A stretch of DNA of 64,000 bases, from positions 124,001 through 188,000 of the forward strand of contig QOQV01000005.1 in assembly GCA_003327435.1 (NCBI GenBank). Reading direction: 5' to 3'. Positions 1 through 64,000 of the stretch are shown here, in pieces. Each line of letters opens with the position of its first letter. Within the stretch, counting starts at the first letter, position 1. Under the pieces are notes generated by a model. It did not search any database. It saw only the letters and a program-made list of their open reading frames with translations, and was not told the origin of the DNA. Origin of the DNA: Ignavibacteriota bacterium. Lineage in GTDB: Bacteria > Bacteroidota > Ignavibacteria > UBA10030 > BY39. The translations under genes were made by a program, and so were the position numbers.

Positions 1-19
1 AACTTGTTAAATATTTCAT
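1..19 (-). CDS. 5' end of a gene leaving the left edge (partial)
   Basis: An ATG at 17-19 on the minus strand is preceded by a textbook ribosome binding site (AAAGGAG, 28-34) at 8 nt spacing. Only six codons (M-K-Y-L-T-S) lie in the window, so nothing can be said about function; a start of M-K plus hydrophobics would fit a signal peptide. It lies 27 nt downstream of the T9SS protein stop at 47 and is probably co-transcribed with it. Confidence 0.6.
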
Positions 20-46
20 TGTTATATCTCCTTTAAAATTTTTAGT

Positions 47-607
47 TTATTTAATTAACAATATTTTTTTAGTTGATGTAAAAATGTATTTTGAACTTAA
101 CGATGGATCTCTGGCAGTAATTCGATAAAAATAAATCCCACTAGTCAATTGCGAACCATCCAGCACAACATTATACTTGCCAGCTGTTTTATTTTCATTC
201 ACGAGTGTAATTATTTCTTGGCCGAGTAAGTTGTAAACTTTTAGGGTCACATATGATGTAATTGGTAATTCGAAATTTATTGTTGTGGTAGGATTAAAAG
301 GATTCGGGTAGTTTTGGTGCAATAAAAATTCTGTGGGTAACCCATCAATTAGTTTCAAACCGACTACTACCGTATAAAATAAGGTATCAGCAAGGAATCC
401 ACTTATGATTTGTGTGTTGGATTGATTAGTTACGCCTACAAAGTTTTGTCCAACAACTGACTTTATAAAAGTATTATCTGAATTCATCTCAACATACCCC
501 ATATCAAATGCCGACCAGTTAACTTTATTATTCTGTGGGAATGTTAAACTATTTAAAAAAACACACAGGAGTAAAATTATTTTTGATCGCACAATAAAAT
601 ATATCAT
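47..607 (-). CDS. Short secreted protein with T9SS C-terminal sorting domain
   Basis: 186 aa. An N-terminal hydrophobic segment (about residues 7-24, ending near FPQ) looks like a Sec signal peptide. The last ~80 residues are a type IX secretion type-A sorting domain: the HQNYPNPFNPTTTINFELP region around residue 97, then the VYNLLGQE turn and the SGIYFYRI strand near the end. The short middle part (residues 25-90) has no recognisable domain. The family is exported through the inner membrane by Sec and across the outer membrane by T9SS, with the C-terminal domain cleaved or used for anchoring. The ATG at 605-607 has an AGGAG site 8 nt upstream. It is too short to hold a catalytic domain; it may be a small surface protein or a remnant of a longer one. 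Confidence 0.8.
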   Translation of the reverse strand: MIYFIVRSKIILLLCVFLNSLTFPQNNKVNWSAFDMGYVEMNSDNTFIKSVVGQNFVGVTNQSNTQIISGFLADTLFYTVVVGLKLIDGLPTEFLLHQNYPNPFNPTTTINFELPITSYVTLKVYNLLGQEIITLVNENKTAGKYNVVLDGSQLTSGIYFYRITARDPSLSSKYIFTSTKKILLIK

Positions 608-679
608 ATGACCAACTCCTTTTTAGTTATAGGTTAATATGGAATTTCATATTTAACATTCTGTGTAAATTCAGTATTT

Positions 680-708
680 AATATATTTTGGTGAGTCGTA
701 AATGTAAA
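680..708 (-). promoter_or_regulatory. sigma70-like promoter for the T9SS protein at 47-607
   Basis: Minus strand TTTACA (703-708), 17-nt spacer, TATATT (680-685). This predicts a transcript start near 674 and a leader of about 65 nt. The same -10 and spacer recur at other genes in the window. Confidence 0.5.
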
Positions 709-906
709 TAGAACAAATTAACTATTTTTAAGATGGTAAAAATCAGAAGGTTTCTTGAATTTATAAATTACATTTAGAAGAAGGGATATAATTATTTAGG
801 AATTTAATTTATTGAGGAATAAAATTTCAGATTTAAGTATGCAAAAATCGGTAACTTAATCAGATCGATATATATATTTTGCAAGCTTAATTCAACGGAG
901 CATATT

Positions 907-1551
907 TCATTTCTTGGGTAGTAATCTCTCGCTTAGCACTTTTGAAACTGCCTGTGATTTGGAATGGACATGCAGTTTATCGTAAATATTTCTCAAATGT
1001 GCACGAACTGTAAAAACACTCAAAAAGAGCTTATCAGCAATTTGTTTATAATCATAGCCCTGAACAAGGCATTCTAAAACTTCAAGTTCTCGTGGAGTTA
1101 GGTGGTAATCAGCTTTTGGGGGTGGGGCAATTTGTTTGAATATTTCTATTACTTTTCTTGCTATATGAGGCGACATCGGTGTTCCTCCACAAAAAGCATT
1201 ATCTATTGCTTCTAATAACTGTTGGGGCATAACTGGTTTGGCAATATATCCAATAGCACCAGCACAAATTGCATTAAATATATTATCGTCATCCTCATAA
1301 ACTGATAAGATAATAATTTGTATTCTTGGAAATTTTTGCTTCAAAATCGCGGTGGCTTCAGTACCTGAAATTCCGGGCAGACCAATATCCATCAATACAA
1401 CATCTGGTTGAAGATCATCGACATCATCTAAAAAATCCTCTGCTGTAGCATATACTCCTACCACTTCAAAAGACTTTGTTGTCCGCAGAATATACGCAAT
1501 TCCATTTCTATAATCGGCGTTATCCTCAACTATTGCTACGCTAATTGGCAT
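907..1551 (-). CDS. NarL/FixJ-family response regulator
   Basis: 214 aa from the ATG at 1549-1551. A longer reading from a TTG at 1560 adds only three residues and has no better ribosome site. Receiver domain residues 4-120: acidic pair E9/D10, phospho-acceptor D55 in LMDIGLPG, conserved Lys K105 in YIAKP. C-terminal LuxR-type helix-turn-helix (LTPRELEVLECL, then QIADKLFLSVFTVRAHL), residues about 145-208. It should bind DNA when phosphorylated. The gene lies 112 nt downstream of the large propeller histidine kinase on the same strand, so that kinase is the likely partner. Targets cannot be read from the sequence; nearby secreted-protein genes are candidates only by position. Confidence 0.93.
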   Translation of the reverse strand: MPISVAIVEDNADYRNGIAYILRTTKSFEVVGVYATAEDFLDDVDDLQPDVVLMDIGLPGISGTEATAILKQKFPRIQIIILSVYEDDDNIFNAICAGAIGYIAKPVMPQQLLEAIDNAFCGGTPMSPHIARKVIEIFKQIAPPPKADYHLTPRELEVLECLVQGYDYKQIADKLFLSVFTVRAHLRNIYDKLHVHSKSQAVSKVLSERLLPKK

Positions 1552-1663
1552 AGGGAACAAAATATTGTTTTTATTAAAATGTATATTTATTACTTCAAAT
1601 TAGCAATAGAACAAATTAACTATGTTTTAAAAAATTATAATAAGTCAGCCAGAGCATTTAATT

Positions 1664-4573
1664 CTATTTTTCAATTTTTAATGAAACTAACAATTCCGTA
1701 CCAATATTACGCTCAGATTTTATTATTAATTTCCCCTTCAATTCTTTTGCTCTCATTTTTATTGAATTTATTCCCTTACCAGAAGTAATTTTGTTAGGGT
1801 CAAAACCTTTACCATTATCAACAATTTTAATATTTAAATAGCCCGAACTATAATTAGTAATAATTGTAAGGTCTGAACATCCAGAATGCTTACATACATT
1901 GTTTACTGCTTCCTTTAGAATCAGCCATAAATTTTTCCGTATTTCGGGTGATAAATTCATTGAAGGTAATATTTCTTTTGGAGGAATTTCGAAATTAAGA
2001 TTTATCATCTTTACCTTACATAAAGGAACAATCAAATCACGAAAACGAACCAATAAGCTCTCAATTGTTTCGGTTTTTGTATCAATTGTCCATATAATAT
2101 CACGAATAGAATCTACAGATTCTTTTGCCAATGTTATTATACGTTCAAGTAATGGGGAGTTTAATTTAGCTTCGTCTTGTACAATTTTACTAAACATAGC
2201 TATACTACTCAAATTGGTAGCAATTTCGTCATGAAGGTCGGATGCGACTCGTGTTCGCAATCTTTCTATCTTTAATAATTGACTAACACGATAATTATAC
2301 AAAATGTATCCCATTAAAAATATTAAAAAAATGAAGGAAGTAATAAACCACCAGGTTCTATAAAATGGTGGAAGAATTGTAAATGTTATTGAAGCAGGGT
2401 TTGTACTGACTAAATCATTTATGTTAATTGCTCGAACTGAAAATTTATATTTTCCTGGCTTTAGCGATAGAAATAATATTTTGTTATTATTCGTAACCTG
2501 CCAATTTTGATTTTCTCCATCAATTATATACTCATATCTAATAGCTTTTTCCCCTTTAAAACTAACCCCAATGTATTCAATCTCGCAATTATTTTGATCA
2601 TATGAAAATTCCATCTCATTCTGAAGTTTTATTTCCTTTCCATTCACAGTCATTTTCTTTATATAGACTGGAGGGGGTATCAATCCCAACGTATCCCTTC
2701 TGTACGAATAAATAAATATACCATGTTGAGATAAACCCCATACTTTTTCATCAGATAAAATACCACACTTATTATATGAACCCCCAAAAAGTTCTGGCAC
2801 AACTTTAATTTGAAAAGGATTTCTTAGATTCAGATAACACATTCCATGTGCAGTTGCAAACCAAACTAACGAGTGATTATCTGCTGTAATATCAAAAACA
2901 GAATTACTTGGCAACCCATGAGTAATATTTAAATTTTTATAACCTAATGAATCCAAAATAAATACACCATCTCTTAAAGTACCAATAAATATTCTGCTGT
3001 CATTACATTCATAAAAAGATTGCACTCTTTTATATTTAAATTCATTAACTTCTTTCACATTGATTATCTCATGATTTTCATCAGTTGAATATGTAAATAA
3101 ACCTCCCTCATATAATCCAATCCAGATTGTATTATCATTGCTTTGAAATATTTTATACACCTCATCTCCCTCCGACATTTGAAAGATACTCTTTGGAAAA
3201 AATTTACGGAATGGAGTAAAAAAACCATACGGTTTAAACTGAGTTGCACACCATAAATGACCCTTTTTATCGTAATATAACCCCCAAACTAAATTTTTTT
3301 GTTTATATTCCTCAACGAAGATTGGTATAACATTATTTAAATTAAACTTAAAAACTGCACTATCCGTTATAGAGCAATATAAATTTCCATTCCTGTCTGT
3401 TGTAATTACCTCAACTTTCTTTGATTTATCTTTAATATTTAAATAAAACTCTTTAAAGGACCAAACATCAGATGCTTTTGGAAAAATCTTGATTAACTTA
3501 TCGTTAGTTGCTACCCAAATATTTCCATCATACTGCACTGCATCACGAACATTATTGAAATAAAAATACACGATGTTCATATTTTCAAGTTTCGCTAAAC
3601 CATCATAAAAATTTCCAAACCATAAATTTCCTTCGAAGTCCCTATGCATCACATATGAACTTCTAAAAGGTAAGCCATTTAACTCTGTCAAAAACATATT
3701 GTCTAAAGGATTTTCTTTTTTAATTTTCCAAATACCTTTTAAATCAGCTGCCCAAATAAATCCCGAACCATCATCGAGAAGGGGTTTAATATGTTGATGT
3801 TCAGATTTGAGTACCTGTAATATCTTTTGATTCATGATACGAACCAACAATCCATTCGCTGTTCCAATCCAAATATTTTTTTCGGAATCCATAATAGCAT
3901 CAACAGTGTAATCTCCGGGTAACAGATTTAATTGTATAGTACTCCATTCTTTATTGGAAATATCATAAACAACACAATTAAAATCACTCACAATGATGAT
4001 TAAATTGTCGGAAATCTGAAAAATTTTTTTTGCGGTTTTCCATTCTGTATCATTTTTTAATTTAAAAATTTTTCCATTATTCAATATATATATTCCATCA
4101 CCAGTCCCGCACCATAACCTTCCATCTGCATCTTCAAAAAAACACAAAACAGAATTCGCATCTCTATTAATAGGATCAATTTCTATACGAGAAAAATTTC
4201 CATTTGAATATTTTAAAATTCCCTGATTTTCTAAACCTACCCATATTAAATTTGAATCTTTTTTACTTTCTAAAAAGCATATTACTCTACCTAACAGAAC
4301 ACTATCTACGATTGAGCAATTCGTGAAATTAGTTCCATCAAATATACTTATCCCTTCAGTGGTACCAATCCATAAAAAACCATTTGAATCTTGATATAAC
4401 GCTCTAATCCGATTTCCGATAAGTCCATCTTTAACTGTATAGTGTACAAAGTGATAGGAAAATTCTAAATTTTGTGGGTTAAGTTTTATTAAATTTTCAA
4501 ATCCATACAGTTGAATGGAAAAGTTTGGTAAGACGATGTTCAGGACAAAAATTAAATATATTTTTTTTAACAT
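1664..4573 (-). CDS. Propeller-type sensor histidine kinase (Reg_prop / Y_Y_Y / HisKA_3)
   Basis: 969 aa. N-terminal signal sequence or anchor (about 1-23), then a long periplasmic region made of two-component-regulator propeller repeats (for example DSNGFLWIGTTEGISIFDG near residue 65, repeated W-x-G-T/N blades to about 640), a Y_Y_Y domain (about 660-735, ending in GKYKFSVRA), one transmembrane helix (about 745-765), then a cytoplasmic kinase core. The phospho-acceptor is His781 in SDLHDEIATNL (HisKA_3 type); the HATPase part has the N-box KEAVNNVCKHS and DNGKGF. This layout is hybrid-two-component-like but without a fused receiver; the separate NarL regulator directly downstream (907-1551) should take the phosphate. 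The family senses extracellular ligands, often glycans, in Bacteroidetes; the ligand here is unknown. An AAGGGG site lies ~10 nt before the ATG. Confidence 0.92.
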   Translation of the reverse strand: MLKKIYLIFVLNIVLPNFSIQLYGFENLIKLNPQNLEFSYHFVHYTVKDGLIGNRIRALYQDSNGFLWIGTTEGISIFDGTNFTNCSIVDSVLLGRVICFLESKKDSNLIWVGLENQGILKYSNGNFSRIEIDPINRDANSVLCFFEDADGRLWCGTGDGIYILNNGKIFKLKNDTEWKTAKKIFQISDNLIIIVSDFNCVVYDISNKEWSTIQLNLLPGDYTVDAIMDSEKNIWIGTANGLLVRIMNQKILQVLKSEHQHIKPLLDDGSGFIWAADLKGIWKIKKENPLDNMFLTELNGLPFRSSYVMHRDFEGNLWFGNFYDGLAKLENMNIVYFYFNNVRDAVQYDGNIWVATNDKLIKIFPKASDVWSFKEFYLNIKDKSKKVEVITTDRNGNLYCSITDSAVFKFNLNNVIPIFVEEYKQKNLVWGLYYDKKGHLWCATQFKPYGFFTPFRKFFPKSIFQMSEGDEVYKIFQSNDNTIWIGLYEGGLFTYSTDENHEIINVKEVNEFKYKRVQSFYECNDSRIFIGTLRDGVFILDSLGYKNLNITHGLPSNSVFDITADNHSLVWFATAHGMCYLNLRNPFQIKVVPELFGGSYNKCGILSDEKVWGLSQHGIFIYSYRRDTLGLIPPPVYIKKMTVNGKEIKLQNEMEFSYDQNNCEIEYIGVSFKGEKAIRYEYIIDGENQNWQVTNNNKILFLSLKPGKYKFSVRAININDLVSTNPASITFTILPPFYRTWWFITSFIFLIFLMGYILYNYRVSQLLKIERLRTRVASDLHDEIATNLSSIAMFSKIVQDEAKLNSPLLERIITLAKESVDSIRDIIWTIDTKTETIESLLVRFRDLIVPLCKVKMINLNFEIPPKEILPSMNLSPEIRKNLWLILKEAVNNVCKHSGCSDLTIITNYSSGYLNIKIVDNGKGFDPNKITSGKGINSIKMRAKELKGKLIIKSERNIGTELLVSLKIEK

Positions 4574-4606
4574 ACTATATTTTCCCCTTTGAAATCGGCC
4601 AGCTTT

Positions 4607-4634
4607 AATTTAGCATTTTTTCAAGGAATTACAA
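4607..4634 (-). promoter_or_regulatory. Possible promoter for the propeller kinase
   Basis: Minus strand TTGTAA (4629-4634), 16-nt spacer, TAAATT (4607-4612), about 35-60 nt before the kinase ATG. Weaker than the other promoters in the window. Confidence 0.3.
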
Positions 4635-4749
4635 AATATAGAAAATAATATAATATGGCATTCAGATACGATTGATCTTGAGTATTAAAAATCTCCCATT
4701 TAATATTTTTTATGTAAGACGATGGAATCTACACGAACTGTATCATTTT

Positions 4750-7700
4750 TTATTTCAACACAACCAACTTTTTAACATCCGTAAACTTTCTATTTGGCAC
4801 TGCTACGCTCGTTGCATCCATCCTGTAAAAATAAACTCCGCTTGATACAAACTTTCCTGAATTGTCGGTTGAGTTCCATTCTACCGATTTGAAGCCAGTT
4901 TCCTGTACTTCATCTACAAGGGTCTTAATTTCCTGACCGAGTACATTGTATATCTTTAAAGATACTTTACTTTCCACAGGAAGTTGATATTTTATCGTAG
5001 TAATAGGATTAAACGGATTTGGATAGTTTTGTTCAAGATTATAGGATGATGGTAATAGGTATTTTTCAGGCTCGATGTTAACTGTTCTTTGTACATATTT
5101 TATTGTTGTATAAATTGACGAATTACGGTAACTGCTAACACCCGTCACATAAACATTTCCTGAACCATCTACTGAGATTGCTGTTGCTCTATCATTACCA
5201 TTCGTCGGTCCATTGTACCTTGAAACCCACTGCTGTACGCCTGAACTACTATACTTGATTGTGGCATAATCATCGTTTGTACCTGAACCATAACTATAAC
5301 CCGTCACATAAACATTTCCTGAGCCATCTACTGAGATTGCTGTTGCTCCATCATAATAATTCCCCGGTCCATTGTACCTTGCAACCCACTGCTCTTCACC
5401 TGAACTATTATACTTGATTGTGGCATAATCCCCGTTTGTACCTGAACCATAACTAACACCCGTCACATAAACATTTCCTGAACCATCTATTGCGAGTGAT
5501 GTTGCCTCATCATAATAATTCCCCGGTCCATTATATCTTGCAACCCACTGCTGTACACCTGAACTATTATACTTGATTGTGGCATAATCGTATCCTGTAC
5601 CTGAACCATAACTAACACCCGTCACATAAACATTTCCTGAACCATCTACTGAGATTGCTTTTGAATAATCATTATAATTAGCCGGTCCATTGTATCTTGC
5701 AACCCATTGCTGTACGCCTGAACTATTATACTTGATTGTGGCATAATCATAATCATAATTGGAAGGATAAGTGATTGTACTTACACTCATACCAGTCACA
5801 TAAACATTTCCTGAACCATCTACTGCGATTGCTTTTGAATAATCATCATAATTCACAGGTCCATTATACCTTGCAACCCACTGCTGTACGCCTGAACTAT
5901 TATACTTGATTGTGGCGTAATCATACCTTGTACCTGAACCTGCACTCTTACCTGTTACATAAACATTTCCCGAACCATCTACTGAGATTGCTATTGCCCC
6001 ATCCTCATCGTTCCCCGGTCCATTGTACCTTGCAACCCACTGCTGTACGCCTGAACTATTATATTTGATTGTGGCATAATCATACCCTGTACCTGAACCA
6101 ACACTCGAACCCGTTACATAGACATTTCCTGAACCATCTACCGCCATTGCTGTTGCTCTATCATTACCATTCCCCGGTCCATTGTACCTCGTAACCCACT
6201 GCTGTACGCCTGAACTATTATACTTGATTGTGGCATAATCATCGTATGTACCTGAACCATAACTATAACCCGTCACATAAACATTTCCTGAACCGTCTAC
6301 TAAGACTGCTTTTGTCTCATCGGAAGATATCCCCGGTCCATTGTACCTTGCAACCCACTGCCGTAAGCCTAAACTATTATACTTGATTGTGGCATAATCC
6401 TCGTTTGTACCTGAACCAACACTCGAACCCGTCACATAAACATTTCCTGAACCATCTACTGAGATTGCTGTTGCTCTATCATCACCATTCCCCGGTCCAT
6501 TGTACCTTGCAACCCACTGCCCTACACCTAAACTATTATACTTGATTGTGGCATAATCCTCGTTTGTACCTGAACCAACACTCGAACCCGTCACATAAAC
6601 ATTTCCTGAACCATCTACTGAGATTGCTGTTGCTCTATCATTACCATTCCCCGGTCCATTGTACATTGCAACCCACTGCTGTACACCTGAACTATTATAT
6701 TTGATTGTGGCATAATCATACCCTGTGCCTGAACCTACAATCCAACCTGTCACATATACATTTCCTGAACCATCCACTGAAATTGCTGTTGCTCTATCAT
6801 CACCATTCCCCGGTCCATTATACCTTGCAACCCACTGCTGTACGCCTGAACTATTATACTTGATTGTGGCATAATCCTCGTTTGTACCTGAACCATAACT
6901 AACACCCGTCACATAAACATTTCCTGAACCATCCACTGAAATTGCTCTTGTATGATCAGTATAATTTGCTGGTCCATTGTATCTTGCAACCCATTGCTGT
7001 ACGCCTGAACTATTATACTTGATTGTGGCATAATCCTCGTATGTACCTGAACCATAACTAACACCCGTCACATAAACATTTCCTGAACCATCTACCGCGA
7101 TTGCTGTCGCATAATCATTATTCGAATATCCATCGTATTTTGCAACCCACTGCTGTACACCTGAACTATTATACTTGATTGTGACATAATCAGAGTGTGT
7201 GCCTGAAACATAACTCTTACCCGTTACATAGACATTCCCTGAACCATCTACTGCGATTGCTTTTGTAGAATCAGAATACGCTCCATTGTATCTTGCAACC
7301 CACTGCTGTACACCTGAACTATTATACTTGATTGTGACATAATCAGAGTATGTACCTGAACCATCACTCGAACCTGTTACATAAACATTCCCTGAACCAT
7401 CTACTGCGATTGCTGTTGCATAATCATCACCATTCCCCGGCCCATTGTATCTTGCAACCCATTGCTGTACACCTAAATTATTATATTTTATAGTTAAAAA
7501 ATCATAACCTACAAGTAAAGAATCGCTATACCCAGTTACATAAATATTACCACTTGCATCAACTGCAATATCGGTCGCATAATCAATAGATGGTACCAAC
7601 CCAGATGCATAATGAGCAACCCATACAGTTGCAAAAGTATCAGAAGTTTGTGAAGAGAGCAAGTCCTCACCAGCATCAAAAAAATCTTGTTTCTTCACAG

Positions 7701-8052
7701 TGCGAGAATTACTCTCTGGAAAATCAAATTTATATCTCAGCTGAGGTGGGAGAAAATCTTCACCTAAATCTGTATCTCTGCTATGTTTTTCCCAAGGTCG
7801 TTCTGGATAGTGTGAATGTTTTTCTTCTGTACCATTCAATTTCTCAGTAGCTTTATATCTTCTAGAATACTTCTCCCGTAAGTGAGTCGGTAGAAAATGT
7901 CCATCAATATAATCTCTTATAATATTTTTATCCAGAATTTTGATTTGAGAAGATTCTCTTTTTTCAATAATACCCTGTGAAAATAAAACTTGAAAACTCA
8001 AAACAAAAATTATACCTCCCACCAATAATTGGATAAATAAGCGCCATTTCAC
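4750..8052 (-). CDS. SBBP beta-propeller repeat protein with T9SS sorting domain
   Basis: 1100 aa from a GTG at 8050-8052, chosen because AGGAG (8061-8065) sits 8 nt upstream and the product then begins with a proper signal peptide (MKWRLFIQLLVGG..., cleavage after the hydrophobic run near FSQ). A TTG at 8085 is also open but would put 11 charged residues before it. After a ~130-residue polar N-terminal region come 16 units of about 53 aa, each with the SBBP signature VDGSGNVYVTG and a DYATIKYNSSGVQQWVARYNG link. The last ~90 residues are a T9SS type-A sorting domain (LEQNYPNPFNPITT, VLGQEI, SGVYFYRM). Expected to be a secreted or surface-attached propeller-type protein; partner unknown. The repeats are nearly identical in DNA, implying recent expansion or gene conversion. 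Confidence 0.9.
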   Translation of the reverse strand: MKWRLFIQLLVGGIIFVLSFQVLFSQGIIEKRESSQIKILDKNIIRDYIDGHFLPTHLREKYSRRYKATEKLNGTEEKHSHYPERPWEKHSRDTDLGEDFLPPQLRYKFDFPESNSRTVKKQDFFDAGEDLLSSQTSDTFATVWVAHYASGLVPSIDYATDIAVDASGNIYVTGYSDSLLVGYDFLTIKYNNLGVQQWVARYNGPGNGDDYATAIAVDGSGNVYVTGSSDGSGTYSDYVTIKYNSSGVQQWVARYNGAYSDSTKAIAVDGSGNVYVTGKSYVSGTHSDYVTIKYNSSGVQQWVAKYDGYSNNDYATAIAVDGSGNVYVTGVSYGSGTYEDYATIKYNSSGVQQWVARYNGPANYTDHTRAISVDGSGNVYVTGVSYGSGTNEDYATIKYNSSGVQQWVARYNGPGNGDDRATAISVDGSGNVYVTGWIVGSGTGYDYATIKYNSSGVQQWVAMYNGPGNGNDRATAISVDGSGNVYVTGSSVGSGTNEDYATIKYNSLGVGQWVARYNGPGNGDDRATAISVDGSGNVYVTGSSVGSGTNEDYATIKYNSLGLRQWVARYNGPGISSDETKAVLVDGSGNVYVTGYSYGSGTYDDYATIKYNSSGVQQWVTRYNGPGNGNDRATAMAVDGSGNVYVTGSSVGSGTGYDYATIKYNSSGVQQWVARYNGPGNDEDGAIAISVDGSGNVYVTGKSAGSGTRYDYATIKYNSSGVQQWVARYNGPVNYDDYSKAIAVDGSGNVYVTGMSVSTITYPSNYDYDYATIKYNSSGVQQWVARYNGPANYNDYSKAISVDGSGNVYVTGVSYGSGTGYDYATIKYNSSGVQQWVARYNGPGNYYDEATSLAIDGSGNVYVTGVSYGSGTNGDYATIKYNSSGEEQWVARYNGPGNYYDGATAISVDGSGNVYVTGYSYGSGTNDDYATIKYSSSGVQQWVSRYNGPTNGNDRATAISVDGSGNVYVTGVSSYRNSSIYTTIKYVQRTVNIEPEKYLLPSSYNLEQNYPNPFNPITTIKYQLPVESKVSLKIYNVLGQEIKTLVDEVQETGFKSVEWNSTDNSGKFVSSGVYFYRMDATSVAVPNRKFTDVKKLVVLK
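5083..7623 (-). repeat. 16 tandem ~159-bp coding repeats (SBBP units)
   Basis: Inside the SBBP gene, units of about 53 codons repeat from W155 to about residue 1001 of the TTG-based reading. Long blocks such as CACATAAACATTTCCTGA and ACTTGATTGTGGCATAATC recur almost unchanged on the plus strand in nearly every unit. Variation is concentrated in the short loops after YNGP and after YVTG. The twelfth unit has a 5-residue loop insertion (TITYPSNYDYD). The first and last units are the most diverged, the usual pattern for arrays homogenised by unequal crossing-over. Confidence 0.92.
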
Positions 8053-8060
8053 TTTTCCTT

Positions 8061-8065
8061 CTCCT
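8061..8065 (-). promoter_or_regulatory. Ribosome binding site deciding a GTG start
   Basis: Minus-strand AGGAG, 8 nt before the GTG at 8050-8052 of the SBBP gene. It lies inside the longer TTG-initiated reading, which argues for the GTG. Confidence 0.6.
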
Positions 8066-8111
8066 ATTTTTTTAAATAAATACAATATTTCTCAATATTA
8101 GTATTTGTTCG

Positions 8112-8140
8112 AATATATATAATTATTTTTTTATTGTCAA
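8112..8140 (-). promoter_or_regulatory. Consensus sigma70-type promoter of the SBBP gene
   Basis: Minus strand TTGACA (8135-8140), 17-nt spacer, TATATT (8112-8117). Predicted start near 8105, giving a ~50-nt leader to the GTG at 8052. Identical hexamers and spacing occur upstream of the BMC and AsmA genes. Confidence 0.65.
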
Positions 8141-8313
8141 GTGTAGGAAAATCGAAATCTTTATTCCCATATCTTATTTGAAATCAACAAATTCTACTAA
8201 GAGCTTCGTTATTTGTAAAAACTAATAGATTTGAAACTAATCTTGAACTTAATTCCATTTGTATTTTACAAACATTTTTACAATCTTAATAACACAGTCA
8301 GTAAAGAAAAAAT

Positions 8314-11300
8314 ATGCTAAAAAAGTTGCTTATAACATCTTTGGTTCTACAATTCTTTTTATCTGAATTTCATGTCTATTGCTTAAACAATACTACTGAT
8401 AGAAAAATACTATCAAAACCATTTACATTATTACCAAGAAATACAAATAACATAAAAAGAATAGACCAACCATTAAACAAATTTCTACCTTCTTTTACAT
8501 CAACTGTGGTATTTGAAGAGAGTTTTGAAGGTAGTACAGGATTTCCACCAAGTGGTTGGAAAACAATAAACGCCGATGGTGGGGGAACAACTGGTCCATG
8601 GTTTCAGGGTAACACATCCGTTTTTGCTGCATACAACGGAATCGGATATGCTGCAGCCAACTATCAGGGTGCTAACGATTTTCTAATTGATGAATGGCTA
8701 ATAACTCCACTTTTAACAGGGATTAACTCTTCTGACACTCTTTCATTCTGGCACCGTTCTCCAGATTATTCAGCATGGGACGACTCAATTGAAATTCGTA
8801 TCTCCACAACCGATACAAATATTAGCTCATTTAACAAAGTAGTAGATTATTTTAAAACCTCTACAACCGGCTGGGCACAAAAAAAATATCCATTGAAAAA
8901 CTTTATCTCAGACGGTGCTAATATTTATATTGCATTCAGATATCTAATTTATGATGGAGGAGTTTCTGGACTTAATTCAGATTATGTTGGAATCGACCTT
9001 GTACAGATATTACGACCACAACAACAATATGATATTCAGACAGCATTGATCGACTTTCCGCTTAACAATTCAAAAATTTTAATAGGAAATTCTTTTGAAC
9101 CAACAGTAACTTTCCAAAATGTTGGCACTACAACACTGAGCAACACTCCTGTACGACTTAAAATCGTATCACCAACTGGAAGTATATTTGAAGATAGTAA
9201 AACTATTAATACAATTCTGCCTCAACAATCAATACAGATTATATTTAACACTTACACAATAGAACAAACAGGTAAGTACAAACTTCAAGCATTTACACTT
9301 TTAAGTAATGATCAAAATCGTGCTAATGATACATTAACTATTTCATTTACAGGTGCAAATCTACTCGGTGGCACTTATACTGTTGGAGCTGGCGGTAAAT
9401 TCTCCTCTATCAAACAAGCTATAGATACACTTACTGAAAACATCATAGGTAATGATGTAACTTTAACACTAATAAGTTCTCTTTATAATGAGGAACCCAT
9501 ATTAATTGGTCCACAATCATATTTATCAGATGAAAAGAAGATAATCATCAAACCAGCAATTAATGTTTCTCCTACAATAAACATTACACCAACACCGTTA
9601 CACCCTTATGGCATTTCAATATTTGGTGCTTCAAAAATTATAATTGACGGTGCAAATTCGCCTTATCCACAAAGAAACTTAAAACTCAATGTGAGTGGTG
9701 CTTATGGTAAAAAAGGGATCTTCATTGGAGGAACATTTAATTCAAATGCAGATAGTAATATCATACGCAATTTAATTATACGAATAGGTGCGGATTCACT
9801 GAATAACTCTGGAGAATTTATCGGTATTTTACTCTCGGGTTATAATTATAATTACAAAGATATAGGAAACAAAATTATAAATTGCGATATATCAAATCAT
9901 GGCTTTGCTGGAATTGCTGCACAGTGGCAGGAGGGAATGCTTATAGAAAAAAACTATATTCACGACTGGAATCAGCTTGCTGGAGAAAATGATGTATATG
10001 GTATTCTCCTTGATGATGGAGTAACCAACTCGATAATTCAAAAAAACAAAATTGGAAATTTAAAGAATTACACTAACTATTACTGGGCATATGGAATAGA
10101 AATCAATTCAGGGATTGGCTCCAATAATTTAATTGCAAATAATATGATTTATAATATTCTTGCTTCAGGTAATGGAACATTACCTAACATCACCAGAGCA
10201 ATTTATAGTAGCAACTTATCGAATACTGGAGATAAATATTATTATAACTCCATATATCTTTCTGGAACAGACAATTCTTCGTCAACTCAAAGTAGAATCA
10301 CAGGATTTGAATTTATTGGAGGTTCAAATATTGAGTTAAAAAACAATATAGTAATGAACGAAACAAATCTTCCAAACTCAAGCGGTAAAGCTTATTGTAT
10401 ATATTTATCTTCATTACCAAACAATTTCTCATCAAATTATAACAATCTATATACATCAGGTACAAGCGGTGCAATAGGTTTTTATCAATCAAATAAAATT
10501 ACCCTTGATGAATGGAAAGATGCATTCACTCCGAAGCAGGACAGTTTGAGTATAAGTGTAAATCCATTTTTCGTATCACCCGCACTTGGTGATCTTCATA
10601 TTGAAATCACATCAAATTCTCAGATAAACAATATGGGAATACCATTAGCTCTAATTCAAGACGATATCGATGATGCTCCAAGGAACTCACAATCTCCAGA
10701 TATTGGTGCTGATGAATTTACACCAGCTAATAAAGCCGTGAATGTTACATATAATCCATCATGGAATTTAGTATCTGTTCCATTATTAGTTTCCGATTAT
10801 CAGAAAAACGCCGTATTCCCAACAGCAATTTCTAATGCATATTCATTTAATGGAAATTACATCTCAAATTCAATACTTACAAATGGCAAAGGTTACTGGT
10901 TAAAATTCCCTCAAAACACAACACAAACTATTGGAGGTGACCCATTACCTGAGACAAATGTGACACTCACTCGGGGATGGAACCTTATTGGCTCGATCGA
11001 CCACACAATCCCGATTCCAATAAATCAAATCTTTGATCCAATAATTTACGGATATAATCAAGGATATGAAATTGTTGATTCAATTCAACCGGGTAAAGCT
11101 TATTGGTTGAAAAGTTACAAAGATACAACAATCACTTTAGGTAGTACACTACAACATAAACCTTTTTCAATTAAAAATAAAATAGAAGAAAGATTTAACA
11201 AAATTAAAATTTCAAATGAGCTGGGTTATGAACAGGTCCTCTATTTTGGAGAACCAACAGATGAAATAAATAAACCTATTGAAATGCCACCTATACCTTC

Positions 11301-11874
11301 AGAAGCAACATTCGATGTACGCTTCGAATCCAACAATTTTCTGGAAATTATTGACAGTAGTATTCCAATCCAATACTTACCCAAAATCAACATAAGAAAT
11401 GATGCGCAAAGCATAAAAATATGCTGGAATATTTTAGAGAGTAAGAATTTAAAATATGAAATTATAATTGAGGATTCTACAAAGATTCAAAATTTAGAAA
11501 CTGAAAATTTTAATTGTGCAAACATAAATACCCCGCTAAAAAATATTACCATAAAAGTAACCTTCAATAATGCAAACCTTCCAGATGTTTACAGAATCGA
11601 ACAAAACTATCCAAATCCGTTTAATTCAAATACAATTATAAAATTCCAATTACCGGATAGGAGCAAAACAAAGATTTCACTTTACAATATACTCGGTCAA
11701 GAAATTTACAAACTCATTGAGCGAACATTAGAAGCAGGTTATCATCAAATACAAATTGGGAACAACATAACAAGTTCATTAGGAAGTGGTGTCTACTTTT
11801 ATCAAATCGTTGCAACATCTGAAATAAGTCATAAAACATTCAATGATGTTAAAAAACTATTATTAGTAAAATGA
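8314..11874 (+). CDS. Large secreted beta-helix protein with choice-of-anchor J-like and T9SS domains
   Basis: 1186 aa. Signal peptide residues 1-23. Residues about 65-240 resemble a choice-of-anchor J / MAM-like domain (FEESFEG...GFPPSGW..., DEWLITPLL, SFWHRS). About 255-345 is an Ig-like region. Residues ~350-800 look like a right-handed parallel beta-helix (repeated N/S-rich IxNNxI-type turns such as GISIFGASKIIIDGA and SIIQKNKIGN). Residues ~810-950 hold two tandem copies of a small domain with W-N-L-V/I...GKxYWLK. The end is a T9SS type-A domain (IEQNYPNPFNSNTIIKFQLP, ILGQEIY, SGVYFYQI). Likely a cell-surface or extracellular adhesin or polysaccharide-binding protein; no catalytic residues were identified. 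Its stop overlaps the next ATG (ATGA), so the two are translationally coupled. Confidence 0.85.
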   Translation: MLKKLLITSLVLQFFLSEFHVYCLNNTTDRKILSKPFTLLPRNTNNIKRIDQPLNKFLPSFTSTVVFEESFEGSTGFPPSGWKTINADGGGTTGPWFQGNTSVFAAYNGIGYAAANYQGANDFLIDEWLITPLLTGINSSDTLSFWHRSPDYSAWDDSIEIRISTTDTNISSFNKVVDYFKTSTTGWAQKKYPLKNFISDGANIYIAFRYLIYDGGVSGLNSDYVGIDLVQILRPQQQYDIQTALIDFPLNNSKILIGNSFEPTVTFQNVGTTTLSNTPVRLKIVSPTGSIFEDSKTINTILPQQSIQIIFNTYTIEQTGKYKLQAFTLLSNDQNRANDTLTISFTGANLLGGTYTVGAGGKFSSIKQAIDTLTENIIGNDVTLTLISSLYNEEPILIGPQSYLSDEKKIIIKPAINVSPTINITPTPLHPYGISIFGASKIIIDGANSPYPQRNLKLNVSGAYGKKGIFIGGTFNSNADSNIIRNLIIRIGADSLNNSGEFIGILLSGYNYNYKDIGNKIINCDISNHGFAGIAAQWQEGMLIEKNYIHDWNQLAGENDVYGILLDDGVTNSIIQKNKIGNLKNYTNYYWAYGIEINSGIGSNNLIANNMIYNILASGNGTLPNITRAIYSSNLSNTGDKYYYNSIYLSGTDNSSSTQSRITGFEFIGGSNIELKNNIVMNETNLPNSSGKAYCIYLSSLPNNFSSNYNNLYTSGTSGAIGFYQSNKITLDEWKDAFTPKQDSLSISVNPFFVSPALGDLHIEITSNSQINNMGIPLALIQDDIDDAPRNSQSPDIGADEFTPANKAVNVTYNPSWNLVSVPLLVSDYQKNAVFPTAISNAYSFNGNYISNSILTNGKGYWLKFPQNTTQTIGGDPLPETNVTLTRGWNLIGSIDHTIPIPINQIFDPIIYGYNQGYEIVDSIQPGKAYWLKSYKDTTITLGSTLQHKPFSIKNKIEERFNKIKISNELGYEQVLYFGEPTDEINKPIEMPPIPSEATFDVRFESNNFLEIIDSSIPIQYLPKINIRNDAQSIKICWNILESKNLKYEIIIEDSTKIQNLETENFNCANINTPLKNITIKVTFNNANLPDVYRIEQNYPNPFNSNTIIKFQLPDRSKTKISLYNILGQEIYKLIERTLEAGYHQIQIGNNITSSLGSGVYFYQIVATSEISHKTFNDVKKLLLVK

Positions 11875-12926
11875 AAGCATTAATAAAATTATTTGTAATT
11901 ACATTCCTATTCAATTTATCATTTTCACAAAATGCATCAGATTATTTCCCCACAAACTCAGGGTTTAAATGGGTCTATAAATTAACACCAATTGATACAT
12001 CAGGTATGCCAATTACTGGAATTTCTACCACTCGCATTGACTCTTTTTCAAATACGCTAATATATCAAAATAAAAATGCGCATATAATACAATCAAAGAT
12101 TGAAAACAATCTAACATACGATACAAATTACATCCATTTTGAAACTACAAACGGATGGGTTTACACCAAATTATTTCCGGGAATTGACACAATTACCGTG
12201 CTTGATTCGCTTGGTTTGATAAAATTCTTTAAGAATTTTGTTGGCTGGAACTCATATTACAGATTTGCTCAAAATACTGCTATTGAATATCTCATCAAAT
12301 CAAAAGATACCAGCATAATTATCAACAATCAAACATACCCAATTCGAGTAAAAATTTCAGGACAGAGATTTACAGATGAACAGGTAAATTTAGGGATAGG
12401 AGTTTTTAATTGTAAAAAGTTTGTAATTAAATACTCGATAAACTATTTAGTCATAATTCTGGGAAATACATTTGAAATACCGATAATAGCAATACCGGAA
12501 ACAAGCTGGATTGCACCATCATTATGGACTATAAAAAAATTTACACCACCAGTTAAAATAGATTTAACTATTATTAACCTTGGAAAATTTTTTATAAATG
12601 GTTTGCTTACAGAATTGATTGACTACAAACCTCTCAGTATAAACTTATCGTCTCAAGAACAATACTTTCCAGAAATTTATCAAAACTATCCAAATCCATT
12701 CAATACTTCGACGACCATTAAGTTTGACATTCCAGTCCCAGGTAGTGTTGAGATAAAAATTTATAACATTTTAGGATACGAAGTTACCACATTATTAAAC
12801 CAATTAATGCAACCAGGACAATATTTCATAAATTGGAATGTTTCCAACTTACCCAGCGGGGTTTACATTTATAAATTAAATTTTAACGGATTTACAAAAA
12901 TTAAAAAGATGATCCTGAACAAATAA
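11871..12926 (+). CDS. Secreted protein of unknown function with T9SS sorting domain
   Basis: 351 aa. Signal peptide (residues 1-19, ending FSQ), then about 240 residues beginning with DYFPTNSGFKWVYKL, a pattern seen in many secreted hypothetical proteins of this lineage, and a C-terminal T9SS type-A domain (IYQNYPNPFNTSTTIKFDIP, ILGYEVTTLL, SGVYIYKL). No enzyme motif is visible. It starts in a 4-nt overlap with the beta-helix protein and is followed 11 nt later by the propeller-transglutaminase, so the three form one transcription unit. Confidence 0.8.
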   Translation: MKALIKLFVITFLFNLSFSQNASDYFPTNSGFKWVYKLTPIDTSGMPITGISTTRIDSFSNTLIYQNKNAHIIQSKIENNLTYDTNYIHFETTNGWVYTKLFPGIDTITVLDSLGLIKFFKNFVGWNSYYRFAQNTAIEYLIKSKDTSIIINNQTYPIRVKISGQRFTDEQVNLGIGVFNCKKFVIKYSINYLVIILGNTFEIPIIAIPETSWIAPSLWTIKKFTPPVKIDLTIINLGKFFINGLLTELIDYKPLSINLSSQEQYFPEIYQNYPNPFNTSTTIKFDIPVPGSVEIKIYNILGYEVTTLLNQLMQPGQYFINWNVSNLPSGVYIYKLNFNGFTKIKKMILNK

Positions 12927-12937
12927 AAGGAGGAAAT

Positions 12938-14527
12938 ATGAAGCATTTAAAATTTTTAACAGTACTTTTATTAATTACAACTCTCAGTATTTATTCATAT
13001 CCAGGAAAAGTTTTAAAGAGTTTTAAAATTCCGTATAACTACCCAACCGGACTCGTCTATGACGGGAAATATTTATGGTTTGCTGATCATAAAGTTGATA
13101 AACTTATTTGCATTGACCCTTCGGATGGAAAAATAATCCGTGAAATAAATTCACCCGGTTTCTGGCCTATGGGTTTGGCATACGATGGAAAATATTTATG
13201 GAATGTAGATGAAAAACAGAAAAAAATCTATAAACTGGATCCAAAAGATGGAACGATATTGAATACAATAGATGCACCAAGTGATAATCCCTGTGGTTTA
13301 GCATGGGATGGCTATACACTCTGGACCACAGATTATAGAGAGAAAAAAATTATGAAAATTGATTTAAGTGATGGCACCGCAGTTCAATCATTCCCCGCTC
13401 CAGCAAATTATCCTCAGGATTTAGTATATGATGGGAAATATCTCTGGTGTTCTGATCGTATGGCTGATGAAATATATATGATTGAACCCAAATCTGGAGA
13501 TGTAATTATAATAATCAAATCGCCAGGACCCTATCCAAGAGGTTTAGCTTTTGATGGAAAATATTTATGGAATGTAGATTACCAAAATGATGAAATCTAT
13601 CAATTGGTCAGAGAAGATGATGAACTATTTAAATTGGAAAACGAGCGACAGGCAATTATTACATTTACACATCAAGTTAAAATTTACGGCCAGGGCGAAT
13701 TAAAAGATTTAAATGTCTATATTGCAACACCAGAAAATTTGCCTCAACAACAAATACTCAATATCGAATTTTCTCCAGGAAATTACTCTTTAATAAAAGA
13801 TAGATTCAAACAACAATTTGCATTTTTTAATTACAAAAACATAAAAAATGAGACTACATTAAACACAATAATGAAAGTTAAAGCCAAAATTTCTGAAATA
13901 ACATATTTTATTTTTCCTGATAAATGTGGAAAATTAACTGATATCCCAAAGGAAATAATTAAAACATATACAACTAACGAATCAAAGTATTTGATTGATG
14001 ATGAATATATAAAAGATTTAGTAAAAAAAGTTGTTGGAACGGAACAAAACCCATACTGGATTGCAAGGAAAATCTTTGATTATGTTCGAAACACACTGGA
14101 ATATAAACTCGAAGGCGGCTGGAATGCTGCACCATTCGTATTGAAAAGAGGAACTGGCTCATGTTCAGAATATACATTCAGTTTTATTGCTTTATGTCGT
14201 GCTGCTGGATTGCCTGCTCGTTATGTAGGTAGTATTGTTGTGCGTGGCGATGATGCAAGTCTGGATGATGTTTTCCACCGCTGGCCAGAAATTTACTTAC
14301 CAAACTATGGCTGGATACCAATCGATCCTCAAGCTGGTGATAAACCACTTCCACGAGATCAAGCAATAAATATCGGACATCTTCCAAATAGATTTCTAAT
14401 CACTACACAAAGCGGTGGTAACTCTGAATATTTAGGCTGGTATTATAACTCGTTTGAAAATTATGTGATTGATCCTCAAATTCAAATAAATATAGAAACA
14501 TACGGAGACTGGGAACCAATTAAGTAA
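12938..14527 (+). CDS. Secreted propeller-transglutaminase-like protease/ligase
   Basis: 529 aa with an excellent AAAGGAGG site 5 nt before the ATG. Signal peptide (about 1-20). Residues ~25-225 are five YWTD/NHL-like blades with the refrain GLVYDGKYLW...IDPSDG. Then a linker, and a transglutaminase-like core at ~365-480: catalytic Cys in GTGSCSEYTFSFIALCRAAG, His in DVFHRWPEIYLP and Asp in WIPIDPQAGD. The family cleaves or cross-links peptide/isopeptide bonds; the substrate here is unknown. Unlike its two upstream operon partners it has no T9SS sorting domain, so it should stay periplasmic or leave by another route. The gene meets the TPR gene tail-to-tail with no spacer. Confidence 0.87.
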   Translation: MKHLKFLTVLLLITTLSIYSYPGKVLKSFKIPYNYPTGLVYDGKYLWFADHKVDKLICIDPSDGKIIREINSPGFWPMGLAYDGKYLWNVDEKQKKIYKLDPKDGTILNTIDAPSDNPCGLAWDGYTLWTTDYREKKIMKIDLSDGTAVQSFPAPANYPQDLVYDGKYLWCSDRMADEIYMIEPKSGDVIIIIKSPGPYPRGLAFDGKYLWNVDYQNDEIYQLVREDDELFKLENERQAIITFTHQVKIYGQGELKDLNVYIATPENLPQQQILNIEFSPGNYSLIKDRFKQQFAFFNYKNIKNETTLNTIMKVKAKISEITYFIFPDKCGKLTDIPKEIIKTYTTNESKYLIDDEYIKDLVKKVVGTEQNPYWIARKIFDYVRNTLEYKLEGGWNAAPFVLKRGTGSCSEYTFSFIALCRAAGLPARYVGSIVVRGDDASLDDVFHRWPEIYLPNYGWIPIDPQAGDKPLPRDQAINIGHLPNRFLITTQSGGNSEYLGWYYNSFENYVIDPQIQINIETYGDWEPIK

Positions 14528-16039
14528 TTAATTTAATAATTTTAAAGTTCTTTCAGTTCTATAACGCAACCAGCGCTCGTTTAAATAATTACTATGGTTT
14601 AATACATCAATAAAATAATTTTTAGCAACATATTGATTTCCAGATTTTAGGTTGATCTGACCAAGATAAAATTTTGACCAAGGTATTAACCAACTGGATT
14701 GTTCAGGTTTTTTATCTATAATTTTTATAAAATTCATTTTTGCATCGTCATACATCTTTGCATCATAACAACATTCACCATATCTGAATAATATTTCATT
14801 TTCTTGCGTATCGCCAATATTACCCCTTTTAAGCAAAGAATTATAAATTGCTAAAGCTTGTAAATATTTACCAGATTTATGATAATTTCGTGCAACAATT
14901 ATCAGGCTATCTACTTCTCCAATTCTGTTTTTAATAAAATTATTTGCCATATGCTTAGCATAGAGATCATCCCCATATTTCGATTTTGATTTGGTAGCCC
15001 GGTTATAGTATTGTAAAGCCTCTTCCCTTTTATTTGTAAATTCTAAGGCAATACCCAAATTGAGGAACGCTTGTGTGATATATATTTCCTCATTATAAGA
15101 TTTTAAAAATTCCTTATAGTAATCGATAGCGAGATTATATTTCCCCAATTTAAAATTACATTCTCCCAACCTAAACAAAGTAAATTCAAACAACTTCGGA
15201 ATTGGATAGTATTTTTGATTTTTAATTTTCAGAAAATCATTCATTGCACTATCGACATAATTGAGATTAATATTAAATACACCGCTTGTATATAAGAATA
15301 TCTGATTTTCGGGATATTGTTGCAACAAGTTGTTGATTATGATTTTAGCTCTATCAAATTCACCTGTATGCCAGGGATAGAATTGAGTCAGGTAAAATTC
15401 TGCTTCAACCTTCTGAAAATTTCCTTTCTCAGCAGCTAACTCAATTTCTTTTAATCCTTTTTCAATATTACCTTCAAAACCAAGTAACGAAATAATCCAT
15501 TTCAATGCCTTAGGAAGCGAACCAATAGAATAATGGTAAATACCAAGACCAAGATAGGCATCATAATAATTCGGATTAATTCTCACTGCTTCATTAAACG
15601 CACTATAACTTTTTCTAAGATCAAATACCATTCCCAAATAATTTTCGTTTCTCAATTTGATAAATACTCTGTTACCATAAGCTATTCCTAAACTGGTAAG
15701 AGCATGAGGATCTTTTTTGTTTTTTTCAGCAAATGCTTCGGATACCTGAATAGCTTTATCAACGAGTTTAATTGCTTCAGAGTAATCTTCAGAAGATTTA
15801 CCAAACAAGAATTTCCACATTGGAAGCGCCGATTTACTGATGTAGGCTTGTGGATAATCAGGATAATTTTTTATGACCTCATCGAAGATTTCGTTTGCCT
15901 TTCCAAATTCGAAATTTAACAAATGGGAAATTCCTATTTTCGTCAAACTCTTCGCCTTTTCGTAGTCCTTTGATGTGTTTTCTCCAAGTGCTATAGTAAA
16001 ACAAAGTATGGATACCAATATTACGATTGTATTCTTCAT
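14528..16039 (-). CDS. Exported TPR-repeat protein
   Basis: 503 aa with a signal peptide (about 1-19, cleavage near ALG). Almost the whole mature chain is helical repeats of TPR type, for example ALTSLGIAYGNR, AYLGLGIYHYSIG, EALQYYNRATKS and the YLQALAIYNSLLKRG unit. It probably acts as a periplasmic scaffold or is membrane attached; no enzymatic domain is present. Last gene of a minus-strand envelope run (M48 protease, plsC, kdsB, DUF502, pyrG), starting 7 nt after the pyrG stop. Its own stop directly abuts the transglutaminase stop. Confidence 0.8.
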   Translation of the reverse strand: MKNTIVILVSILCFTIALGENTSKDYEKAKSLTKIGISHLLNFEFGKANEIFDEVIKNYPDYPQAYISKSALPMWKFLFGKSSEDYSEAIKLVDKAIQVSEAFAEKNKKDPHALTSLGIAYGNRVFIKLRNENYLGMVFDLRKSYSAFNEAVRINPNYYDAYLGLGIYHYSIGSLPKALKWIISLLGFEGNIEKGLKEIELAAEKGNFQKVEAEFYLTQFYPWHTGEFDRAKIIINNLLQQYPENQIFLYTSGVFNINLNYVDSAMNDFLKIKNQKYYPIPKLFEFTLFRLGECNFKLGKYNLAIDYYKEFLKSYNEEIYITQAFLNLGIALEFTNKREEALQYYNRATKSKSKYGDDLYAKHMANNFIKNRIGEVDSLIIVARNYHKSGKYLQALAIYNSLLKRGNIGDTQENEILFRYGECCYDAKMYDDAKMNFIKIIDKKPEQSSWLIPWSKFYLGQINLKSGNQYVAKNYFIDVLNHSNYLNERWLRYRTERTLKLLN

Positions 16040-16046
16040 CGTGATA

Positions 16047-17672
16047 CTATTTCTTTTTTATGTTACTAAAATTCATTGCTGCTTTAACAAAATCTCTGAA
16101 AAGGGGGTGAGGATTTGTAGCGCGAGATTTTAATTCTGGATGAAATTGAACACCAACAAACCAGGGATGATTCTGCAATTCAACTATTTCTACTAAATTG
16201 TTTTGTGGACATACTCCGCTTACTATTAATCCACATTCCTTTAACTTATCGATAAATGCATTATTCACTTCATATCGATGTCGATGGCGTTCATGTATCA
16301 ACTCTTTTTTATACGCATTATGTGCTTTTGTGTTTGGTTTTAATTTGCAAGGGAACGAACCAAGACGCATAGTTCCACCATATTCTTTCACTTTCTTTTG
16401 TTCTAACATCAAATCAATAACATTTTGATTTGTATTCTCAAATTCTGTACTGTTTGCATTTTTGAGTCCACATACATTGCGAGCAAACTCTATCACAGCA
16501 CATTGCATACCAAGGCAAATACCAAAAAACGGGATTTTCATTTCACGAACATATTTAACAGCAAGTATCTTTCCTTCAATACCGCGTTCACCAAATCCTG
16601 GGGCTACCAGTAAACCTGAAATATCACTTAAATATTTATCAACATTATTCTTTTCAATCTTCTCTGCAGATATCCACTTCAGATTTACCTTCATATTATT
16701 CGCTGCACCAGCATGTATAAACGCTTCCACTATACTTTTATAAGCATCATGATGCTCTGTATATTTCCCACAAATTCCTATTGTCACCATGCCAGATGGA
16801 TTTTTTATTCTATGAACCATTTTCTTCCAGCTTTTTAAATCCGGTTGTGGACAGGTTAAATCAAGTTTTTCTAACACCAGATCGTCCAGCTCCTGCTCTT
16901 CAAATATAAGAGGTACCTCATAAATTGTTTCCATATCTGGTGCGCTTATCACGAGCTCAGGGTCAACATTGGTAAACAAAGCAATTTTTGCTCTAACATC
17001 ATCAGGCAATAGTCTATCAGAACGACAAATTAATATATCAGGTTGGATTCCGATTTCGCGCAAAGTACTAACACTGTGTTGAGTTGGTTTTGTCTTGATT
17101 TCTCCAGCTGAAGATATATATGGAACAAGAGTTACATGAATGCTAATAGCGTTTTTTCTGCCAACCCGATTCATAAATTGTCTCATCGCTTCCAGGAAAG
17201 GTAAACTTTCAATATCACCCACAGTACCACCAATTTCAGTTATTATTACATCATAATTTCCACTTAAGCCTAAAATTTCAAATCTTCTCATAATCTCATC
17301 TGTGATATGAGGAATTACCTGTACAGTGCCACCCAGATAATCTCCTCTCCTTTCCCGGGTAATCACTTCATAATACACCTGACCTGTTGTTGCGTTGTTT
17401 TGTTTGGTTGTGTTAATATCAAGAAACCTTTCATAATGACCCAGGTCAAGATCAGTTTCAGCACCATCCTCCGTTACATAAACCTCACCATGCTGATAGG
17501 GATTCATCGTACCTGGATCCACATTTAGATACGGATCAAATTTCTGAATTGTAACTCTCAAGCCCCTTGCTTTAAGTAATAATCCAAGCGAAGCTGCAGC
17601 AATTCCTTTACCCAAAGATGATACTACGCCTCCAGTTACAAATATGTACTTTATTGGATTTTTTCTAACCAT
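16047..17672 (-). CDS. pyrG: CTP synthase (glutamine hydrolysing)
   Basis: 541 aa, the normal length. It makes CTP from UTP, ATP and glutamine. The N-terminal synthase domain shows [20 protein letters not shown] and the [20 protein letters not shown] stretch; the C-terminal class I glutamine amidotransferase domain has the nucleophile Cys in GICLGMQ and the catalytic His/Glu in VQFHPEL. Starts at ATG 17670-17672, 17 nt after the DUF502 stop. The link to kdsB two genes upstream makes sense because KdsB consumes CTP; kdsB and pyrG are also neighbours in some other Gram-negative genomes. Confidence 0.98.
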
Positions 17673-17689
17673 AAATTCACCAGATTACT

Positions 17690-18313
17690 TTATTTAATTT
17701 TAATTTCATTCTTTGAAACTACCCCACCAGAAAGGACAAGTTTTAATCCTTCCTCAATTGTTAAGTTTAAAACTTTTATTTGATCACGAGGTACAAAGAT
17801 TACAACTCCAGAAGTCGGATTAGGTGGATGAGGAAAATATACTGACACAAGATTTGTATTATTTTGCCCATCTATGTTCATAAGCACTTCATTTGTTGCA
17901 AATCCAACAGAATAAAGGCCAACCCTTGGATACTCAACCATAACCACATTTTTAAATGTTTTACTTTTAGCACTAATTGCAAACGCATCGATTAAATCTC
18001 TAATTGCACTATAAATTGTCCGTGCAAGCGGAAGAGTTGATATCAATTTATCGAAAAATTTTATTACAAACCTTCCTATTAAATTACGCGACATTAAACC
18101 AACTATTAAAATTAACAACAACATTGTTATGAAACCAACACCCGGTATATGATAACCAAGTAATTCGTCAGTCAATGGTGAGATGATTCCATCAATTGCT
18201 TCAAACAATGTTCTTAATACTAAAATTGTTATCACAATTGGAACAATAATAGCAATTCCCCGCATAAAAGAATTTCGAAATATTGTAAGTATACCTTTTT
18301 TATCTGCTTCCAT
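17690..18313 (-). CDS. DUF502 family membrane protein
   Basis: 207 aa. Two transmembrane segments at about 18-40 and 57-80, then a soluble C-terminal part with the family blocks PLARTIYSAIRD, VVMVEYPRVG and FVPRDQIKVLNLTIEEG. DUF502 proteins occur widely in bacteria and plants; biochemical role is unsettled. The ATG lies inside the end of kdsB (14-nt overlap), with AAAGGAG only 2 nt before it, a short spacing compensated perhaps by coupling to kdsB translation. Confidence 0.88.
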   Translation of the reverse strand: MEADKKGILTIFRNSFMRGIAIIVPIVITILVLRTLFEAIDGIISPLTDELLGYHIPGVGFITMLLLILIVGLMSRNLIGRFVIKFFDKLISTLPLARTIYSAIRDLIDAFAISAKSKTFKNVVMVEYPRVGLYSVGFATNEVLMNIDGQNNTNLVSVYFPHPPNPTSGVVIFVPRDQIKVLNLTIEEGLKLVLSGGVVSKNEIKIK

Positions 18314-19091
18314 AGCTCCTTTTTTCCCTGGTTAATAATTCTTTTATTTTCTCAAAATCTTCCATTGTATCTACTGAAAAATTTTCATAATCTGTTATTA
18401 TGGTTTTAATTTTGTATCCATTTTCAATTATACGAAGCTGTTCTAATTTTTCAACTTTTTCCAGTTCAGATTCTTCCATATCACTAAATTTAATTAAAAA
18501 TTCTCTCCGAAAAACATATATCCCTATATGTTTAAAATACATGTTTGATTTAATAATCCACTCATCTAATCCCTTTGCATCTCTACAGTAAGGAATCATA
18601 GATCTGGAAAAATAAATTGCATTGGCGAATTTATCAACTACAACCTTAACAACATTCGGGTTTATTAAATCCTGACCATTCGTAATCCTTTTTATCGGTG
18701 TTGCTACCAGAACTGTTTGATCATCAAGTAAAAGATTGGTTGTGTTATCAATTACCTCATTTGATATTAGTGGTTCATCTCCCTGAACATTTACAATTAT
18801 TTCAGCATTCTCAAGATTACGAGCCACATATGCAATCCGATCACTTCCACTTTTCATTTCGGATGGTGTTAAAATTGCCTTACCCCCAAACAATTCGACT
18901 GCATCAACAACTTTCTGGTTATCTGTTGCAACAATAATATCCCCTATCAATTTTGATTTACTTACGCTTTCATAAACATATTGAATTAGGGGTTTACCAT
19001 TAATTTCCAGCAGCACCTTTCCTGGTAATCTCGTAGAAGCAAATCTGGCTGGAATAATAGCAACGATATTTGCAGAACTTTCAGGTAACAA
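18300..19091 (-). CDS. kdsB: 3-deoxy-manno-octulosonate cytidylyltransferase (CMP-KDO synthetase)
   Basis: About 263 aa. It activates KDO with CTP for LPS inner-core synthesis in the cytoplasm. Motifs: IPARFASTRLPGKVL near the N-terminus, NVQGDEPLI near residue 100, and the C-terminal GIYVFRREFLIKFS region. The start is non-ATG: between the upstream in-frame TGA (19116-19118) and the conserved IVAIIPAR there is no ATG or GTG, only the TTG at 19089-19091. Overlaps the DUF502 gene by 14 nt. Its neighbours plsC and pyrG fit an envelope-lipid operon. Confidence 0.96.
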   Translation of the reverse strand: MLPESSANIVAIIPARFASTRLPGKVLLEINGKPLIQYVYESVSKSKLIGDIIVATDNQKVVDAVELFGGKAILTPSEMKSGSDRIAYVARNLENAEIIVNVQGDEPLISNEVIDNTTNLLLDDQTVLVATPIKRITNGQDLINPNVVKVVVDKFANAIYFSRSMIPYCRDAKGLDEWIIKSNMYFKHIGIYVFRREFLIKFSDMEESELEKVEKLEQLRIIENGYKIKTIITDYENFSVDTMEDFEKIKELLTREKRSYGSR

Positions 19092-19109
19092 TTTTTGAGC
19101 TTTCGTAAT

Positions 19110-19820
19110 TTATTGTTCAATATAATTATTTGAAATTACTTTATAAACTTCATCCATCAAACGAATTTCTTCTTGTTTTCCACCATCAATTTTAACATCG
19201 ATAGGTTTTCCTAAAACAAGTGTTATCTGACCCGGAAGAATCCTGAATTTTTTTTTGGGTAAAATTTTAAAACTGCCATTTATTGTGAGTGGAATAACTG
19301 GAACTCCAGATTTCACAGCAAGATTAAATGCCCCTCTCTTAAAGGGTTGAAGTTTTCCATCTTTTGTACGAGTACCTTCAGCAAACAACAAGACAGATGC
19401 ACCACTTTTCATTTTTTCAGCTGCTTCATCCAGACTTTTAATTGCATCCGCACCGCTTGAACGATCGATGGGAATATATGTTCTATTATATTTTAATGCC
19501 CAACCCCAAATAGGTATTTTGCCTAACTCCTTTTTGTAGACAATTCGGATTTGATCTGGAATTCCTGCAATCACCGCCGGTATATCAAAACCACTTGCAT
19601 GATTTGATACATAAATATAACTCTTACCGGATTGTAAATTTTCAACACCCACTGTTCTTACTTTTACACCACTTACCAACAATATTCCTTTAGCATATAA
19701 TCTGGCAAGATAGTGAAAAACTTTTCCGTTCTTGTTAAAAGGAATAGTAATTAAAGCAGCTATACCTGATAGTACACTTATTATAAAAATCAAAATTATT
19801 TTTATTATTGAAATAATCAT
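19110..19820 (-). CDS. plsC: 1-acyl-sn-glycerol-3-phosphate acyltransferase
   Basis: 236 aa from the ATG at 19818-19820 (a TTG at 19850 is also open but overlaps the M48 gene and adds 10 residues). One N-terminal membrane helix, then the acyltransferase motifs: block I NHASGFD (HX4D), block III FAEGTRTKDGKLQPFKRGAF, and block IV VPVIPLTING. It acylates lysophosphatidic acid to phosphatidic acid at the inner membrane. It sits 7 nt after the M48 protease stop and 18 nt before the kdsB start. Confidence 0.93.
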   Translation of the reverse strand: MIISIIKIILIFIISVLSGIAALITIPFNKNGKVFHYLARLYAKGILLVSGVKVRTVGVENLQSGKSYIYVSNHASGFDIPAVIAGIPDQIRIVYKKELGKIPIWGWALKYNRTYIPIDRSSGADAIKSLDEAAEKMKSGASVLLFAEGTRTKDGKLQPFKRGAFNLAVKSGVPVIPLTINGSFKILPKKKFRILPGQITLVLGKPIDVKIDGGKQEEIRLMDEVYKVISNNYIEQ

Positions 19821-19827
19821 AATAAAA

Positions 19828-20922
19828 TTAAAATTTTTCAGCAAAAGCAATGCGTTTACTTAATGATGGATGATCATAAAACAAAAATTCAATTACAGGA
19901 TTGGGGTTTGTATCAGATGCGTTAATCTCACCTAACTTTTTTAATGCACTGATAAAATCTGTTTTATTTTCTATCACGGATAATGCAAATTTGTCAGCTT
20001 CGTATTCATATTTTCTAGAAATCAAATTACTTATTGGCAAAGTCAAAATTCCATATACATACAAGATAATAAAAAGCATCGGTAAAGCAGCAAGCTGTGA
20101 TACCGATTGAAAACCAAATTTTAAAACAAGATGATCATAAACAATAGCTGATACCCATAGTCCAAAGAATACCAAAATAAAATTGATTATCATAAGCTTC
20201 CACAAATGTTTCAATTTATAATGACCTAATTCATGAGCAAATATACTAATAATTTCATCCTTATTAAAATTTTGAAGAAGTGTGTCGGAAATGATTATTC
20301 TTTTAGATTTACCAATTCCAGCAAACCCGGCATTTGCTTTTTTTGTCTTTTTGCTCATATCAAACTTAAAAACCCCTTCTATATCGAAGTTGTATTTCTG
20401 GCACAAAACGATTAAGTCATCTTTCAAATCGGAATCTTCCACAGGAATAAATTTGTAAAAAATCGGAAATATAACTGTAGGTGCAATCCGAGCTAATAAG
20501 GTTGAAAACAAGAACAAAAGTATTCCAACAGGCACCCACCACATCTTCCCAAACTCCAGCAATACGAAATAAAACACAATTAAAATAGGAAATGTAATCA
20601 AAGTGCTTACAATTAGTGCTTTAATCTTATCAATTATCCAATTCCCGATTGATTGATTGGAAAAATTATATTTCTTTTCAAGTGTATAATCTACATAGTA
20701 TGAGATTGGAAAATCAAACAAAGAACCAGTTATACTAAAAATTAAAACAAATAAGAGAAATGCAAAGGTATCATTTTGTGTTAAACTATAAACAAAATTT
20801 TCCAGATATATAGAAACATCAAATTTAACGACTAAAATCATCATAAAAAAGAAAAAAAGCGATTCTAATAAAGGAACCCACAACTTTAATCTATGATAGT
20901 GTTTAATGTCTTTATTTTCCAT
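19828..20922 (-). CDS. M48-family zinc metalloprotease (Ste24/CAAX prenyl protease 1-like)
   Basis: 364 aa polytopic membrane protein. Five to seven hydrophobic helices, the zinc-binding HELGH in IFAHELGHYKLKH, and the third ligand Glu in EYEADKFALSV. The N-terminal peptidase M48_N part (FDFPISYYVDYTLEKKYNFS) is that of the Ste24 type rather than of HtpX. Bacteria have no CAAX prenylation, so it more likely clears or processes membrane proteins. First gene of the minus-strand envelope operon, with a fair promoter 10-40 nt upstream. Confidence 0.93.
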   Translation of the reverse strand: MENKDIKHYHRLKLWVPLLESLFFFFMMILVVKFDVSIYLENFVYSLTQNDTFAFLLFVLIFSITGSLFDFPISYYVDYTLEKKYNFSNQSIGNWIIDKIKALIVSTLITFPILIVFYFVLLEFGKMWWVPVGILLFLFSTLLARIAPTVIFPIFYKFIPVEDSDLKDDLIVLCQKYNFDIEGVFKFDMSKKTKKANAGFAGIGKSKRIIISDTLLQNFNKDEIISIFAHELGHYKLKHLWKLMIINFILVFFGLWVSAIVYDHLVLKFGFQSVSQLAALPMLFIILYVYGILTLPISNLISRKYEYEADKFALSVIENKTDFISALKKLGEINASDTNPNPVIEFLFYDHPSLSKRIAFAEKF

Positions 20923-20931
20923 AACATTTTA

Positions 20932-20960
20932 ATCTTACAAAAAACAAGATTTAAATGCAA
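20932..20960 (-). promoter_or_regulatory. Probable promoter of the M48-plsC-kdsB-DUF502-pyrG-TPR run
   Basis: Minus strand TTGCAT (20955-20960), 17-nt spacer, TAAGAT (20932-20937), close before the ATG at 20922; the predicted leader is only a few nt, so another promoter further up is possible. Confidence 0.35.
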
Positions 20961-20974
20961 TTTTGGAAAAACAC

Positions 20975-21003
20975 TTGAATTTTATTAAAAAATTAGATAT
21001 ACT
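20975..21003 (+). promoter_or_regulatory. sigma70-like promoter of the GYD-domain gene
   Basis: TTGAAT (20975-20980), 17-nt spacer, TATACT (20998-21003). Predicted start near 21010, about 50 nt before the ATG at 21061. Confidence 0.55.
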
Positions 21004-21060
21004 TAATATGAAAAATTTTGATAGATGGGTATGAATAATTTAAAAAATAGGAGATAACAT

Positions 21061-21357
21061 ATGCCAACTTACATTCTTGCAACAAAGCTTTCATCAGAAT
21101 TAACAAAGAATCCTGCGCTAAGAGAAGACATTGGAAAGGAATGGAAAGCCAAAATAAAAAGCAAATGTCCTAAGGTAAAATGGCTGGCACATTATGCACT
21201 CCTTGGACCTTATGATTTTCTGGATATATACGAAGCCCCAAATGAAGAAGAAGCCGCTAAGGTTTCAATGATCACACTTGCATCAGGAGCTTCGGTTGCA
21301 GAAAGCTGGACAGCTATTCCATATAAAAGGTTTCTTGATATCGTAAAAGAGATTTAG
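21061..21357 (+). CDS. GYD domain protein
   Basis: 98 aa, a single GYD-like ferredoxin-fold (dimeric alpha/beta barrel) domain: MPTYILATKLSS at the start, GPYDFLDIYEAPNEEEAAKV in the middle, then the helix with S/T-rich SMITLASGASVAES. In GYD proteins the eponymous motif is G-x-Y-D/GYD; here it is GPYD. The function of the family is unknown. TAGGAG lies 9 nt before the ATG. The gene stands alone between divergent M48 and the small unknown gene. Confidence 0.88.
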   Translation: MPTYILATKLSSELTKNPALREDIGKEWKAKIKSKCPKVKWLAHYALLGPYDFLDIYEAPNEEEAAKVSMITLASGASVAESWTAIPYKRFLDIVKEI

Positions 21358-21376
21358 AACTTTTTCAAGAAATTAC

Positions 21377-21405
21377 TTGATTTCCAGAGATAAATTTTAC
21401 ATATT
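21377..21405 (+). promoter_or_regulatory. Possible promoter of the 98-aa unknown gene
   Basis: TTGATT (21377-21382), 17-nt spacer, CATATT (21400-21405), about 50 nt before the proposed TTG start. Confidence 0.35.
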
Positions 21406-21458
21406 ATTAAAGAAAACAGATGTATTTGAAAATCCTTAAACAAAAAGGATGATTGAAA

Positions 21459-21752
21459 TTGTCAGGATACGATTATTATAGGTTGCAAGAATTTTATGAC
21501 AGAATTTTAAGCAAGTGGAAAGGCAAAATTCAAACACTCGAAAAGTGTTGTGAAGATTCCAGAAGATTACTTAATACCAACACACAGGCAAAACTTTTAT
21601 CTCAACTCGAGAACTTAAAATCATATTTTTATTCTGCAAAGTATTATGCAACTACTCAGGAAGAAAACAAAATAAAAGTATTAAAGGAAATAATAGCAGA
21701 GATGAAAAAGCTCGAGTTTGAGATTAAAAGTGAACTTAAAAAAAGTAATTAA
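21459..21752 (+). CDS. Small charged alpha-helical protein, unknown function
   Basis: 97 aa (MSGYDYYRLQEFYDRIL...). Two TTG codons are possible after the in-frame TGA at 21450-21452; the second (21459) is preferred because AGGA (21446-21449) then has 9-nt spacing instead of 3. The whole chain is predicted helical and rich in Lys/Glu with heptad-like leucines (LLSQLENLKSYF, ILKEI-like stretch), so a small coiled coil is likely. No signal peptide or known domain. Ends 2 nt before the stop of the convergent PAP2 gene. Confidence 0.65.
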   Translation: MSGYDYYRLQEFYDRILSKWKGKIQTLEKCCEDSRRLLNTNTQAKLLSQLENLKSYFYSAKYYATTQEENKIKVLKEIIAEMKKLEFEIKSELKKSN

Positions 21753-21754
21753 GT

Positions 21755-22693
21755 TTAAGAAGAAACAATTCTACTTCTTGTCCTATTCCACCAGGGATAT
21801 ATATACTTTGCACTCCAGATTGTGATTACCATAAAAATTCCACCCGCTATCAAATCTATAACATAATGATATCTTAAATATACAGTACCAAAAATTAACA
21901 GTATCCCAATAATCCATAAAAAATAACGGGTTTTCATTTTATACACTGATGATAAATACATCAACACAAGGGTCAATTGGGTATGTCCACTTGGAAAAAC
22001 ATCTCTCTGCACAATTTTAGCAGCATCTGGATGAGTTGATGTAATAGATTCTCCGAAATTAACAAAATCCCTCAGGAAATTTGTAAATATTAAACCTGGT
22101 AATTCTTCATTGATTGCATAAAAATTATGAAGTGTAAATCGAGGACCTATTGCTGGTAATAAAAAATAACCTATATAAGAAAGGTAAAATCCGTAAACTA
22201 CAACGAAGGCAGCATATTGAAATTTCTCATAATCTTTATTTTTAAAAAGTTCATAACCTGCAACTATAAAAAGAAAATAAAAACTTGAATACGCTATTTG
22301 AACTATTTCTGTAAGAAGTGGAGAAGCAAATTTGGACATCCATACCGTAGGATCAACACCAAAAATCATTCTATCAAGATTTATCAATATCTCATCATAA
22401 TCTTTGCCATGTATTGGGGTAATCATATAATACAACATCTTAAATGTTAAAAGCACAACCAGAACAATGTACCAATTCCGAATTATATGAATCGTTTTTA
22501 TTTTATATTTATTATCAATGTAGGTAACAACCAATACAAAAAATATCAAAAATAAATTAATAAAAATTAACATTAACCAGTGTCCGATTTTTTCACTGAA
22601 GATAATATTCATTAAAATTAAGAACAAGGCAAATAAAACCACTACCAGGTCATGTGGGAATAAATTTGATAATAAATATTTAATCTTTTTCAT
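21755..22693 (-). CDS. PAP2-superfamily membrane phosphatase/transferase
   Basis: 312 aa from the ATG at 22691-22693 (a GTG one codon earlier is equally open). About seven to eight membrane helices. Catalytic signatures: FPSGHTQLTLV (PSGH) and RYHYVIDLIAG (R-x-H-x3-D) in the C-terminal third, the layout of the PAP2_3 / inositol-phosphorylceramide-synthase-like branch. A lipid phosphate phosphatase or headgroup transferase in the inner membrane is likely; the substrate is not evident. Its start touches the rsmA stop, so it is probably coupled to rsmA. Confidence 0.85.
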   Translation of the reverse strand: MKKIKYLLSNLFPHDLVVVLFALFLILMNIIFSEKIGHWLMLIFINLFLIFFVLVVTYIDNKYKIKTIHIIRNWYIVLVVLLTFKMLYYMITPIHGKDYDEILINLDRMIFGVDPTVWMSKFASPLLTEIVQIAYSSFYFLFIVAGYELFKNKDYEKFQYAAFVVVYGFYLSYIGYFLLPAIGPRFTLHNFYAINEELPGLIFTNFLRDFVNFGESITSTHPDAAKIVQRDVFPSGHTQLTLVLMYLSSVYKMKTRYFLWIIGILLIFGTVYLRYHYVIDLIAGGIFMVITIWSAKYIYPWWNRTRSRIVSS

Positions 22694-22695
22694 CA

Positions 22696-23520
22696 CTATG
22701 CGGAAATAAATTTTGCAAAATCGATAAAATCATCAACAGTTAACTCCTCTGCTCGTTTATCAAGGGAAAACTTTTTAAAGTTTTTAAGTCGTTGCGATAT
22801 TTCATCATAAAAAGGTAAATATTTTAAAGAATTGTTAAGAGTTTTTCGCCTCTTACCAAATGCAGTTCTTACCAATGTTCTAAACAATTCATCTTCAACT
22901 TTGTGCTGATAAGTCTGAATAAAATCTATTTTTATTACAGCTGATGTAACCTTTGGTTTTGGAAAGAAACAATTAGGCGATACTTTAAACAATATTTCAG
23001 GTTTACCATAATATTGAGTGATAACAGATAAAATACCGTAATCTTTTGTTTTAGATTTTGCAATGATTCTCTGTGCAACCTCTTTTTGGACCATAAATGT
23101 ACAATTTTCCAGGTATGCTCGATTATCAATGGCTTTGAACAAAATTTGACTTGTTATATTATACGGAATGTTTCCTATAAGTTTTATTTTTCTTTTCTCC
23201 TTTTCGAAAATCTTTTGAATGTCCAATTCTAAAAAATCCTCGTTTATAAAGATTACATTTTTTTGTGGAAAATTTTCTTTTAGAATATCAATAACACGCT
23301 TATCTATTTCAATAGCATACAATCTCTTAGTATTTTCCACTATATATTTTGTTAAAGCCCCCTGACCAGGTCCTATTTCAATTACTATATCTTTCGATGA
23401 TAAATTTGCCGAATTCACTATCTTACGAGCAATATTTTCATCTATTAAAAAATTTTGCCCCAATGCTCGTTTTGCTTTTATTAATATTCTTCCTGTGTTT
23501 ACCTTCAATGGGGAATGCAT
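22696..23520 (-). CDS. rsmA: 16S rRNA A1518/A1519 N6-dimethyltransferase
   Basis: 274 aa, normal length. KALGQNFL-type start (RALGQNFLIDENIARKI), SAM-binding VIEIGPGQGALT, and the catalytic NIPYNITSQI motif. It dimethylates two adjacent adenines near the 3' end of 16S rRNA, a late ribosome assembly step. Starts 14 nt after the AsmA stop on the same strand. Confidence 0.97.
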   Translation of the reverse strand: MHSPLKVNTGRILIKAKRALGQNFLIDENIARKIVNSANLSSKDIVIEIGPGQGALTKYIVENTKRLYAIEIDKRVIDILKENFPQKNVIFINEDFLELDIQKIFEKEKRKIKLIGNIPYNITSQILFKAIDNRAYLENCTFMVQKEVAQRIIAKSKTKDYGILSVITQYYGKPEILFKVSPNCFFPKPKVTSAVIKIDFIQTYQHKVEDELFRTLVRTAFGKRRKTLNNSLKYLPFYDEISQRLKNFKKFSLDKRAEELTVDDFIDFAKFISA

Positions 23521-23534
23521 ATTCGAAGATCTGT

Positions 23535-26072
23535 TTAAGGTTTCCGGAATAATTTTTTCAAAGCATCTTCGGTTTTTTTCTTTAATTCCTCAACACCTTT
23601 TTGTTTTACAGTATCTAACAATTTCTCCGCTTCCTGAGTTACCTTTTCTTTTACTTCCTCTTTTCTTTTATCAATCTCCTGTTGTATCTGCGCTTCAATT
23701 TGTTTCTGTTGTTGTTTTGTATTCAAACTTATGGTTGGTGTTTTATAATAACCAGACACTATTAGTGGAACAACAACTCGACCATCCTTATCTTTAAAGA
23801 AGTTTACTATTTGACCAACCGTTCCACCTATTTTAAGCTTGTTAGAAAGCTCTGATGACAATTTCAGATCCAAATTCATTTGTACATTTCCATTAAAACT
23901 TTGTGAACCGTTTGAAATAAGCTCACTATTGAGAGCACTAATTCTCAAATCCTTAAACAAAATTTTCCCATCAGTAATCGTAAATGAATTAATCCACTCT
24001 TTAAAATATAATTCCCTTAGTTCATTTATTCCAGTATATTCAGCTATTTTTTGTATTAAAGGATAACCAATCAATTTTCCATCGAAAAGTTTTACATTTC
24101 CAAAACCAGACAATAATTGTGGCTTTAAACCAAGTGTATCATCAACACTTCCACTCAATGTTGTATTCAAATTTAACTTACCGAATATGTTGCTCCCAAA
24201 AGTTGTAAACTTTGAAAGAAAGGAATTAGCTTGAATATCCTTAATATCTAATTTTAAAGAAAATCTTTTATCATTAATATCTTTAAGATCAATCTTACCT
24301 TCTGTATTAACACTTCCATCAAATATGTTAAAAGTGAGATATTTTAAATTGAGGAGTGTGTTTGCAACATTAATTTCTCCTTTTAAATTTGATAAAACAA
24401 ACTTTTCCATTTCGAATTGCCTGACATTCAACCTGATAGTAGCATCAACATCAGGTAAAATTAATGCTGTAGACTTGTTTTCGGATTTTTCACTTTTAAC
24501 CTGTTCCTGCTCTTTGAATATATCCTCTGTCCGTAAGAGATTAGAATTTAAATCAATACTCAAGAGAGGTTTTGCTTTTGCTTTTTCGTCAATCAAACTC
24601 ATATAATTCTTAAGGTCAAACGATGTTTCTAAATCAGATTTTCCCAACTGTATTTTAAGCGAGTTAGAATTTATACGTTCATTATTAAAAGCTATTTCAC
24701 CCGATATATTATGGATTTCATTTTCTTTTGTCACCACAGCAACTTCTTTCAAAGTCACTTTTCCCTGTGCTTTCACTTTATCTGGCTTTTGCACTTCTCC
24801 TGATATTTTTATATTTCCATTTATACTTCCATACAATTTAGTCCCAACTGCTAAAGGATAGTAATCCTTTACTTCAGTTAAATTTAACAATCCTTGAAGA
24901 TTAAGATTAACAAATGGATTATCAAAGTTTTTTACATTTACATTACCCGAAATTGTATTACTACCAATTCGGAAAGAAAACTTTTTTATGTCAATGAATG
25001 AATTCGTAGTCGACTTTTCAAAATCTCCGTTGAGAATAATGTCAGTTATGGATTTTGGCAATTTTGAATATTTGATTAATCCATTGTCCAAATTGAAATT
25101 GCCCTTAATTGCTGGAATAGTTGTATCAGTTACAACACCAACAACATCCAATTCAATTTTATAGTTTGCTTTACTTTCGAAATCCTTTTTCTGTTGCAAA
25201 AATTTTTCCGGCAGAAGAGAAAGCAGACTGTTCAGTTCGTTTCCACTGGATTTGAAATGCAAATCGAAGTTCATTTCTCCCATTAAGCCAGAAATTTTAC
25301 CTGTGCAGTTAGCAATAAGTTGTTTAACCTTTATTGAGCAGCTATCAAAATTTAATTCATCTTTATTAATGAAATAAGAAAGTGCATGTGTACTAATTAA
25401 CGGTAAATCTTGAATCAAATAGGATGATGTATCACCGTAACTTAAACTGGAAATATCTATTTCGTTTAAAATTCTAATCACATCTTCGTTTAATAGTGAT
25501 TGCACTTTTGTAGTTTGATTATAGCCTGAAATTACAAAGTGAGTTCCGTCTAATAAATTCAGATATTCGACTTTTGCATCACTTATTTGAAAATTGTTCA
25601 GCAGTAAGGAAGCCTGCTTCGATATCTCAATTTTAACAGTTGTACTTTTCGCAGTATCTTTCGATGATTCCCCAAAAGAATAATTATCATTTCCCTGCTG
25701 ATTTACTTCAAGATATAATTCCGGTTTTTTAATCAATACTTGTTTAATTTCAATTTGATTTTTAAACAAAGGTAATAATTTGACGCTAAACAAAATTCTT
25801 TCGGCTCTGAAGAAATTTTTCTTCTTGAAATTAATCGAATCTGGATTAGAGATTACAAGCTCTTTTAAATCGATTCCAAAAGATGGGAAAATAGAAAAAC
25901 TTACATCCGCCACTTCTATACTGCGATTAATTGATGTTTCAAGTTTGGGAATAACAAGGGCTTTCAATTTCTCGCTGGTAAAATAAAGTTTTAGAAAAAT
26001 TACAAATCCAATTATAAGTATTAACGGAATGCCTACTAAAATTAACCAGAATTTTGATTTCTTATTTGCCAT
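23535..26072 (-). CDS. AsmA-family membrane-anchored protein
   Basis: 845 aa from the ATG at 26070-26072 (MANKKSKFW...). An upstream in-frame ATG at 26105 would fall on the predicted transcript start, so the downstream one is preferred. One N-terminal membrane helix (about 8-30), then a large beta-rich AsmA-type periplasmic region (SINRSIEVADVSFSIFPSFGI; later NLDLKLSSELSNKLKIGGT), and a C-terminal coiled coil of ~55 residues rich in K/E/Q. AsmA-like proteins are thought to span the periplasm and help move lipid toward the outer membrane. It is immediately upstream of rsmA and PAP2. Confidence 0.88.
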   Translation of the reverse strand: MANKKSKFWLILVGIPLILIIGFVIFLKLYFTSEKLKALVIPKLETSINRSIEVADVSFSIFPSFGIDLKELVISNPDSINFKKKNFFRAERILFSVKLLPLFKNQIEIKQVLIKKPELYLEVNQQGNDNYSFGESSKDTAKSTTVKIEISKQASLLLNNFQISDAKVEYLNLLDGTHFVISGYNQTTKVQSLLNEDVIRILNEIDISSLSYGDTSSYLIQDLPLISTHALSYFINKDELNFDSCSIKVKQLIANCTGKISGLMGEMNFDLHFKSSGNELNSLLSLLPEKFLQQKKDFESKANYKIELDVVGVVTDTTIPAIKGNFNLDNGLIKYSKLPKSITDIILNGDFEKSTTNSFIDIKKFSFRIGSNTISGNVNVKNFDNPFVNLNLQGLLNLTEVKDYYPLAVGTKLYGSINGNIKISGEVQKPDKVKAQGKVTLKEVAVVTKENEIHNISGEIAFNNERINSNSLKIQLGKSDLETSFDLKNYMSLIDEKAKAKPLLSIDLNSNLLRTEDIFKEQEQVKSEKSENKSTALILPDVDATIRLNVRQFEMEKFVLSNLKGEINVANTLLNLKYLTFNIFDGSVNTEGKIDLKDINDKRFSLKLDIKDIQANSFLSKFTTFGSNIFGKLNLNTTLSGSVDDTLGLKPQLLSGFGNVKLFDGKLIGYPLIQKIAEYTGINELRELYFKEWINSFTITDGKILFKDLRISALNSELISNGSQSFNGNVQMNLDLKLSSELSNKLKIGGTVGQIVNFFKDKDGRVVVPLIVSGYYKTPTISLNTKQQQKQIEAQIQQEIDKRKEEVKEKVTQEAEKLLDTVKQKGVEELKKKTEDALKKLFRKP

Positions 26073-26109
26073 TTTTATTTTTCTTATATTTTTACGATTA
26101 TTCATAAAA

Positions 26110-26138
26110 AATATAACTAATTAATATGCAAATGTCAA
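26110..26138 (-). promoter_or_regulatory. Consensus promoter of AsmA-rsmA-PAP2
   Basis: Minus strand TTGACA (26133-26138), 17-nt spacer, TATATT (26110-26115). Predicted start near 26103, which supports the ATG at 26072 with a ~30-nt leader. Its -35 box directly abuts the -35 box of the divergent glycan-operon promoter. Confidence 0.65.
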
Positions 26139-26167
26139 TTGATTTTCTTTATAAATAATCGTATCTT
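26139..26167 (+). promoter_or_regulatory. Promoter of the glycan operon
   Basis: TTGATT (26139-26144), 17-nt spacer, TATCTT (26162-26167), about 20 nt leader to the GT2 ATG at 26193. Confidence 0.5.
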
Positions 26168-26192
26168 GTTCAATAAATAAAAGAGAATTTAG

Positions 26193-27263
26193 ATGGACGA
26201 ACAAAAAACAAATAATAATTCTGAGGTAACCAAGCAAGGTGAAGTTAAACCTCAGCAAAAATTTAAGCCAAAACACCGATATCATAAAGTACAGCATACA
26301 GAAAAACAAGCAAGTACTCCGATACCTAAACAAGAATATTTTCTTTCCATCATAATTCCAGCTTACAATGAAGCTGAGTCGTTCAAAGAGCTATACGAAA
26401 AAATTAGAACAGCAATTACACCTCTCAATTGCAAATATGAAATTATTATTGTTGATGATGGAAGTACGGATAATACAATAAAAGTTTTAAAAGAAATCAG
26501 AGCACATGATAATCGTGTAAAGATTATTTCTTTCAGAAGGAATTACGGAAAATCAGCTGCATTATCTGTTGGCTTTGAAAAGGCAAAAGGCGACATCATA
26601 ATCACAATGGACGCTGACCTACAGGATGATCCATCAGAAATTCCAAACCTAATCAATGAGCTTCAAAAGGGAAAAGATATGGTCTCAGGATGGAAGAAAA
26701 AACGATTTGATCCGATTACAAAAACAATTCCATCTAAATTCTTCAATTTCGTCACATCAAAATTGACTGGAATACCATTACACGATTTTAATTGTGGCTT
26801 AAAAGCTTATCGTAAAGAAGTAATTAAGGAGATAGAGTTATATGGTGAATTACACAGATATATTCCAGTTTTAGCCAATTGGAAAGGTTTTTCTGTTGGA
26901 GAAATTGTAGTTCAACACCATCCAAGAAAATACGGAAAAACTAAATTTGGATTCGGTAGATTCTGGAAAGGTTTTTTAGATTTGTTGACCATACTTTTCA
27001 CAACAAGATATTTACAAAGACCGCTACATTTGTTTGGATTCTGGGGATTGATATTTGCATTGGCTGGCTTCATAATTGATGGATACCTTGTGATTGAATG
27101 GTTTTTAGGATTAACAGCATTAAGCCAGAGACCACTCTTTCTAGCTGGAGTTCTTTTAATAATTATTGGTGTCCAATTTATTTCTATAGGCCTTATAGGC
27201 GAAATGATTACAAAAACTCGTGAAACAAGAAAAGAATACTCAATCAAAGAAATTATAAAATGA
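26193..27263 (+). CDS. Membrane-bound GT2 glycosyltransferase (DPM1/GtrB-like)
   Basis: 356 aa. After a ~45-residue charged N-terminal extension comes a GT-A fold: LSIIIPAYNEAESFKELYE, IIVDDGSTDNT, and the metal-binding TMDADLQDDPSEI. The KYGKTKFGFGRFWKGFLDLL amphipathic segment and two C-terminal membrane helices (about 275-300 and 315-340) are typical of polyprenyl-phosphate sugar transferases. It should make a polyprenyl-phosphate-linked sugar on the cytoplasmic face. First gene of the operon; its stop overlaps the next ATG (ATGA). Confidence 0.92.
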   Translation: MDEQKTNNNSEVTKQGEVKPQQKFKPKHRYHKVQHTEKQASTPIPKQEYFLSIIIPAYNEAESFKELYEKIRTAITPLNCKYEIIIVDDGSTDNTIKVLKEIRAHDNRVKIISFRRNYGKSAALSVGFEKAKGDIIITMDADLQDDPSEIPNLINELQKGKDMVSGWKKKRFDPITKTIPSKFFNFVTSKLTGIPLHDFNCGLKAYRKEVIKEIELYGELHRYIPVLANWKGFSVGEIVVQHHPRKYGKTKFGFGRFWKGFLDLLTILFTTRYLQRPLHLFGFWGLIFALAGFIIDGYLVIEWFLGLTALSQRPLFLAGVLLIIIGVQFISIGLIGEMITKTRETRKEYSIKEIIK

Positions 27264-28342
27264 AAGCACTTAAAGACATAAAAACGGATTGTAAATATTT
27301 CAGAGGCGATATACCCTGTACACCACACAAAAAATATGGAGTTCATTGTTACGATAGAAGCAAAAAATTATGTAAATATTATGAACCAAGGAAAGGCAAA
27401 ATCCTGATCATCAAATTAGGTGCAATTGGAGATGTGATCCGCACAACTCCAATACTACATAGAATCAAAAAAATTAAACCAGAAGCTGAAATCTGGTGGC
27501 TTACATACTCTCCAGAAGTCGTTCCTTCAACCGTTGATTATGTTCTACAATTCAATTTACAAAACATTCTTTTTCTCCAATCTGTAAATTTTGATATTAT
27601 ATATAATTTTGATAAAGACAAAGAAGCATGCAGCTTAACTCAACAACTCAAATCAAAAATTAAAAAAGGTTATACATTAAAAAACGGGAAATGTTCACCT
27701 ATTAACGAAGCCGCAGTCCACAAGTTTTTAACAGGAATATTTGATGATTACAACAAAGTAAATAAGAAAAGCTACTTGGAAGAAATATTTGAAATTGCTG
27801 GATTCAAGTTTAATGGTGAAAAATATATATTGGAGAAACCATTTAATAATTATCACTGGAATTTACCAAAGAATAAAAAAATAATCGGTTTGAATACAGG
27901 TTGTGGTGGGCGCTGGACTTCAAGACTCTGGCCTGAAGAAAACTGGATTGCGCTTGCAAAGAAACTCAATTCATCTGGCTATATGCCAATTCTTTTAGGT
28001 GGCGAGCAAGAGCATCAAAAGAATCTAAGAATAGCCAATAAAAGCGGTGCAAAGTATTTTGGCCATTTTCCTCTTAAACAATTCATCAGCGAAGTTGATC
28101 AATGTGACCTGGTTGTAACAGCTGTAACTATGGCTTTACATATCGCAATTGGATTAGAGAAGAAAATCGTACTTTTCAATAATATATTCAACAAATACGA
28201 ATTCGAACTTTATGGATTAGGCGAAATACTTGAACCGGAAATCGAATGCGATTGTTTTTTTTCTCCAACATGCGAAAAAAATTGTATGCAATACATCCGG
28301 GTTGATACAGTGTTTAAAACTATAAAAAAACTTCTTAACTAA
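27260..28342 (+). CDS. GT9 (heptosyltransferase-family) glycosyltransferase with Cys-rich ends
   Basis: 360 aa. The GT-B fold is shown by ILIIKLGAIGDVIRTTPIL, the GLNTGCGGRWTSRLWPEENW block and PILLGGEQEHQKN with the downstream DLVVTAVTMALHIAIGL (a TGDTxxMH-like site, here with V/A substitutions). It probably adds a heptose-like sugar to a lipid-linked core. Unusual: four Cys in the first 40 residues (C11, C20, C30, C38) and four near the end (C330, C332, C338, C342), plus His23. Overlaps the GT2 stop. Confidence 0.9.
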   Translation: MKALKDIKTDCKYFRGDIPCTPHKKYGVHCYDRSKKLCKYYEPRKGKILIIKLGAIGDVIRTTPILHRIKKIKPEAEIWWLTYSPEVVPSTVDYVLQFNLQNILFLQSVNFDIIYNFDKDKEACSLTQQLKSKIKKGYTLKNGKCSPINEAAVHKFLTGIFDDYNKVNKKSYLEEIFEIAGFKFNGEKYILEKPFNNYHWNLPKNKKIIGLNTGCGGRWTSRLWPEENWIALAKKLNSSGYMPILLGGEQEHQKNLRIANKSGAKYFGHFPLKQFISEVDQCDLVVTAVTMALHIAIGLEKKIVLFNNIFNKYEFELYGLGEILEPEIECDCFFSPTCEKNCMQYIRVDTVFKTIKKLLN

Positions 28343-28350
28343 AGCGGATA

Positions 28351-29478
28351 ATGAAGATAATTATTGTAGGTACTGCATATCCCTTCCGTGGTGGAATTGC
28401 ACATTTCAACGCACTATTAGCAAACTATTTAGCATTAAAGCATCAGGTAGAAATTATAACATTTACCCGACAATACCCTAAGCTTTTATTCCCGGGAAAA
28501 TCACAGATAGAACGAGCTGCATCACAACCAGATGTACCAATCTATCAAATGATTGATTCTATAAATCCTCTGAGCTGGTATAAAACAGCAAATATAATAA
28601 AACAAAAACAACCAGATTTGCTAATTTTCAAATATTGGATTCCTTTTTTCGCCCCATGTTTTGGAACAATTGCACAAAATTCAAAAAAAAATACAAACAC
28701 AAAAGTATTGATCATATGCGATAATGTTATACCTCATGAAAAAAGAATTGGCGATAAAACTTTAACTAAATACTTCTTTCGCCAGGCTGATTACTTTATT
28801 GTTCAATCAAAATCGGTTGAAAAAGATTTAATAAACCTGATACCGGATGCAAAATACCTACTTGCACCACATCCTATATATGAAATTTTTGGGAAAAAAA
28901 TCGATAAATCGACTGCAAGGACAACATTGAATTTGAATTTTGAGCAAATTATTCTTTTTTTTGGATACATTCGTAAATACAAAGGTTTACATATCCTACT
29001 TGAAGCAATTAACTTGATTGCAAAAAAAACACAACCACCACACTTATTGGTTGCAGGTGAATTTTATGATGACGAAAACACATATCGTAATTATGTCAGA
29101 CAAAACAATTTAGAAAAATATGTTACTTTTATATCGGATTACATTCCTATTGAAAAAGTAAACCTTTATTTTTCAGCCGCTGATGTAGTTGTCTTACCGT
29201 ATATTTCAGCTACACAGAGTGGTATCGTACAAATTGCATATAATTTCGATAAACCTGTAATTGTTACTGATGTTGGTGGATTAAGCGAAGTCGTAAAAAA
29301 TAATTTAACTGGTTATGTTGTTCAACCAGAAAATCCTGAAAATTTAGCTTCAGCGATAATGAAGTTTTATAACGAGAACAAAGAACCTGTCTTCACGGAA
29401 AATGTTATAAAAGAAAAAGTTAAATATAGCTGGCAATATTTCATCTCTGAGTTAGAAAGATTAATTGAAGTACGATGA
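28351..29478 (+). CDS. GT4-family glycosyltransferase
   Basis: 375 aa. N-terminal Rossmann half begins IIVGTAYPFRGGIAHFNALL (glycine-rich acceptor loop), the C-terminal half has ILFFGYIRKYKGLHILLEAI, ADVVVLPYISATQSGIVQIA and the E-x7-E region (PVIVTDVGGLSEVV). A retaining GT-B enzyme using a nucleotide sugar; the sugar cannot be told. The start is 9 nt after the GT9 stop and the stop overlaps the next ATG. Confidence 0.9.
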   Translation: MKIIIVGTAYPFRGGIAHFNALLANYLALKHQVEIITFTRQYPKLLFPGKSQIERAASQPDVPIYQMIDSINPLSWYKTANIIKQKQPDLLIFKYWIPFFAPCFGTIAQNSKKNTNTKVLIICDNVIPHEKRIGDKTLTKYFFRQADYFIVQSKSVEKDLINLIPDAKYLLAPHPIYEIFGKKIDKSTARTTLNLNFEQIILFFGYIRKYKGLHILLEAINLIAKKTQPPHLLVAGEFYDDENTYRNYVRQNNLEKYVTFISDYIPIEKVNLYFSAADVVVLPYISATQSGIVQIAYNFDKPVIVTDVGGLSEVVKNNLTGYVVQPENPENLASAIMKFYNENKEPVFTENVIKEKVKYSWQYFISELERLIEVR

Positions 29479-30242
29479 CAATAGAAATTTCTGAACAAGA
29501 TAGAAAGTACTGGCAGTACGAATACGATGTTGTAGCAAAATACCTCTTACCTTTGTTAAAGAAATGGGGTTTTGAAAGCAGGAACCAGACATTATTGGAT
29601 GTTGGTTGTGGAGATGGCGGAGGAGTTGCCGCATTTTATGACGCCGGCTTCGACTGTAAAGGATTCGACATAGAAATCAGACGCGTTCAATTGGCAAATC
29701 TTCTTAAAGGTGAACGTAAATATGAAATGGTAACAGGAAACATTTACGATGATAATTTTCCATACTCAAATGAAATCTTCGACCTCATAGTGCTACACGA
29801 TGTTATTGAACATCTCGAAAATAAAACAGATGTATTAATTAAATTAAAAAAATGTTTATCTGAATCCGGAAAGATTTTAATTACCTTCCCCCCATATTAT
29901 TCAGCTTTCGGTGCACACCAGCAACTTTTAAACAGCACCATACTAAAACTTCCATATATGCATCTGTTTCCTTTTTATAAAAATATACTTTTAACAAAAA
30001 ACAACGAAAACCAAACTTTTGTCAAAGAAATTATTAAACTGATGAATTTAAAAATGGGAATAAAAAAATTTGAGGATTTGCTTGATAAATGTAACTTAAA
30101 AATTGATAAAAAGATAAATTACATTATTGGACCAAACCATATTCGATTTGGGTTAAAACCCTTAAGTTTGGGAATCTTTGGAAATATCCCATTAATAAAC
30201 GAAATTATAACCAATGGTATTGTTTATTTACTGAGAAAATAA
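29475..30242 (+). CDS. SAM-dependent class I methyltransferase
   Basis: 255 aa. Motif I LLDVGCGDGGGVAAF near residue 40, acidic post-I region (FDIE), motif IV/V LIVLHDVIEHLENK near residue 110. Typical of methyltransferases that cap or modify glycan chains or lipid carriers, although the acceptor is not visible. Coupled to the upstream GT4 by an ATGA overlap and 4 nt before wecB. Confidence 0.88.
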   Translation: MTIEISEQDRKYWQYEYDVVAKYLLPLLKKWGFESRNQTLLDVGCGDGGGVAAFYDAGFDCKGFDIEIRRVQLANLLKGERKYEMVTGNIYDDNFPYSNEIFDLIVLHDVIEHLENKTDVLIKLKKCLSESGKILITFPPYYSAFGAHQQLLNSTILKLPYMHLFPFYKNILLTKNNENQTFVKEIIKLMNLKMGIKKFEDLLDKCNLKIDKKINYIIGPNHIRFGLKPLSLGIFGNIPLINEIITNGIVYLLRK

Positions 30243-30246
30243 AATT

Positions 30247-31353
30247 ATGAAAATAGCAATTGTATTTGGCACACGTCCCGAAGCCATTAAAATGGCACCA
30301 TTAGTTAAAGAATGCGAAAAAAGGAATCTTGATTTCATAACAATAGTAACTGCACAGCACAGAGAAATGTTAGATCAGAAACTTGAGGTATTTAATATAA
30401 AACCGCATTATGATTTAGATATTATGCAAGCAAATCAGGATTTGTTTTATGTTACATCGAGTGTAATAAACGAAATTAAACCTATTTTATTAAAAGAAAA
30501 ACCGAATATTTTACTTGTTCAGGGTGATACTACAACTACATTTGCGGCAAGCTTATCTGCTTTTTATTTGAAAATTCCTGTTGGTCATGTAGAAGCTGGA
30601 TTGAGAACCTGGAATAAATATAACCCTTTCCCTGAAGAAATCAACCGACAACTTACAACGCGATTGACTGAATTCCATTTTGCTCCCACAGAATGGGCAA
30701 AGAACAATTTAATTCAGGAAGGAATTAATCCATTATCAATATATGTAACGGGTAATACAGTGATCGATGCTTTGCTTATGATTGTCGATCAAAATTATAT
30801 TTTTGAAGACGGCTTTTTGAACAAGATTGATTATAAAAATAAGAAGGTCATTCTACTTACATCTCACCGTCGTGAAAATTTTGGTGAACCAATGCGTGAA
30901 GTTTTTCTTGCCTGCAAACAAATTATAGAATCCCACCCAGATGTCGAACTAATTTATCCAGTTCATCCAAATCCAAATGTTCAAAAAACTGCATACGAGA
31001 TTCTGAATGGCGTCGAACGAGTTCATTTGATTGAGCCACTTGACTACAGACCATTCGTACAACTTATGAATAAGTGTTATATGATAATGACAGATTCAGG
31101 AGGGATACAGGAAGAAGCACCTTCACTTGGTAAACCAGTACTAGTGTTGAGGAAAACAACCGAACGTCCAGAGGCAATAGAAGCTGGAACTGCTAAACTT
31201 GTGGGTACCGACAAAAACAAGATAATTCAAAATGCAGAACTTTTACTTACTGATAAAAATGAGTATAAAAAAATGTCGTCTATTGCAAATCCTTATGGAG
31301 ATGGAAAAGCGGCAAGCAGAATTCTTGATATTGTACTTGAAAAATTAGGTTAG
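30247..31353 (+). CDS. wecB: UDP-N-acetylglucosamine 2-epimerase (non-hydrolysing)
   Basis: 368 aa. Starts KIAIVFGTRPEAIKMAPLV; catalytic region HVEAGLRTWNKYNPFPEEIN; ends of the UDP site TDSGGIQEEAPSLGKPVLV and RKTTERPEA. It converts UDP-GlcNAc to UDP-ManNAc, a precursor of enterobacterial-common-antigen-like or capsular sugars. No wecC (dehydrogenase) follows, so ManNAc itself may be used, or the next enzyme lies elsewhere. Confidence 0.96.
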   Translation: MKIAIVFGTRPEAIKMAPLVKECEKRNLDFITIVTAQHREMLDQKLEVFNIKPHYDLDIMQANQDLFYVTSSVINEIKPILLKEKPNILLVQGDTTTTFAASLSAFYLKIPVGHVEAGLRTWNKYNPFPEEINRQLTTRLTEFHFAPTEWAKNNLIQEGINPLSIYVTGNTVIDALLMIVDQNYIFEDGFLNKIDYKNKKVILLTSHRRENFGEPMREVFLACKQIIESHPDVELIYPVHPNPNVQKTAYEILNGVERVHLIEPLDYRPFVQLMNKCYMIMTDSGGIQEEAPSLGKPVLVLRKTTERPEAIEAGTAKLVGTDKNKIIQNAELLLTDKNEYKKMSSIANPYGDGKAASRILDIVLEKLG

Positions 31354-31356
31354 AGG

Positions 31357-32187
31357 ATGCAAAATAAACCACTAGTATACATTATAATCCTGACCTGGAA
31401 TGGGAAGCAGGATACACTTGAATGTCTGGAGTCGTTAAGAAAAATTAATTATCAGAATTACAAAATTCTAATTGTGGATAATGCATCAACAGATGGTACG
31501 GAAAAAATTGTCAAATCAAAATTTCCGAATATAGATTACATTTACAATCCAGAAAATTTACGATATGCTGGCGGTAATAATATTGGAATTGATTACGCAA
31601 TTAAACAAAATGCAGATTATATTCTTTTATTAAATAACGACACTATCGTTGAACCAAATTTCTTGGAACACTTAATTATTACTGCAGAAAGTGAACCTTC
31701 CATAGGGATTGTGGGACCAAAAATATTTTATTATGACAGACCAGATTTAATTTGGTATGCCGGTGGAAGAATAGAGTGGTGGAAAGGATGGATTTACCAT
31801 GAGGGAATTAGAAAAAATGATATGGAATATTTTAATTATAAAAAAGAAACTGATTTTGTAACAGGATGTTGTTTGCTAATCAAAAAAGAAGTTATCAAAA
31901 AAATCGGCAAACTTGATGAAACATATTTTATTTATGGTGAAGATGTGGATTTTTGTATAAGGGCAAAAAAAGCAAATTTTAAAGTGATCTTTGAACCTCA
32001 AGCAAAAATCTGGCATAAAATTTCAGTCTCAACCGGTGGACATCTATCCTGGTTTAAAAATTGGAATAAATTGAAAAGCCAGTTAAAGATTTTTTTGAGA
32101 TATGCATACCCTTTTCAGTGGCTGACCATTCCATTTGGTTTGCTAATTTATATAATACTTAGTGTATTAAAAATCAGAACTGATTAG
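31357..32187 (+). CDS. GT2-family glycosyltransferase (rhamnosyltransferase-like)
   Basis: 276 aa. GT-A fold: YIIILTWNGKQDTLECLESL, ILIVDNASTDGTEK, ILLLNNDTIVEPNFLEHL (DxD-like NND), and FIYGEDVDFCIRAKKANFK, the acid of the C-terminal catalytic ED motif. One membrane-prone stretch at the C-terminus. Four nt after the wecB stop. Confidence 0.92.
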   Translation: MQNKPLVYIIILTWNGKQDTLECLESLRKINYQNYKILIVDNASTDGTEKIVKSKFPNIDYIYNPENLRYAGGNNIGIDYAIKQNADYILLLNNDTIVEPNFLEHLIITAESEPSIGIVGPKIFYYDRPDLIWYAGGRIEWWKGWIYHEGIRKNDMEYFNYKKETDFVTGCCLLIKKEVIKKIGKLDETYFIYGEDVDFCIRAKKANFKVIFEPQAKIWHKISVSTGGHLSWFKNWNKLKSQLKIFLRYAYPFQWLTIPFGLLIYIILSVLKIRTD

Positions 32188-32192
32188 ATGTT

Positions 32193-33512
32193 ATGGAATT
32201 GGGCAAATATTTAGCTAAAGGCATTTGGGGCTTTGCCGATAAAACGCTTCCGTTGGTTTATGGTTTGGGTTTTATTTTTTTAGTCGTACGCGTCTTACCA
32301 CCTAACGAATATGGAACTTTCGTTATAATCCAATCTATAACAATAATTGTTTTTACTCTTGGTTTTAGTTTTGTTTTACAACCAGTAATTAAGTACGCAT
32401 CAGAAACGGACAAATATGAAACTTACTTTTCAACTGGGTTATTGATTTATTCCGCATTTTTATTTATTTGCACCTTGTTAATATTTATTTTCTCTGAATT
32501 CATTATTCGGTATATAAATATTTCCATAAATGATTCGTTCATAAGTACTTTGTATTACATACCATTATATTTTATTACTGCAATCCCACGAAATTTAATC
32601 CTTGCAATTTTTCAGGCAAAATTTGAAGTTAAAAAAATATTCTGGATAGATTTCTTTTATTTTATCGGTAGTTTAATTTTAATTTTCTTTGCACAATCAA
32701 TATCAGTCTTAAACACAGCAATTGATTTATTAATTATAATTTCTATAGCGAATTTTATTTCCTCAATATCAGCGATAATATTTTACATGAAAACAAATTC
32801 TTTAAAGATTCAGTTTGCAAAGGAGGCGTATTACAAGATCTGGAAGCTCGGGAAATACTCTCTTGGAAGTTCGATAAACTATTCACTTCACTCTCAGTTG
32901 GATACATTTTTTGTAGCTTACTTTTCGGGGGTTAATGGTGCCGCATTATATGGTGCTGTAAAAATTATTACAAGAATTTATGATATATACGCTCAGGTAA
33001 TTCAGATGTTCATTCTTCCTGCAAGTTCACTTTTGGATAGTAAAAGAGAAAATACTAAATTAACAGAGCTTCTTGAAAAATCAACTTGTTTTTCTATAAT
33101 CAGCATATTACCAGTTGTAATTTTTCTGTTTATTACGAGTGATTTTTTGGTTAGTTTATTTTATAATACAAAATATCCAGAAGCAAAAAACTTATTAAAA
33201 TTATTAGCTTTAACTGGTTTATTTATACCCTGGATATCAGTTGCATCAAGTATATTGTTTGGTTTAGGTAAGACCAATATTATTTTTAAATTAACGCTCT
33301 GGAATTTAGTACTTGATTTATTATTTTATTATTCAGGTGGTATAATAGCTTCTTTGGAAGGCATCGTATATGCAATTCTATTCATTCAATTTGTAATGAG
33401 CATGTTATGGTTGGCTTATTCAAAAAAATTCATAAAATTTTCGTTAACTTCAACTATTGGAAGAACTAAGGATATAAAAAACTTCATATTAAAAAAGATG
33501 ACTATTTTGTAG
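32193..33512 (+). CDS. Polysaccharide flippase (Wzx/MATE-like, oligosaccharide export)
   Basis: 439 aa with about 12 hydrophobic helices and few charged stretches; begins KGIWGFADKTLPLVYGLGF and has a typical LPSSELLD-free Wzx layout (YSLGSSINYSLHSQLDTFFVAYFSG). It should move the undecaprenyl-linked repeat across the inner membrane. Its position after four transferases and wecB, and before two more, fits an O-antigen or capsule flippase. No Wzy polymerase or ligase was recognised in the window. Confidence 0.88.
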   Translation: MELGKYLAKGIWGFADKTLPLVYGLGFIFLVVRVLPPNEYGTFVIIQSITIIVFTLGFSFVLQPVIKYASETDKYETYFSTGLLIYSAFLFICTLLIFIFSEFIIRYINISINDSFISTLYYIPLYFITAIPRNLILAIFQAKFEVKKIFWIDFFYFIGSLILIFFAQSISVLNTAIDLLIIISIANFISSISAIIFYMKTNSLKIQFAKEAYYKIWKLGKYSLGSSINYSLHSQLDTFFVAYFSGVNGAALYGAVKIITRIYDIYAQVIQMFILPASSLLDSKRENTKLTELLEKSTCFSIISILPVVIFLFITSDFLVSLFYNTKYPEAKNLLKLLALTGLFIPWISVASSILFGLGKTNIIFKLTLWNLVLDLLFYYSGGIIASLEGIVYAILFIQFVMSMLWLAYSKKFIKFSLTSTIGRTKDIKNFILKKMTIL

Positions 33513-33513
33513 A

Positions 33514-34257
33514 ATGGGAAGAAAAGAAGTAATCGATAACTGGAAAAAATACTGGTTGAACGAAAATAATTTGGCAGGTAAACACACCGGTTTATCACCA
33601 ATTTTTATTGAACTAAAAAATATACTTGGTGATTTCAATGGTAAAAAATTTTTAGAGTGTGGAAGCGGCGTAAGTGAGATTTCTATTGACATTGCTAAGA
33701 ATGGTGGGCAAGTTTATTTGCTGGACATATCAATGGAAGCTTTAAAAATAAGCAAAAGTTATTTTAATAGAAACCATTTAATGGCAAATCATATATGTGC
33801 TTCAATGTTTCAAATCCCATTTGCAAATGCATCATTCGATGTTGTTTGGAATGCTGGAGTTCTTGAACATTATCACTTTGAAGACCAGGTTTTAGGATTA
33901 AAAGAAATGAGTAGAGTATGCAAGAAAAATGGGATAATAATTACTTTTAATCCATATAAATATGGAGTATTTTACCGATTAGGAAAATTCTTTGCGGAAA
34001 AGAAGAAAGAATGGGTTTTCGGAGAAGAACATCCAGTAATAAGTTTAAAAGAGCACGCAGTCAAATTAAATCTTAAGTTAGTTGATGAATATTATTTCAA
34101 TTTTGAGCACCAGATAACTTTTTTAAAATATTTGAATAAGTTAATATTTTATATCGTTAAAAGTTTATATTTAATTACTCCACAACTTCTTAAAAATCTA
34201 TGGCTAAAAATATTCAAAGGTTACTTATTGGTATCTATATTTAAAAAAATTGAATAA
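33514..34257 (+). CDS. SAM-dependent class I methyltransferase
   Basis: 247 aa. Motif I FLECGSGVSEISIDI near residue 47, post-I acidic LDISMEAL, and motif IV VWNAGVLEHYHFEDQ near residue 108. Similar in role to the earlier methyltransferase of this operon, but not closely alike in sequence. Begins 1 nt after the flippase stop. Confidence 0.87.
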   Translation: MGRKEVIDNWKKYWLNENNLAGKHTGLSPIFIELKNILGDFNGKKFLECGSGVSEISIDIAKNGGQVYLLDISMEALKISKSYFNRNHLMANHICASMFQIPFANASFDVVWNAGVLEHYHFEDQVLGLKEMSRVCKKNGIIITFNPYKYGVFYRLGKFFAEKKKEWVFGEEHPVISLKEHAVKLNLKLVDEYYFNFEHQITFLKYLNKLIFYIVKSLYLITPQLLKNLWLKIFKGYLLVSIFKKIE

Positions 34258-34262
34258 AATAT

Positions 34263-35411
34263 ATGATAATATTTTTCTTTAGTGATGTATCATGGGAAGG
34301 GTTGTATCAAAGACCACATCATATAGCCAAAAGGCTATCAAAAAACAATATAGTTATTTGGATAGAACCGTTAACCTTTTCTCATAAACCTAATTTCAAG
34401 CTAAAACATATCGAAAATAATTTATATACAATTACAATTCCTGCCATACCTTATAACGCCCGCAACAAAATATTAAAAAGACTAACCCTAACACTCAGTT
34501 CTCTTAATATTTTTAGACTATTAATTCAAAAAACACAGATTAAGTTTATTAATAAAATTTTCTTTGAATTAAAAATAAAAATCAATGATGAATATATATT
34601 TTTCTTTGAAAATTACCAGCTATCGGATGTAATCACAAATTTTAAACCCACCTTAATAATATATGACTATATTGACAATGCACTGGGCTTTACTAAATTA
34701 CCAAAACATGTTATAGAAACTTGGAACAAATTAATAAAAAATTCTAATTTTATTTTCGCAACCTCTAATTATTTAATTAACCAAATACAAAAATATAGAA
34801 AAAATGATATTTATTTAGTGACAAATGGCGTTGAGTATGAATTCTTTTCATCATATCAAACTAGCACCAATCCAACAGATTTACCTGTGGAGAAAAAAAT
34901 AGTTGGATACATTGGTGCAATATATCCATGGCTAGATTATGACTTAATCGAATACCTTTGTTCAAATTTGCCAGATATCAATTTCACATTCATTGGTAAA
35001 ACACACCCAGACATAAAACCTTATTTAGAAAATCTTCAGAAACACAAAAATTTCTTTTATTTAGGATTTAAAAATTATTCGATCATACCCTCATATTTGT
35101 CTAAATTTAGTGTGGGTATCATTCCGTTTAAAAGAACCGAATTAACAGAAGGTGTTAATCCAGTAAAACTTTTTGAATATTCAGCAATGGGCATTCCAAC
35201 TGTTTGTACCAACTTTTCTGACGATTTAGAAGAATATAAAAACTTAATATTTATCTCCTCAACAAAAGAAGATTTTGTACAAAATATATTATCAGCTATA
35301 AGAAAATCTACTGAATCTGAATTTATCATTAAACTAAAGAATTTTGCAAAACAAAATGATTGGGATGAGAAATACCAAACTATAATGAATGTTATACAAT
35401 CATACTATTGA
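34263..35411 (+). CDS. GT-B glycosyltransferase (GT4-like)
   Basis: 382 aa. Starts with a distinctive SDVSWEGLYQRPHHIAKRL, seen in a group of GT4-like enzymes; C-terminal half has VGYIGAIYPWLDYDLIEYL, FTFIGKTHP and VKLFEYSAMGIPTVCTNFS. Catalytic E in the E-x7-E-like segment near the end. Last transferase of the operon; followed by a 65-nt gap and then YfhO. Confidence 0.87.
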   Translation: MIIFFFSDVSWEGLYQRPHHIAKRLSKNNIVIWIEPLTFSHKPNFKLKHIENNLYTITIPAIPYNARNKILKRLTLTLSSLNIFRLLIQKTQIKFINKIFFELKIKINDEYIFFFENYQLSDVITNFKPTLIIYDYIDNALGFTKLPKHVIETWNKLIKNSNFIFATSNYLINQIQKYRKNDIYLVTNGVEYEFFSSYQTSTNPTDLPVEKKIVGYIGAIYPWLDYDLIEYLCSNLPDINFTFIGKTHPDIKPYLENLQKHKNFFYLGFKNYSIIPSYLSKFSVGIIPFKRTELTEGVNPVKLFEYSAMGIPTVCTNFSDDLEEYKNLIFISSTKEDFVQNILSAIRKSTESEFIIKLKNFAKQNDWDEKYQTIMNVIQSYY

Positions 35412-35476
35412 ATAAATTGGAGAATAAAGATCATTTATTTATATTTCATCAGTCAATAATTTAACAGACAAAATAT

Positions 35477-37975
35477 ATGAAGAAAACCAGAAAACAATTT
35501 CCACAAACATCGAAGCCCAATAAACCAAACTGGTATGATAACTTAAGCAACTTTAAAAAAGAAATAATTTCTATAGTTGTAATCTTCATACTTGTTCTTT
35601 TCCTCTTTAACGAAATTATTTTCAAGAATATGCTCTTCTCTGACGCTGGGGATACTGCAGCTGCAGGAGCCTGGGCTAAAGCTGGTGAATACCTCGAAAA
35701 AACCGAAGGACAAAAACCTCTCTGGTTTCCATACATTTTCAGCGGTATGCCCGGATTTGGCTCACTTGCGTATATCCCTTATAATGTAAGTTATGTACAA
35801 TCTATCATATACTTTTTTGGGACTTTACTCTTTTTAAAAGCTCAAGAAGCATGGTTCGTTTTACACTATTTCCTTGCAGGCATTTTTATGTATATGCTAG
35901 CAAGACAAATGAAGTTTAAACAGTTACCAGCACTACTTGCAGCACTTGTATTTACATTGTCACCTTACGCGGTTGGACTTTCGATCCATGGTCATGGTTC
36001 TAAAATGATGGCTTTAAGTTACATACCCATTTTGCTTCTGCTTACAAACTATTTGTTTGAAAAAAGTAACTTGCTCGCTCTTGGATTGTTTTCCATAGCA
36101 ATCGGAACCGCATTACTTACAAATCATGTACAAATGGTTTATTACGGATTTATGTTGATAGGTCTATTCTTCATTTACATAATCATAACAAATAAAACCG
36201 AGTGGAAATCTTCTGTCAAATTCACAATTATGTTTGCTGCTGCATTTATTATTGGATTCGGAATTTCTTCATATGTGTATCTCTCGGTACACGAGTATGC
36301 ACAATATTCAATTCGTGGAGGTGGTGAACCAGGTGTTACTGGCGGTTTAAATTATGATTATGCCACTAATTGGTCGTTTCACCCATTAGAAACTTTAAAC
36401 TTGCTTATTCCGTCTTTCTTTGGCTTCTCCACACCGTATTACTGGGGCTGGATGCCATTTACAGATACAACTATTTATTTTGGTATTATACCAATAATTC
36501 TTGCCATCATTGCACTGATATACAATCGAGGCAGAATGATCATCTTTTTTATATTATTCACAATACTAATTCTTTTAATTTCATTCGGGAAGCATTTCAA
36601 TATCTTTTATTCTTTATTATTCAACTATCTCCCTTATTTCAATAAATTTAGAGCACCTTCAATGATACTTCACCTGCTACCATTAACTTTCGGAATTATG
36701 GCAGCATATGGATTAACATTTCTTTTAGAATTAAAAGAAAAATTAGATTTCCAAAAATTCAAAAAAAATTTATACATTATCGGTGGCATTATTGGTGGAA
36801 TTTTGATTCTCGGTTTTATCGCAAAGGATACTATTTACAATCAACTTTCTGGCTTTATGTTCGTAAAAGATGGAGAACTTCAACAATTCCAGCAACAATA
36901 CGGAGCACAAGCCAATCAAGCTTTAAATCAGCTGAAATCAATCCGATTTGATATGCTATGGAGCGATTATATAAAATTTGCAATAATTTCTCTTGCTGCA
37001 CTTGGAGCTATCTTAATTTATCTCAACGGTAAGATTTCCAAATTCGCCTTTAGCACTTTATTGATACTTATTCTAACAATCGACTTATTAATAATCGATA
37101 GAAAATTTATAGATCCCAAACCAAACAATGCTCTTGAGCAACGCCATCTTCCTGATCAAACTGTTAAGTTTTTAAAGCAGGATAAATCATATTTTAGAAT
37201 CTTCCCTATTGGACAACTTTTTATGGACAATACATGGATGTATCATACTATCGAATCAGTAGGTGGTTATAGTCCAGCAAAAATAAAAATTTATCAAGAA
37301 ATACTGGACTCGTGTCTTTATAAAGGTTCAGATCCTGCTTTTCCGTTGAATATGAACATCGTGAATATGTTAAACACTAAATACATCATTGCTCAGGGGA
37401 GATTACCCGAAGATAGATTTCAAATCGTGGCATATGATCAACAAAAAGGATTTGTGACACATTTAAATCCTGAATATCAACCAAGAGCATTTTTTGTAGA
37501 TAATATACTTGTGGCAAAGAACAAAAATGAAGTTTTTAGTATTTTGAATTCTGCCACATTTAACAGCAAAAAAACTGCAGTTCTGGAAAAAGAGCCAGCA
37601 GCCCCAGTCAAAAAACCTGATTCTTCTTACATTAAATTTTTAACATACAAATCGAATCATATTGAAATTGAAGCATTCTCAGATGTCGAAAATGCTCTTT
37701 TAGTATTTAGTGAAGTATATTATCCAGCTGGATGGAAAGCATTTATCGATGGAAAGGAGACAGAAATATATAAAACCAACTATATTTTAAGATCCATCTT
37801 AGTTCCTTCAGGTAAACATAAGATTGAATTGAAGTTTGACCCGGAAATTTACAAAATCGGTTACAATTTAACGCATATAAGCTGGTTAATTGCAGTAATT
37901 TTAATCGTTTTCGGTATCTACCAGAATAGGGACAAAATAAGTTTCATACTGAAAAAATATATCAAAAAAAGTTGA
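35477..37975 (+). CDS. YfhO-family multi-spanning membrane protein
   Basis: 832 aa. About 12-14 membrane helices in the first two thirds (GT-C-like, with the acidic loop DAGDTAAAGAWAKAGEY near residue 55 and YRIFPIG-like DRKF...DNTWMYHTIESVGGYSPAKI region), then a periplasmic beta-rich domain (VFSEVYYPAGWKAFIDGKE) and a final membrane helix. YfhO proteins are GT-C-type putative glycosyltransferases acting on lipid-linked sugars, in some Gram-positives for teichoic acid glycosylation. Here it closes the glycan cluster. The stop codon TGA lies inside the -35 box of the BMC promoter. Confidence 0.85.
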   Translation: MKKTRKQFPQTSKPNKPNWYDNLSNFKKEIISIVVIFILVLFLFNEIIFKNMLFSDAGDTAAAGAWAKAGEYLEKTEGQKPLWFPYIFSGMPGFGSLAYIPYNVSYVQSIIYFFGTLLFLKAQEAWFVLHYFLAGIFMYMLARQMKFKQLPALLAALVFTLSPYAVGLSIHGHGSKMMALSYIPILLLLTNYLFEKSNLLALGLFSIAIGTALLTNHVQMVYYGFMLIGLFFIYIIITNKTEWKSSVKFTIMFAAAFIIGFGISSYVYLSVHEYAQYSIRGGGEPGVTGGLNYDYATNWSFHPLETLNLLIPSFFGFSTPYYWGWMPFTDTTIYFGIIPIILAIIALIYNRGRMIIFFILFTILILLISFGKHFNIFYSLLFNYLPYFNKFRAPSMILHLLPLTFGIMAAYGLTFLLELKEKLDFQKFKKNLYIIGGIIGGILILGFIAKDTIYNQLSGFMFVKDGELQQFQQQYGAQANQALNQLKSIRFDMLWSDYIKFAIISLAALGAILIYLNGKISKFAFSTLLILILTIDLLIIDRKFIDPKPNNALEQRHLPDQTVKFLKQDKSYFRIFPIGQLFMDNTWMYHTIESVGGYSPAKIKIYQEILDSCLYKGSDPAFPLNMNIVNMLNTKYIIAQGRLPEDRFQIVAYDQQKGFVTHLNPEYQPRAFFVDNILVAKNKNEVFSILNSATFNSKKTAVLEKEPAAPVKKPDSSYIKFLTYKSNHIEIEAFSDVENALLVFSEVYYPAGWKAFIDGKETEIYKTNYILRSILVPSGKHKIELKFDPEIYKIGYNLTHISWLIAVILIVFGIYQNRDKISFILKKYIKKS

Positions 37976-38000
37976 CATTATGCTCCCAAATGCTTATATT
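37972..38000 (+). promoter_or_regulatory. Consensus promoter of the BMC shell genes
   Basis: TTGACA (37972-37977), 17-nt spacer, TATATT (37995-38000). The -35 overlaps the YfhO stop. Predicted start near 38007; 40-nt leader to the ATG with TTGGAG 7 nt before it. One of the clearest promoters in the window. Confidence 0.7.
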
Positions 38001-38046
38001 CGTAGAAAATAAATCAAGTATGTTTAACATAATTTGGAGTTTTTAA

Positions 38047-38343
38047 ATGGCAGATATTTCATTAGATGCATTAGGAATGGTTGAAACCAAAGGATTAGTT
38101 GGCTCAATTGAGGCAGCTGATGCAATGGTAAAGGCGGCAAAAGTAACACTAATTGGTAAAGAAGTTATTGGTGGCGGTTATGTAACTGTGATGGTTAGAG
38201 GAGATGTTGGAGCAGTAAAAGCAGCAACCGATGCCGGCGCAGCAGCAGCTCAAAGAGTTGGCGAATTAGTATCCGTACATGTAATTCCAAGACCACATGT
38301 AGACGTCGAATTAATATTACCAAAGCGTCCTGAAGGTAAATAA
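38047..38343 (+). CDS. BMC-domain shell protein, PduA/EutM-like hexamer
   Basis: 98 aa, a single BMC-H domain very close in length and sequence to PduA-type shell proteins: [46 protein letters not shown]-like [19 protein letters not shown]. These form hexagonal tiles of microcompartment shells. The pore loop is V-I-G-G-G (residues 40-44) where PduA has K-I-G-S-G, so a small non-polar pore lining is expected. It starts a bicistronic unit with the second BMC gene 19 nt downstream; no microcompartment enzymes or pentamer (BMC-P) gene lie near. Confidence 0.96.
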
Positions 38344-38362
38344 AACCTAAAAGGTTAAAAAA

Positions 38363-38998
38363 ATGAAAATGTTAGATTATGCTCTCGGTCTAATTGAGAC
38401 ACGAGGTTTGATTGGAGCAATTGAAGCTGCAGATGCTGCAACCAAAGCTGCAGAAGTAAAACTTGTAGGTAAAGAAAAAATCCGTGGTGGTTTTGTAACA
38501 ATTAAAGTTGTGGGTGATGTAGCGGCAGTAAAAGCAGCTGTGGATGCTGGCGCTGCAGCTGCCGCACGCGTAGGAGAACTAATATCAACCCATGTTATCC
38601 CCCGACCGATTGGTGAACTTGAGGATTTGATATACACAAAACAAGAAATGCCACCAATACCACCTTTCTCACAGGGTGAATCCGTGGTGCAAACATCCAA
38701 ACCTGCAGAAGAAGTAAAACCTGTAAGAAAAAGAGGGCGAAAACCAAAATCAATTACAACAGAGGTTGCCCCTCAGGTTGAAATAACACAACAAGCTCCT
38801 GCTGAAATTTCTTTTGAAGATCTCGAAAAAATAACAGATGAAAATGAATATCTAAAAGCACTTGAATCAATGAGTGTTCATCAACTGCGTAGATATGCCA
38901 GAAAAGTTGAAGGACTTAGCATTTTTGGTAGGCAAATTTCAATTGCAAACAAAGAAAAACTTATTTCCGAATTGATGAATGCGAAATTTCCCAAGTGA
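38363..38998 (+). CDS. BMC-domain shell protein with C-terminal AT-hook-like and SAP/Rho_N-like extension
   Basis: 211 aa. Residues 1-92 are a BMC-H domain ([35 protein letters not shown]) with pore loop K39-I-R-G-G43, an Arg where PduA has Gly. Residues 93-120 are a Pro/Glu-rich linker, 122-129 is RKRGRKPK, resembling an AT-hook, and 150-211 is a helical domain whose [18 protein letters not shown]...KEKLISEL portion looks like SAP/HeH or Rho N-terminal folds that bind nucleic acid. Known parallels are shell proteins with extra domains, such as EutK, whose tail resembles a nucleic-acid-binding helix-turn-helix. DNA or RNA binding is inferred, not shown. Confidence 0.9.
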
Positions 38999-39015
38999 TC
39001 CATCTTTAAATAATT

Positions 39016-39048
39016 AACTCCATTTCTCCCCAAGAAATGGAGTTTTTT
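39016..39048 (+). terminator. Rho-independent terminator after the BMC genes
   Basis: Perfect 11-bp stem AACTCCATTTC / GAAATGGAGTT with a 7-nt loop (39027-39033), followed by six Ts. It closes the BMC transcript and leaves only 13 nt before the next gene. Confidence 0.9.
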
Positions 39049-39061
39049 ATTCTATTAAAAT

Positions 39062-39985
39062 ATGGAAAACAAAAATTATCAAATTATAATACTCTCAATC
39101 TTTTTTGCTATACTTCTTTGGTTTTTAATTAATATGAATTATGAATATGTTACAGCTGAAGAAGTCAAGATAAATTTGATATCCAATCAGAAAATAGCAC
39201 TGAAACAGCCAATACCGAATTCCTTCACAGCAAAAATTAAGGGACGTGGATGGGACCTAATTTCATTTCAGCTTACAAAAAATCCAGAATTTAATTTGGA
39301 TCTATCAAATGCAAAATCTGGAACCTGGAATCTGATAAAGAAAGATATTCTTGAAGGAATTTCTCTACCACAAAGTCTAACCGCTTTAGATGCCTCAATA
39401 GATTTTTTAAATCTTTATACTGACATATATGATTCAACAAAGTTACCTGTTATGTTAGATGCCGAGATTAGATTTAAAGAAGGATACGCTTCAATTGGTG
39501 AGTATCGAATAACACCCGAAAGTATATGGGTCAAAGGGGCAAAAAGTATAATTGATACATTAAAATTTTGGAAAACAAAAAGGGTTCAGATTAAAGATGT
39601 ATCCGAACAGGTGAAAGTCAAAATTCCACTGGCTGATATGCCTGAATATGTTCTTGAATCAGATTTCAAAGAAGTAGAGTTAATATTAAATGTAGAACCA
39701 TTTGCAGATAAAACTTTTTCCGGAATCAACATCACAATCAATTCACAACCAGCGAACAAAGAAGTTATTCTTATTCCTCCAAAAATTGATATAATAGTAC
39801 GAGGAAGCATCAGTAAACTGACAGAAATCAGTTCAGATAGAATACAGGTTTATATCGATTATATGGAATTATTAAACGACACAACAGGATACATTCAACC
39901 AAGATTTTCGATTCCCGATGGATTAAAAATTCTTAAGAGCAATCCAGATAAATTTCAATATATCATAAGAAAAAGATTAATGTAA
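39062..39985 (+). CDS. YbbR-like domain protein
   Basis: 307 aa. Short cytoplasmic N-terminus, one membrane helix (about 8-24, IIILSIFFAILLWFLIN), then YbbR-type extracytoplasmic domains (about 30-300; TFSGINITI-type strands, VRGSISKLTEISSDRIQVYID). YbbR proteins regulate the diadenylate cyclase (DisA/CdaA) in Firmicutes; no cyclase or glmM gene lies beside this one. The BMC terminator ends just 13 nt upstream, so expression depends on read-through or on a promoter hidden in the end of the BMC gene. Confidence 0.83.
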   Translation: MENKNYQIIILSIFFAILLWFLINMNYEYVTAEEVKINLISNQKIALKQPIPNSFTAKIKGRGWDLISFQLTKNPEFNLDLSNAKSGTWNLIKKDILEGISLPQSLTALDASIDFLNLYTDIYDSTKLPVMLDAEIRFKEGYASIGEYRITPESIWVKGAKSIIDTLKFWKTKRVQIKDVSEQVKVKIPLADMPEYVLESDFKEVELILNVEPFADKTFSGINITINSQPANKEVILIPPKIDIIVRGSISKLTEISSDRIQVYIDYMELLNDTTGYIQPRFSIPDGLKILKSNPDKFQYIIRKRLM

Positions 39986-40000
39986 ATTTTAGGAGAAAAT

Positions 40001-40723
40001 ATGAAATTAACTGTGAACATTGATCATATTGCCACATTAAGAAATGCAAGAGGTGAATTCGAACCAGATCCAGTTCATGCTGCATTGATTGCTGAAAAAG
40101 CTGGAGCAGATGGTATAGTTTGCCATTTAAGGGAAGATAGACGACACATTAAAGACGAAGATGTATTCAAATTAAGAGAATCAATCTCTACAAAGCTTGA
40201 CCTCGAAATGGCTGCTGTTCCGAAAATAATTAACATTGCCCGTAAAGTAAAACCTGAGCTTGCAACAATTGTTCCCGAAAGAAGGAAAGAACTAACAACT
40301 GAAGGTGGACTTGACCTTCAAAAAAACAAAAATTCATTAAAGAGAGCTATCGAACTTTTACACGAAAAGGAGATAAAAGTAAGTTTATTCGTTGATCCAG
40401 TTAAATATAATGTAGAGATTGCTAAAGAAATAAATGCTGATATGATTGAAATCCATACAGGCAAATATGCAGAAGCTAAATCAAAAAAGGAAAAATTGAA
40501 GCATTTACATATGATCAGAGAAACTGCCAAGTATGGTAAAGAAATTGGCCTTGGTGTAAATGCAGGCCATGGATTAAATTATACAAATATATTTCCAATC
40601 GTTAGAGTTAAAGATATTGATGAAGTAAGCATTGGTTATGCAATTATTGTACGAGCAGTTTATGTAGGTCTTGAAAACGCTGTTAGAGAAATGAAAAATA
40701 TCATCAAACGCAAACTTAAATAA
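40001..40723 (+). CDS. pdxJ: Pyridoxine 5'-phosphate synthase
   Basis: 240 aa, normal length. Start MKLTVNIDHIATLRNARGE, active-site HLREDRRHI, VPERRKELTTEGGLD, and the C-terminal GLGVNAGHGLNY and VSIGYAIIVRAV. It condenses 1-deoxyxylulose 5-phosphate with 3-amino-2-oxopropyl phosphate in the DXP-dependent vitamin B6 pathway. AGGAG lies 6 nt before the ATG, 15 nt after the YbbR stop. Convergent with the TPR gene, 1 nt between the stops. Confidence 0.97.
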   Translation: MKLTVNIDHIATLRNARGEFEPDPVHAALIAEKAGADGIVCHLREDRRHIKDEDVFKLRESISTKLDLEMAAVPKIINIARKVKPELATIVPERRKELTTEGGLDLQKNKNSLKRAIELLHEKEIKVSLFVDPVKYNVEIAKEINADMIEIHTGKYAEAKSKKEKLKHLHMIRETAKYGKEIGLGVNAGHGLNYTNIFPIVRVKDIDEVSIGYAIIVRAVYVGLENAVREMKNIIKRKLK

Positions 40724-40724
40724 T

Positions 40725-41507
40725 TTATTTGTTTTTCAAACTAATAAGCAGTTCTGCTGCTTCTCTCCTAAATCTATCATCATCTTCGTCTTGAGTTGGC
40801 AATGTTTCAATAGCAGTTAGATGTTGCCTGGCTCGTTGATAGTCACCTAATTCTATATATGCTCTTGCTGCATCAAGGCGATACATAATAAAATCTGGAC
40901 GCAGAGATATAGCTTTCTCATAATTTTTAATTGCGTCATCCATATTTGCCCAACCAAGCCCTAAAGGCCATCTTATTATTTTGCTTTTTTCACTCACTTT
41001 AGAATGAGTTCTTCCCAAAACATAATATGCTGTTGCATTTGTAGGATCCAATTCTATAGCTTTATCCAGGTCCGATTTTGTTTGTTTTACCAAACTGACA
41101 TTGTCCCATATTCCTTTAAAGAGCGCAATTCTTCCGTTAGCAATTGCGCGTCTTGTATATCCCATTGAACCTTTTGAATTGACCTTAACAGCGCTATCTG
41201 CATACAAATAAGCTTTTTTATATATTGCTTCTTGTTTATTTTTTTCTTCCTGGGTGTTAGCCGGTAGGTGTTCTCCTATGTCAACATAGCATCTACTTAT
41301 TCTCCAATATAATTCATAATTTTTTGGGGATAACTTGATTGCTTCCAGGTATTTTTCAAGAGCTTTTTCGTTTTCAAAAGTTTTTTCGGCAAAATAATCG
41401 CCTTCGGAAATCAATTGTTCCAGTTTTGTATTGTTATTCTGTGTATAGCAATATGAGAAAAACACAAACAAAAGGAAAAAATAAACAATCAATCTTTTTG
41501 TATTCAA
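40725..41507 (-). CDS. Exported TPR-repeat protein
   Basis: 260 aa from a TTG at 41505-41507, preferred because GGAGG (41513-41517) is 5 nt upstream and the product then starts with a clean signal peptide (MNTKRLIVYFFLLFVFFSYC; the Cys near residue 20 could even be a lipobox). A TTG at 41519 lies within the Shine-Dalgarno itself. TPR units: YELYWRISRCYVDIGEH, ATAYYVLGRTHSKVSE, AARAYIELGDYQRARQHL. Last gene of the etfB-etfA-BFN operon. The role is likely scaffolding in the envelope; unknown partner. Confidence 0.78.
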   Translation of the reverse strand: MNTKRLIVYFFLLFVFFSYCYTQNNNTKLEQLISEGDYFAEKTFENEKALEKYLEAIKLSPKNYELYWRISRCYVDIGEHLPANTQEEKNKQEAIYKKAYLYADSAVKVNSKGSMGYTRRAIANGRIALFKGIWDNVSLVKQTKSDLDKAIELDPTNATAYYVLGRTHSKVSEKSKIIRWPLGLGWANMDDAIKNYEKAISLRPDFIMYRLDAARAYIELGDYQRARQHLTAIETLPTQDEDDDRFRREAAELLISLKNK

Positions 41508-41512
41508 GTTAA

Positions 41513-41517
41513 CCTCC
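41513..41517 (-). promoter_or_regulatory. Ribosome binding site deciding a TTG start
   Basis: Minus-strand GGAGG 5 nt before the TTG of the TPR gene; the competing upstream TTG overlaps it and therefore cannot use it. Confidence 0.6.
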
Positions 41518-41523
41518 AAATTA

Positions 41524-42099
41524 TTAATGGTCGCTTAGTTCAATTTTTCTTATAGCATCCCTTATCCGTGCAGCTGTTTCATAATCTTCTCTTTCAACTG
41601 CTTCTTTCAACTGCTTACGCAGAAATTCGAGCTTACTTTCCTTATCATCTACCTGTCGGCTACTCGGTCTAAAACTTTCACCTTCCTCCTCTTCGGGTTC
41701 AGGTAAAAATGCGGCTTCCTGCATTACTTTTTCAGAAACATAGATTGGAATTCCACATCTAACTGCCAGAGCAATGGCATCGCTTGGTCGCGAATCTATT
41801 TGCTGTCCATCGACAGTAATTGTTGCATAAAATGTACCTTCTCTTAAATCATTAATTACTACATCTGTAACTTCAAGCCCGAGTGCATCAATGATATTTT
41901 TAATTAGGTCGTGTGTAAGGGGTCTTGGTGGTTTAATACCTTCCATTTCAAGAGCTATAGATTGTGCTTCAAACTGACCAATAATAATTGGTAGTTGTCT
42001 TTCACCATCAATTTCTTTTAACAATAACGCATAAGCTCCACCGCTTGCGGGGCTGGTTGTTAAACCTATTATATCTACTTGTACTCTTTCTTCATCCAT
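41524..42099 (-). CDS. BFN (bifunctional nuclease, DUF151) protein with UVR motif
   Basis: 191 aa. Residues ~5-135 are a BFN domain: LTTSPASGGAYALLLKEIDG, PIIIGQFEAQSIALEMEG, PPRPLTHDLI, and DSRPSDAIALAVRCG (the S/D-rich active region). A Glu-rich linker (PEPEEEEGE) joins to a UvrB/UvrC-type UVR motif at ~152-188 (EFLRKQLKEAVEREDYETAA). The same layout is widely seen in Bacteroidetes/Chlorobi; the nuclease role is known from plant and thermophile homologues. Sits 4 nt after the etfA stop, which may be chance co-transcription. Confidence 0.9.
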   Translation of the reverse strand: MDEERVQVDIIGLTTSPASGGAYALLLKEIDGERQLPIIIGQFEAQSIALEMEGIKPPRPLTHDLIKNIIDALGLEVTDVVINDLREGTFYATITVDGQQIDSRPSDAIALAVRCGIPIYVSEKVMQEAAFLPEPEEEEGESFRPSSRQVDDKESKLEFLRKQLKEAVEREDYETAARIRDAIRKIELSDH

Positions 42100-42103
42100 T
42101 TAA

Positions 42104-43078
42104 TTATTTTCCCAAAATCATTTTAATTTCTTTTGTTAATTCGGGTAGAATTTCCAGAGCGTCACCTACTATTCCATAATCTGCAATTTGAAAAATTGGT
42201 GCATCTTTGTCCTTATTAATTGCCACTATACATTTTGAAGATGACATTCCAGCCAGATGTTGTATGGCACCGGAAATACCGCAGGCAATATACAGATTTG
42301 GTGAAACAGTTTTACCTGTTTGTCCAACCTGTTCATCATGTGGTCGCCATCCTGCATCCACAGCAGCTCTTGATGCACCAACACCAGCGCCCAAAACATC
42401 AGCCAGTTCTTCAATTAATTTAAAATTCTCAGGTGCTTTCATCCCTCTTCCGCCAGAAACTATTATACTTGCTTCCGTAACATCTGGTCTACCAACACCA
42501 ACTTTTGTTTCTACAACCCTTGCAATGAAGTCGCCCTCCGACAAGTTAATTGTTACATTTTCTACTTGAGCTTTTTGCCCATTATTAGAACCAGCCGTAA
42601 ATACATTTGGTCTGAGTGTAAAAACTTTGATGTTGCTCTTTATAATTACATCACTAATAATTTTACCAGCAAAGATTGGCCGTGTTGCAACGATATTGCC
42701 ATTCTCGACTTTCAGTGCAGTACAATCAGATGCTAAACCTGCATCAAGTTTTATTGCAACTCTTGGAGCCAAATCTTTTCCCATCTGTGATGCTGCAAAT
42801 AGCAGCACTTCTGCTTTTTCTCTGGATGCAATCTCAGCAACAATTTTTGTATAAGCAGTTGTAGAATAATATTCTAAATCATCTCTATCAACAGCTATTA
42901 CTCTATTTACTCCAAAACCACCAATATCTGATGCTATTCCTGAAACATTCTTTCCAATTACCAATGCAAAAACCTCTGCTCCTAACTGATTACTTAATTC
43001 AATTGCGGCTGTTACGACTTCATACGCAGTTTTTTTGAATTTTCCTTCTCTCTGTTCTGCAAATGCTAAAATTTTCAT
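42104..43078 (-). CDS. etfA: Electron transfer flavoprotein alpha subunit
   Basis: 324 aa. N-terminal ETF domain ([19 protein letters not shown]), C-terminal FAD-binding part with [33 protein letters not shown] and [20 protein letters not shown]. With EtfB it moves electrons from acyl-CoA dehydrogenases to the quinone pool. No ETF-quinone oxidoreductase or acyl-CoA dehydrogenase is present in the window. Follows etfB by 11 nt. Confidence 0.97.
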
Positions 43079-43089
43079 ATTTCAGCTCC

Positions 43090-43836
43090 TTAAATTACTT
43101 TTGCTTCTTCGTGAAGTAACCGTACTAATTCCTTTACGGCAGAAACATCCGTTCCAACAATTTTTCCCGCCGACTTTGATGGTGGTAGACGAAGAGCAAC
43201 TATTTCAACTTTGTGTTCTGGTAAGTTATAATTTTTTTCCTCAATAGGTTTTGATTTTGAAGCCATAATTCCTTTCAGTGTTGGATACCTCGGTTCACAT
43301 AATCCCTTTTGAACACTTATTATAATAGGCAATTGACTTACAACTTTCTCATGTCCACCTTCTATCTCGCGTTCACAGATAATTTGATTATTTTCAAAAT
43401 CCATTTTAACAACAGTGGTAACAGATGGAAGATTCAACATTTCTGCAACCAATGAGGGTACTTGAGCATTATCGTAATCTATAGATTGCTTACCGAACAA
43501 AACAATATCAGGATTGATTTCCTTCAGATAATTTTTTAATGCCTCTGCGACAACAAATGAATCACAAAGATTATTAGTTTTAATTAACACTGCTTTATCG
43601 GCGCCCATTGCAAGTGCTTTGCGTAAAGTTTCTTTGTTAGCATCTGGACCGACAGAAACAGCTACCACCTCACCACCAAACTTTTCCTTTAACCTTAAAC
43701 CTTGCTCCACTGCAATTTCATCATATGGACTAAGAATAAAATTTAAACCACTGGTATCCACTGATTTCCCGTCTGATGCAATTTTAATTTTTGCTTCAGT
43801 ATCCGGAACATGATTCACACAGGTTACAATTTTCAT
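43090..43836 (-). CDS. etfB: Electron transfer flavoprotein beta subunit
   Basis: 248 aa. Characteristic start IVTCVNHVPDTEAKIKI, SPYDEIAVEQGLRLKE, VLFGKQSIDYDNAQVPSLVA, and the C-terminal basic segment MASKSKPIEEKN. Forms the heterodimer with EtfA. AAGGAA lies a few nt before the ATG; a promoter is visible 40-70 nt upstream. Confidence 0.97.
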   Translation of the reverse strand: MKIVTCVNHVPDTEAKIKIASDGKSVDTSGLNFILSPYDEIAVEQGLRLKEKFGGEVVAVSVGPDANKETLRKALAMGADKAVLIKTNNLCDSFVVAEALKNYLKEINPDIVLFGKQSIDYDNAQVPSLVAEMLNLPSVTTVVKMDFENNQIICEREIEGGHEKVVSQLPIIISVQKGLCEPRYPTLKGIMASKSKPIEEKNYNLPEHKVEIVALRLPPSKSAGKIVGTDVSAVKELVRLLHEEAKVI

Positions 43837-44144
43837 ATTTGTTCCTTTGAAAATTTTTGATTTATAAACTTTTTTACAATATATAGATAAAAGAAAAAAA
43901 AGGCAAAAATTTTTATTTAAAATCTACAACCAGAACTTCGTTATTAAGATAAAAATAAATAGAATACAAAACAATTAAAATTTAATTCATCGAGATATAA
44001 TTTTTCTCTAAATATTATGAAAATGTTTGAATTTCACAAATATTTTTATTAATGAAATTTATCATAAATTATTGCAAATTAAAGAAATGTTTTATAAATT
44101 AGATGTAAATTTATACATTTCTATTAATAAACATTTAAGATGTT
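43837..44144. other. Divergent intergenic region between etfB and fbp
   Basis: About 308 nt, very AT-rich. It holds the etfB promoter at its left end; toward fbp there is a TATAAA at about 44092 with no good -35 at 17 nt, so the fbp promoter is unclear. No RNA gene or conserved hairpin was recognised. Confidence 0.5.
43878..43905 (-). promoter_or_regulatory. Promoter of the etfB-etfA-BFN-TPR operon
   Basis: Minus strand TTGCCT (43900-43905), 16-nt spacer, TATATT (43878-43883), about 35 nt leader to the ATG at 43836. Confidence 0.5.
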
Positions 44145-45155
44145 ATGCTTATCAGCACAAAATTTATGACCTTGGAGCGTTTTATACGCCAACAGGAGGA
44201 GAAATTTCCTCAAGCTACGGGAGAATTTACAAATGTTTTATTTGCTTTAACACTAGCTGCTAAACTCGTCTGGAGAGAAGTAAGCAAAGCAGGCCTTGTG
44301 AATATCCTTGGAACTACAGAACAAATAAACGTCAGTGGAGATATATTAAAAAAGTTAGATTTGTTTGCTGATGAAACAATCAGGCGTACAATGTTTTACA
44401 CTGGACATCTCTGTGCTATGGCATCCGAAGAAAGCAATGGCTTGATCGAAATGCCAACCAAATACAACAGCGGAAAATATGTACTTATATATGATCCATT
44501 AGATGGGTCATCAAACATAGATGCAAACATTACAATTGGAACAATTTTTAGTATTTTCAAAAGAGTAACCTCTTTTGGACAGGGGAATTTAGATGATTGT
44601 CTGCAACCAGGATACAAACAGGTAGCAGCAGGTTATATTATTTATGGTACGAGTACTATGTTTGTGTATACAACAGGACAGGGGGTTCATGGTTTTACAC
44701 TTGATCCAAGCGTAGGTGAGTTTCTGCTTTCGAACGAAAATATAAAAATCCCTCCAAAGGGAAAATTTTATAGTATCAATGAAGGAAATTACAATCTCTG
44801 GGATCCTAAATTTCAAAAATATATAAACTACTTAAAAGAAATAGACAAACAATCAGGACGACCATACTCACTTCGATACATTGGAACGATGGTTGGTGAC
44901 ATACACCGAACTCTATTATATGGTGGTATATTTATGTATCCAGCCGACAAGAAAAATCCGAACGGTAAATTGAGATTGATGTACGAATGTAACCCTATGT
45001 CGTACATTGTTGAACAAGCAGGTGGTAGAGCAATAAATGGTGAAAAACGTATCCTCGAAATACAACCAGATTCTCTTCATCAACAAACACCTATATTCAT
45101 AGGGAGTACAGAAGAAGTAACACTCTGTGAAAAATTTTTAAAAGAAGAAAACTGA
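44145..45155 (+). CDS. fbp: Fructose-1,6-bisphosphatase class I
   Basis: 336 aa (an ATG at 44166 giving MTLERFIRQQE is as likely). Family motifs: TLERFIRQQEEKFPQATGEF, YDPLDGSSNIDANI (metal and phosphate site), and KLRLMYECNPMSYIVEQAGG. A gluconeogenic enzyme of the cytoplasm; also used in the reductive pentose cycle, though no Rubisco gene is present here. Its stop codon TGA is followed immediately by the ATG of an ABC ATPase. Confidence 0.96.
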   Translation: MLISTKFMTLERFIRQQEEKFPQATGEFTNVLFALTLAAKLVWREVSKAGLVNILGTTEQINVSGDILKKLDLFADETIRRTMFYTGHLCAMASEESNGLIEMPTKYNSGKYVLIYDPLDGSSNIDANITIGTIFSIFKRVTSFGQGNLDDCLQPGYKQVAAGYIIYGTSTMFVYTTGQGVHGFTLDPSVGEFLLSNENIKIPPKGKFYSINEGNYNLWDPKFQKYINYLKEIDKQSGRPYSLRYIGTMVGDIHRTLLYGGIFMYPADKKNPNGKLRLMYECNPMSYIVEQAGGRAINGEKRILEIQPDSLHQQTPIFIGSTEEVTLCEKFLKEEN

Positions 45156-45953
45156 ATGCTTTCCATAGAAGTAGATAAAATAAACTTCAGCTATCAACTA
45201 CACAAGAACGAAAAAGTTACATTTAAACTTGAAGATATATCATTCTCATTAAACAAAGGCACTTTTTTAAGTATTTTAGGCCCAAATGGGTCAGGTAAAT
45301 CTACTTTATTAAAAATAATTGATAAAATATTACACCCTATTTCAGGTAATATAACAATACTAGGGAAAGATTTTAACAAAATTTCCAAAAAAGAACTCTC
45401 CAGATACATAGCGTTTGTTCCTCAAAGCACACCGCCAAATTTTCCTTACACAGTTTACGAAACTGTACTTATGGGTCGAGCCCCTTATTTGGGTGGAATT
45501 GGTTTTGAAAACGAAAAAGATAGAGATGTTGCTATAAGATCAATGGAAAAAACTGATATAATAAATCTTGCCAATAGAAATATTCAAAATCTTTCTGGCG
45601 GTGAAATACAGAGAGTATACCTGGCAAGAGCCCTAACTCAACAGGCACCAATTCTTCTGCTAGATGAACCAAACACTCACTTAGATTTAACTCATCAGAT
45701 TGATATACTTACCCTTATAAAGAAACTAACAATAGAAAATAAATTTACAGTCATTTCAGTTTTCCATGATATTAACCTTGCATCATTATTTAGTGATATG
45801 ATATTAATTTTACACGAAGGTAGGGTTTTTGAATTTGGAAAACCAGAATATGTATTGAATGAAAAAAATCTTAAAACGGTTTTTGGAACTGAAACAATTA
45901 TTGATAAACATCCTATAAAAGGAATACCAAGAGTAACATTAAATCCAAATTAA
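45156..45953 (+). CDS. ABC transporter ATPase, FecE/BtuD-type
   Basis: 265 aa. Walker A LGPNGSGKSTLLK, Q-loop FVPQSTPP, signature NLSGGEIQRVYLARAL, Walker B ILLLDEPNTHLDL, and H-loop VFHDINLA. The overall layout (ALTQQAPILLLDEP, MILILHEGRVFEFGKPE) is that of iron-siderophore, heme or B12 importer ATPases. No permease or binding protein is near, so it must team with membrane subunits encoded elsewhere. Directly contiguous with fbp (TGA-ATG) and 25 nt before leucine dehydrogenase. Confidence 0.92.
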   Translation: MLSIEVDKINFSYQLHKNEKVTFKLEDISFSLNKGTFLSILGPNGSGKSTLLKIIDKILHPISGNITILGKDFNKISKKELSRYIAFVPQSTPPNFPYTVYETVLMGRAPYLGGIGFENEKDRDVAIRSMEKTDIINLANRNIQNLSGGEIQRVYLARALTQQAPILLLDEPNTHLDLTHQIDILTLIKKLTIENKFTVISVFHDINLASLFSDMILILHEGRVFEFGKPEYVLNEKNLKTVFGTETIIDKHPIKGIPRVTLNPN

Positions 45954-45978
45954 CAAAAAACAGAAAAGGAGAAAAAAT

Positions 45979-47088
45979 ATGGCAGTATTTGATGAAATAA
46001 GTAAAAAAGATCATGAACAGGTAATATTTTGTTATAACAAAGAGGCAAATCTAAGAGCTATAATTGGGATTCACAACACCACATTAGGACCAGCACTTGG
46101 AGGAACTCGTATGTGGATGTATGCATCAGAGAACGATGCATTAGTTGATGTATTGCGCCTCTCAAGAGGTATGACTTACAAAGCTGCTGTCGCTGGACTT
46201 AATTTGGGTGGAGGAAAAGCTGTCATAATCGGTGATCCTCACAAAGACAAAACTGAATCAATGTTTCGCGCATTTGGAAGATTTGTAGATGGATTAGCAG
46301 GAAGGTATATCACAGCAGAAGATGTCGGTACCTCAGTTGAAGATATGGAATTTGTAAGGATGGAAACTAAATATGTTACTGGAATTGATAAAGCACTCGG
46401 TGGAAGTGGCGACCCATCGCCATTTACGGCATACGGCGTTTATGTAGGTATGAAAGCATGTATGAAAGAACTTACTGGCAGCGACTCATTGGTCGGGAAA
46501 AAAGTTGCTGTACAAGGTGCAGGACATGTTGCTAAATATGTTTGTGAACATCTGGCAAAAGAAGGTGCAAAAATTTATGTAACGGACATTTATGAAGATA
46601 AAGCAAAAGCTATTTTATCTGAATATAAAGGCGAATTTGTACATCCCGATAAAATATATGATGTTGACGCAGATGTATTTTGTCCCTGTGCTCTCGGTGC
46701 AATCATTAACGATGAGACAATTCCAAGAATGAAATTTAAGATAATTGCCGGTGGTGCAAATAATCAGCTTGCAGATGAAAACAAACACGGCAGAATTTTA
46801 ATGGAGAAAGGAATTATATACGCTCCTGATTATGCAATTAATGCCGGTGGATTAATAAATGTTGCAAATGAATTAGAAGGTTATCACCCAGAAAGAGCAA
46901 TGAAACAAGCAGGCCAAATCTATGACACAATAAGAACAATTCTATCAATTGCAAAAGAACACAAAATACCAACTCACGAAGCTTCAAACAAACTTGCCGA
47001 AGATAGAATTAAAACAATTGGTAAAATCCGACAAATCTACTCTGGAGAATCTAAATTCAGCGGAAGATTAGGAGAAATCTACAAGTAA
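45979..47088 (+). CDS. Leucine dehydrogenase (Glu/Leu/Phe/Val dehydrogenase family)
   Basis: 369 aa. Short N-terminal family start, LGPALGGTRMWMYASENDAL, catalytic Lys in GLNLGGGKAVIIGDP, NAD-binding VAVQGAGHVAKYVCEHL and the C-terminal YAPDYAINAGGLINVANELEGY. Oxidatively deaminates branched-chain amino acids. The length and motif set favour leucine over glutamate dehydrogenase (no ~410-aa scaffold). AAAGGAG precedes the ATG by 7 nt. Confidence 0.9.
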   Translation: MAVFDEISKKDHEQVIFCYNKEANLRAIIGIHNTTLGPALGGTRMWMYASENDALVDVLRLSRGMTYKAAVAGLNLGGGKAVIIGDPHKDKTESMFRAFGRFVDGLAGRYITAEDVGTSVEDMEFVRMETKYVTGIDKALGGSGDPSPFTAYGVYVGMKACMKELTGSDSLVGKKVAVQGAGHVAKYVCEHLAKEGAKIYVTDIYEDKAKAILSEYKGEFVHPDKIYDVDADVFCPCALGAIINDETIPRMKFKIIAGGANNQLADENKHGRILMEKGIIYAPDYAINAGGLINVANELEGYHPERAMKQAGQIYDTIRTILSIAKEHKIPTHEASNKLAEDRIKTIGKIRQIYSGESKFSGRLGEIYK

Positions 47089-47102
47089 AAAAATTAAACA
47101 AC

Positions 47103-47124
47103 GGCGGTTATTAAATTAACCGCC
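47103..47124 (+). promoter_or_regulatory. Intercistronic hairpin between leucine dehydrogenase and nusB
   Basis: 8-bp perfect GC-rich stem (GGCGGTTA / TAACCGCC) with a 6-nt loop. The following bases TCTAATT are a poor T-tract, so it may be a weak terminator, an mRNA processing site or stabiliser. It lies just before the nusB ribosome site AAGGAG (47132-47137). Confidence 0.55.
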
Positions 47125-47140
47125 TCTAATTAAGGAGTTT

Positions 47141-47629
47141 ATGGTAACATTTAAAAGAAGAACAATAAGGGAAAAGGTACTTCAAGTACTTTATGCCCAT
47201 ACAATCTCACAAGAACCAATTACATCAATAATTGACTATATATTGGTTGATTTAAAAAACAAAAAATACGAATTCGATTTTGCTAAACAACTAATCTATA
47301 AAGTAATTCAGACCCAAGAAGAACTGGATGAATATATCAAATCAAAAGTTACAAATTGGGAATTTAGCCGAATTGCTGTGATTGATAAATTGCTTTTAAG
47401 AATGGGAATATGTGAGTTGTTATATTTTGAAGATATACCTCCTAAAGTTACAATTAACGAAGCAATTGAGATTGCTAAACTCTATAGTACAGAAAAAAGC
47501 AGTAAATTTATAAACGGTGTATTAGATGCTGTGTATGATCAATTAAAAGAAGAAAAAAAACTAAAAAAATCCGGCAGAGGACTAATATCAGAATCTACCA
47601 CCAAACACAATGAGAACACAAAAGAATAA
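47141..47629 (+). CDS. nusB: Transcription antitermination / rRNA-processing factor NusB
   Basis: 162 aa, about 15-20 residues longer than the usual form, with a Lys-rich C-terminal tail (KKLKKSGRG...). Typical elements: RRTIREKVLQVLYAH at the start, RIAVIDKLLLRMGICELLYF and VTINEAIEIAKLYSTEKSSKFINGV. NusB binds the boxA RNA with S10 (NusE). Ribosome site AAGGAG is only 3 nt from the ATG, a short spacing, but no other start gives the conserved N-terminus. Confidence 0.95.
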   Translation: MVTFKRRTIREKVLQVLYAHTISQEPITSIIDYILVDLKNKKYEFDFAKQLIYKVIQTQEELDEYIKSKVTNWEFSRIAVIDKLLLRMGICELLYFEDIPPKVTINEAIEIAKLYSTEKSSKFINGVLDAVYDQLKEEKKLKKSGRGLISESTTKHNENTKE

Positions 47630-47658
47630 TTTACTACTTATCATAAAGTCAAACTCGA

Positions 47659-48906
47659 ATGCTAAATCAAGTATCTGCATCAGATAAAAAAATTCAAATT
47701 TTCGTCTGGACTTTATTTGATTTAGCAAATACAGCTTTTTATGTTATTATATTGACTGTTGGATATCCACTCTATTTTAAAGAAATAATCAACAACGGTA
47801 ATAGAAATGGGGATTTTTTATGGGGGCTTGCTTTTAGCATTTCAATGCTAATTGTCGCAATAATCTCTCCATTCTTAGGTGCAATAGCAGATTATACATC
47901 AAATAAGAAAAAATTTCTATTGATATTAACATTACTCTGTATCTTTGCGACATCAATTCTTTTCTATACTGGTCCTGGAACTATATTACTTGGAATGATA
48001 TTACTGATTTTAGCAAACATCGGATTCGAGGGTGGATTGGTTTTCTACGATGCTTTCCTCCCGGAAATTACAACCGAAAGAAGTTACGGAAGAGTTTCAG
48101 GATATGGATTTGCAATGGGATACATTGGTTCGTTAATAACCCTACTTATTGTTCTTCCACTTTATTCCAAAGGCTTTGTGGCTGACAATTTACAAAATAT
48201 CAGAATAACTTTTCTAATAGCAGCATCCTTTTTCCTTATCTTTGCACTTCCTTTGTTTCTTTTTTTAAAAGAAAAAAAAGGTAATATACATTTAAATTTC
48301 AATTTAATGAAAATCGGATACCAGAGAGTTACTACAACATTCAAGCAATTCAATAAGTACAAAAACATCGGTAAATTTTTATTATCATACTTTCTATATA
48401 TTGATGCGATAAATACGATTATAATTTTTTCATCTATTTTTGCAAGAGAATCATTGAATTTTGAACTTACAGAAATCATCATTCTTTTTTCGATTGTGCA
48501 GTCATCTGCTATAATAGGTTCTATATTATTTGGAGTACTTTCCGACCACGCAGGACAGAAAAAAACCTTAACTATAACACTTATATTGTGGTTATTAATT
48601 ATAATGCTTTCATACTTCGTCCAAAGCAAGGATTTCTTCTATCTAATTGGCGGGCTTGCTGGTTTAGCATTAGGTTCTTCTCAATCCACGAGTCGTAGTT
48701 TAATGTCTAAAATAACTCCGGAAGATAAGAAAACAGAATTTTTCGGATTTTATTCATTTTTTGGGAAAGCATCAGCGATCATCGGACCGCTAATTTTTGG
48801 ATTTGTTTCTTCTGCCATAAGTCAAAGAACCGCAATACTTACTATCGGATTAATAATACTGGCAGGATTGTTTTTATTACAAAGGGTTGAAGAGAAACGA
48901 TTTTAG
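47659..48906 (+). CDS. MFS exporter of the UMF1/Atg22-like family
   Basis: 415 aa, about 12 membrane helices. Family signatures: LFDLANTAFYVIILTVGYPLYF at helix 1 and the AFYDAFLPEI-like VFYDAFLPEITTERSYGRVSGYGF motif after helix 4, and FGFYSFFGKASAIIGPLIFGF near helix 11. Likely an efflux carrier for amino acids or other small metabolites at the inner membrane. Follows nusB by 29 nt. Confidence 0.9.
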   Translation: MLNQVSASDKKIQIFVWTLFDLANTAFYVIILTVGYPLYFKEIINNGNRNGDFLWGLAFSISMLIVAIISPFLGAIADYTSNKKKFLLILTLLCIFATSILFYTGPGTILLGMILLILANIGFEGGLVFYDAFLPEITTERSYGRVSGYGFAMGYIGSLITLLIVLPLYSKGFVADNLQNIRITFLIAASFFLIFALPLFLFLKEKKGNIHLNFNLMKIGYQRVTTTFKQFNKYKNIGKFLLSYFLYIDAINTIIIFSSIFARESLNFELTEIIILFSIVQSSAIIGSILFGVLSDHAGQKKTLTITLILWLLIIMLSYFVQSKDFFYLIGGLAGLALGSSQSTSRSLMSKITPEDKKTEFFGFYSFFGKASAIIGPLIFGFVSSAISQRTAILTIGLIILAGLFLLQRVEEKRF

Positions 48907-48968
48907 TGCTATTGCAAATACACTACATACCTAAATTTTCTTGTTAAATGTCTTTAAATGAAAATATT

Positions 48969-48997
48969 TTGTCATAAATGCAATAACATTTTACGAT
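48969..48997 (+). promoter_or_regulatory. Possible promoter of DsbD-alpha-like/lpxH/PBP operon
   Basis: TTGTCA (48969-48974), 17-nt spacer, TACGAT (48992-48997), about 35 nt before the ATG at 49035. Confidence 0.4.
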
Positions 48998-49034
48998 TTG
49001 TTTTTTCCAATAAATTTTCGTAAAAATAGTAAAA

Positions 49035-49475
49035 ATGAGAACGATTATTAAAATAATATCAGCATTTCTAATCCTTTTAACATTACCCATTACATCAGTT
49101 ACAGAAGATGAGGAAGAATATGTTCAAGTTTCCTATTTTATAAAACCGGATATCCTTAAACCCAACAGTGAAGCTAAGTTGTATCTGAATTTTTTCCCAA
49201 AAGCAGGAATCCATATCAATATTGATCCACCCATTGAGCTACAATTAGATAATAAAATTGCTACTTTAAAGAAACTTGAATTATCAAAATCAAAAAACAG
49301 TGAATATCTTGACCATAACAAACCTATAGTACAATCCATCAAGTTAAACAAAAATTTAAAACCCGGTAAAATTAAACTGACTGGAAATCTTACATATTTT
49401 TACTGCTCTGAAAAAGATGGTTGGTGTAGTAAAGCAGAGCAATCAATTGAACTAAACATCACCATTAAAAAATAA
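49035..49475 (+). CDS. Exported DsbD N-terminal (alpha)-like domain protein
   Basis: 146 aa. Signal peptide (about 1-20), then one Ig-like domain resembling the periplasmic N-terminal domain of DsbD (the thiol:disulfide carrier). The C-terminal part holds the redox-type pair C-S-E-K-D-G-W-C (C-x6-C) in FYCSEKDGWCSKAEQ, close to the C-x5-C of the E. coli DsbD alpha domain. No membrane domain or thioredoxin domain is attached, so it must receive electrons from a separate carrier such as CcdA. Two nt before lpxH. Confidence 0.8.
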   Translation: MRTIIKIISAFLILLTLPITSVTEDEEEYVQVSYFIKPDILKPNSEAKLYLNFFPKAGIHINIDPPIELQLDNKIATLKKLELSKSKNSEYLDHNKPIVQSIKLNKNLKPGKIKLTGNLTYFYCSEKDGWCSKAEQSIELNITIKK

Positions 49476-49476
49476 A

Positions 49477-50211
49477 ATGTCAAAGATTTACTTTATATCA
49501 GATGCACACTTAGGTTTAGCTGATAAAAATACTGAAGAAAAAAAAGAGCAGATGCTTATCAATTTTTTTAATATGGCTGCTCTTGATGCATCATCAATAT
49601 ATATATTAGGTGATTTATTTGATGCATGGTTTGAATATAAAACTGTTATTCCGAAGGGTTTTCATCGCACTATTGCAAAACTTGATGATTTAGTTAAAAA
49701 AAATGTTAAAATACATTACCTCACAGGTAATCATGATTTTTGGATGAATAATTTTTTCCAAGAAGAAATTGGAATCAATGTTCATTTTGATTCATATTCG
49801 TTCACTCACGAAGGCAAGAAAATATTCCTTCATCATGGAGATGGACTATCGAAAAAAGATATAGGCTATAGAATTCTCAAGAAAATATTGCGAAATTCAT
49901 TTAACATAAAATTATATAAATTATTACATCCAGATTTAGGAATATCCCTCGCTAAGAAATTTTCCCATATGAGTCGAAAACATTCATCAGACAAAAAATA
50001 TATTGAAATGGATGAATTAAATGACATCGTGGAAAAAATTATTAATCAAGGTTACGATGTTGTTATTATGGGACACTTACATCAACCAATGCAGAAAAAA
50101 ATTGGCAAAGGTGAATTCATAAATTTAGGTGACTGGATTTCTCATTTTACATACGCTGTAATGCAAAATGGAGTAATAGAGTTAAAAAATTGGATAGAAG
50201 AAAAGGATTGA
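49477..50211 (+). CDS. lpxH: UDP-2,3-diacylglucosamine diphosphatase (LpxH-type metallophosphatase)
   Basis: 244 aa. Metal-binding motifs of the calcineurin-like fold: SDAHLGL, GDLFDAWFEY, TGNHDFWM, LHHGDGLS and MGHLHQPM. Cleaves UDP-2,3-diacylglucosamine to lipid X in lipid A synthesis at the inner-membrane face. The stop at 50209-50211 is 2 nt before the PBP ATG, so it is likely coupled. Confidence 0.9.
   Translation: MSKIYFISDAHLGLADKNTEEKKEQMLINFFNMAALDASSIYILGDLFDAWFEYKTVIPKGFHRTIAKLDDLVKKNVKIHYLTGNHDFWMNNFFQEEIGINVHFDSYSFTHEGKKIFLHHGDGLSKKDIGYRILKKILRNSFNIKLYKLLHPDLGISLAKKFSHMSRKHSSDKKYIEMDELNDIVEKIINQGYDVVIMGHLHQPMQKKIGKGEFINLGDWISHFTYAVMQNGVIELKNWIEEKD
50204..50207 (+). promoter_or_regulatory. 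Ribosome binding site deciding the PBP start
   Basis: AGGA inside the lpxH end, 6 nt before the ATG at 50214. A TTG at 50190 is open but lies upstream of the site and inside lpxH. Confidence 0.55.
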
Positions 50212-50213
50212 TT

Positions 50214-52439
50214 ATGACAAAAAGTAAATCCTCTTCAAAAAGTAAATATAAAAAAATTGCGCTAACACTACTGATTCTTTTTGTAATTTTTTTAATCTTC
50301 TACATCCCTTATATCATTTCCGGCCTTCCCTCACTTGAAGATTTAGAAAATCCAAAAGCAGAATTGGCAACCAAAGTTTACTCTATTGATGGTGAAATAA
50401 TTGATAAATATTATATAAAGAATCGAACAAGTGTAGATTTAAGAGAATTACCACCTCATTTAATAAACGCATTAATAGCAACAGAAGATAAAAATTTCAG
50501 AAAGCATTGGGGTGTGGATTTGCCGCGACTTTTTCGCGCAATCATTAAAAACATTTTATCATTTCAACTCAGAGAGGGTGCAAGTACAATCACACAACAA
50601 CTATCTCGAAACCTTTACGATTTAAAAGTTGAAAAGAAAAAACTTCATGATAAAATCACCAGAAAGTTTAGAGAATTTATAACCGCATTTCAGATTGAAT
50701 CAAACTATACCAAAGACGAAATTTTAGAGATGTACTTAAATGTAACTTACTTCGGAAGAAGTGCCTATGGAATATCCTCTGCTGCACAGATATATTTCAA
50801 TAAATCTCCTGCTGATTTGACGGTATCAGAGAGTGCTTTACTTATTGGATTATTAAAAGGACCAGCTACATATGATCCACTCAATCATCCCGAACGTGCA
50901 AAAGCTCGCAGAAACACGGTTATAGAACAGATGGTGAAATATGGTTTTCTATCAGAAGCTGATGCAAACAAAGCAAAGTCTGATGAAATTCAACTCAAAA
51001 TCGGAACCGATGATGGAAAAGCAGGTATTGCTCCACATTTCGTTGAGTATATTCGACAACAACTTTCAAAAAAAGCTGAAGAGTATGGATTCGATATATA
51101 CAGAGATGGTTTAAGTGTGTACACAACACTGAACGCTCGCATGCAACGACATGCAAATCGTGCAGTTGAAGAACATCTCAAAGATTATCAGATTGCTTTC
51201 AGAAAAGCCTGGGACTGGAAAAAATATAAAGATATTCTTGATATTGCAGTTGTTCACATAATACGAACATCTGATCAATACCGAAAGGCAAAGACACAAG
51301 TTGAACGCGACAGCATAATGAAAAGTTTAAGGTACAATTCTCACTTCATCGACTCAGTAAAAAACATCTCAACACAGATAGAGGTCGGTTTCGTTGCTAT
51401 TGATAATCAATCTGGCGGAATAGTCGCAATGGTGGGAGGCTCAAATTTTAAAAACTTTAAATATGGCTTAAACCATGTAACACAAATTTACAGGCAACCT
51501 GGTTCAACATTTAAACCATTCATTTACACGGTAGCAATCGACAATGGTTACCCTCCGTGTTATGAAATTTTAAATCAACCAGTAACTCTTGTTATGGCTG
51601 ATGGAAAACGATGGACTCCTCAAAACTTTGATGGCACTTTTGGAGGAAAGAATACAATTAGAGAAGGAATTAGATATTCTATAAATCTACTTGCCGTAAG
51701 AGCGATTATGGAAATAGCTCCAATTCAGCAGGTGATTGAATATGCACATCGAATGGGAATAAAGTCGAATCTCCCTCCATACGAATCTCTATCAATGGGT
51801 ACGGGTGAAGTTTCGCCACTTGAAATAACAGCTGCTTTCTCTGTATTCCCGAACGAAGGTGTTTATATTGAGCCATTCTCGATTATCAGAATTGAAGACA
51901 AAGATGGGAACATTATTGAAGAAAATCAAACCGAAAAAAGAGAGGTTCTCAGCAAGGAAACCGCTTATATAATGACTAATATGCTGGAAGATGCTGTGAA
52001 TAATGGTACAGGTGCAAGAATCAGAAATTTTTTTCATTTACCAGCTGCTGGAAAAACCGGAACCACACAGGAATATGCTGATGCCTGGTTTATCGGTTTC
52101 ACACCTCGCATAACTGCTGGTGTTTGGGTTGGGTTTGATAATAAAAGTGTCCATTTCACAAGTGCTGATGGTCAGGGAGGTAGAGCAGCTGCTCCAATCT
52201 GGGGTAGGTTTATGAGTTATGTTTATAACGACAAAGAAATAAATTTACCTGTTGAGTTCTTTCAACAACCTGAAGGTGTGGTAAAAGATATGATATGTTC
52301 AGAAACCAAACAGTTGGCAACACCTTATTGTCCAAATGTAGAAGAAGAAATCTTTAATCAAAAATACTTGCCCAATTCCTGCCCAGTACACACTTCCCCA
52401 CACTGGGATACGAACAGAAGAAATCCTACAACTTATTGA
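50214..52439 (+). CDS. Class A penicillin-binding protein (PBP1A-type)
   Basis: 741 aa from the ATG at 50214. Short cytoplasmic Ser/Lys-rich tail, one membrane helix (about 15-37), then a GT51 transglycosylase domain (ATEDKNFRKHWG with the catalytic Glu, REGASTITQQLSRNLY) and a transpeptidase domain: SxxK in GSTFKPF, SxN in RYSINLLA, KTG in AAGKTGTTQE. It polymerises and cross-links peptidoglycan on the outer face of the inner membrane. An insertion of about 60 charged residues (EEHLKDYQIAFRKAWDWKKY to KSLRYNSHF) separates the two domains. Stop is 2 nt from the stop of a convergent small gene. Confidence 0.95.
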   Translation: MTKSKSSSKSKYKKIALTLLILFVIFLIFYIPYIISGLPSLEDLENPKAELATKVYSIDGEIIDKYYIKNRTSVDLRELPPHLINALIATEDKNFRKHWGVDLPRLFRAIIKNILSFQLREGASTITQQLSRNLYDLKVEKKKLHDKITRKFREFITAFQIESNYTKDEILEMYLNVTYFGRSAYGISSAAQIYFNKSPADLTVSESALLIGLLKGPATYDPLNHPERAKARRNTVIEQMVKYGFLSEADANKAKSDEIQLKIGTDDGKAGIAPHFVEYIRQQLSKKAEEYGFDIYRDGLSVYTTLNARMQRHANRAVEEHLKDYQIAFRKAWDWKKYKDILDIAVVHIIRTSDQYRKAKTQVERDSIMKSLRYNSHFIDSVKNISTQIEVGFVAIDNQSGGIVAMVGGSNFKNFKYGLNHVTQIYRQPGSTFKPFIYTVAIDNGYPPCYEILNQPVTLVMADGKRWTPQNFDGTFGGKNTIREGIRYSINLLAVRAIMEIAPIQQVIEYAHRMGIKSNLPPYESLSMGTGEVSPLEITAAFSVFPNEGVYIEPFSIIRIEDKDGNIIEENQTEKREVLSKETAYIMTNMLEDAVNNGTGARIRNFFHLPAAGKTGTTQEYADAWFIGFTPRITAGVWVGFDNKSVHFTSADGQGGRAAAPIWGRFMSYVYNDKEINLPVEFFQQPEGVVKDMICSETKQLATPYCPNVEEEIFNQKYLPNSCPVHTSPHWDTNRRNPTTY

Positions 52440-52441
52440 TA

Positions 52442-52603
52442 TTACTCAAGTTCGGATGCAAAAATATTATCTTCATCAAATTCTTCAGGTGTCTTTGGTT
52501 CTTCCTGTATTACATATTTTGTAATAAAATAAACAGGAATAGCAATCAGGAGTGCTACACCTAACCATTTTAAAAATGAAAAATTATTGTTATCTTTATC
52601 CAT
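52442..52603 (-). CDS. Small single-pass membrane protein (53 aa)
   Basis: Open frame from ATG 52601-52603 to TAA 52442-52444. The product has a short polar N-terminus (MDKDNNNFSFLKW), one hydrophobic helix of ~19 residues (LGVALLIAIPVYFITKYV) and an acidic tail (EEPKTPEEFDEDN...). It fills the gap between PBP and the nuclease gene almost exactly, shares its upstream region with the divergent gene and ends 2 nt from the convergent PBP stop. No Shine-Dalgarno site is evident. It is below the usual ORF cut-off; function unknown, possibly a small envelope partner of the PBP. Confidence 0.6.
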   Translation of the reverse strand: MDKDNNNFSFLKWLGVALLIAIPVYFITKYVIQEEPKTPEEFDEDNIFASELE

Positions 52604-52639
52604 ATATAATACAAAAAAACTTTTTGAATTTTTTACAAA

Positions 52640-52645
52640 TATAAT
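52640..52645 (+). promoter_or_regulatory. -10 box before the beta-CASP nuclease gene
   Basis: Perfect TATAAT at 52640-52645; the -35 at the right distance is poor. It supports the ATG at 52671 rather than a TTG at 52587. Confidence 0.35.
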
Positions 52646-52670
52646 AACAAATAAGAGAAAATCAAAAAAT

Positions 52671-54062
52671 ATGAAATTAGAATTTTACGGTGCTGCTCAA
52701 AGTGTTACAGGTTCCATGCACTTAATTTCTACTAATGGGAAAAAAATCTTATTAGATTGCGGACTTTTTCAGGGACATAGAAACGAGACAATTTCAAGAA
52801 ATAAAAACTTTCCCTTTAACCCGGCAGAGATTGACGCAGTTGTGCTATCGCATGCTCACATTGATCACAGTGGTAATCTCCCAAATCTTGTTAAAAGTGG
52901 GTTTCAGGGAACAATTTATTCAACATTTGCTACAAGAGATTTATGTAGCATAATGTTACTTGACAGTGCCTATATACAGGAAAAAGATGCAGAGTTTCTA
53001 AATAAAAAACACAAAAAGAATAACACTCCACTTATTGAACCATTATATAAACCTCAAGATGTGTTAAATACACTGGGATTTTTTCAAAGCTTCCCTTACC
53101 GAAAAAAAATTAATATTTTTGATGATATTGTAATAGAATTTGTAGATGCAGGCCATATCCTCGGTTCTGCAGGAATTCATCTAACAATAAAAGAAAACGG
53201 CAGCTATAAGAAAATCGGATTTTCTGGAGACATTGGAAGATGGAATTTACCAATACTAAAAGACCCTGAATTTATGGGTAATGTAGATTATCTAATCTGT
53301 GAAAGTACTTACGGTGGGATTAAACACGATTTACCTGAAGAAATGGATAATCAACTCTACGAAGTAATTAAACGTACATTAGAAAGAAACGGTAAAATTA
53401 TTGTGCCAGCTTTTAGTGTTGGTAGAACTCAGGATCTGATTTATTCACTCTACCGTCTTCACGAATCAGGAAAATTACCAAAGATACCAATTTATATTGA
53501 TAGTCCTTTAGCAACAAACATTACAGAGATATATCGACTTCATCCGGAATGCTTTGACAAAGAAACAGCAGAAATTATTTTACACCATCATGATCCCTTT
53601 GGATTCAATCAAATTAAATACATTAGGTCCTCAGAGGAATCTAAAGCACTAAATGACTATAAGGAAACCTGCGTTATAATCTCTGCATCAGGTATGTGTG
53701 AAGCTGGACGCATACTCCATCATCTGGCTAACAATATTGAAAATCCGAAAAACACAATACTCTTTGTTGGATACACCGCAGAACACACACTTGGTAGAAA
53801 AATATCAGATAAACTTCCTGAAGTAAAAATTTTCAACAATTTCTATAAGGTTAATGCTGAGGTTGTAGTACTTCACTCTTTCAGTGCTCACGCTGATGGT
53901 GAAGAACTTATAAAGTACTTATCCTTCTTTGATAATTATACTCTGAAGAAATTGTTTTTAGTACACGGTGAAATTGACAAATCAGAAGCATTAAAATCAG
54001 CAATAGACCAAAAATTCAAAGAAGTGCATATTCCAAAAAAAGGAGATGTATTCGAGTTATGA
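52671..54062 (+). CDS. beta-CASP metallo-beta-lactamase-fold nuclease (YSH1/CPSF-like, COG1236-type)
   Basis: 463 aa from ATG 52671 (a TTG at 52587 would add 28 non-conserved residues across the small divergent gene). MKLEFYGAAQSVTGSMHL start, metal motif LSHAHIDHSGN (HxHxDH), DAGHILGSAG, CESTYGG, and beta-CASP motifs in IVPAFSVGRTQDLIY, CVIISASGMCEAGR and HSFSAHADGEEL. This group cuts or degrades RNA in bacteria and archaea. Stop overlaps the next ATG by 4 nt, starting a four-gene unit. Confidence 0.92.
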   Translation: MKLEFYGAAQSVTGSMHLISTNGKKILLDCGLFQGHRNETISRNKNFPFNPAEIDAVVLSHAHIDHSGNLPNLVKSGFQGTIYSTFATRDLCSIMLLDSAYIQEKDAEFLNKKHKKNNTPLIEPLYKPQDVLNTLGFFQSFPYRKKINIFDDIVIEFVDAGHILGSAGIHLTIKENGSYKKIGFSGDIGRWNLPILKDPEFMGNVDYLICESTYGGIKHDLPEEMDNQLYEVIKRTLERNGKIIVPAFSVGRTQDLIYSLYRLHESGKLPKIPIYIDSPLATNITEIYRLHPECFDKETAEIILHHHDPFGFNQIKYIRSSEESKALNDYKETCVIISASGMCEAGRILHHLANNIENPKNTILFVGYTAEHTLGRKISDKLPEVKIFNNFYKVNAEVVVLHSFSAHADGEELIKYLSFFDNYTLKKLFLVHGEIDKSEALKSAIDQKFKEVHIPKKGDVFEL

Positions 54063-54850
54063 ACACAGGATTACACGGTAAAACCGCAATAGTTACAGGA
54101 TCAAGCAAAGGTATAGGTAAAGCAATTGCTTTAGCTTTTGCCAATGAAGGTGTTCGCTTAACATTATGTGCAAGAAATGAGAATCTATTAACACAAACTG
54201 AAAATGAGATTAAAGATAGATTTCATACTGAGGTAATATCTATTAAAGCAAATGTTGCAAAATTAAACGATATCAAACGCACAGTAAACAAAACATTAAA
54301 CAAATTCAAGAGAATCGATATACTTGTTAACAATGCTGGAAGCCTGGCATATGGTGGAATTGACGAGTTTGACGATAAATTATTTGAAGAGCACTTATTT
54401 ACTCGCCTGCTATCTGCTATAAGATTTGCTAAAGAAGTGATACCTATTATGAAGCGACAGGGTGGTGGAAAAATTATCAATATAGCTGGAATCAATGGTG
54501 TATTCCCGGAGCAAAAGTTTTTAATCAATAGTATGATCAACGGTGCGATATTAAATTTTACAAGAGCACTGGCACTTGAATTAGCATCAGATAAGATCAA
54601 TGTAAATGCAGTAAATCCTTTTTATACAAACACAGAACAAACAATACAAATTTTTAACTCGCTTGCAGTTAAAGAAAACATTCCATATGAAGAAATAATC
54701 AATCGATTTTCGAAAATCGTTCCGATGTCCCGTTTTGCATCTCCTGATGACGTCGCTTTCGCAGTTGTTTATCTGGCATCCGATTCAGCGAACTTTTTAA
54801 CTGGAATTTCGATAAATGTAAATGGCGGTATAATAAGTGGCACACTTTAA
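54059..54850 (+). CDS. SDR-family protein lacking the catalytic triad
   Basis: 263 aa, a classical short-chain dehydrogenase/reductase in size and fold. The dinucleotide motif TGSSKGIG (residues 13-20) and NNAG (91-94) are intact. At the positions of the catalytic Ser, Tyr and Lys the protein has G144, N157 and N161 (NIAGINGV ... NSMINGAILNFTRALA), with the right spacing (13 and 4 residues). It therefore should not act as a normal FabG-type oxidoreductase; a regulatory, NAD(P)-sensing or structurally similar but altered role is likely. Coupled to the nuclease by ATGA and to the next gene by TAATG. Confidence 0.88.
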   Translation: MNTGLHGKTAIVTGSSKGIGKAIALAFANEGVRLTLCARNENLLTQTENEIKDRFHTEVISIKANVAKLNDIKRTVNKTLNKFKRIDILVNNAGSLAYGGIDEFDDKLFEEHLFTRLLSAIRFAKEVIPIMKRQGGGKIINIAGINGVFPEQKFLINSMINGAILNFTRALALELASDKINVNAVNPFYTNTEQTIQIFNSLAVKENIPYEEIINRFSKIVPMSRFASPDDVAFAVVYLASDSANFLTGISINVNGGIISGTL

Positions 54851-56736
54851 TGTCCAATTACATCAAGATATTTTGCCTTCTCGCATTTATTATCGACTAT
54901 TCAATTGCACAATTCGACTCATCACTAATTGTATCAAATAAATCCCTTAACGAATTAAGAACTGGTTTTGAAAAGAACCTTAATACATTTAAATGGATGG
55001 GTATTGTATCTTATTACAAGAATTTCGATAAATTTGAATTTAATCTTTCTGAGAACTTTATTTCAAACCTAATCAAAACTACAAAAAAATTATTTAGAGA
55101 TGAGCAACTTCTGGAAATATCAGGCAACTATAAAGTAAATCAGAAGTTAAAATTATCAAATCGATTCAGCTCATTCCTCGTTTCAGATAATCTTGAAACT
55201 GGTATGAGCAATATTAATTCCAATTCTTTCTTTTCCGGTATTGAATACACACCTTTTGATTTCATAACTATTGAACCCGCCCTGGGATTCCGTACAGATA
55301 AACAAATGGGAGAATATGATTCAGGAATTTCATATTATTTTAAATTCGCTATACCGGACTTTGAAATTCAAGGTTACAATAATCAACTCAATGCTTTTTA
55401 TCAAAGGGATAATTTAAGTCCAAGAAAATTAGAAACAAGATATATCTACTTTTTAAATAAAAAGATGTTCGCCGAAAACACATATAACATATTAAATATT
55501 TCATATAAAAATTTCAGAAGGGACTTTTATTTTTCTTCTGATAGTACATTGCAAGCTCAATATTTGATTAGGAATAACATCGAAAATCGAAGAGAAAATT
55601 TAATAACATTAAATGATTCACTTAATTACAATTTAGGCAACAAGATTTACTTTTCAACTGCAGGCAACATAATTTACAGAATAGTCGATAAATCAATTAA
55701 ATATAAATCAGCACGCGATTTTGATAACCAAATTAAGGACTTAAAAATATTTGGTTCAACAAATGTTTCATTTTACATATCGAGAATTTTATCAGGGAAT
55801 GTAGAAATTTCGTATGGAGAGCGAAATGTAACTCACACATTAAGTTATGAAGAAGGACGCGATATATTGATTTATGACAAACTTAAAAACATAGAAATTC
55901 AGAAAAACAATTACACCCGCCGAACAACAATCTCAGGAAATCTTTTCATTACTATAAACAAGTCAAACAAACTCTTTCTTTCTTCATCGAACTCAATTTT
56001 GAGATACGACACACCAAGCAAATTAAATGATGATGATCGGGATGAGTTATGGACATCCCATAGCATTACAACATATCATCGATTAAATAAATATCTTAAT
56101 CTACAGTTTAACATTGATGCAAATTTAGTTCATATTGTTTATCTGTTCAACACAAGAAGTGCCAACAATAATTGGAACAGGATCTTAAAATTTTCCCCTA
56201 AAATTGAATACAGCTTAGAAGATAAATTTATTTCAACCAATATTGCCGAGGTAATTGCAAATTACACAACATTTGATTTCGAAAGTGCTGATATTCCCTT
56301 AAAAAGTTATCTATTCCGGCAATTTGCATTTATCGATTCCTCACGATTAAAAGTAACTGATAAACTGAATATAACATTTTTCAACAAGATAATTTTGTAT
56401 GAAAGAGGTCAATTGAACTGGAGAGCATTCAAAAGTAAACCTTCAAACTTCAACTATGATGGAACATTCATTTATCAAATTCAGCAAAGATACAATACAA
56501 ATTTGCTTTTATCACTTGGTATTCGTTATTTTATTCAAAAACGTTACAAATATGTTGGTAGAGATAGACATCTGGAAAATTTACTCACAAGTGTAGGACC
56601 GATTGCATCCATAGATTATGTATTGAGTCCTGATTTTTCGTTAGCTATAAATGGTTGGTCAGAAAATATAAAATACACAAATACAAAACCTCAATTCAAC
56701 ACAAATATTTTATTAAATTTAAACAGAAGATTTTAG
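54850..56736 (+). CDS. Probable outer-membrane beta-barrel protein, unknown family
   Basis: 628 aa. Signal peptide (about 1-21, ending SIAQ), then no internal hydrophobic helices but dense alternating strands with aromatic belts (SYYFKFAIPDFEIQGYN, YHRLNKYLNLQFNIDANL, NINILLNLNRRF at the end). It terminates in Phe, as many outer membrane barrels do. I do not recognise a family. It is placed between the catalytically altered SDR and the RsbW-like ATPase, all in one operon. Confidence 0.7.
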   Translation: MSNYIKIFCLLAFIIDYSIAQFDSSLIVSNKSLNELRTGFEKNLNTFKWMGIVSYYKNFDKFEFNLSENFISNLIKTTKKLFRDEQLLEISGNYKVNQKLKLSNRFSSFLVSDNLETGMSNINSNSFFSGIEYTPFDFITIEPALGFRTDKQMGEYDSGISYYFKFAIPDFEIQGYNNQLNAFYQRDNLSPRKLETRYIYFLNKKMFAENTYNILNISYKNFRRDFYFSSDSTLQAQYLIRNNIENRRENLITLNDSLNYNLGNKIYFSTAGNIIYRIVDKSIKYKSARDFDNQIKDLKIFGSTNVSFYISRILSGNVEISYGERNVTHTLSYEEGRDILIYDKLKNIEIQKNNYTRRTTISGNLFITINKSNKLFLSSSNSILRYDTPSKLNDDDRDELWTSHSITTYHRLNKYLNLQFNIDANLVHIVYLFNTRSANNNWNRILKFSPKIEYSLEDKFISTNIAEVIANYTTFDFESADIPLKSYLFRQFAFIDSSRLKVTDKLNITFFNKIILYERGQLNWRAFKSKPSNFNYDGTFIYQIQQRYNTNLLLSLGIRYFIQKRYKYVGRDRHLENLLTSVGPIASIDYVLSPDFSLAINGWSENIKYTNTKPQFNTNILLNLNRRF

Positions 56737-57186
56737 ATGTTAAAAGCAGAAAAAAAAGTTTTCAAATTGCATTTAAAGAGTTCTCCACAAGAGATTTCCA
56801 GAGTCGAACCATTTTTAAAAAAAATGAACAAATATGCTCATTTCAACAAAAAACAATTCCACAGTATACTTATAGCAACTACTGAAGCAGTGAATAACAG
56901 CATAGTCCACGGTAATCTCCGCAATCCAGAAAAATATGTAGATATTATTTGCATCTTAACACCATCAACAATTGAGATTCATATTTTAGATGAAGGCAAG
57001 GGAGTAAAGAAAAGCGACATTCCAAATCCACTTGACGAAAACAATATTTTCAAAGAAAGCGGGAGGGGAATTTTTATTATGAAACATTTTATGGATAGCG
57101 TAACTTTTAAAAAAAGAAAAGGAGGTGGCGAGGTAATACTCAAACTAAAAAAGAAGCCACTTTGTACCAAAAACTACAAGACCTAA
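56737..57186 (+). CDS. RsbW-like serine kinase / anti-sigma ATPase
   Basis: 149 aa, a stand-alone HATPase_c_2 domain: ATTEAVNNSIVHGN (N-box), ILDEGKGVKKSDI (G1), SGRGIFIMKHFMDSVTFKKR (G2). Such proteins inhibit a sigma factor or phosphorylate an STAS anti-anti-sigma protein. No STAS, PP2C or sigma gene lies nearby. It begins directly after the barrel-protein stop and ends in a 4-nt tail-to-tail overlap with the deoxynucleoside kinase (CTAA). Confidence 0.88.
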   Translation: MLKAEKKVFKLHLKSSPQEISRVEPFLKKMNKYAHFNKKQFHSILIATTEAVNNSIVHGNLRNPEKYVDIICILTPSTIEIHILDEGKGVKKSDIPNPLDENNIFKESGRGIFIMKHFMDSVTFKKRKGGGEVILKLKKKPLCTKNYKT

Positions 57187-57818
57187 CCTTCCCAGCCAAT
57201 TTCCATTAGTTTCGCCTGGATTAACATTAAAACTCTATTAAAATCTCCTTTCTCATGTACAAAATCCACTTCATCGGAAGGGATTATAAGAAGTGGTCCA
57301 AGTTTATAATTGCCAATCCATTCTTTATAATGTACATCAAGCTGTTCTAAATAATCTCTTGGAATACTCTGTTCATACTCTCTTCCACGTTTAGCAATTT
57401 GTTTTAGAAGAGTATCTATTTTTGCATCCAGATAAATTAACAAATCCGGTGGTTGTAGATATTCCATCATCACCTTGTAAAGCTCAACATAATTTGTGTA
57501 ATCACGATCATCCATTTTGCCAATCTTGTTCAAATTTTTTGCGAATATCTCAGCGTCTTCATAAATGGACCGATCCTGAATCACAGACCTATCCGATTCC
57601 ACGATTTTCTTATGATCCCTGAATCTTTTGGAGAGAAAATATACTTGAAGATTGAAAGACCATCGATGCATATCTTTATAAAAATCACTCAAATATGGGT
57701 TATCATCAACCGATTCATAATAAGCATCCCATCCATATTCTTTTGCCAGAAGTCTGGTAAGAGACGATTTTCCTGAACCTATATTCCCTGCTACCGCTGC
57801 AAAAATTTTCTTTTTCAT
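57183..57818 (-). CDS. Deoxynucleoside kinase (dGK/dCK family)
   Basis: 211 aa. P-loop AGNIGSGKSSL at the start, YYESVDDNPYLSDFYKD, catalytic QDRSIYEDAEIFA and the LID-type KRGREYEQ. Phosphorylates deoxynucleosides in purine/pyrimidine salvage; specificity not readable. Its ATG overlaps the stop of the hybrid histidine kinase (ATGA), so it depends on that gene for translation, an odd partnership. Confidence 0.93.
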   Translation of the reverse strand: MKKKIFAAVAGNIGSGKSSLTRLLAKEYGWDAYYESVDDNPYLSDFYKDMHRWSFNLQVYFLSKRFRDHKKIVESDRSVIQDRSIYEDAEIFAKNLNKIGKMDDRDYTNYVELYKVMMEYLQPPDLLIYLDAKIDTLLKQIAKRGREYEQSIPRDYLEQLDVHYKEWIGNYKLGPLLIIPSDEVDFVHEKGDFNRVLMLIQAKLMEIGWEG

Positions 57819-60241
57819 TTCATTCTCTCAATTGAATTGATTTCTTTTAGTAAATCCTTCTTTGTAAATTTTTGCTTACTCATTATGGTTGTTACAAAAC
57901 TCTCCATCTTTTCACGAGTTTGATCATCTATCTCCATAGAAGTTAAAATTATAATTGGAATATTTTTCGTCTCAGGATTCTGCCGCATTTGATATGCAAT
58001 ATTGAAACCTGAAATCTCCGGCATTATTAAATCTAATATTACAAGGTCTGGTTTTTCTTTAAGAATTAAATCAATGCCTTCTCTACCATCATAAGTTTTA
58101 ATCACTTCGTAACCTTCTGTTTCAAGTATTAGTTCAATTAATTCAACTGAAGTAGGATCATCATCAATTACCATTATTTTGGGATGACTTCTCTCAGTAG
58201 GTTTCTTAAGTGGTATTCGTTTAAGTGTGGCGAGAAGTTCTTCTTTGTTGACAGGTTTTACGAAATAATCGACTGCTCCTAAACTAAAGCCAAGTTTTTT
58301 CTCATCTGTGATAGAAATTATTATAACTGGAATGTTCTTACAGATTGGATGACTTTTCAGATCCTTCATCACCTGCCAGCCATTTTTCTTAGGCAACAAT
58401 AGATCCAGAGTTATTATATCCGGTTTTAATTTTTTTGCTTTTTCAATTCCTTCCACACCGTCGCGTGCGACTTCGGTTCTGTAACCGGCATCATTTAAAT
58501 ACATCTCCAGCAACTGAATTGCCTGCTGATTATCCTCGATAATCAGGACTAATGGTTTTTCTTTTCGCTTTGTTTGATCTTCAATTTCTTCAGTCAGATT
58601 TTCTAAATCTTTCCGGTTTTCTTCAGACATAAGGGCATTTTCAATGCCCAGCACCATTGGAATTCGAATAGTAAATGTTGTGCCTTTATTAGGTTCACTA
58701 TCAACTCTAATTTCACCACCATGTAATTCTACAAGTCGTTTTGTAATTGCCAATCCTAAGCCAGTTCCCTCCTTCATAGTTGCAGATCTGGTTTGCTGAA
58801 ACGGTTTGAACAATTTTGGTAAATCCTCAGGTTTAATACCAACACCCTCATCTTTAACATAAATTTCAATTTCATTCTCAACACGTTTTATCCCAACTTC
58901 AACCTTACCTTCAGGATGACTATATTTAATAGCATTCGAAATCAGGTTGACAAGAATTTGTTTAAATCTCGTTTGGTCTACATACAATTGATCAATTTCT
59001 GATGAAATATTATACACAAGATTTATCTTTTTCTGATCGATATCTTTTTGCAGGACTCTGGTTATACTTTCAGTGAAATAATTGACAGGAAAACCTTCAA
59101 TTTGCAATTCCATTTTACCAGCTTCAATCTTTGAAAGATCCAGTATATCGTTAATGAGTTGTTGTAAATGTTGGCCACTGGTATGAATATTTTTCATAAA
59201 ATCTTTTATTTTATCTCGTGGCAGGTTCTCAAAATCTGTGGAGAGCAATTCTGAAAATCCAATTATATTATTGAGTGGCGAACGAAGTTCATGACTGAAA
59301 ATTGCAAGAAATTTTTTTAATGCTTCATTAGCTTCTTCCGTTTTAGCTTTTTCATTCTCCAACTCGATATTCTTTATGCTAATTTCATCCATCAGGCGTT
59401 TACGGCTAAGTCCGATCGACAACTCATCCGCAATAACTTTTAGAAGGTCCAGTTCACTGCCAATATAATCCGAATCGCGCTTGGACATTACTTCCAGTAC
59501 GCCCTGCAAATCGCCCTGTACTATTAACGGAATTGAGATAAGAGATTTTAGTTGATTACTATTAATTTCTGTGAAGAAGAAATCTGCAAGTGTACTACGA
59601 GATAGTTCATCAGTAACAATTGGTTTACAGGTAATTGCTGTTCGAACAGCAATAGTAGTATTTTTTTCATCAACTATCTGATGTTCAATATCAGGTGGAA
59701 CATTTATAGTTGCGAATGACGGTGCCATTAAATGTAAAAGATTAGTTCTTGGTTCAAATCTATAAATGCAAACAAACTTTTCAGGAACATCTAAAAACTT
59801 GGCAATTTTACTTGCTGCTTCAAGACACATATCATCAACATGTTGAGCCGAAATGATTACTTGAGAAATCTCAAGCAACATTTCTTTTTGTCTCTCCTGC
59901 TGTTTCTGTTCGGTTATATCCTGAAAAAATACAGAAATACCGCTTTCTGTAGGATAAATTCTGATATCATACCACTTTTCAAAACGATCATCTTTATATG
60001 AAGAAACCACAGATTGGAACGTACCGGTTTCCATAGCAAGTTTATATTTTATTCCAATTTCAGCATCCTTAGCATTGGGGAAAATATCAAAAACATTTTT
60101 ACCAAGCACTTCTTCCCTATTCAGTCCAGTACCTTCTTCTGCTGCTTTGTTCCAGTAAGTAAATCTATACAATTTATCGAGTGCAAAAAAACCAGCTGAT
60201 ATGTTCTCAAGGATTTGAATTAGTTCATTTGATTGTTCCAT
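57815..60241 (-). CDS. Hybrid sensor histidine kinase (PAS-GAF-HisKA-HATPase-REC-REC)
   Basis: 808 aa, no signal peptide or membrane helix, so cytoplasmic. PAS ~1-115 (FFALDKLYRFTYWNKAAEEG), GAF ~135-285, coiled-coil linker, HisKA with FLAIFSHELRSPLNNIIGFS near residue 315, HATPase with NLISNAIKYSHPEG and GTGLGLAI, receiver 1 (LVLIIEDNQQAIQ, phospho-Asp in IITLDLLLPKKNG, K in YFVKPVN), receiver 2 (IMVIDDDPTSVE, LVILDLIMPEISG; here the usual KP is replaced by MSKQKFTK). The downstream output protein is not obvious in the neighbourhood. Same strand as the ABC-F gene 71 nt upstream. Confidence 0.94.
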   Translation of the reverse strand: MEQSNELIQILENISAGFFALDKLYRFTYWNKAAEEGTGLNREEVLGKNVFDIFPNAKDAEIGIKYKLAMETGTFQSVVSSYKDDRFEKWYDIRIYPTESGISVFFQDITEQKQQERQKEMLLEISQVIISAQHVDDMCLEAASKIAKFLDVPEKFVCIYRFEPRTNLLHLMAPSFATINVPPDIEHQIVDEKNTTIAVRTAITCKPIVTDELSRSTLADFFFTEINSNQLKSLISIPLIVQGDLQGVLEVMSKRDSDYIGSELDLLKVIADELSIGLSRKRLMDEISIKNIELENEKAKTEEANEALKKFLAIFSHELRSPLNNIIGFSELLSTDFENLPRDKIKDFMKNIHTSGQHLQQLINDILDLSKIEAGKMELQIEGFPVNYFTESITRVLQKDIDQKKINLVYNISSEIDQLYVDQTRFKQILVNLISNAIKYSHPEGKVEVGIKRVENEIEIYVKDEGVGIKPEDLPKLFKPFQQTRSATMKEGTGLGLAITKRLVELHGGEIRVDSEPNKGTTFTIRIPMVLGIENALMSEENRKDLENLTEEIEDQTKRKEKPLVLIIEDNQQAIQLLEMYLNDAGYRTEVARDGVEGIEKAKKLKPDIITLDLLLPKKNGWQVMKDLKSHPICKNIPVIIISITDEKKLGFSLGAVDYFVKPVNKEELLATLKRIPLKKPTERSHPKIMVIDDDPTSVELIELILETEGYEVIKTYDGREGIDLILKEKPDLVILDLIMPEISGFNIAYQMRQNPETKNIPIIILTSMEIDDQTREKMESFVTTIMSKQKFTKKDLLKEINSIERMK

Positions 60242-60273
60242 AATAATTCCATTTTCTTTTATTATTTCGTAAT

Positions 60274-60302
60274 AGATTACATAAAATTTTCTTAAGATGC
60301 AA
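60274..60302 (-). promoter_or_regulatory. Possible promoter of the hybrid kinase
   Basis: Minus strand TTGCAT (60297-60302), 17-nt spacer, TAATCT (60274-60279), about 30 nt before the kinase ATG. Confidence 0.35.
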
Positions 60303-60312
60303 AATTTTTAAC

Positions 60313-62298
60313 TTAATTCTTTTTTGAGTTGTTAAGAATATTTTCTAACTCATCAGATAAATAAGCCCAATCTTCATATAACTTTTCAAGCTCGTTAGTC
60401 AGTTTTTTATATTCATTATTTGTCGTGATCACTCTTTGTTTATCCGAAAAGAAATCCGGTTGCAACATCACTACCTCACATTGCTGTTTCAATTTTTCCT
60501 TCTCCTTTATCTGATTCTCAATATCAGCAAGTTTATCCTTTATTGGCTTCGTTAACTTATATAATTTTTGTCTCTCCTCTGCTTCAATTCTTTTTTTAAT
60601 CTTTAAATCATTAACTGGCTTATTAGATTGTGTTATCGTAGTTTGAACTTTTTCTTTTTCACTTTCAAGCTTCTGGATATAATCACTTATATTACCTAAA
60701 TAAGTTTTAATTTTGCCGTCTTTTATTTCAATTACTTTATTAATAATTGGATCCAGAAAATGTCTATCGTGAGATACTATCAGGTATGTTCCATTAAAAT
60801 TACTTAGTGCGTCCTGCAAAACTTTTTTTGATTTCATATCAAGATGATTTGTTGGCTCATCCATTACCAGGAAATTTGCTGGTTTTAGCAACATTTTGAC
60901 TAAAGCCAATCTGCTTTTTTCTCCACCCGAAAGGACTTTAACTTTTTTGAAGACATCGTCTCCTTTAAAAAGGAAGCATCCGAGTAATGTTCTTAGCTGT
61001 GCTTGCGTTTGTCCGCTTGCTTCAGCTTCTGCAACCTGGATAACTTCCATATCATTATGCAACTCATCCACCTGACTTTGAGCAAAATAACTTATGAGAA
61101 CATTATGACCAAATTTAATTATTCCAGATGTTGGTTGTTCTATACCACTCAGAATTTTTGTCAATGTAGATTTTCCTGATCCATTTACCCCTACGAGAGC
61201 GATCCTATCGCCACGTTCGATGCGGAAGTTTAAATCAGAAAACACTAATTTTTCTAGATCCCTACTCGAAAAGCCACTTTTGCTTGTAAAATAACTTTTT
61301 GTAAGATTAATGGCTTCAGCTACAATCGCACCTGAGGGTTTAGTTTCTGGAAAACTAAAAGTTATTTCTTCATCCTCAGGTTCCACCTCAATTAATTCTA
61401 TTTTTTCAAGTTGTTTAATTCTGCTTTGAACCTGACGAGCTTTGGTAGCTTTGTATCGAAAACGTTCAATGAATCTTTGCGTTTGCTTTATCTTTTGTTG
61501 TTGATTCCGAATTGAATTTATAAGATTTTCCCTTCGAATGCGACTTTCCCTTTCATAAAAACTATAATTACCATGATAAATCTCTAACTTACCATTAACA
61601 ATTGCGAATATCTTCTTCGTCATATTATCAAGGAAAGCTCGATCGTGCGAAACTATTATTACAGCACCTTTATATGAATTAAGATATTCTTCCAGCCATC
61701 TTAAAGAATCCAGATCGAGATGGTTTGTGGGTTCATCCAGCATAAGCAGTGAAGGATTACTCAATAATAGTTTTGCTAAAGCGATTCGCATTTGCCAACC
61801 GCCGCTAAATTCACGCACTGGTCTTTCAAAATCTTCTATGTAAAATCCCAAACCCATAAGTACTTTTTCAATCTGCGACTTAATCAAATGTGCATTAGAA
61901 CATTCTAATTTAAATTGAATTTCAGATTGTATCTCTAATAATTCCTGATATTCTTCAGTGTCCACATTCTTATAATTCAGAATTTGATTGTTAATTTCAT
62001 CTAATTGATTTTGTAATATGTTAATATCTTCGAATGCAGATTTTGCTTCCTCATAAAGAGTTCTATCGCTGAAATTTATAGTATCCTGTGGAAGGTAACC
62101 GATGGATACATAGTTAGCTTTTTGCACAATACCTGAATCCGCCTGAGTGATGCCAGATAATATTTTTAAAAGTGTTGTTTTACCCACTCCGTTCGGACCA
62201 ATCAAACCTATGCGGTCGTTAGGTGAAATCTGGAAATTTAAATTTTCAAATAAATATTTCCCACCAAATTGAATAGATATGTTCTGAACACTTATCAT
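60313..62298 (-). CDS. ABC-F family ATPase (Uup/YheS-like translation factor)
   Basis: 661 aa, two ABC cassettes in one chain: Walker A GLIGPNGVGKTTLLK and ALVGVNGSGKSTLTK, signatures REFSGGWQMRIALAK and LSGGEKSRLALV, Walker B LLMLDEPTNHLDL and FLVMDEPTNHLDM. Linker of ~80 helical residues between them and a C-terminal coiled coil (~545-661), the layout of ABC-F proteins that act on the ribosome. No membrane segment. Which subfamily (Uup, EttA, YheS) cannot be told by eye. Confidence 0.94.
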   Translation of the reverse strand: MISVQNISIQFGGKYLFENLNFQISPNDRIGLIGPNGVGKTTLLKILSGITQADSGIVQKANYVSIGYLPQDTINFSDRTLYEEAKSAFEDINILQNQLDEINNQILNYKNVDTEEYQELLEIQSEIQFKLECSNAHLIKSQIEKVLMGLGFYIEDFERPVREFSGGWQMRIALAKLLLSNPSLLMLDEPTNHLDLDSLRWLEEYLNSYKGAVIIVSHDRAFLDNMTKKIFAIVNGKLEIYHGNYSFYERESRIRRENLINSIRNQQQKIKQTQRFIERFRYKATKARQVQSRIKQLEKIELIEVEPEDEEITFSFPETKPSGAIVAEAINLTKSYFTSKSGFSSRDLEKLVFSDLNFRIERGDRIALVGVNGSGKSTLTKILSGIEQPTSGIIKFGHNVLISYFAQSQVDELHNDMEVIQVAEAEASGQTQAQLRTLLGCFLFKGDDVFKKVKVLSGGEKSRLALVKMLLKPANFLVMDEPTNHLDMKSKKVLQDALSNFNGTYLIVSHDRHFLDPIINKVIEIKDGKIKTYLGNISDYIQKLESEKEKVQTTITQSNKPVNDLKIKKRIEAEERQKLYKLTKPIKDKLADIENQIKEKEKLKQQCEVVMLQPDFFSDKQRVITTNNEYKKLTNELEKLYEDWAYLSDELENILNNSKKN

Positions 62299-62459
62299 TG
62301 CTTTTGAATATACAAAATTTAAGGCTATCAGAAAAATATTTTTTTAGTATTACCTCAAATCAGAATATAGCATCAATGCTGTTATACTCCGACTTTTTGC
62401 TCGAAGTGAATAAGGATAGAGTGGTTATAATTCGATTAAGTTAGGACTTTAAGCTAATT

Positions 62460-62717
62460 TTGAAATCGCCAATTAACTGTCTTTGGTTTGTGATAGATTT
62501 TTTTTCGATATCTTTTATGGTTCATAGCCAGGCTCAATTCCATTGTGAGATTTCTTATTAAAAAGATTATAATTTCAAATTTAATATGTACGCTGTTGAT
62601 TTGGAGATTTACCCTGAAATTTCTAATGGACTATGGAACTATTACAATTTTGAGAATCTTAAATTTATAATCAACCCTGTCGCAAGACGGATGATTGAAG
62701 AATATGACTGTGAGTAG
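62460..62717 (+). pseudogene. Possible decayed secreted-protein remnant
   Basis: A plus-strand frame begins at a TTG (62460) and reads MKSPINCLWFVIDFFSISF then MVHSQAQFHCEISY, signal-peptide-like and ending in AQF, to a TAA. In the same frame it continues as KDYNFKFNMYAVDLEIYPE ... NPVARRMIEEYDCE to TAG at 62715-62717. The smooth continuation over one stop suggests an old gene with a nonsense change. The frame is short and could be chance. Confidence 0.25.
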
Positions 62718-63059
62718 TCAGATCCTTCACTTCGTTCAGGATGACAGTGACCGTGTTGTCAGATGTTTCGCTGCGCACAGAGGTTAAAGTCAGATGCTTC
62801 GCTGGCGCTCAGCATGACCTGCCGACTGTCTTTCTGAGTGAGTCCGTTGGTAAACGGACGAACGAAGAATCTGACTGAGTGTAGTCAGATCCTTCACTAC
62901 GTTCAGGATGACAATGGCCGTCTAGTCAGATCCTTCACTTCGTTCAGGATGACAGTGACCATGTAGTCAGATCCCTCGCTATGCTCAGGATAACACTAGA
63001 AGCGAAGCGGAGGACAATGACCGTGTTGTCAGATGTTTCGCTTCGCTCAACATGACTGG
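62717..63059. repeat. Cluster of eight degenerate dispersed repeats
   Basis: Repeat core GTCAGATCCTTCACTTCG followed by TTCAGGATGACAGTGACC. Copies start at about 62717, 62758, 62789, 62884, 62925, 62966 and 63028, with one inverted or partial copy at 62821-62878. Variants carry GATGTTTCGCTTCGCTC or GATGCTTCGCTGGCGCTC. Resembles the GATTCTTCGCTTCGCTCAG-type interspersed repeats common in intergenic DNA of this and other phyla; each unit could fold into a short imperfect hairpin. Confidence 0.75.
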
Positions 63060-63061
63060 AA

Positions 63062-63100
63062 ACAAAAAGCCGATTCCTTCCAGCGGGAAAGAATCGGCTT
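63062..63100 (-). terminator. Rho-independent terminator of the right-edge T9SS gene
   Basis: Stem AAGCCGATTCTTTC / GAAGGAATCGGCTT (one internal mismatch) with a 6-nt loop, followed on the minus strand by TTTTTG. It lies ~30 nt after the gene's stop. Confidence 0.85.
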
Positions 63101-63131
63101 GAATCTTAAATCGTAAATCGAAAATCGAAAA

Positions 63132-64000
63132 TTACTTCATCAGCAACATCTTCTTCACTGATGTAAAAGAACCTGCAGTTATTTTATAGAAATAAACTCC
63201 ACTTGGCAACGGACTCGCATCAAAACTGATTTCATAATACCCTGCTTCCTGTACTTCATTAATTAATGTTCTGACTTCCTGTCCTAATAAATTATACACT
63301 CTCAACTCCACAAACTCATCCTTCGGCAACTGATAAGAGATCATAGTTACAGGGTTAAATGGATTTGGATAGTTTTGTGCAAGTCCAAATTCCTTCGGAA
63401 TTAACTTTTCGGCATTCATCTTTAACACAACTTTTACATCAGGATTATCCACAATAACAGAACCTGAGTTTTCAACAACAACTTCTTTACCACCAATATA
63501 AATTTTAGCATTTAACTGGTCACCAGCATTCCAGGAAATCGTCACTGGATAAACTGCTGAAGAAATTTTTATAATGTTTTCTTCCTTATCAGCGTACATA
63601 TTATTTGTTGCATATCTCACATCAAAAACACCTTCAGGTGGTAGAGGCGGCATCTCACTCATTTTCTTTAACACATTATCAGCTTTACCAAAATACAACT
63701 TTTGAGAATTTCCAGCAGCATCTTTTATCAATAACTCGTTTTCAAATTTAGATGCTGTTGTTTTTGAATAAATTCCACCTGAATTCATTACCAGTTGCCC
63801 TGGTTCTGCAACTTTTATCCAGTAAGCTTTACCTGGATGTATTGTGTCGGCAATCTGGTATCCATTGTTGTATCCATAATAGAATGAGCGTGTATTGTTT
63901 TCTGGAATTTGAGAGATACTATTGACACTTATCGAACTTCCAATCGAACCAATCATATTCCAACCACTCACAACATTGATTGAATAATTTGTCAAAGGTG
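63132..64000 (-). CDS. T9SS-sorted secreted protein, C-terminal part (partial)
   Basis: The frame is open to the right edge (at least 289 codons); its start lies outside the window, so the TTG at 63995 is not a real start. It carries the same small WNMIGS...GYNNGYQIADTIHPGKAYWIK domain seen twice in the protein at 8314-11874, then a beta-rich segment and a T9SS type-A domain (LAQNYPNPFNPVTMISYQLP, LLGQEVRTLI, SGVYFYKI). Same class of surface or extracellular protein as the others here. A clear terminator follows. Confidence 0.85.
   Translation of the reverse strand, partial: PLTNYSINVVSGWNMIGSIGSSISVNSISQIPENNTRSFYYGYNNGYQIADTIHPGKAYWIKVAEPGQLVMNSGGIYSKTTASKFENELLIKDAAGNSQKLYFGKADNVLKKMSEMPPLPPEGVFDVRYATNNMYADKEENIIKISSAVYPVTISWNAGDQLNAKIYIGGKEVVVENSGSVIVDNPDVKVVLKMNAEKLIPKEFGLAQNYPNPFNPVTMISYQLPKDEFVELRVYNLLGQEVRTLINEVQEAGYYEISFDASPLPSGVYFYKITAGSFTSVKKMLLMK

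Follow-up and report, generated by a model that had tools for sequence, protein, structure and literature searches.

The question raised by this locus is what kind of protein is made from a long row of similar repeat units, and what keeps the units alike while parts of them vary. The window, by which we mean the whole stretch of 64,000 nucleotides that was analysed, comes from an Ignavibacteriota bacterium, and an earlier note had placed a recently homogenised array of propeller units in a secreted protein at 5083-7623. This location was borne out on the minus strand: at the top it takes in the N-terminal strand WVAHYASG (7600-7623), and at the bottom it reaches slightly beyond position 5089, where the second modelled ring stops.

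The explanation that we favour, with somewhat more confidence than doubt, is a secreted double propeller with ongoing blade exchange, a varied face and a binding role. A single chain would fold into two SBBP beta-propellers of eight blades each, and the protein would probably be secreted. After the split from the sampled congener, unequal crossing-over or gene conversion would have multiplied its inner blades and moved sequence between them, and this exchange would keep the scaffold alike while blade number differs among family members (16, 9 and 2). Change would be tolerated or favoured mainly in or beside the B-C and D-A loops, which would give a varied surface on a constant scaffold. Because the scaffold appears constant and the face varied, the binding of varied extracellular partners (glycan or protein) is suggested as the likely job.

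Gene architecture and predicted fold

The features of the gene are collected in Table 1. A longer reading of the gene, P0001, starts at TTG 8085 and gives 1111 aa (open frame 4750-8085, minus strand); the GTG at 8052 is the probable start, as it lines up with the ATG of a paralogue that this genome also carries, both standing behind the same ribosome-binding stretch, AGGAGAAGGAAAA. The frame holds 15 full SBBP beta-propeller units and one partial unit, of approximately 53 aa each, with 16 anchors of the VDGSGNVYVTG type, and Tandem Repeats Finder reports a period of 159, 14.7 copies and a score of 2843. The description of sixteen units of about 159 bp was right in period and in number of anchors but has to be amended to 15 full units and a partial one. 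The partial unit 16 would be expected to close with the N-terminal strand WVAHYASG. The Pfam SBBP repeat, PF06739, matches in 12 stretches with an E value of 2.3e-81 (267.9 bits against a curated cut-off of 20.5); besides SBBP, Pfam gives the tail and two matches below cut-off, and no NACHT domain ahead of the repeats. In the N-terminal region, before about query residue 130, matches came only from the two copies of the own genome among 5 genomes of the family, and a separate search gave a 42% stretch from residue 5 in the congener (G001), with an internal stop.

Table 1. Features of the SBBP array gene, in window positions (ring residues are those of P0001).
Feature	Positions	Strand	Details and basis
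SBBP gene, predicted double propeller	4750..8052	minus	1100 aa from GTG 8052, stop 4750
Putative signal peptide, 26 residues	7975..8052	minus	read by eye
N-terminal region ahead of propeller, low model confidence	7648..7974	minus	~110 residues, pLDDT <50 over most of residues 35-151
First predicted ring, residues 147-570	6376..7647	minus	VIA-align range against single rings, e.g. 8ir1_N Z 36.0
Second predicted ring, residues 571-999	5089..6375	minus	VIA-align range, e.g. 5naf_C Z 39.0, 6tjg (designed Cake8) Z 36.4
Unit 1, outside homogenised block	7405..7563	minus	65-73% to other units; pairs with paralogue's unit 1, support 1.000
Units 2-15, homogenised block	5173..7404	minus	dS 0.254 among themselves vs 1.197 to congener's inner units
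Unit 12, 15-bp insertion in B-C loop	5650..5823	minus	unit comparison
Unit 16, partial	5095..5172	minus	anchor count
C-terminal tail of type IX secretion kind (QNYPNPFNP)	4753..5058	minus	PF18962 25.5 bits, cut-off 27; TIGR04183 not among the matches listed

Both genomes encode SprA, a component of type IX secretion (1114.6 bits in the own genome), which makes export plausible; the protein is probably secreted.

The AlphaFold model, built on a 20-row alignment (mean pLDDT 78.6, pTM 0.54), has four strands per unit, and its confidence drops at residues 501-580. In VIA-align, solved single rings fall on one or the other of the two residue ranges given in Table 1. Among designed propellers, with blade numbers taken from their names and titles, the 8-blade Cake8 aligns with Z 36.4 (rmsd 2.1), Cake9 with 25.9 (4.1) and 7-blade designs with about 25. 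The 16 units and these alignment ranges were therefore read as two rings of eight, and two 8-bladed rings in one chain is what the model predicts. When the 9-blade protein of the congener was modelled, one ring was obtained at about 202-630, the first blade having low confidence. Among the matches listed for the class, many SBBP rows belong to ORFs approximately 540-570 aa long, and the commonest anchor count was eight (10 of the 37 measured rows). Judging from the strand order within a blade, the B-C and D-A loops would lie on one face of the rings.

By sequence, the closest solved relative is CylK (PDB 7fh6, 7fh7, 7fh8, 7ron and 7roo; E 6.1e-24), whose propeller aligns with Z 35-36 at 23-30% identity in structural alignments; CylK is an alkylating enzyme, unlike the role that we propose for the present protein. 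The LipL53 family of SBBP lipoproteins (NCBIfam NF047494) was also matched, at 395.2 bits and E 3.5e-118, below the curated cut-off of 400.

Likeness of the units and exchange between them

Units 1-15 have a mean DNA identity of 82.7% (range 65-93%) and a mean protein identity of 76.4%, for which the words "nearly identical" in the earlier note were too strong. The note had also described the outer units as the most diverged; this applies to unit 1 and to the partial unit 16 but not to unit 15, which is 93% identical to unit 9; among the inner units, 3, 8 and 12 resemble the others least. Units 2 and 3 are shorter by 6 and 3 bp, and the single unit with a loop insertion that had been described is unit 12. 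Identity depends little on spacing: neighbours share 85.3% of their DNA and units 2 to 11 apart share 81-84%. This near-flat profile is a weak sign of stepwise unequal crossing-over, and we counted it against our main explanation. Duplication of a whole ring, which would pair units i and i+8, was rejected since identity at 8 apart (83.7%) is lower than that of neighbours and of units 9 apart (84.0%).

This gene has the highest mean internal DNA identity among the SBBP arrays that we measured. In a first survey of 22 chosen arrays, 21 of which gave a value (two of them, G004_C17 and L081, are apparently the same array), the next ranks were taken by the congener's array (78.3%) and by L073 (64.4%), with the remaining arrays at 46-57%. 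A second survey with another cutting rule comprised 37 rows, several of which are pieces of the same gene; it again placed this gene at the top, whole and as a fragment, and mean internal DNA identity grades continuously across its rows from about 46 to 83%.

Comparison with the congener shows that the blades group by gene. Silent-site difference is 0.254 among the inner units 2-15 of this array, 0.557 within the congener's array and 1.197 between the two. A FastTree tree unites the eight full blades of the congener in a single clade (0.989), beside which unit 1 and the short copy's unit 1 are placed (0.809; the two units pair at 1.000), apart from units 2-15. For none of the 15 blades did the best protein match come from the other species, nor for any of the eight in the reverse direction; all match their own array better. 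The same two genomes hold another 16-blade SBBP protein (1343 and 1340 aa) that served as a control, and in both directions all 16 of its blades match their counterparts in unchanged order. In comparisons with two more genomes of the family, the best match lay across genomes for 15 and 14 of the 16 blades. One pair of arrays, G000 C10 and G001 C7, which are perhaps not orthologues, counts against the main explanation, as 12 of 14 best matches were in the own array at low identity (0.52 vs 0.48). Exchange between units is indicated by four-gamete sets, that is, by recombinant combinations of codons: we found 151, including 7 in which both alleles differ at two or more bases. The proposal of recombination between units, made in the earlier note, is thus sustained by the grouping by gene and by these recombinant combinations.

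Blade number and loop variation

The assemblies give 16 blades for this gene, 2 for its paralogue in the same genome and 9 for the family member of the one congener compared, so that neither unit number nor unit sequence is fixed among relatives; the variable length that had been expected is found here between related genes. The congener's protein has 736 aa and 9 units (one other genome of the genus was compared). The short paralogue, at about G000:C18:267700-268815, has 371 aa from its first possible start and shares 94% identity over 200 residues of the N-terminal part, and its only blades are unit 1 and the last partial unit. Silent divergence between the short and the long copy is 0.074 in the N-domain, 0.125 in unit 1 (only 3 changes), 0.084 in both together and 0.032 in the tail ahead of the last 23 codons. 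Growth of the array after the copies had split was rejected on these values: the inner units, at 0.254, are more diverged than any of the flanks, and the array is therefore older than the split. The simpler reading would be that the short copy lost blades, unless gene conversion kept the flanks alike. The dN/dS of the short copy is 0.21 over the N-domain with unit 1; the N-domain by itself gives 0.30 and the tail ahead of the last 23 codons 0.68. Tested against one copy free of constraint, purifying selection on the short copy gave P 0.06, or 0.13 with the tail.

The last 23 codons themselves (4753-4821; L030:6745-6813) differ strongly between the long and the short copy, with a dS of 0.90 against 0.03 in the preceding 98 codons, and our search of the genome found no donor for the changed codons. 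The short gene sits between genes that by eye resemble yidC and a butyrate kinase (interval L030:5293-7018). At the corresponding place the congener (L146:3702-6428) has a 908-aa ORF that by eye resembles a TonB-dependent receptor, and an insertion site shared with the congener was rejected on this ground, with 40 of 192 candidates scored. On the side of the long copy, a long DNA match to the congener starts at window position 8259, just upstream of the gene (40 of 180 candidates scored).

Variation within the units is centred on the loops. The ten most variable columns (11, 13, 23, 24, 47, 49, 50, 52, 53 and 54) fall in the B-C and D-A loops or in adjoining strand ends, the strands being taken from the model, and seven of the ten are also in the congener's top ten. 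The loop columns used for rate estimates were set from the expected strands after the variability had been seen, with strand ends included, and this choice was not independent; with it, dividing loop dN by the dS of the full set of columns gives 1.56 (1.33-1.85 when units are bootstrapped), and the corresponding value for the other columns is 0.21 (0.13-0.33). The loop ratio was reached by none of 300 random column sets and came first among 53 rotations. Choosing the columns on the congener, which is an independent choice, gave a ratio of 2.16 (1.67-2.91) in this array, and columns chosen on this array and applied to the congener gave 1.31 relative to their own silent rate. Taken loop by loop in the congener, again relative to the own silent rate, only B-C exceeds it (2.28; D-A 0.42). 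Loop dN over overall dS is below 1 in three related arrays: L159 (0.76, 5 units), the congener's (0.55, 7 units) and L173 (0.95, 4 units). In each of the four arrays the loops evolve more quickly than the scaffold, and only in the youngest do they exceed the overall silent rate. In a parsimony count, which has little power, no single codon had an excess of amino-acid change (no column with P <0.1). Positive selection on the loops, to which the earlier note had pointed, agrees with the aggregate value for this array but not with the single codons or the three related arrays, and we regard such selection as possible. Mutagenesis by a diversity-generating retroelement was rejected: PF00078 had 0 matches in the own genome (98.59% complete), 3 of 14 genomes being positive as a control. 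A DNA search was also counted against it, as all 11 places found belong to this array, to its paralogue or to stretches of other SBBP arrays.

These results bear on an alternative in which one blade was amplified in a single burst after the species split and drift followed, exchange having ended and the variety of the little-constrained loops being unselected. Such a burst corresponds to the account of highly repetitive propellers in the available part of a published study (PMC9218822), the continuum of internal identity among the measured arrays agrees with it, and so do the loop ratios below 1 in the three relatives and the non-significant single codons. It is opposed by the seven strong four-gamete sets, by the difference in blade number between close paralogues and by a loop dN that is 1.56 times dS in this array, and we consider it possible, though on balance doubtful. 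The earlier note had likened the protein to a phase- or antigen-variable adhesin, and its repeats, probable secretion, varied loops and blade numbers that are unlike in related genes would suit one. The longest homopolymers at 7900-8400, around the start, are however two T7 tracts (homopolymers being the sole switching device looked for), the bacterium has no known host and no support for phase variation, antigenic variation or adhesion was found; we judge an adhesin of this kind improbable. That an assembly error produced the blade count of either the long or the short gene is very improbable, for although short-read assemblies of HET-D/HET-E repeats are unreliable according to the part of PMC12222747 available and exact repeats reach 115 bp inside the gene and 132 bp in common with the short paralogue, the contig is unbroken across the array, the short gene has a different location and flanking genes of its own, the congener has a third blade number and every unit is distinct from the others.

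Known propeller systems and neighbouring observations

The available text of PMC9218822 describes highly repetitive beta-propellers whose blades are more than 60% identical (median) and closer to each other than to other propellers, with independent amplification in close relatives, paralogues of 6 and 9 blades in Mastigocoleus testarum and a case of 15 blades modelled as rings of 7 and 8. Of the known kinds these are the closest to the present array, which resembles them (PMC9218822) in its mean blade protein identity of 76.4%, to be set beside the paper's median, and in that its blades are nearer to their own array (all 15 when set against the congener's, and all 8 in reverse). It differs from the cases in that text in having paralogues of 16 and 2 blades and a diverged 16-blade control in the same genomes. 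Blade amplification, differing numbers in paralogues and the placing of surplus blades in two rings are thus already known in other propeller families (PMC9218822, available text). SBBP and Ignavibacter are absent from the main text of that paper as available, and among the best-ranked matches of the literature searched we found no description of highly repetitive SBBP arrays; SBBP is a blade family for which we found no description of such turnover, and what is new here is the SBBP case.

A likeness in manner of working is seen with the WD40 arrays of HET-D/HET-E (HNWD) in Podospora. According to the part of PMC1805685 available, these show concerted blade evolution with a variable d-a loop and b-c turn, which carry the selected residues, four codons being under positive selection. 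They are fungal NLRs whose recognition function has been shown and which have alleles with lost repeats (PMC1805685 and PMC12222747, available parts), and two rings are predicted for them (PMC12222747, available part). The variable positions of our array also lie at the d-a and b-c loops, a likeness of working and not of kinship; unlike HET-D/HET-E as described in that part of PMC1805685, ours is a probably secreted bacterial SBBP protein in which NACHT and significance at single codons are absent. By analogy, the protein might be a secreted bacterial counterpart of HET-D/HET-E, in which blade exchange and selection on one face would lead to recognition of partners or non-self, the 2-blade paralogue being either a collapsed copy or the source of an 8-bladed ring made from four chains; we think this unlikely.

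Under the double-propeller explanation that we favour, the array extends continuing blade amplification to SBBP propellers; a query from this array matched 30 of 149 genomes of the class, the own genome included, at an E value of 1e-20 or better. The case carries a built-in control, since of the arrays present in both genomes a 16-blade one has conserved its blade order and another undergoes turnover. The two variable loops are the same as in the fungal recognition receptors, and this suggests that young propellers are repeatedly put to use by varying one of their faces. Should binding be demonstrated, arrays of this kind would amount to a natural collection of binding faces built on a common scaffold.

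Several further observations were made in the window and in the class. In genus g33 of family f16, at least 16-36 SBBP match rows (rows, not genes) per genome were counted in eight genomes, mostly in frames of about 540-570 aa among the matches listed, a pattern suggestive of large families of SBBP proteins with a single ring. At 907-4573, downstream of the array gene, lie a sensor kinase (Reg_prop propeller and Y_Y_Y domain) and a LuxR-type response regulator, for which there was no DNA match in the congener among the 40 of 180 candidates scored. A protein at 12938-14527 joins a Vgb-like propeller region, below the Pfam cut-off, to a transglutaminase core. At 62721-62995 there is a tandem repeat of 41 bp with a 26-base core that occurs three times in the window; in a slightly degenerate form the core of this repeat occurs 22 times in the genome (13 forward and 9 reverse, against 0 for the backwards control), and the repeat is a dispersed one.

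Follow-up and report, generated by a model that had tools for sequence, protein, structure and literature searches.

A microcompartment shell protein with a conserved, putatively Rho_N-like tail in an Ignavibacteriota bacterium

How cells position and distribute most of their bacterial microcompartments is an open question, and FRAG compartments have no known function. The locus studied here raises this question through one of its proteins, H2, in which a BMC-H shell domain is followed by a long linker and a helical C-terminal segment. What would a shell protein do with such a tail? An earlier note on this DNA, made from the sequence alone, had described the tail as SAP- or Rho_N-like and had suggested that the shell might be tethered to the nucleoid or might package nucleic acid. 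We analysed the locus in a stretch of 64,000 nucleotides, hereafter the window, together with the rest of the genome and with related genomes of the class and phylum.

The tailed shell protein and its locus

The features of the locus are as follows.

38047..38343, plus strand: H1, a basal shell protein of the BMC-H type with 98 aa, EutM-like (NCBIfam EutM 135.4 bits, cut-off 133)
38363..38998, plus strand: H2, tailed BMC-H protein, 211 aa (open reading frame, PF00936 match, orthologue search)
38381..38608, plus strand: BMC domain of H2, residues 7-82 (PF00936 2.7e-27; predicted structure)
38615..38812, plus strand: disordered linker of H2, residues 85-150 (mean pLDDT mostly 53-64)
38726..38749, plus strand: AT-hook-like patch RKRGRKPK, residues 122-129 (shared by a minority of the orthologues)
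38813..38986, plus strand: C-terminal Rho_N-like helical domain, residues 151-208 (alignment, profiles, AlphaFold, Foldseek)
39062..39985, plus strand: YbbR-like membrane protein gene (PF07949 4.2e-7), a conserved downstream neighbour

The open reading frame, the BMC domain, the patch and the helical C-terminal segment all lie where the earlier note had placed them. Most relatives of H2 begin with MLDYALG, and the true start of the gene may therefore be at residue 3 (38369). H2 matches PF00936 once, at 95 bits compared with a curated cut-off of 24.5, and so classifies as a BMC-H protein. Across 59 orthologues K28, H77 and I79 of this domain are invariant; K28 is the edge lysine, and R81-P82 is nearly invariant among H2 orthologues.

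For the tail, AlphaFold predicts an all-helical structure with a pLDDT of 96-98 over residues 151-208, with helices at 151-156, 160-169, 172-181, 190-194 and 197-208 and no strands, and modelling the tail alone gives a pLDDT of 89.8. These models suggest that H2 ends in a folded domain that spans about 55 residues, comprises four helices or more and is carried on a flexible stalk. Such a domain is a misfit for an encapsulation peptide, a short amphipathic helix on a disordered linker, which was the case that the earlier note had set against its own reading.

H1 lies directly 5′ of H2, and the pairing recurs across the class and in other classes. The YbbR-like gene, the only such match in the genome, follows the H1-H2 pair at most loci of the class and at many loci of other classes, and the linkage of H2 to YbbR persists across classes and in genomes that lack pentamer genes. 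A functional link between the YbbR-like gene and the tailed gene is possible. A gene that reads by eye as pdxJ is also found downstream of H2, and none of the genes next to the pair encodes a cargo enzyme.

The 2.63 Mb genome encodes four BMC domains, those of H1 and H2 and two in one BMC-T gene. Its shell genes are found at four places: the BMC-H pair on C17, the BMC-T gene on C19, two BMC-P genes on C22 and one BMC-P gene on C7. FRAG microcompartments, as described in the available part of Sutter et al. 2021 (PMC8217296), have scattered shell genes and three BMC-P, occur in Ignavibacteriae and related phyla and are of unknown function. Because the shell genes of the window genome are likewise scattered over four places with three BMC-P, its compartment fits the FRAG type. 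That part of the paper notes C-terminal extensions of BMC-H proteins in general terms, but mentions neither a Rho_N-like tail nor pentamer-less descendants. A search of the genome for a phosphotransacylase of the PduL type gave no match, and three of its aldehyde dehydrogenases, those that were readable, carry no clear encapsulation tail by eye. A gene that appears PduS-like by eye (L008, 8761-10659 on C19 of the same genome) directly precedes the BMC-T gene.

Among 294 genomes of the class, sampled as single representatives, 125 have a match to H2 and 118 have the tail, with both present in 117 of the 125. The phylum sample, other classes included, contains the tail in 76 of 396 genomes. All 20 phylum loci that were inspected combine a tailed BMC-H gene with a basal BMC-H gene nearby, and the typical tail carrier is the second of two adjacent BMC-H genes. 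The tail is missing from 8 of the 125 genomes; in the three of these that were inspected (G096, G170 and G252) several shell genes share one contig, which points to a different compartment type.

Seven residues are invariant in 69 aligned orthologous tails (V172, L175, R176, R180, G189, R190 and S193; P0001 numbering), three of them arginines, and residue 197 is basic in nearly all. Together with the pLDDT of 96-98, these seven positions put the tail far above chance. The 42-residue tail core has a mean net charge of +2.4, with some tails near zero or negative.

Relation of the tail to Rho_N

Of the families named in the earlier note, it was Rho_N that gained support, SAP being much weaker. 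When the 69 tails were scanned singly against Pfam, Rho_N (PF07498) was the commonest match (29 tails, best 9.8e-6) and a SAM-like model was matched by 12 (best 7.5e-5), whereas SAP (PF02037) was matched by two, with a best value of 0.048 that falls short of the profile cut-off. Ten shuffled tails gave no Rho_N, SAM-like or SAP match. Furthermore, a reverse scan of 21 whole genomes with the Rho_N model recovered Rho and only two other proteins, both of them BMC-H tails (in G013 and G033), and the G033 tail reaches the family cut-off (25 versus 24.9 bits).

The window's own tail, scanned alone, matches neither Rho_N nor any other nucleic-acid-binding family in Pfam or NCBIfam; its Rho_N assignment comes from its relatives. 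Scanning the tails against NCBIfam gave only scattered weak matches, and a profile search of PDB sequences with the tail gave nothing credible. Structure comparison adds weak support: against 350,542 PDB chains the highest-probability Foldseek match is a Rho chain (9ff7_A, rmsd 1.8 Å over 44 columns, E 5.6), and the 31 PDB matches listed include two further Rho chains, none of the matches being significant by E-value. When the tail was compared by hhalign with a narrow alignment built from local Rho N domains, the match did not reach significance (E 0.045), so the Rho_N claim depends on the broader model of Pfam.

The tail resembles the Rho_N domains of Rho and of the plant protein RHON1 in profile matches, in helical layout and in its best, non-significant structural match, but the local Rho N domains lack the three arginines that are invariant in the tails, and the H2 domain stands at the end of a shell protein. 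Its closest relatives outside BMC proteins, and its best non-BMC profile match (hhalign 95.9%, E 5e-9), are small Rho_N/SAP-like proteins of about 110 aa (L164, L165 and L166, the last at C6:41296 of the window genome). Unlike H2, these stand alone and lack a BMC domain; their N terminus is Rho_N/SAP-like and their C terminus is basic and helical. On these sequence relationships the tail is best called Rho_N-like, as distinct from a proven member of Rho_N. In the literature searched we found no prior description of a microcompartment with SAP or Rho_N; earlier naming elsewhere is possible.

Tails in genomes without pentamer genes

No credible BMC-P match is present in G165 (one contig, 3.6 Mb), G222 or G130. 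Each of these genomes keeps one tailed protein with a BMC domain that is significant but decayed (3.6e-12, 2.4e-14 and 1.8e-10, respectively). The YbbR gene follows the tailed gene in all three, and a decayed neighbour is also kept in G165. Measured against shell-bearing orthologues, the BMC domains of these proteins are 26-37% identical and the tails 49-51% on average; among shell-bearing genomes the values are 72% for the BMC domain and 52% for the tail. At least three pentamer-less genomes therefore keep a well-kept tail on a decayed BMC domain at the same locus, which is the new observation here. A tree built to count how often the shell was lost independently gave no count, owing to its long branches.

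Since the well-kept tail outlasts a decayed BMC domain where pentamers are absent, the constraint on the tail is independent of an intact shell. The same persistence suggests that H2 probably also serves, or has come to serve, in a role independent of the shell that uses the same molecular activity. For the same reason we set aside the packaging of nucleic acid in the lumen, a suggestion of the earlier note that finds no support. In genomes that keep the head without pentamers, one can observe what is rarely seen, a component of an organelle that is apparently being reused.

A similar decayed pair stands at the YbbR position in G119, which has a separate, tail-less cluster of shell genes elsewhere. 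Five genomes of family f15 keep the tail, and in three of these it was seen adjoining YbbR; the N-terminal part of the f15 proteins, considered as a decayed BMC domain, scored no better than shuffled controls and was not counted. One further BMC-H match, with an in-frame TAA (G226:C3:1281769-1282068), is possibly a decayed extra shell gene.

A putative nucleic-acid tether and its alternatives

We propose, with about an even chance of being right, that H2 is a specialised facet protein of a FRAG compartment that carries a multivalent nucleic-acid tether. The BMC domain of H2 would take its place in the shell next to the basal subunit H1, and the long disordered linker would hold the Rho_N-like domain out, most likely on the cytosolic face. 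The concave side of BMC-H proteins faces outward in the solved Haliangium shell. Because this concave face also carries the BMC-H termini (PMC5534457), the tail would be expected on the cytosolic side. Many copies of H2 per particle could then bind DNA or RNA weakly and jointly, and the compartment would thereby be tethered and spread over the nucleoid or over transcripts, as has been proposed for EutK. As the Rho_N-like tail is kept over much of the phylum and persists in a few species that seem to have lost the organelle, it probably either anchors the organelle to DNA or RNA or serves a second function.

We favour this tether because of the model proposed for EutK and because the plant protein RHON1, which has a Rho_N motif at its C terminus, has been described as RNA-binding (PMC11120748). 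Deletion of eutK leaves Eut compartments at the poles, and EutK resembles H2 in joining a single BMC-H domain to a charged C-terminal domain that has been proposed to bind nucleotides (PMC12487888). H2 scores 75.2 bits on the NCBIfam EutK equivalog, well below its cut-off of 218. Furthermore, the tail of EutK is a winged-helix fold, whereas that of H2 is all-helical with no winged helix, and the two differ in compartment and in phylum. PduK is likewise a BMC-H protein with a long C-terminal extension that affects the position of its compartment (discussed in PMC12487888), but this extension, for the most part disordered, has a small Cys-rich motif (PMC12058022) and contains no Rho_N-like domain. 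In one study EutK and PduK behaved as monomers (PMC12058022), so a six-fold display of tails on a putative H2 hexamer is not assured.

Within the tail, the tether draws support from Rho_N as the commonest and reverse-confirmed match, from the invariant R176, R180 and R190 and from the charge of the core. The rank of Rho in the Foldseek comparison, the tails kept in pentamer-less genomes and the AT-hook-like cores in linkers of four families also speak for it. The arginines would fit contacts with phosphates, and would equally fit an acidic protein partner. Several results count against the tether: the window tail lacks a Rho_N match of its own, some tails are neutral or negative, the comparison with local Rho N domains is not significant, the SAM-like model is matched by 12 of the 69 tails, and 60 of the 69 orthologous linkers, which are 36-239 residues long, are net acidic, most of them strongly so.

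These acidic linkers and SAM-like matches are accommodated by the main rival, in which the tail serves for protein docking: it would bring a partner from the cytosol or the membrane to the shell, for example the YbbR-like protein or a cargo enzyme, without nucleic acid. Rho_N/SAP-type folds, as small helical folds of this kind, also mediate protein-protein contacts, and the linkage of H2 to YbbR is kept across classes and without pentamers. However, Rho_N was matched by more tails than any other family and is the one family that was also tested, and confirmed, by a reverse scan, the present analysis identified no partner protein for the tail, and the YbbR-like protein has, by its sequence, a membrane helix near its N terminus and little cytosolic part. 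We regard docking as possible, if somewhat unlikely. The tail could instead face the lumen and organise cargo or assembly in the manner of an encapsulation or scaffold domain. Long C-terminal extensions and stalked helical peptides do serve encapsulation in other compartments (PMC12339742). Against a lumenal position stand the folded nature of the tail, which has invariant polar residues and differs from a short amphipathic helix, its persistence beside a decayed BMC domain in pentamer-less genomes, and the lack of a PduL-type phosphotransacylase in the genome and of a cargo enzyme beside the pair, and we consider this arrangement improbable.

It is more doubtful still, to the point of being very improbable, that H2 binds nucleic acid to regulate its own operon or the turnover of RNA, with the BMC ring as a mere platform for oligomerisation. 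Such a role would agree with a tail that outlives the shell in several genomes, with its relation to Rho_N and with the existence of a protein, L161, that combines the same domain with other modules; but the BMC domain of shell-bearing genomes is still 72% identical and retains edge residues such as K28, as a facet component would. L161 (G227:C97, 1946-3146, minus strand), also among the nearest relatives of the tail outside BMC proteins, has 398 residues; its N terminus gives a weak match to an HU-like family (PF00216, 0.0021, below cut-off), and the protein further contains a hydrophobic stretch, the Rho_N-like domain and a SPOR domain.

Extending the tether to the whole locus, we suggest tentatively, as a rather unlikely reading, that a phylum-deep operon of H1, the Rho_N-like-headed H2 and the YbbR-like gene connects the organelle with transcripts or with the nucleoid, and that in some lineages the shell was lost while the headed protein persisted as a nucleic-acid-binding ring derived from a former wall. 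A conserved Rho_N-like head on a shell protein provides a direct handle on compartment positioning and on FRAG function.

The linker patch may contribute to the proposed tether. The earlier note had pointed to an AT-hook paired with a SAP-like tail; the patch is indeed present in the window protein, but the two do not form a fixed pair, the RGR[PK] core being found in seven of the 69 orthologous linkers (two of them near-identical records), with the window as an additional case. The linkers with this core fall in families f1, f5, f14 and f16. Shuffled linkers contain 0.02 on average and never more than 1, and 50 long reading frames of the window contain no such motif other than RKRGRKPK. The patch is more than chance, yet optional, and in some lineages, that of the window included, it may add grip on AT-rich DNA. 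Elsewhere in the window, 4750-8085 on the minus strand encodes a 1111-aa protein with repeated DGSGNVYVTG units and a C-terminal sorting-type segment.
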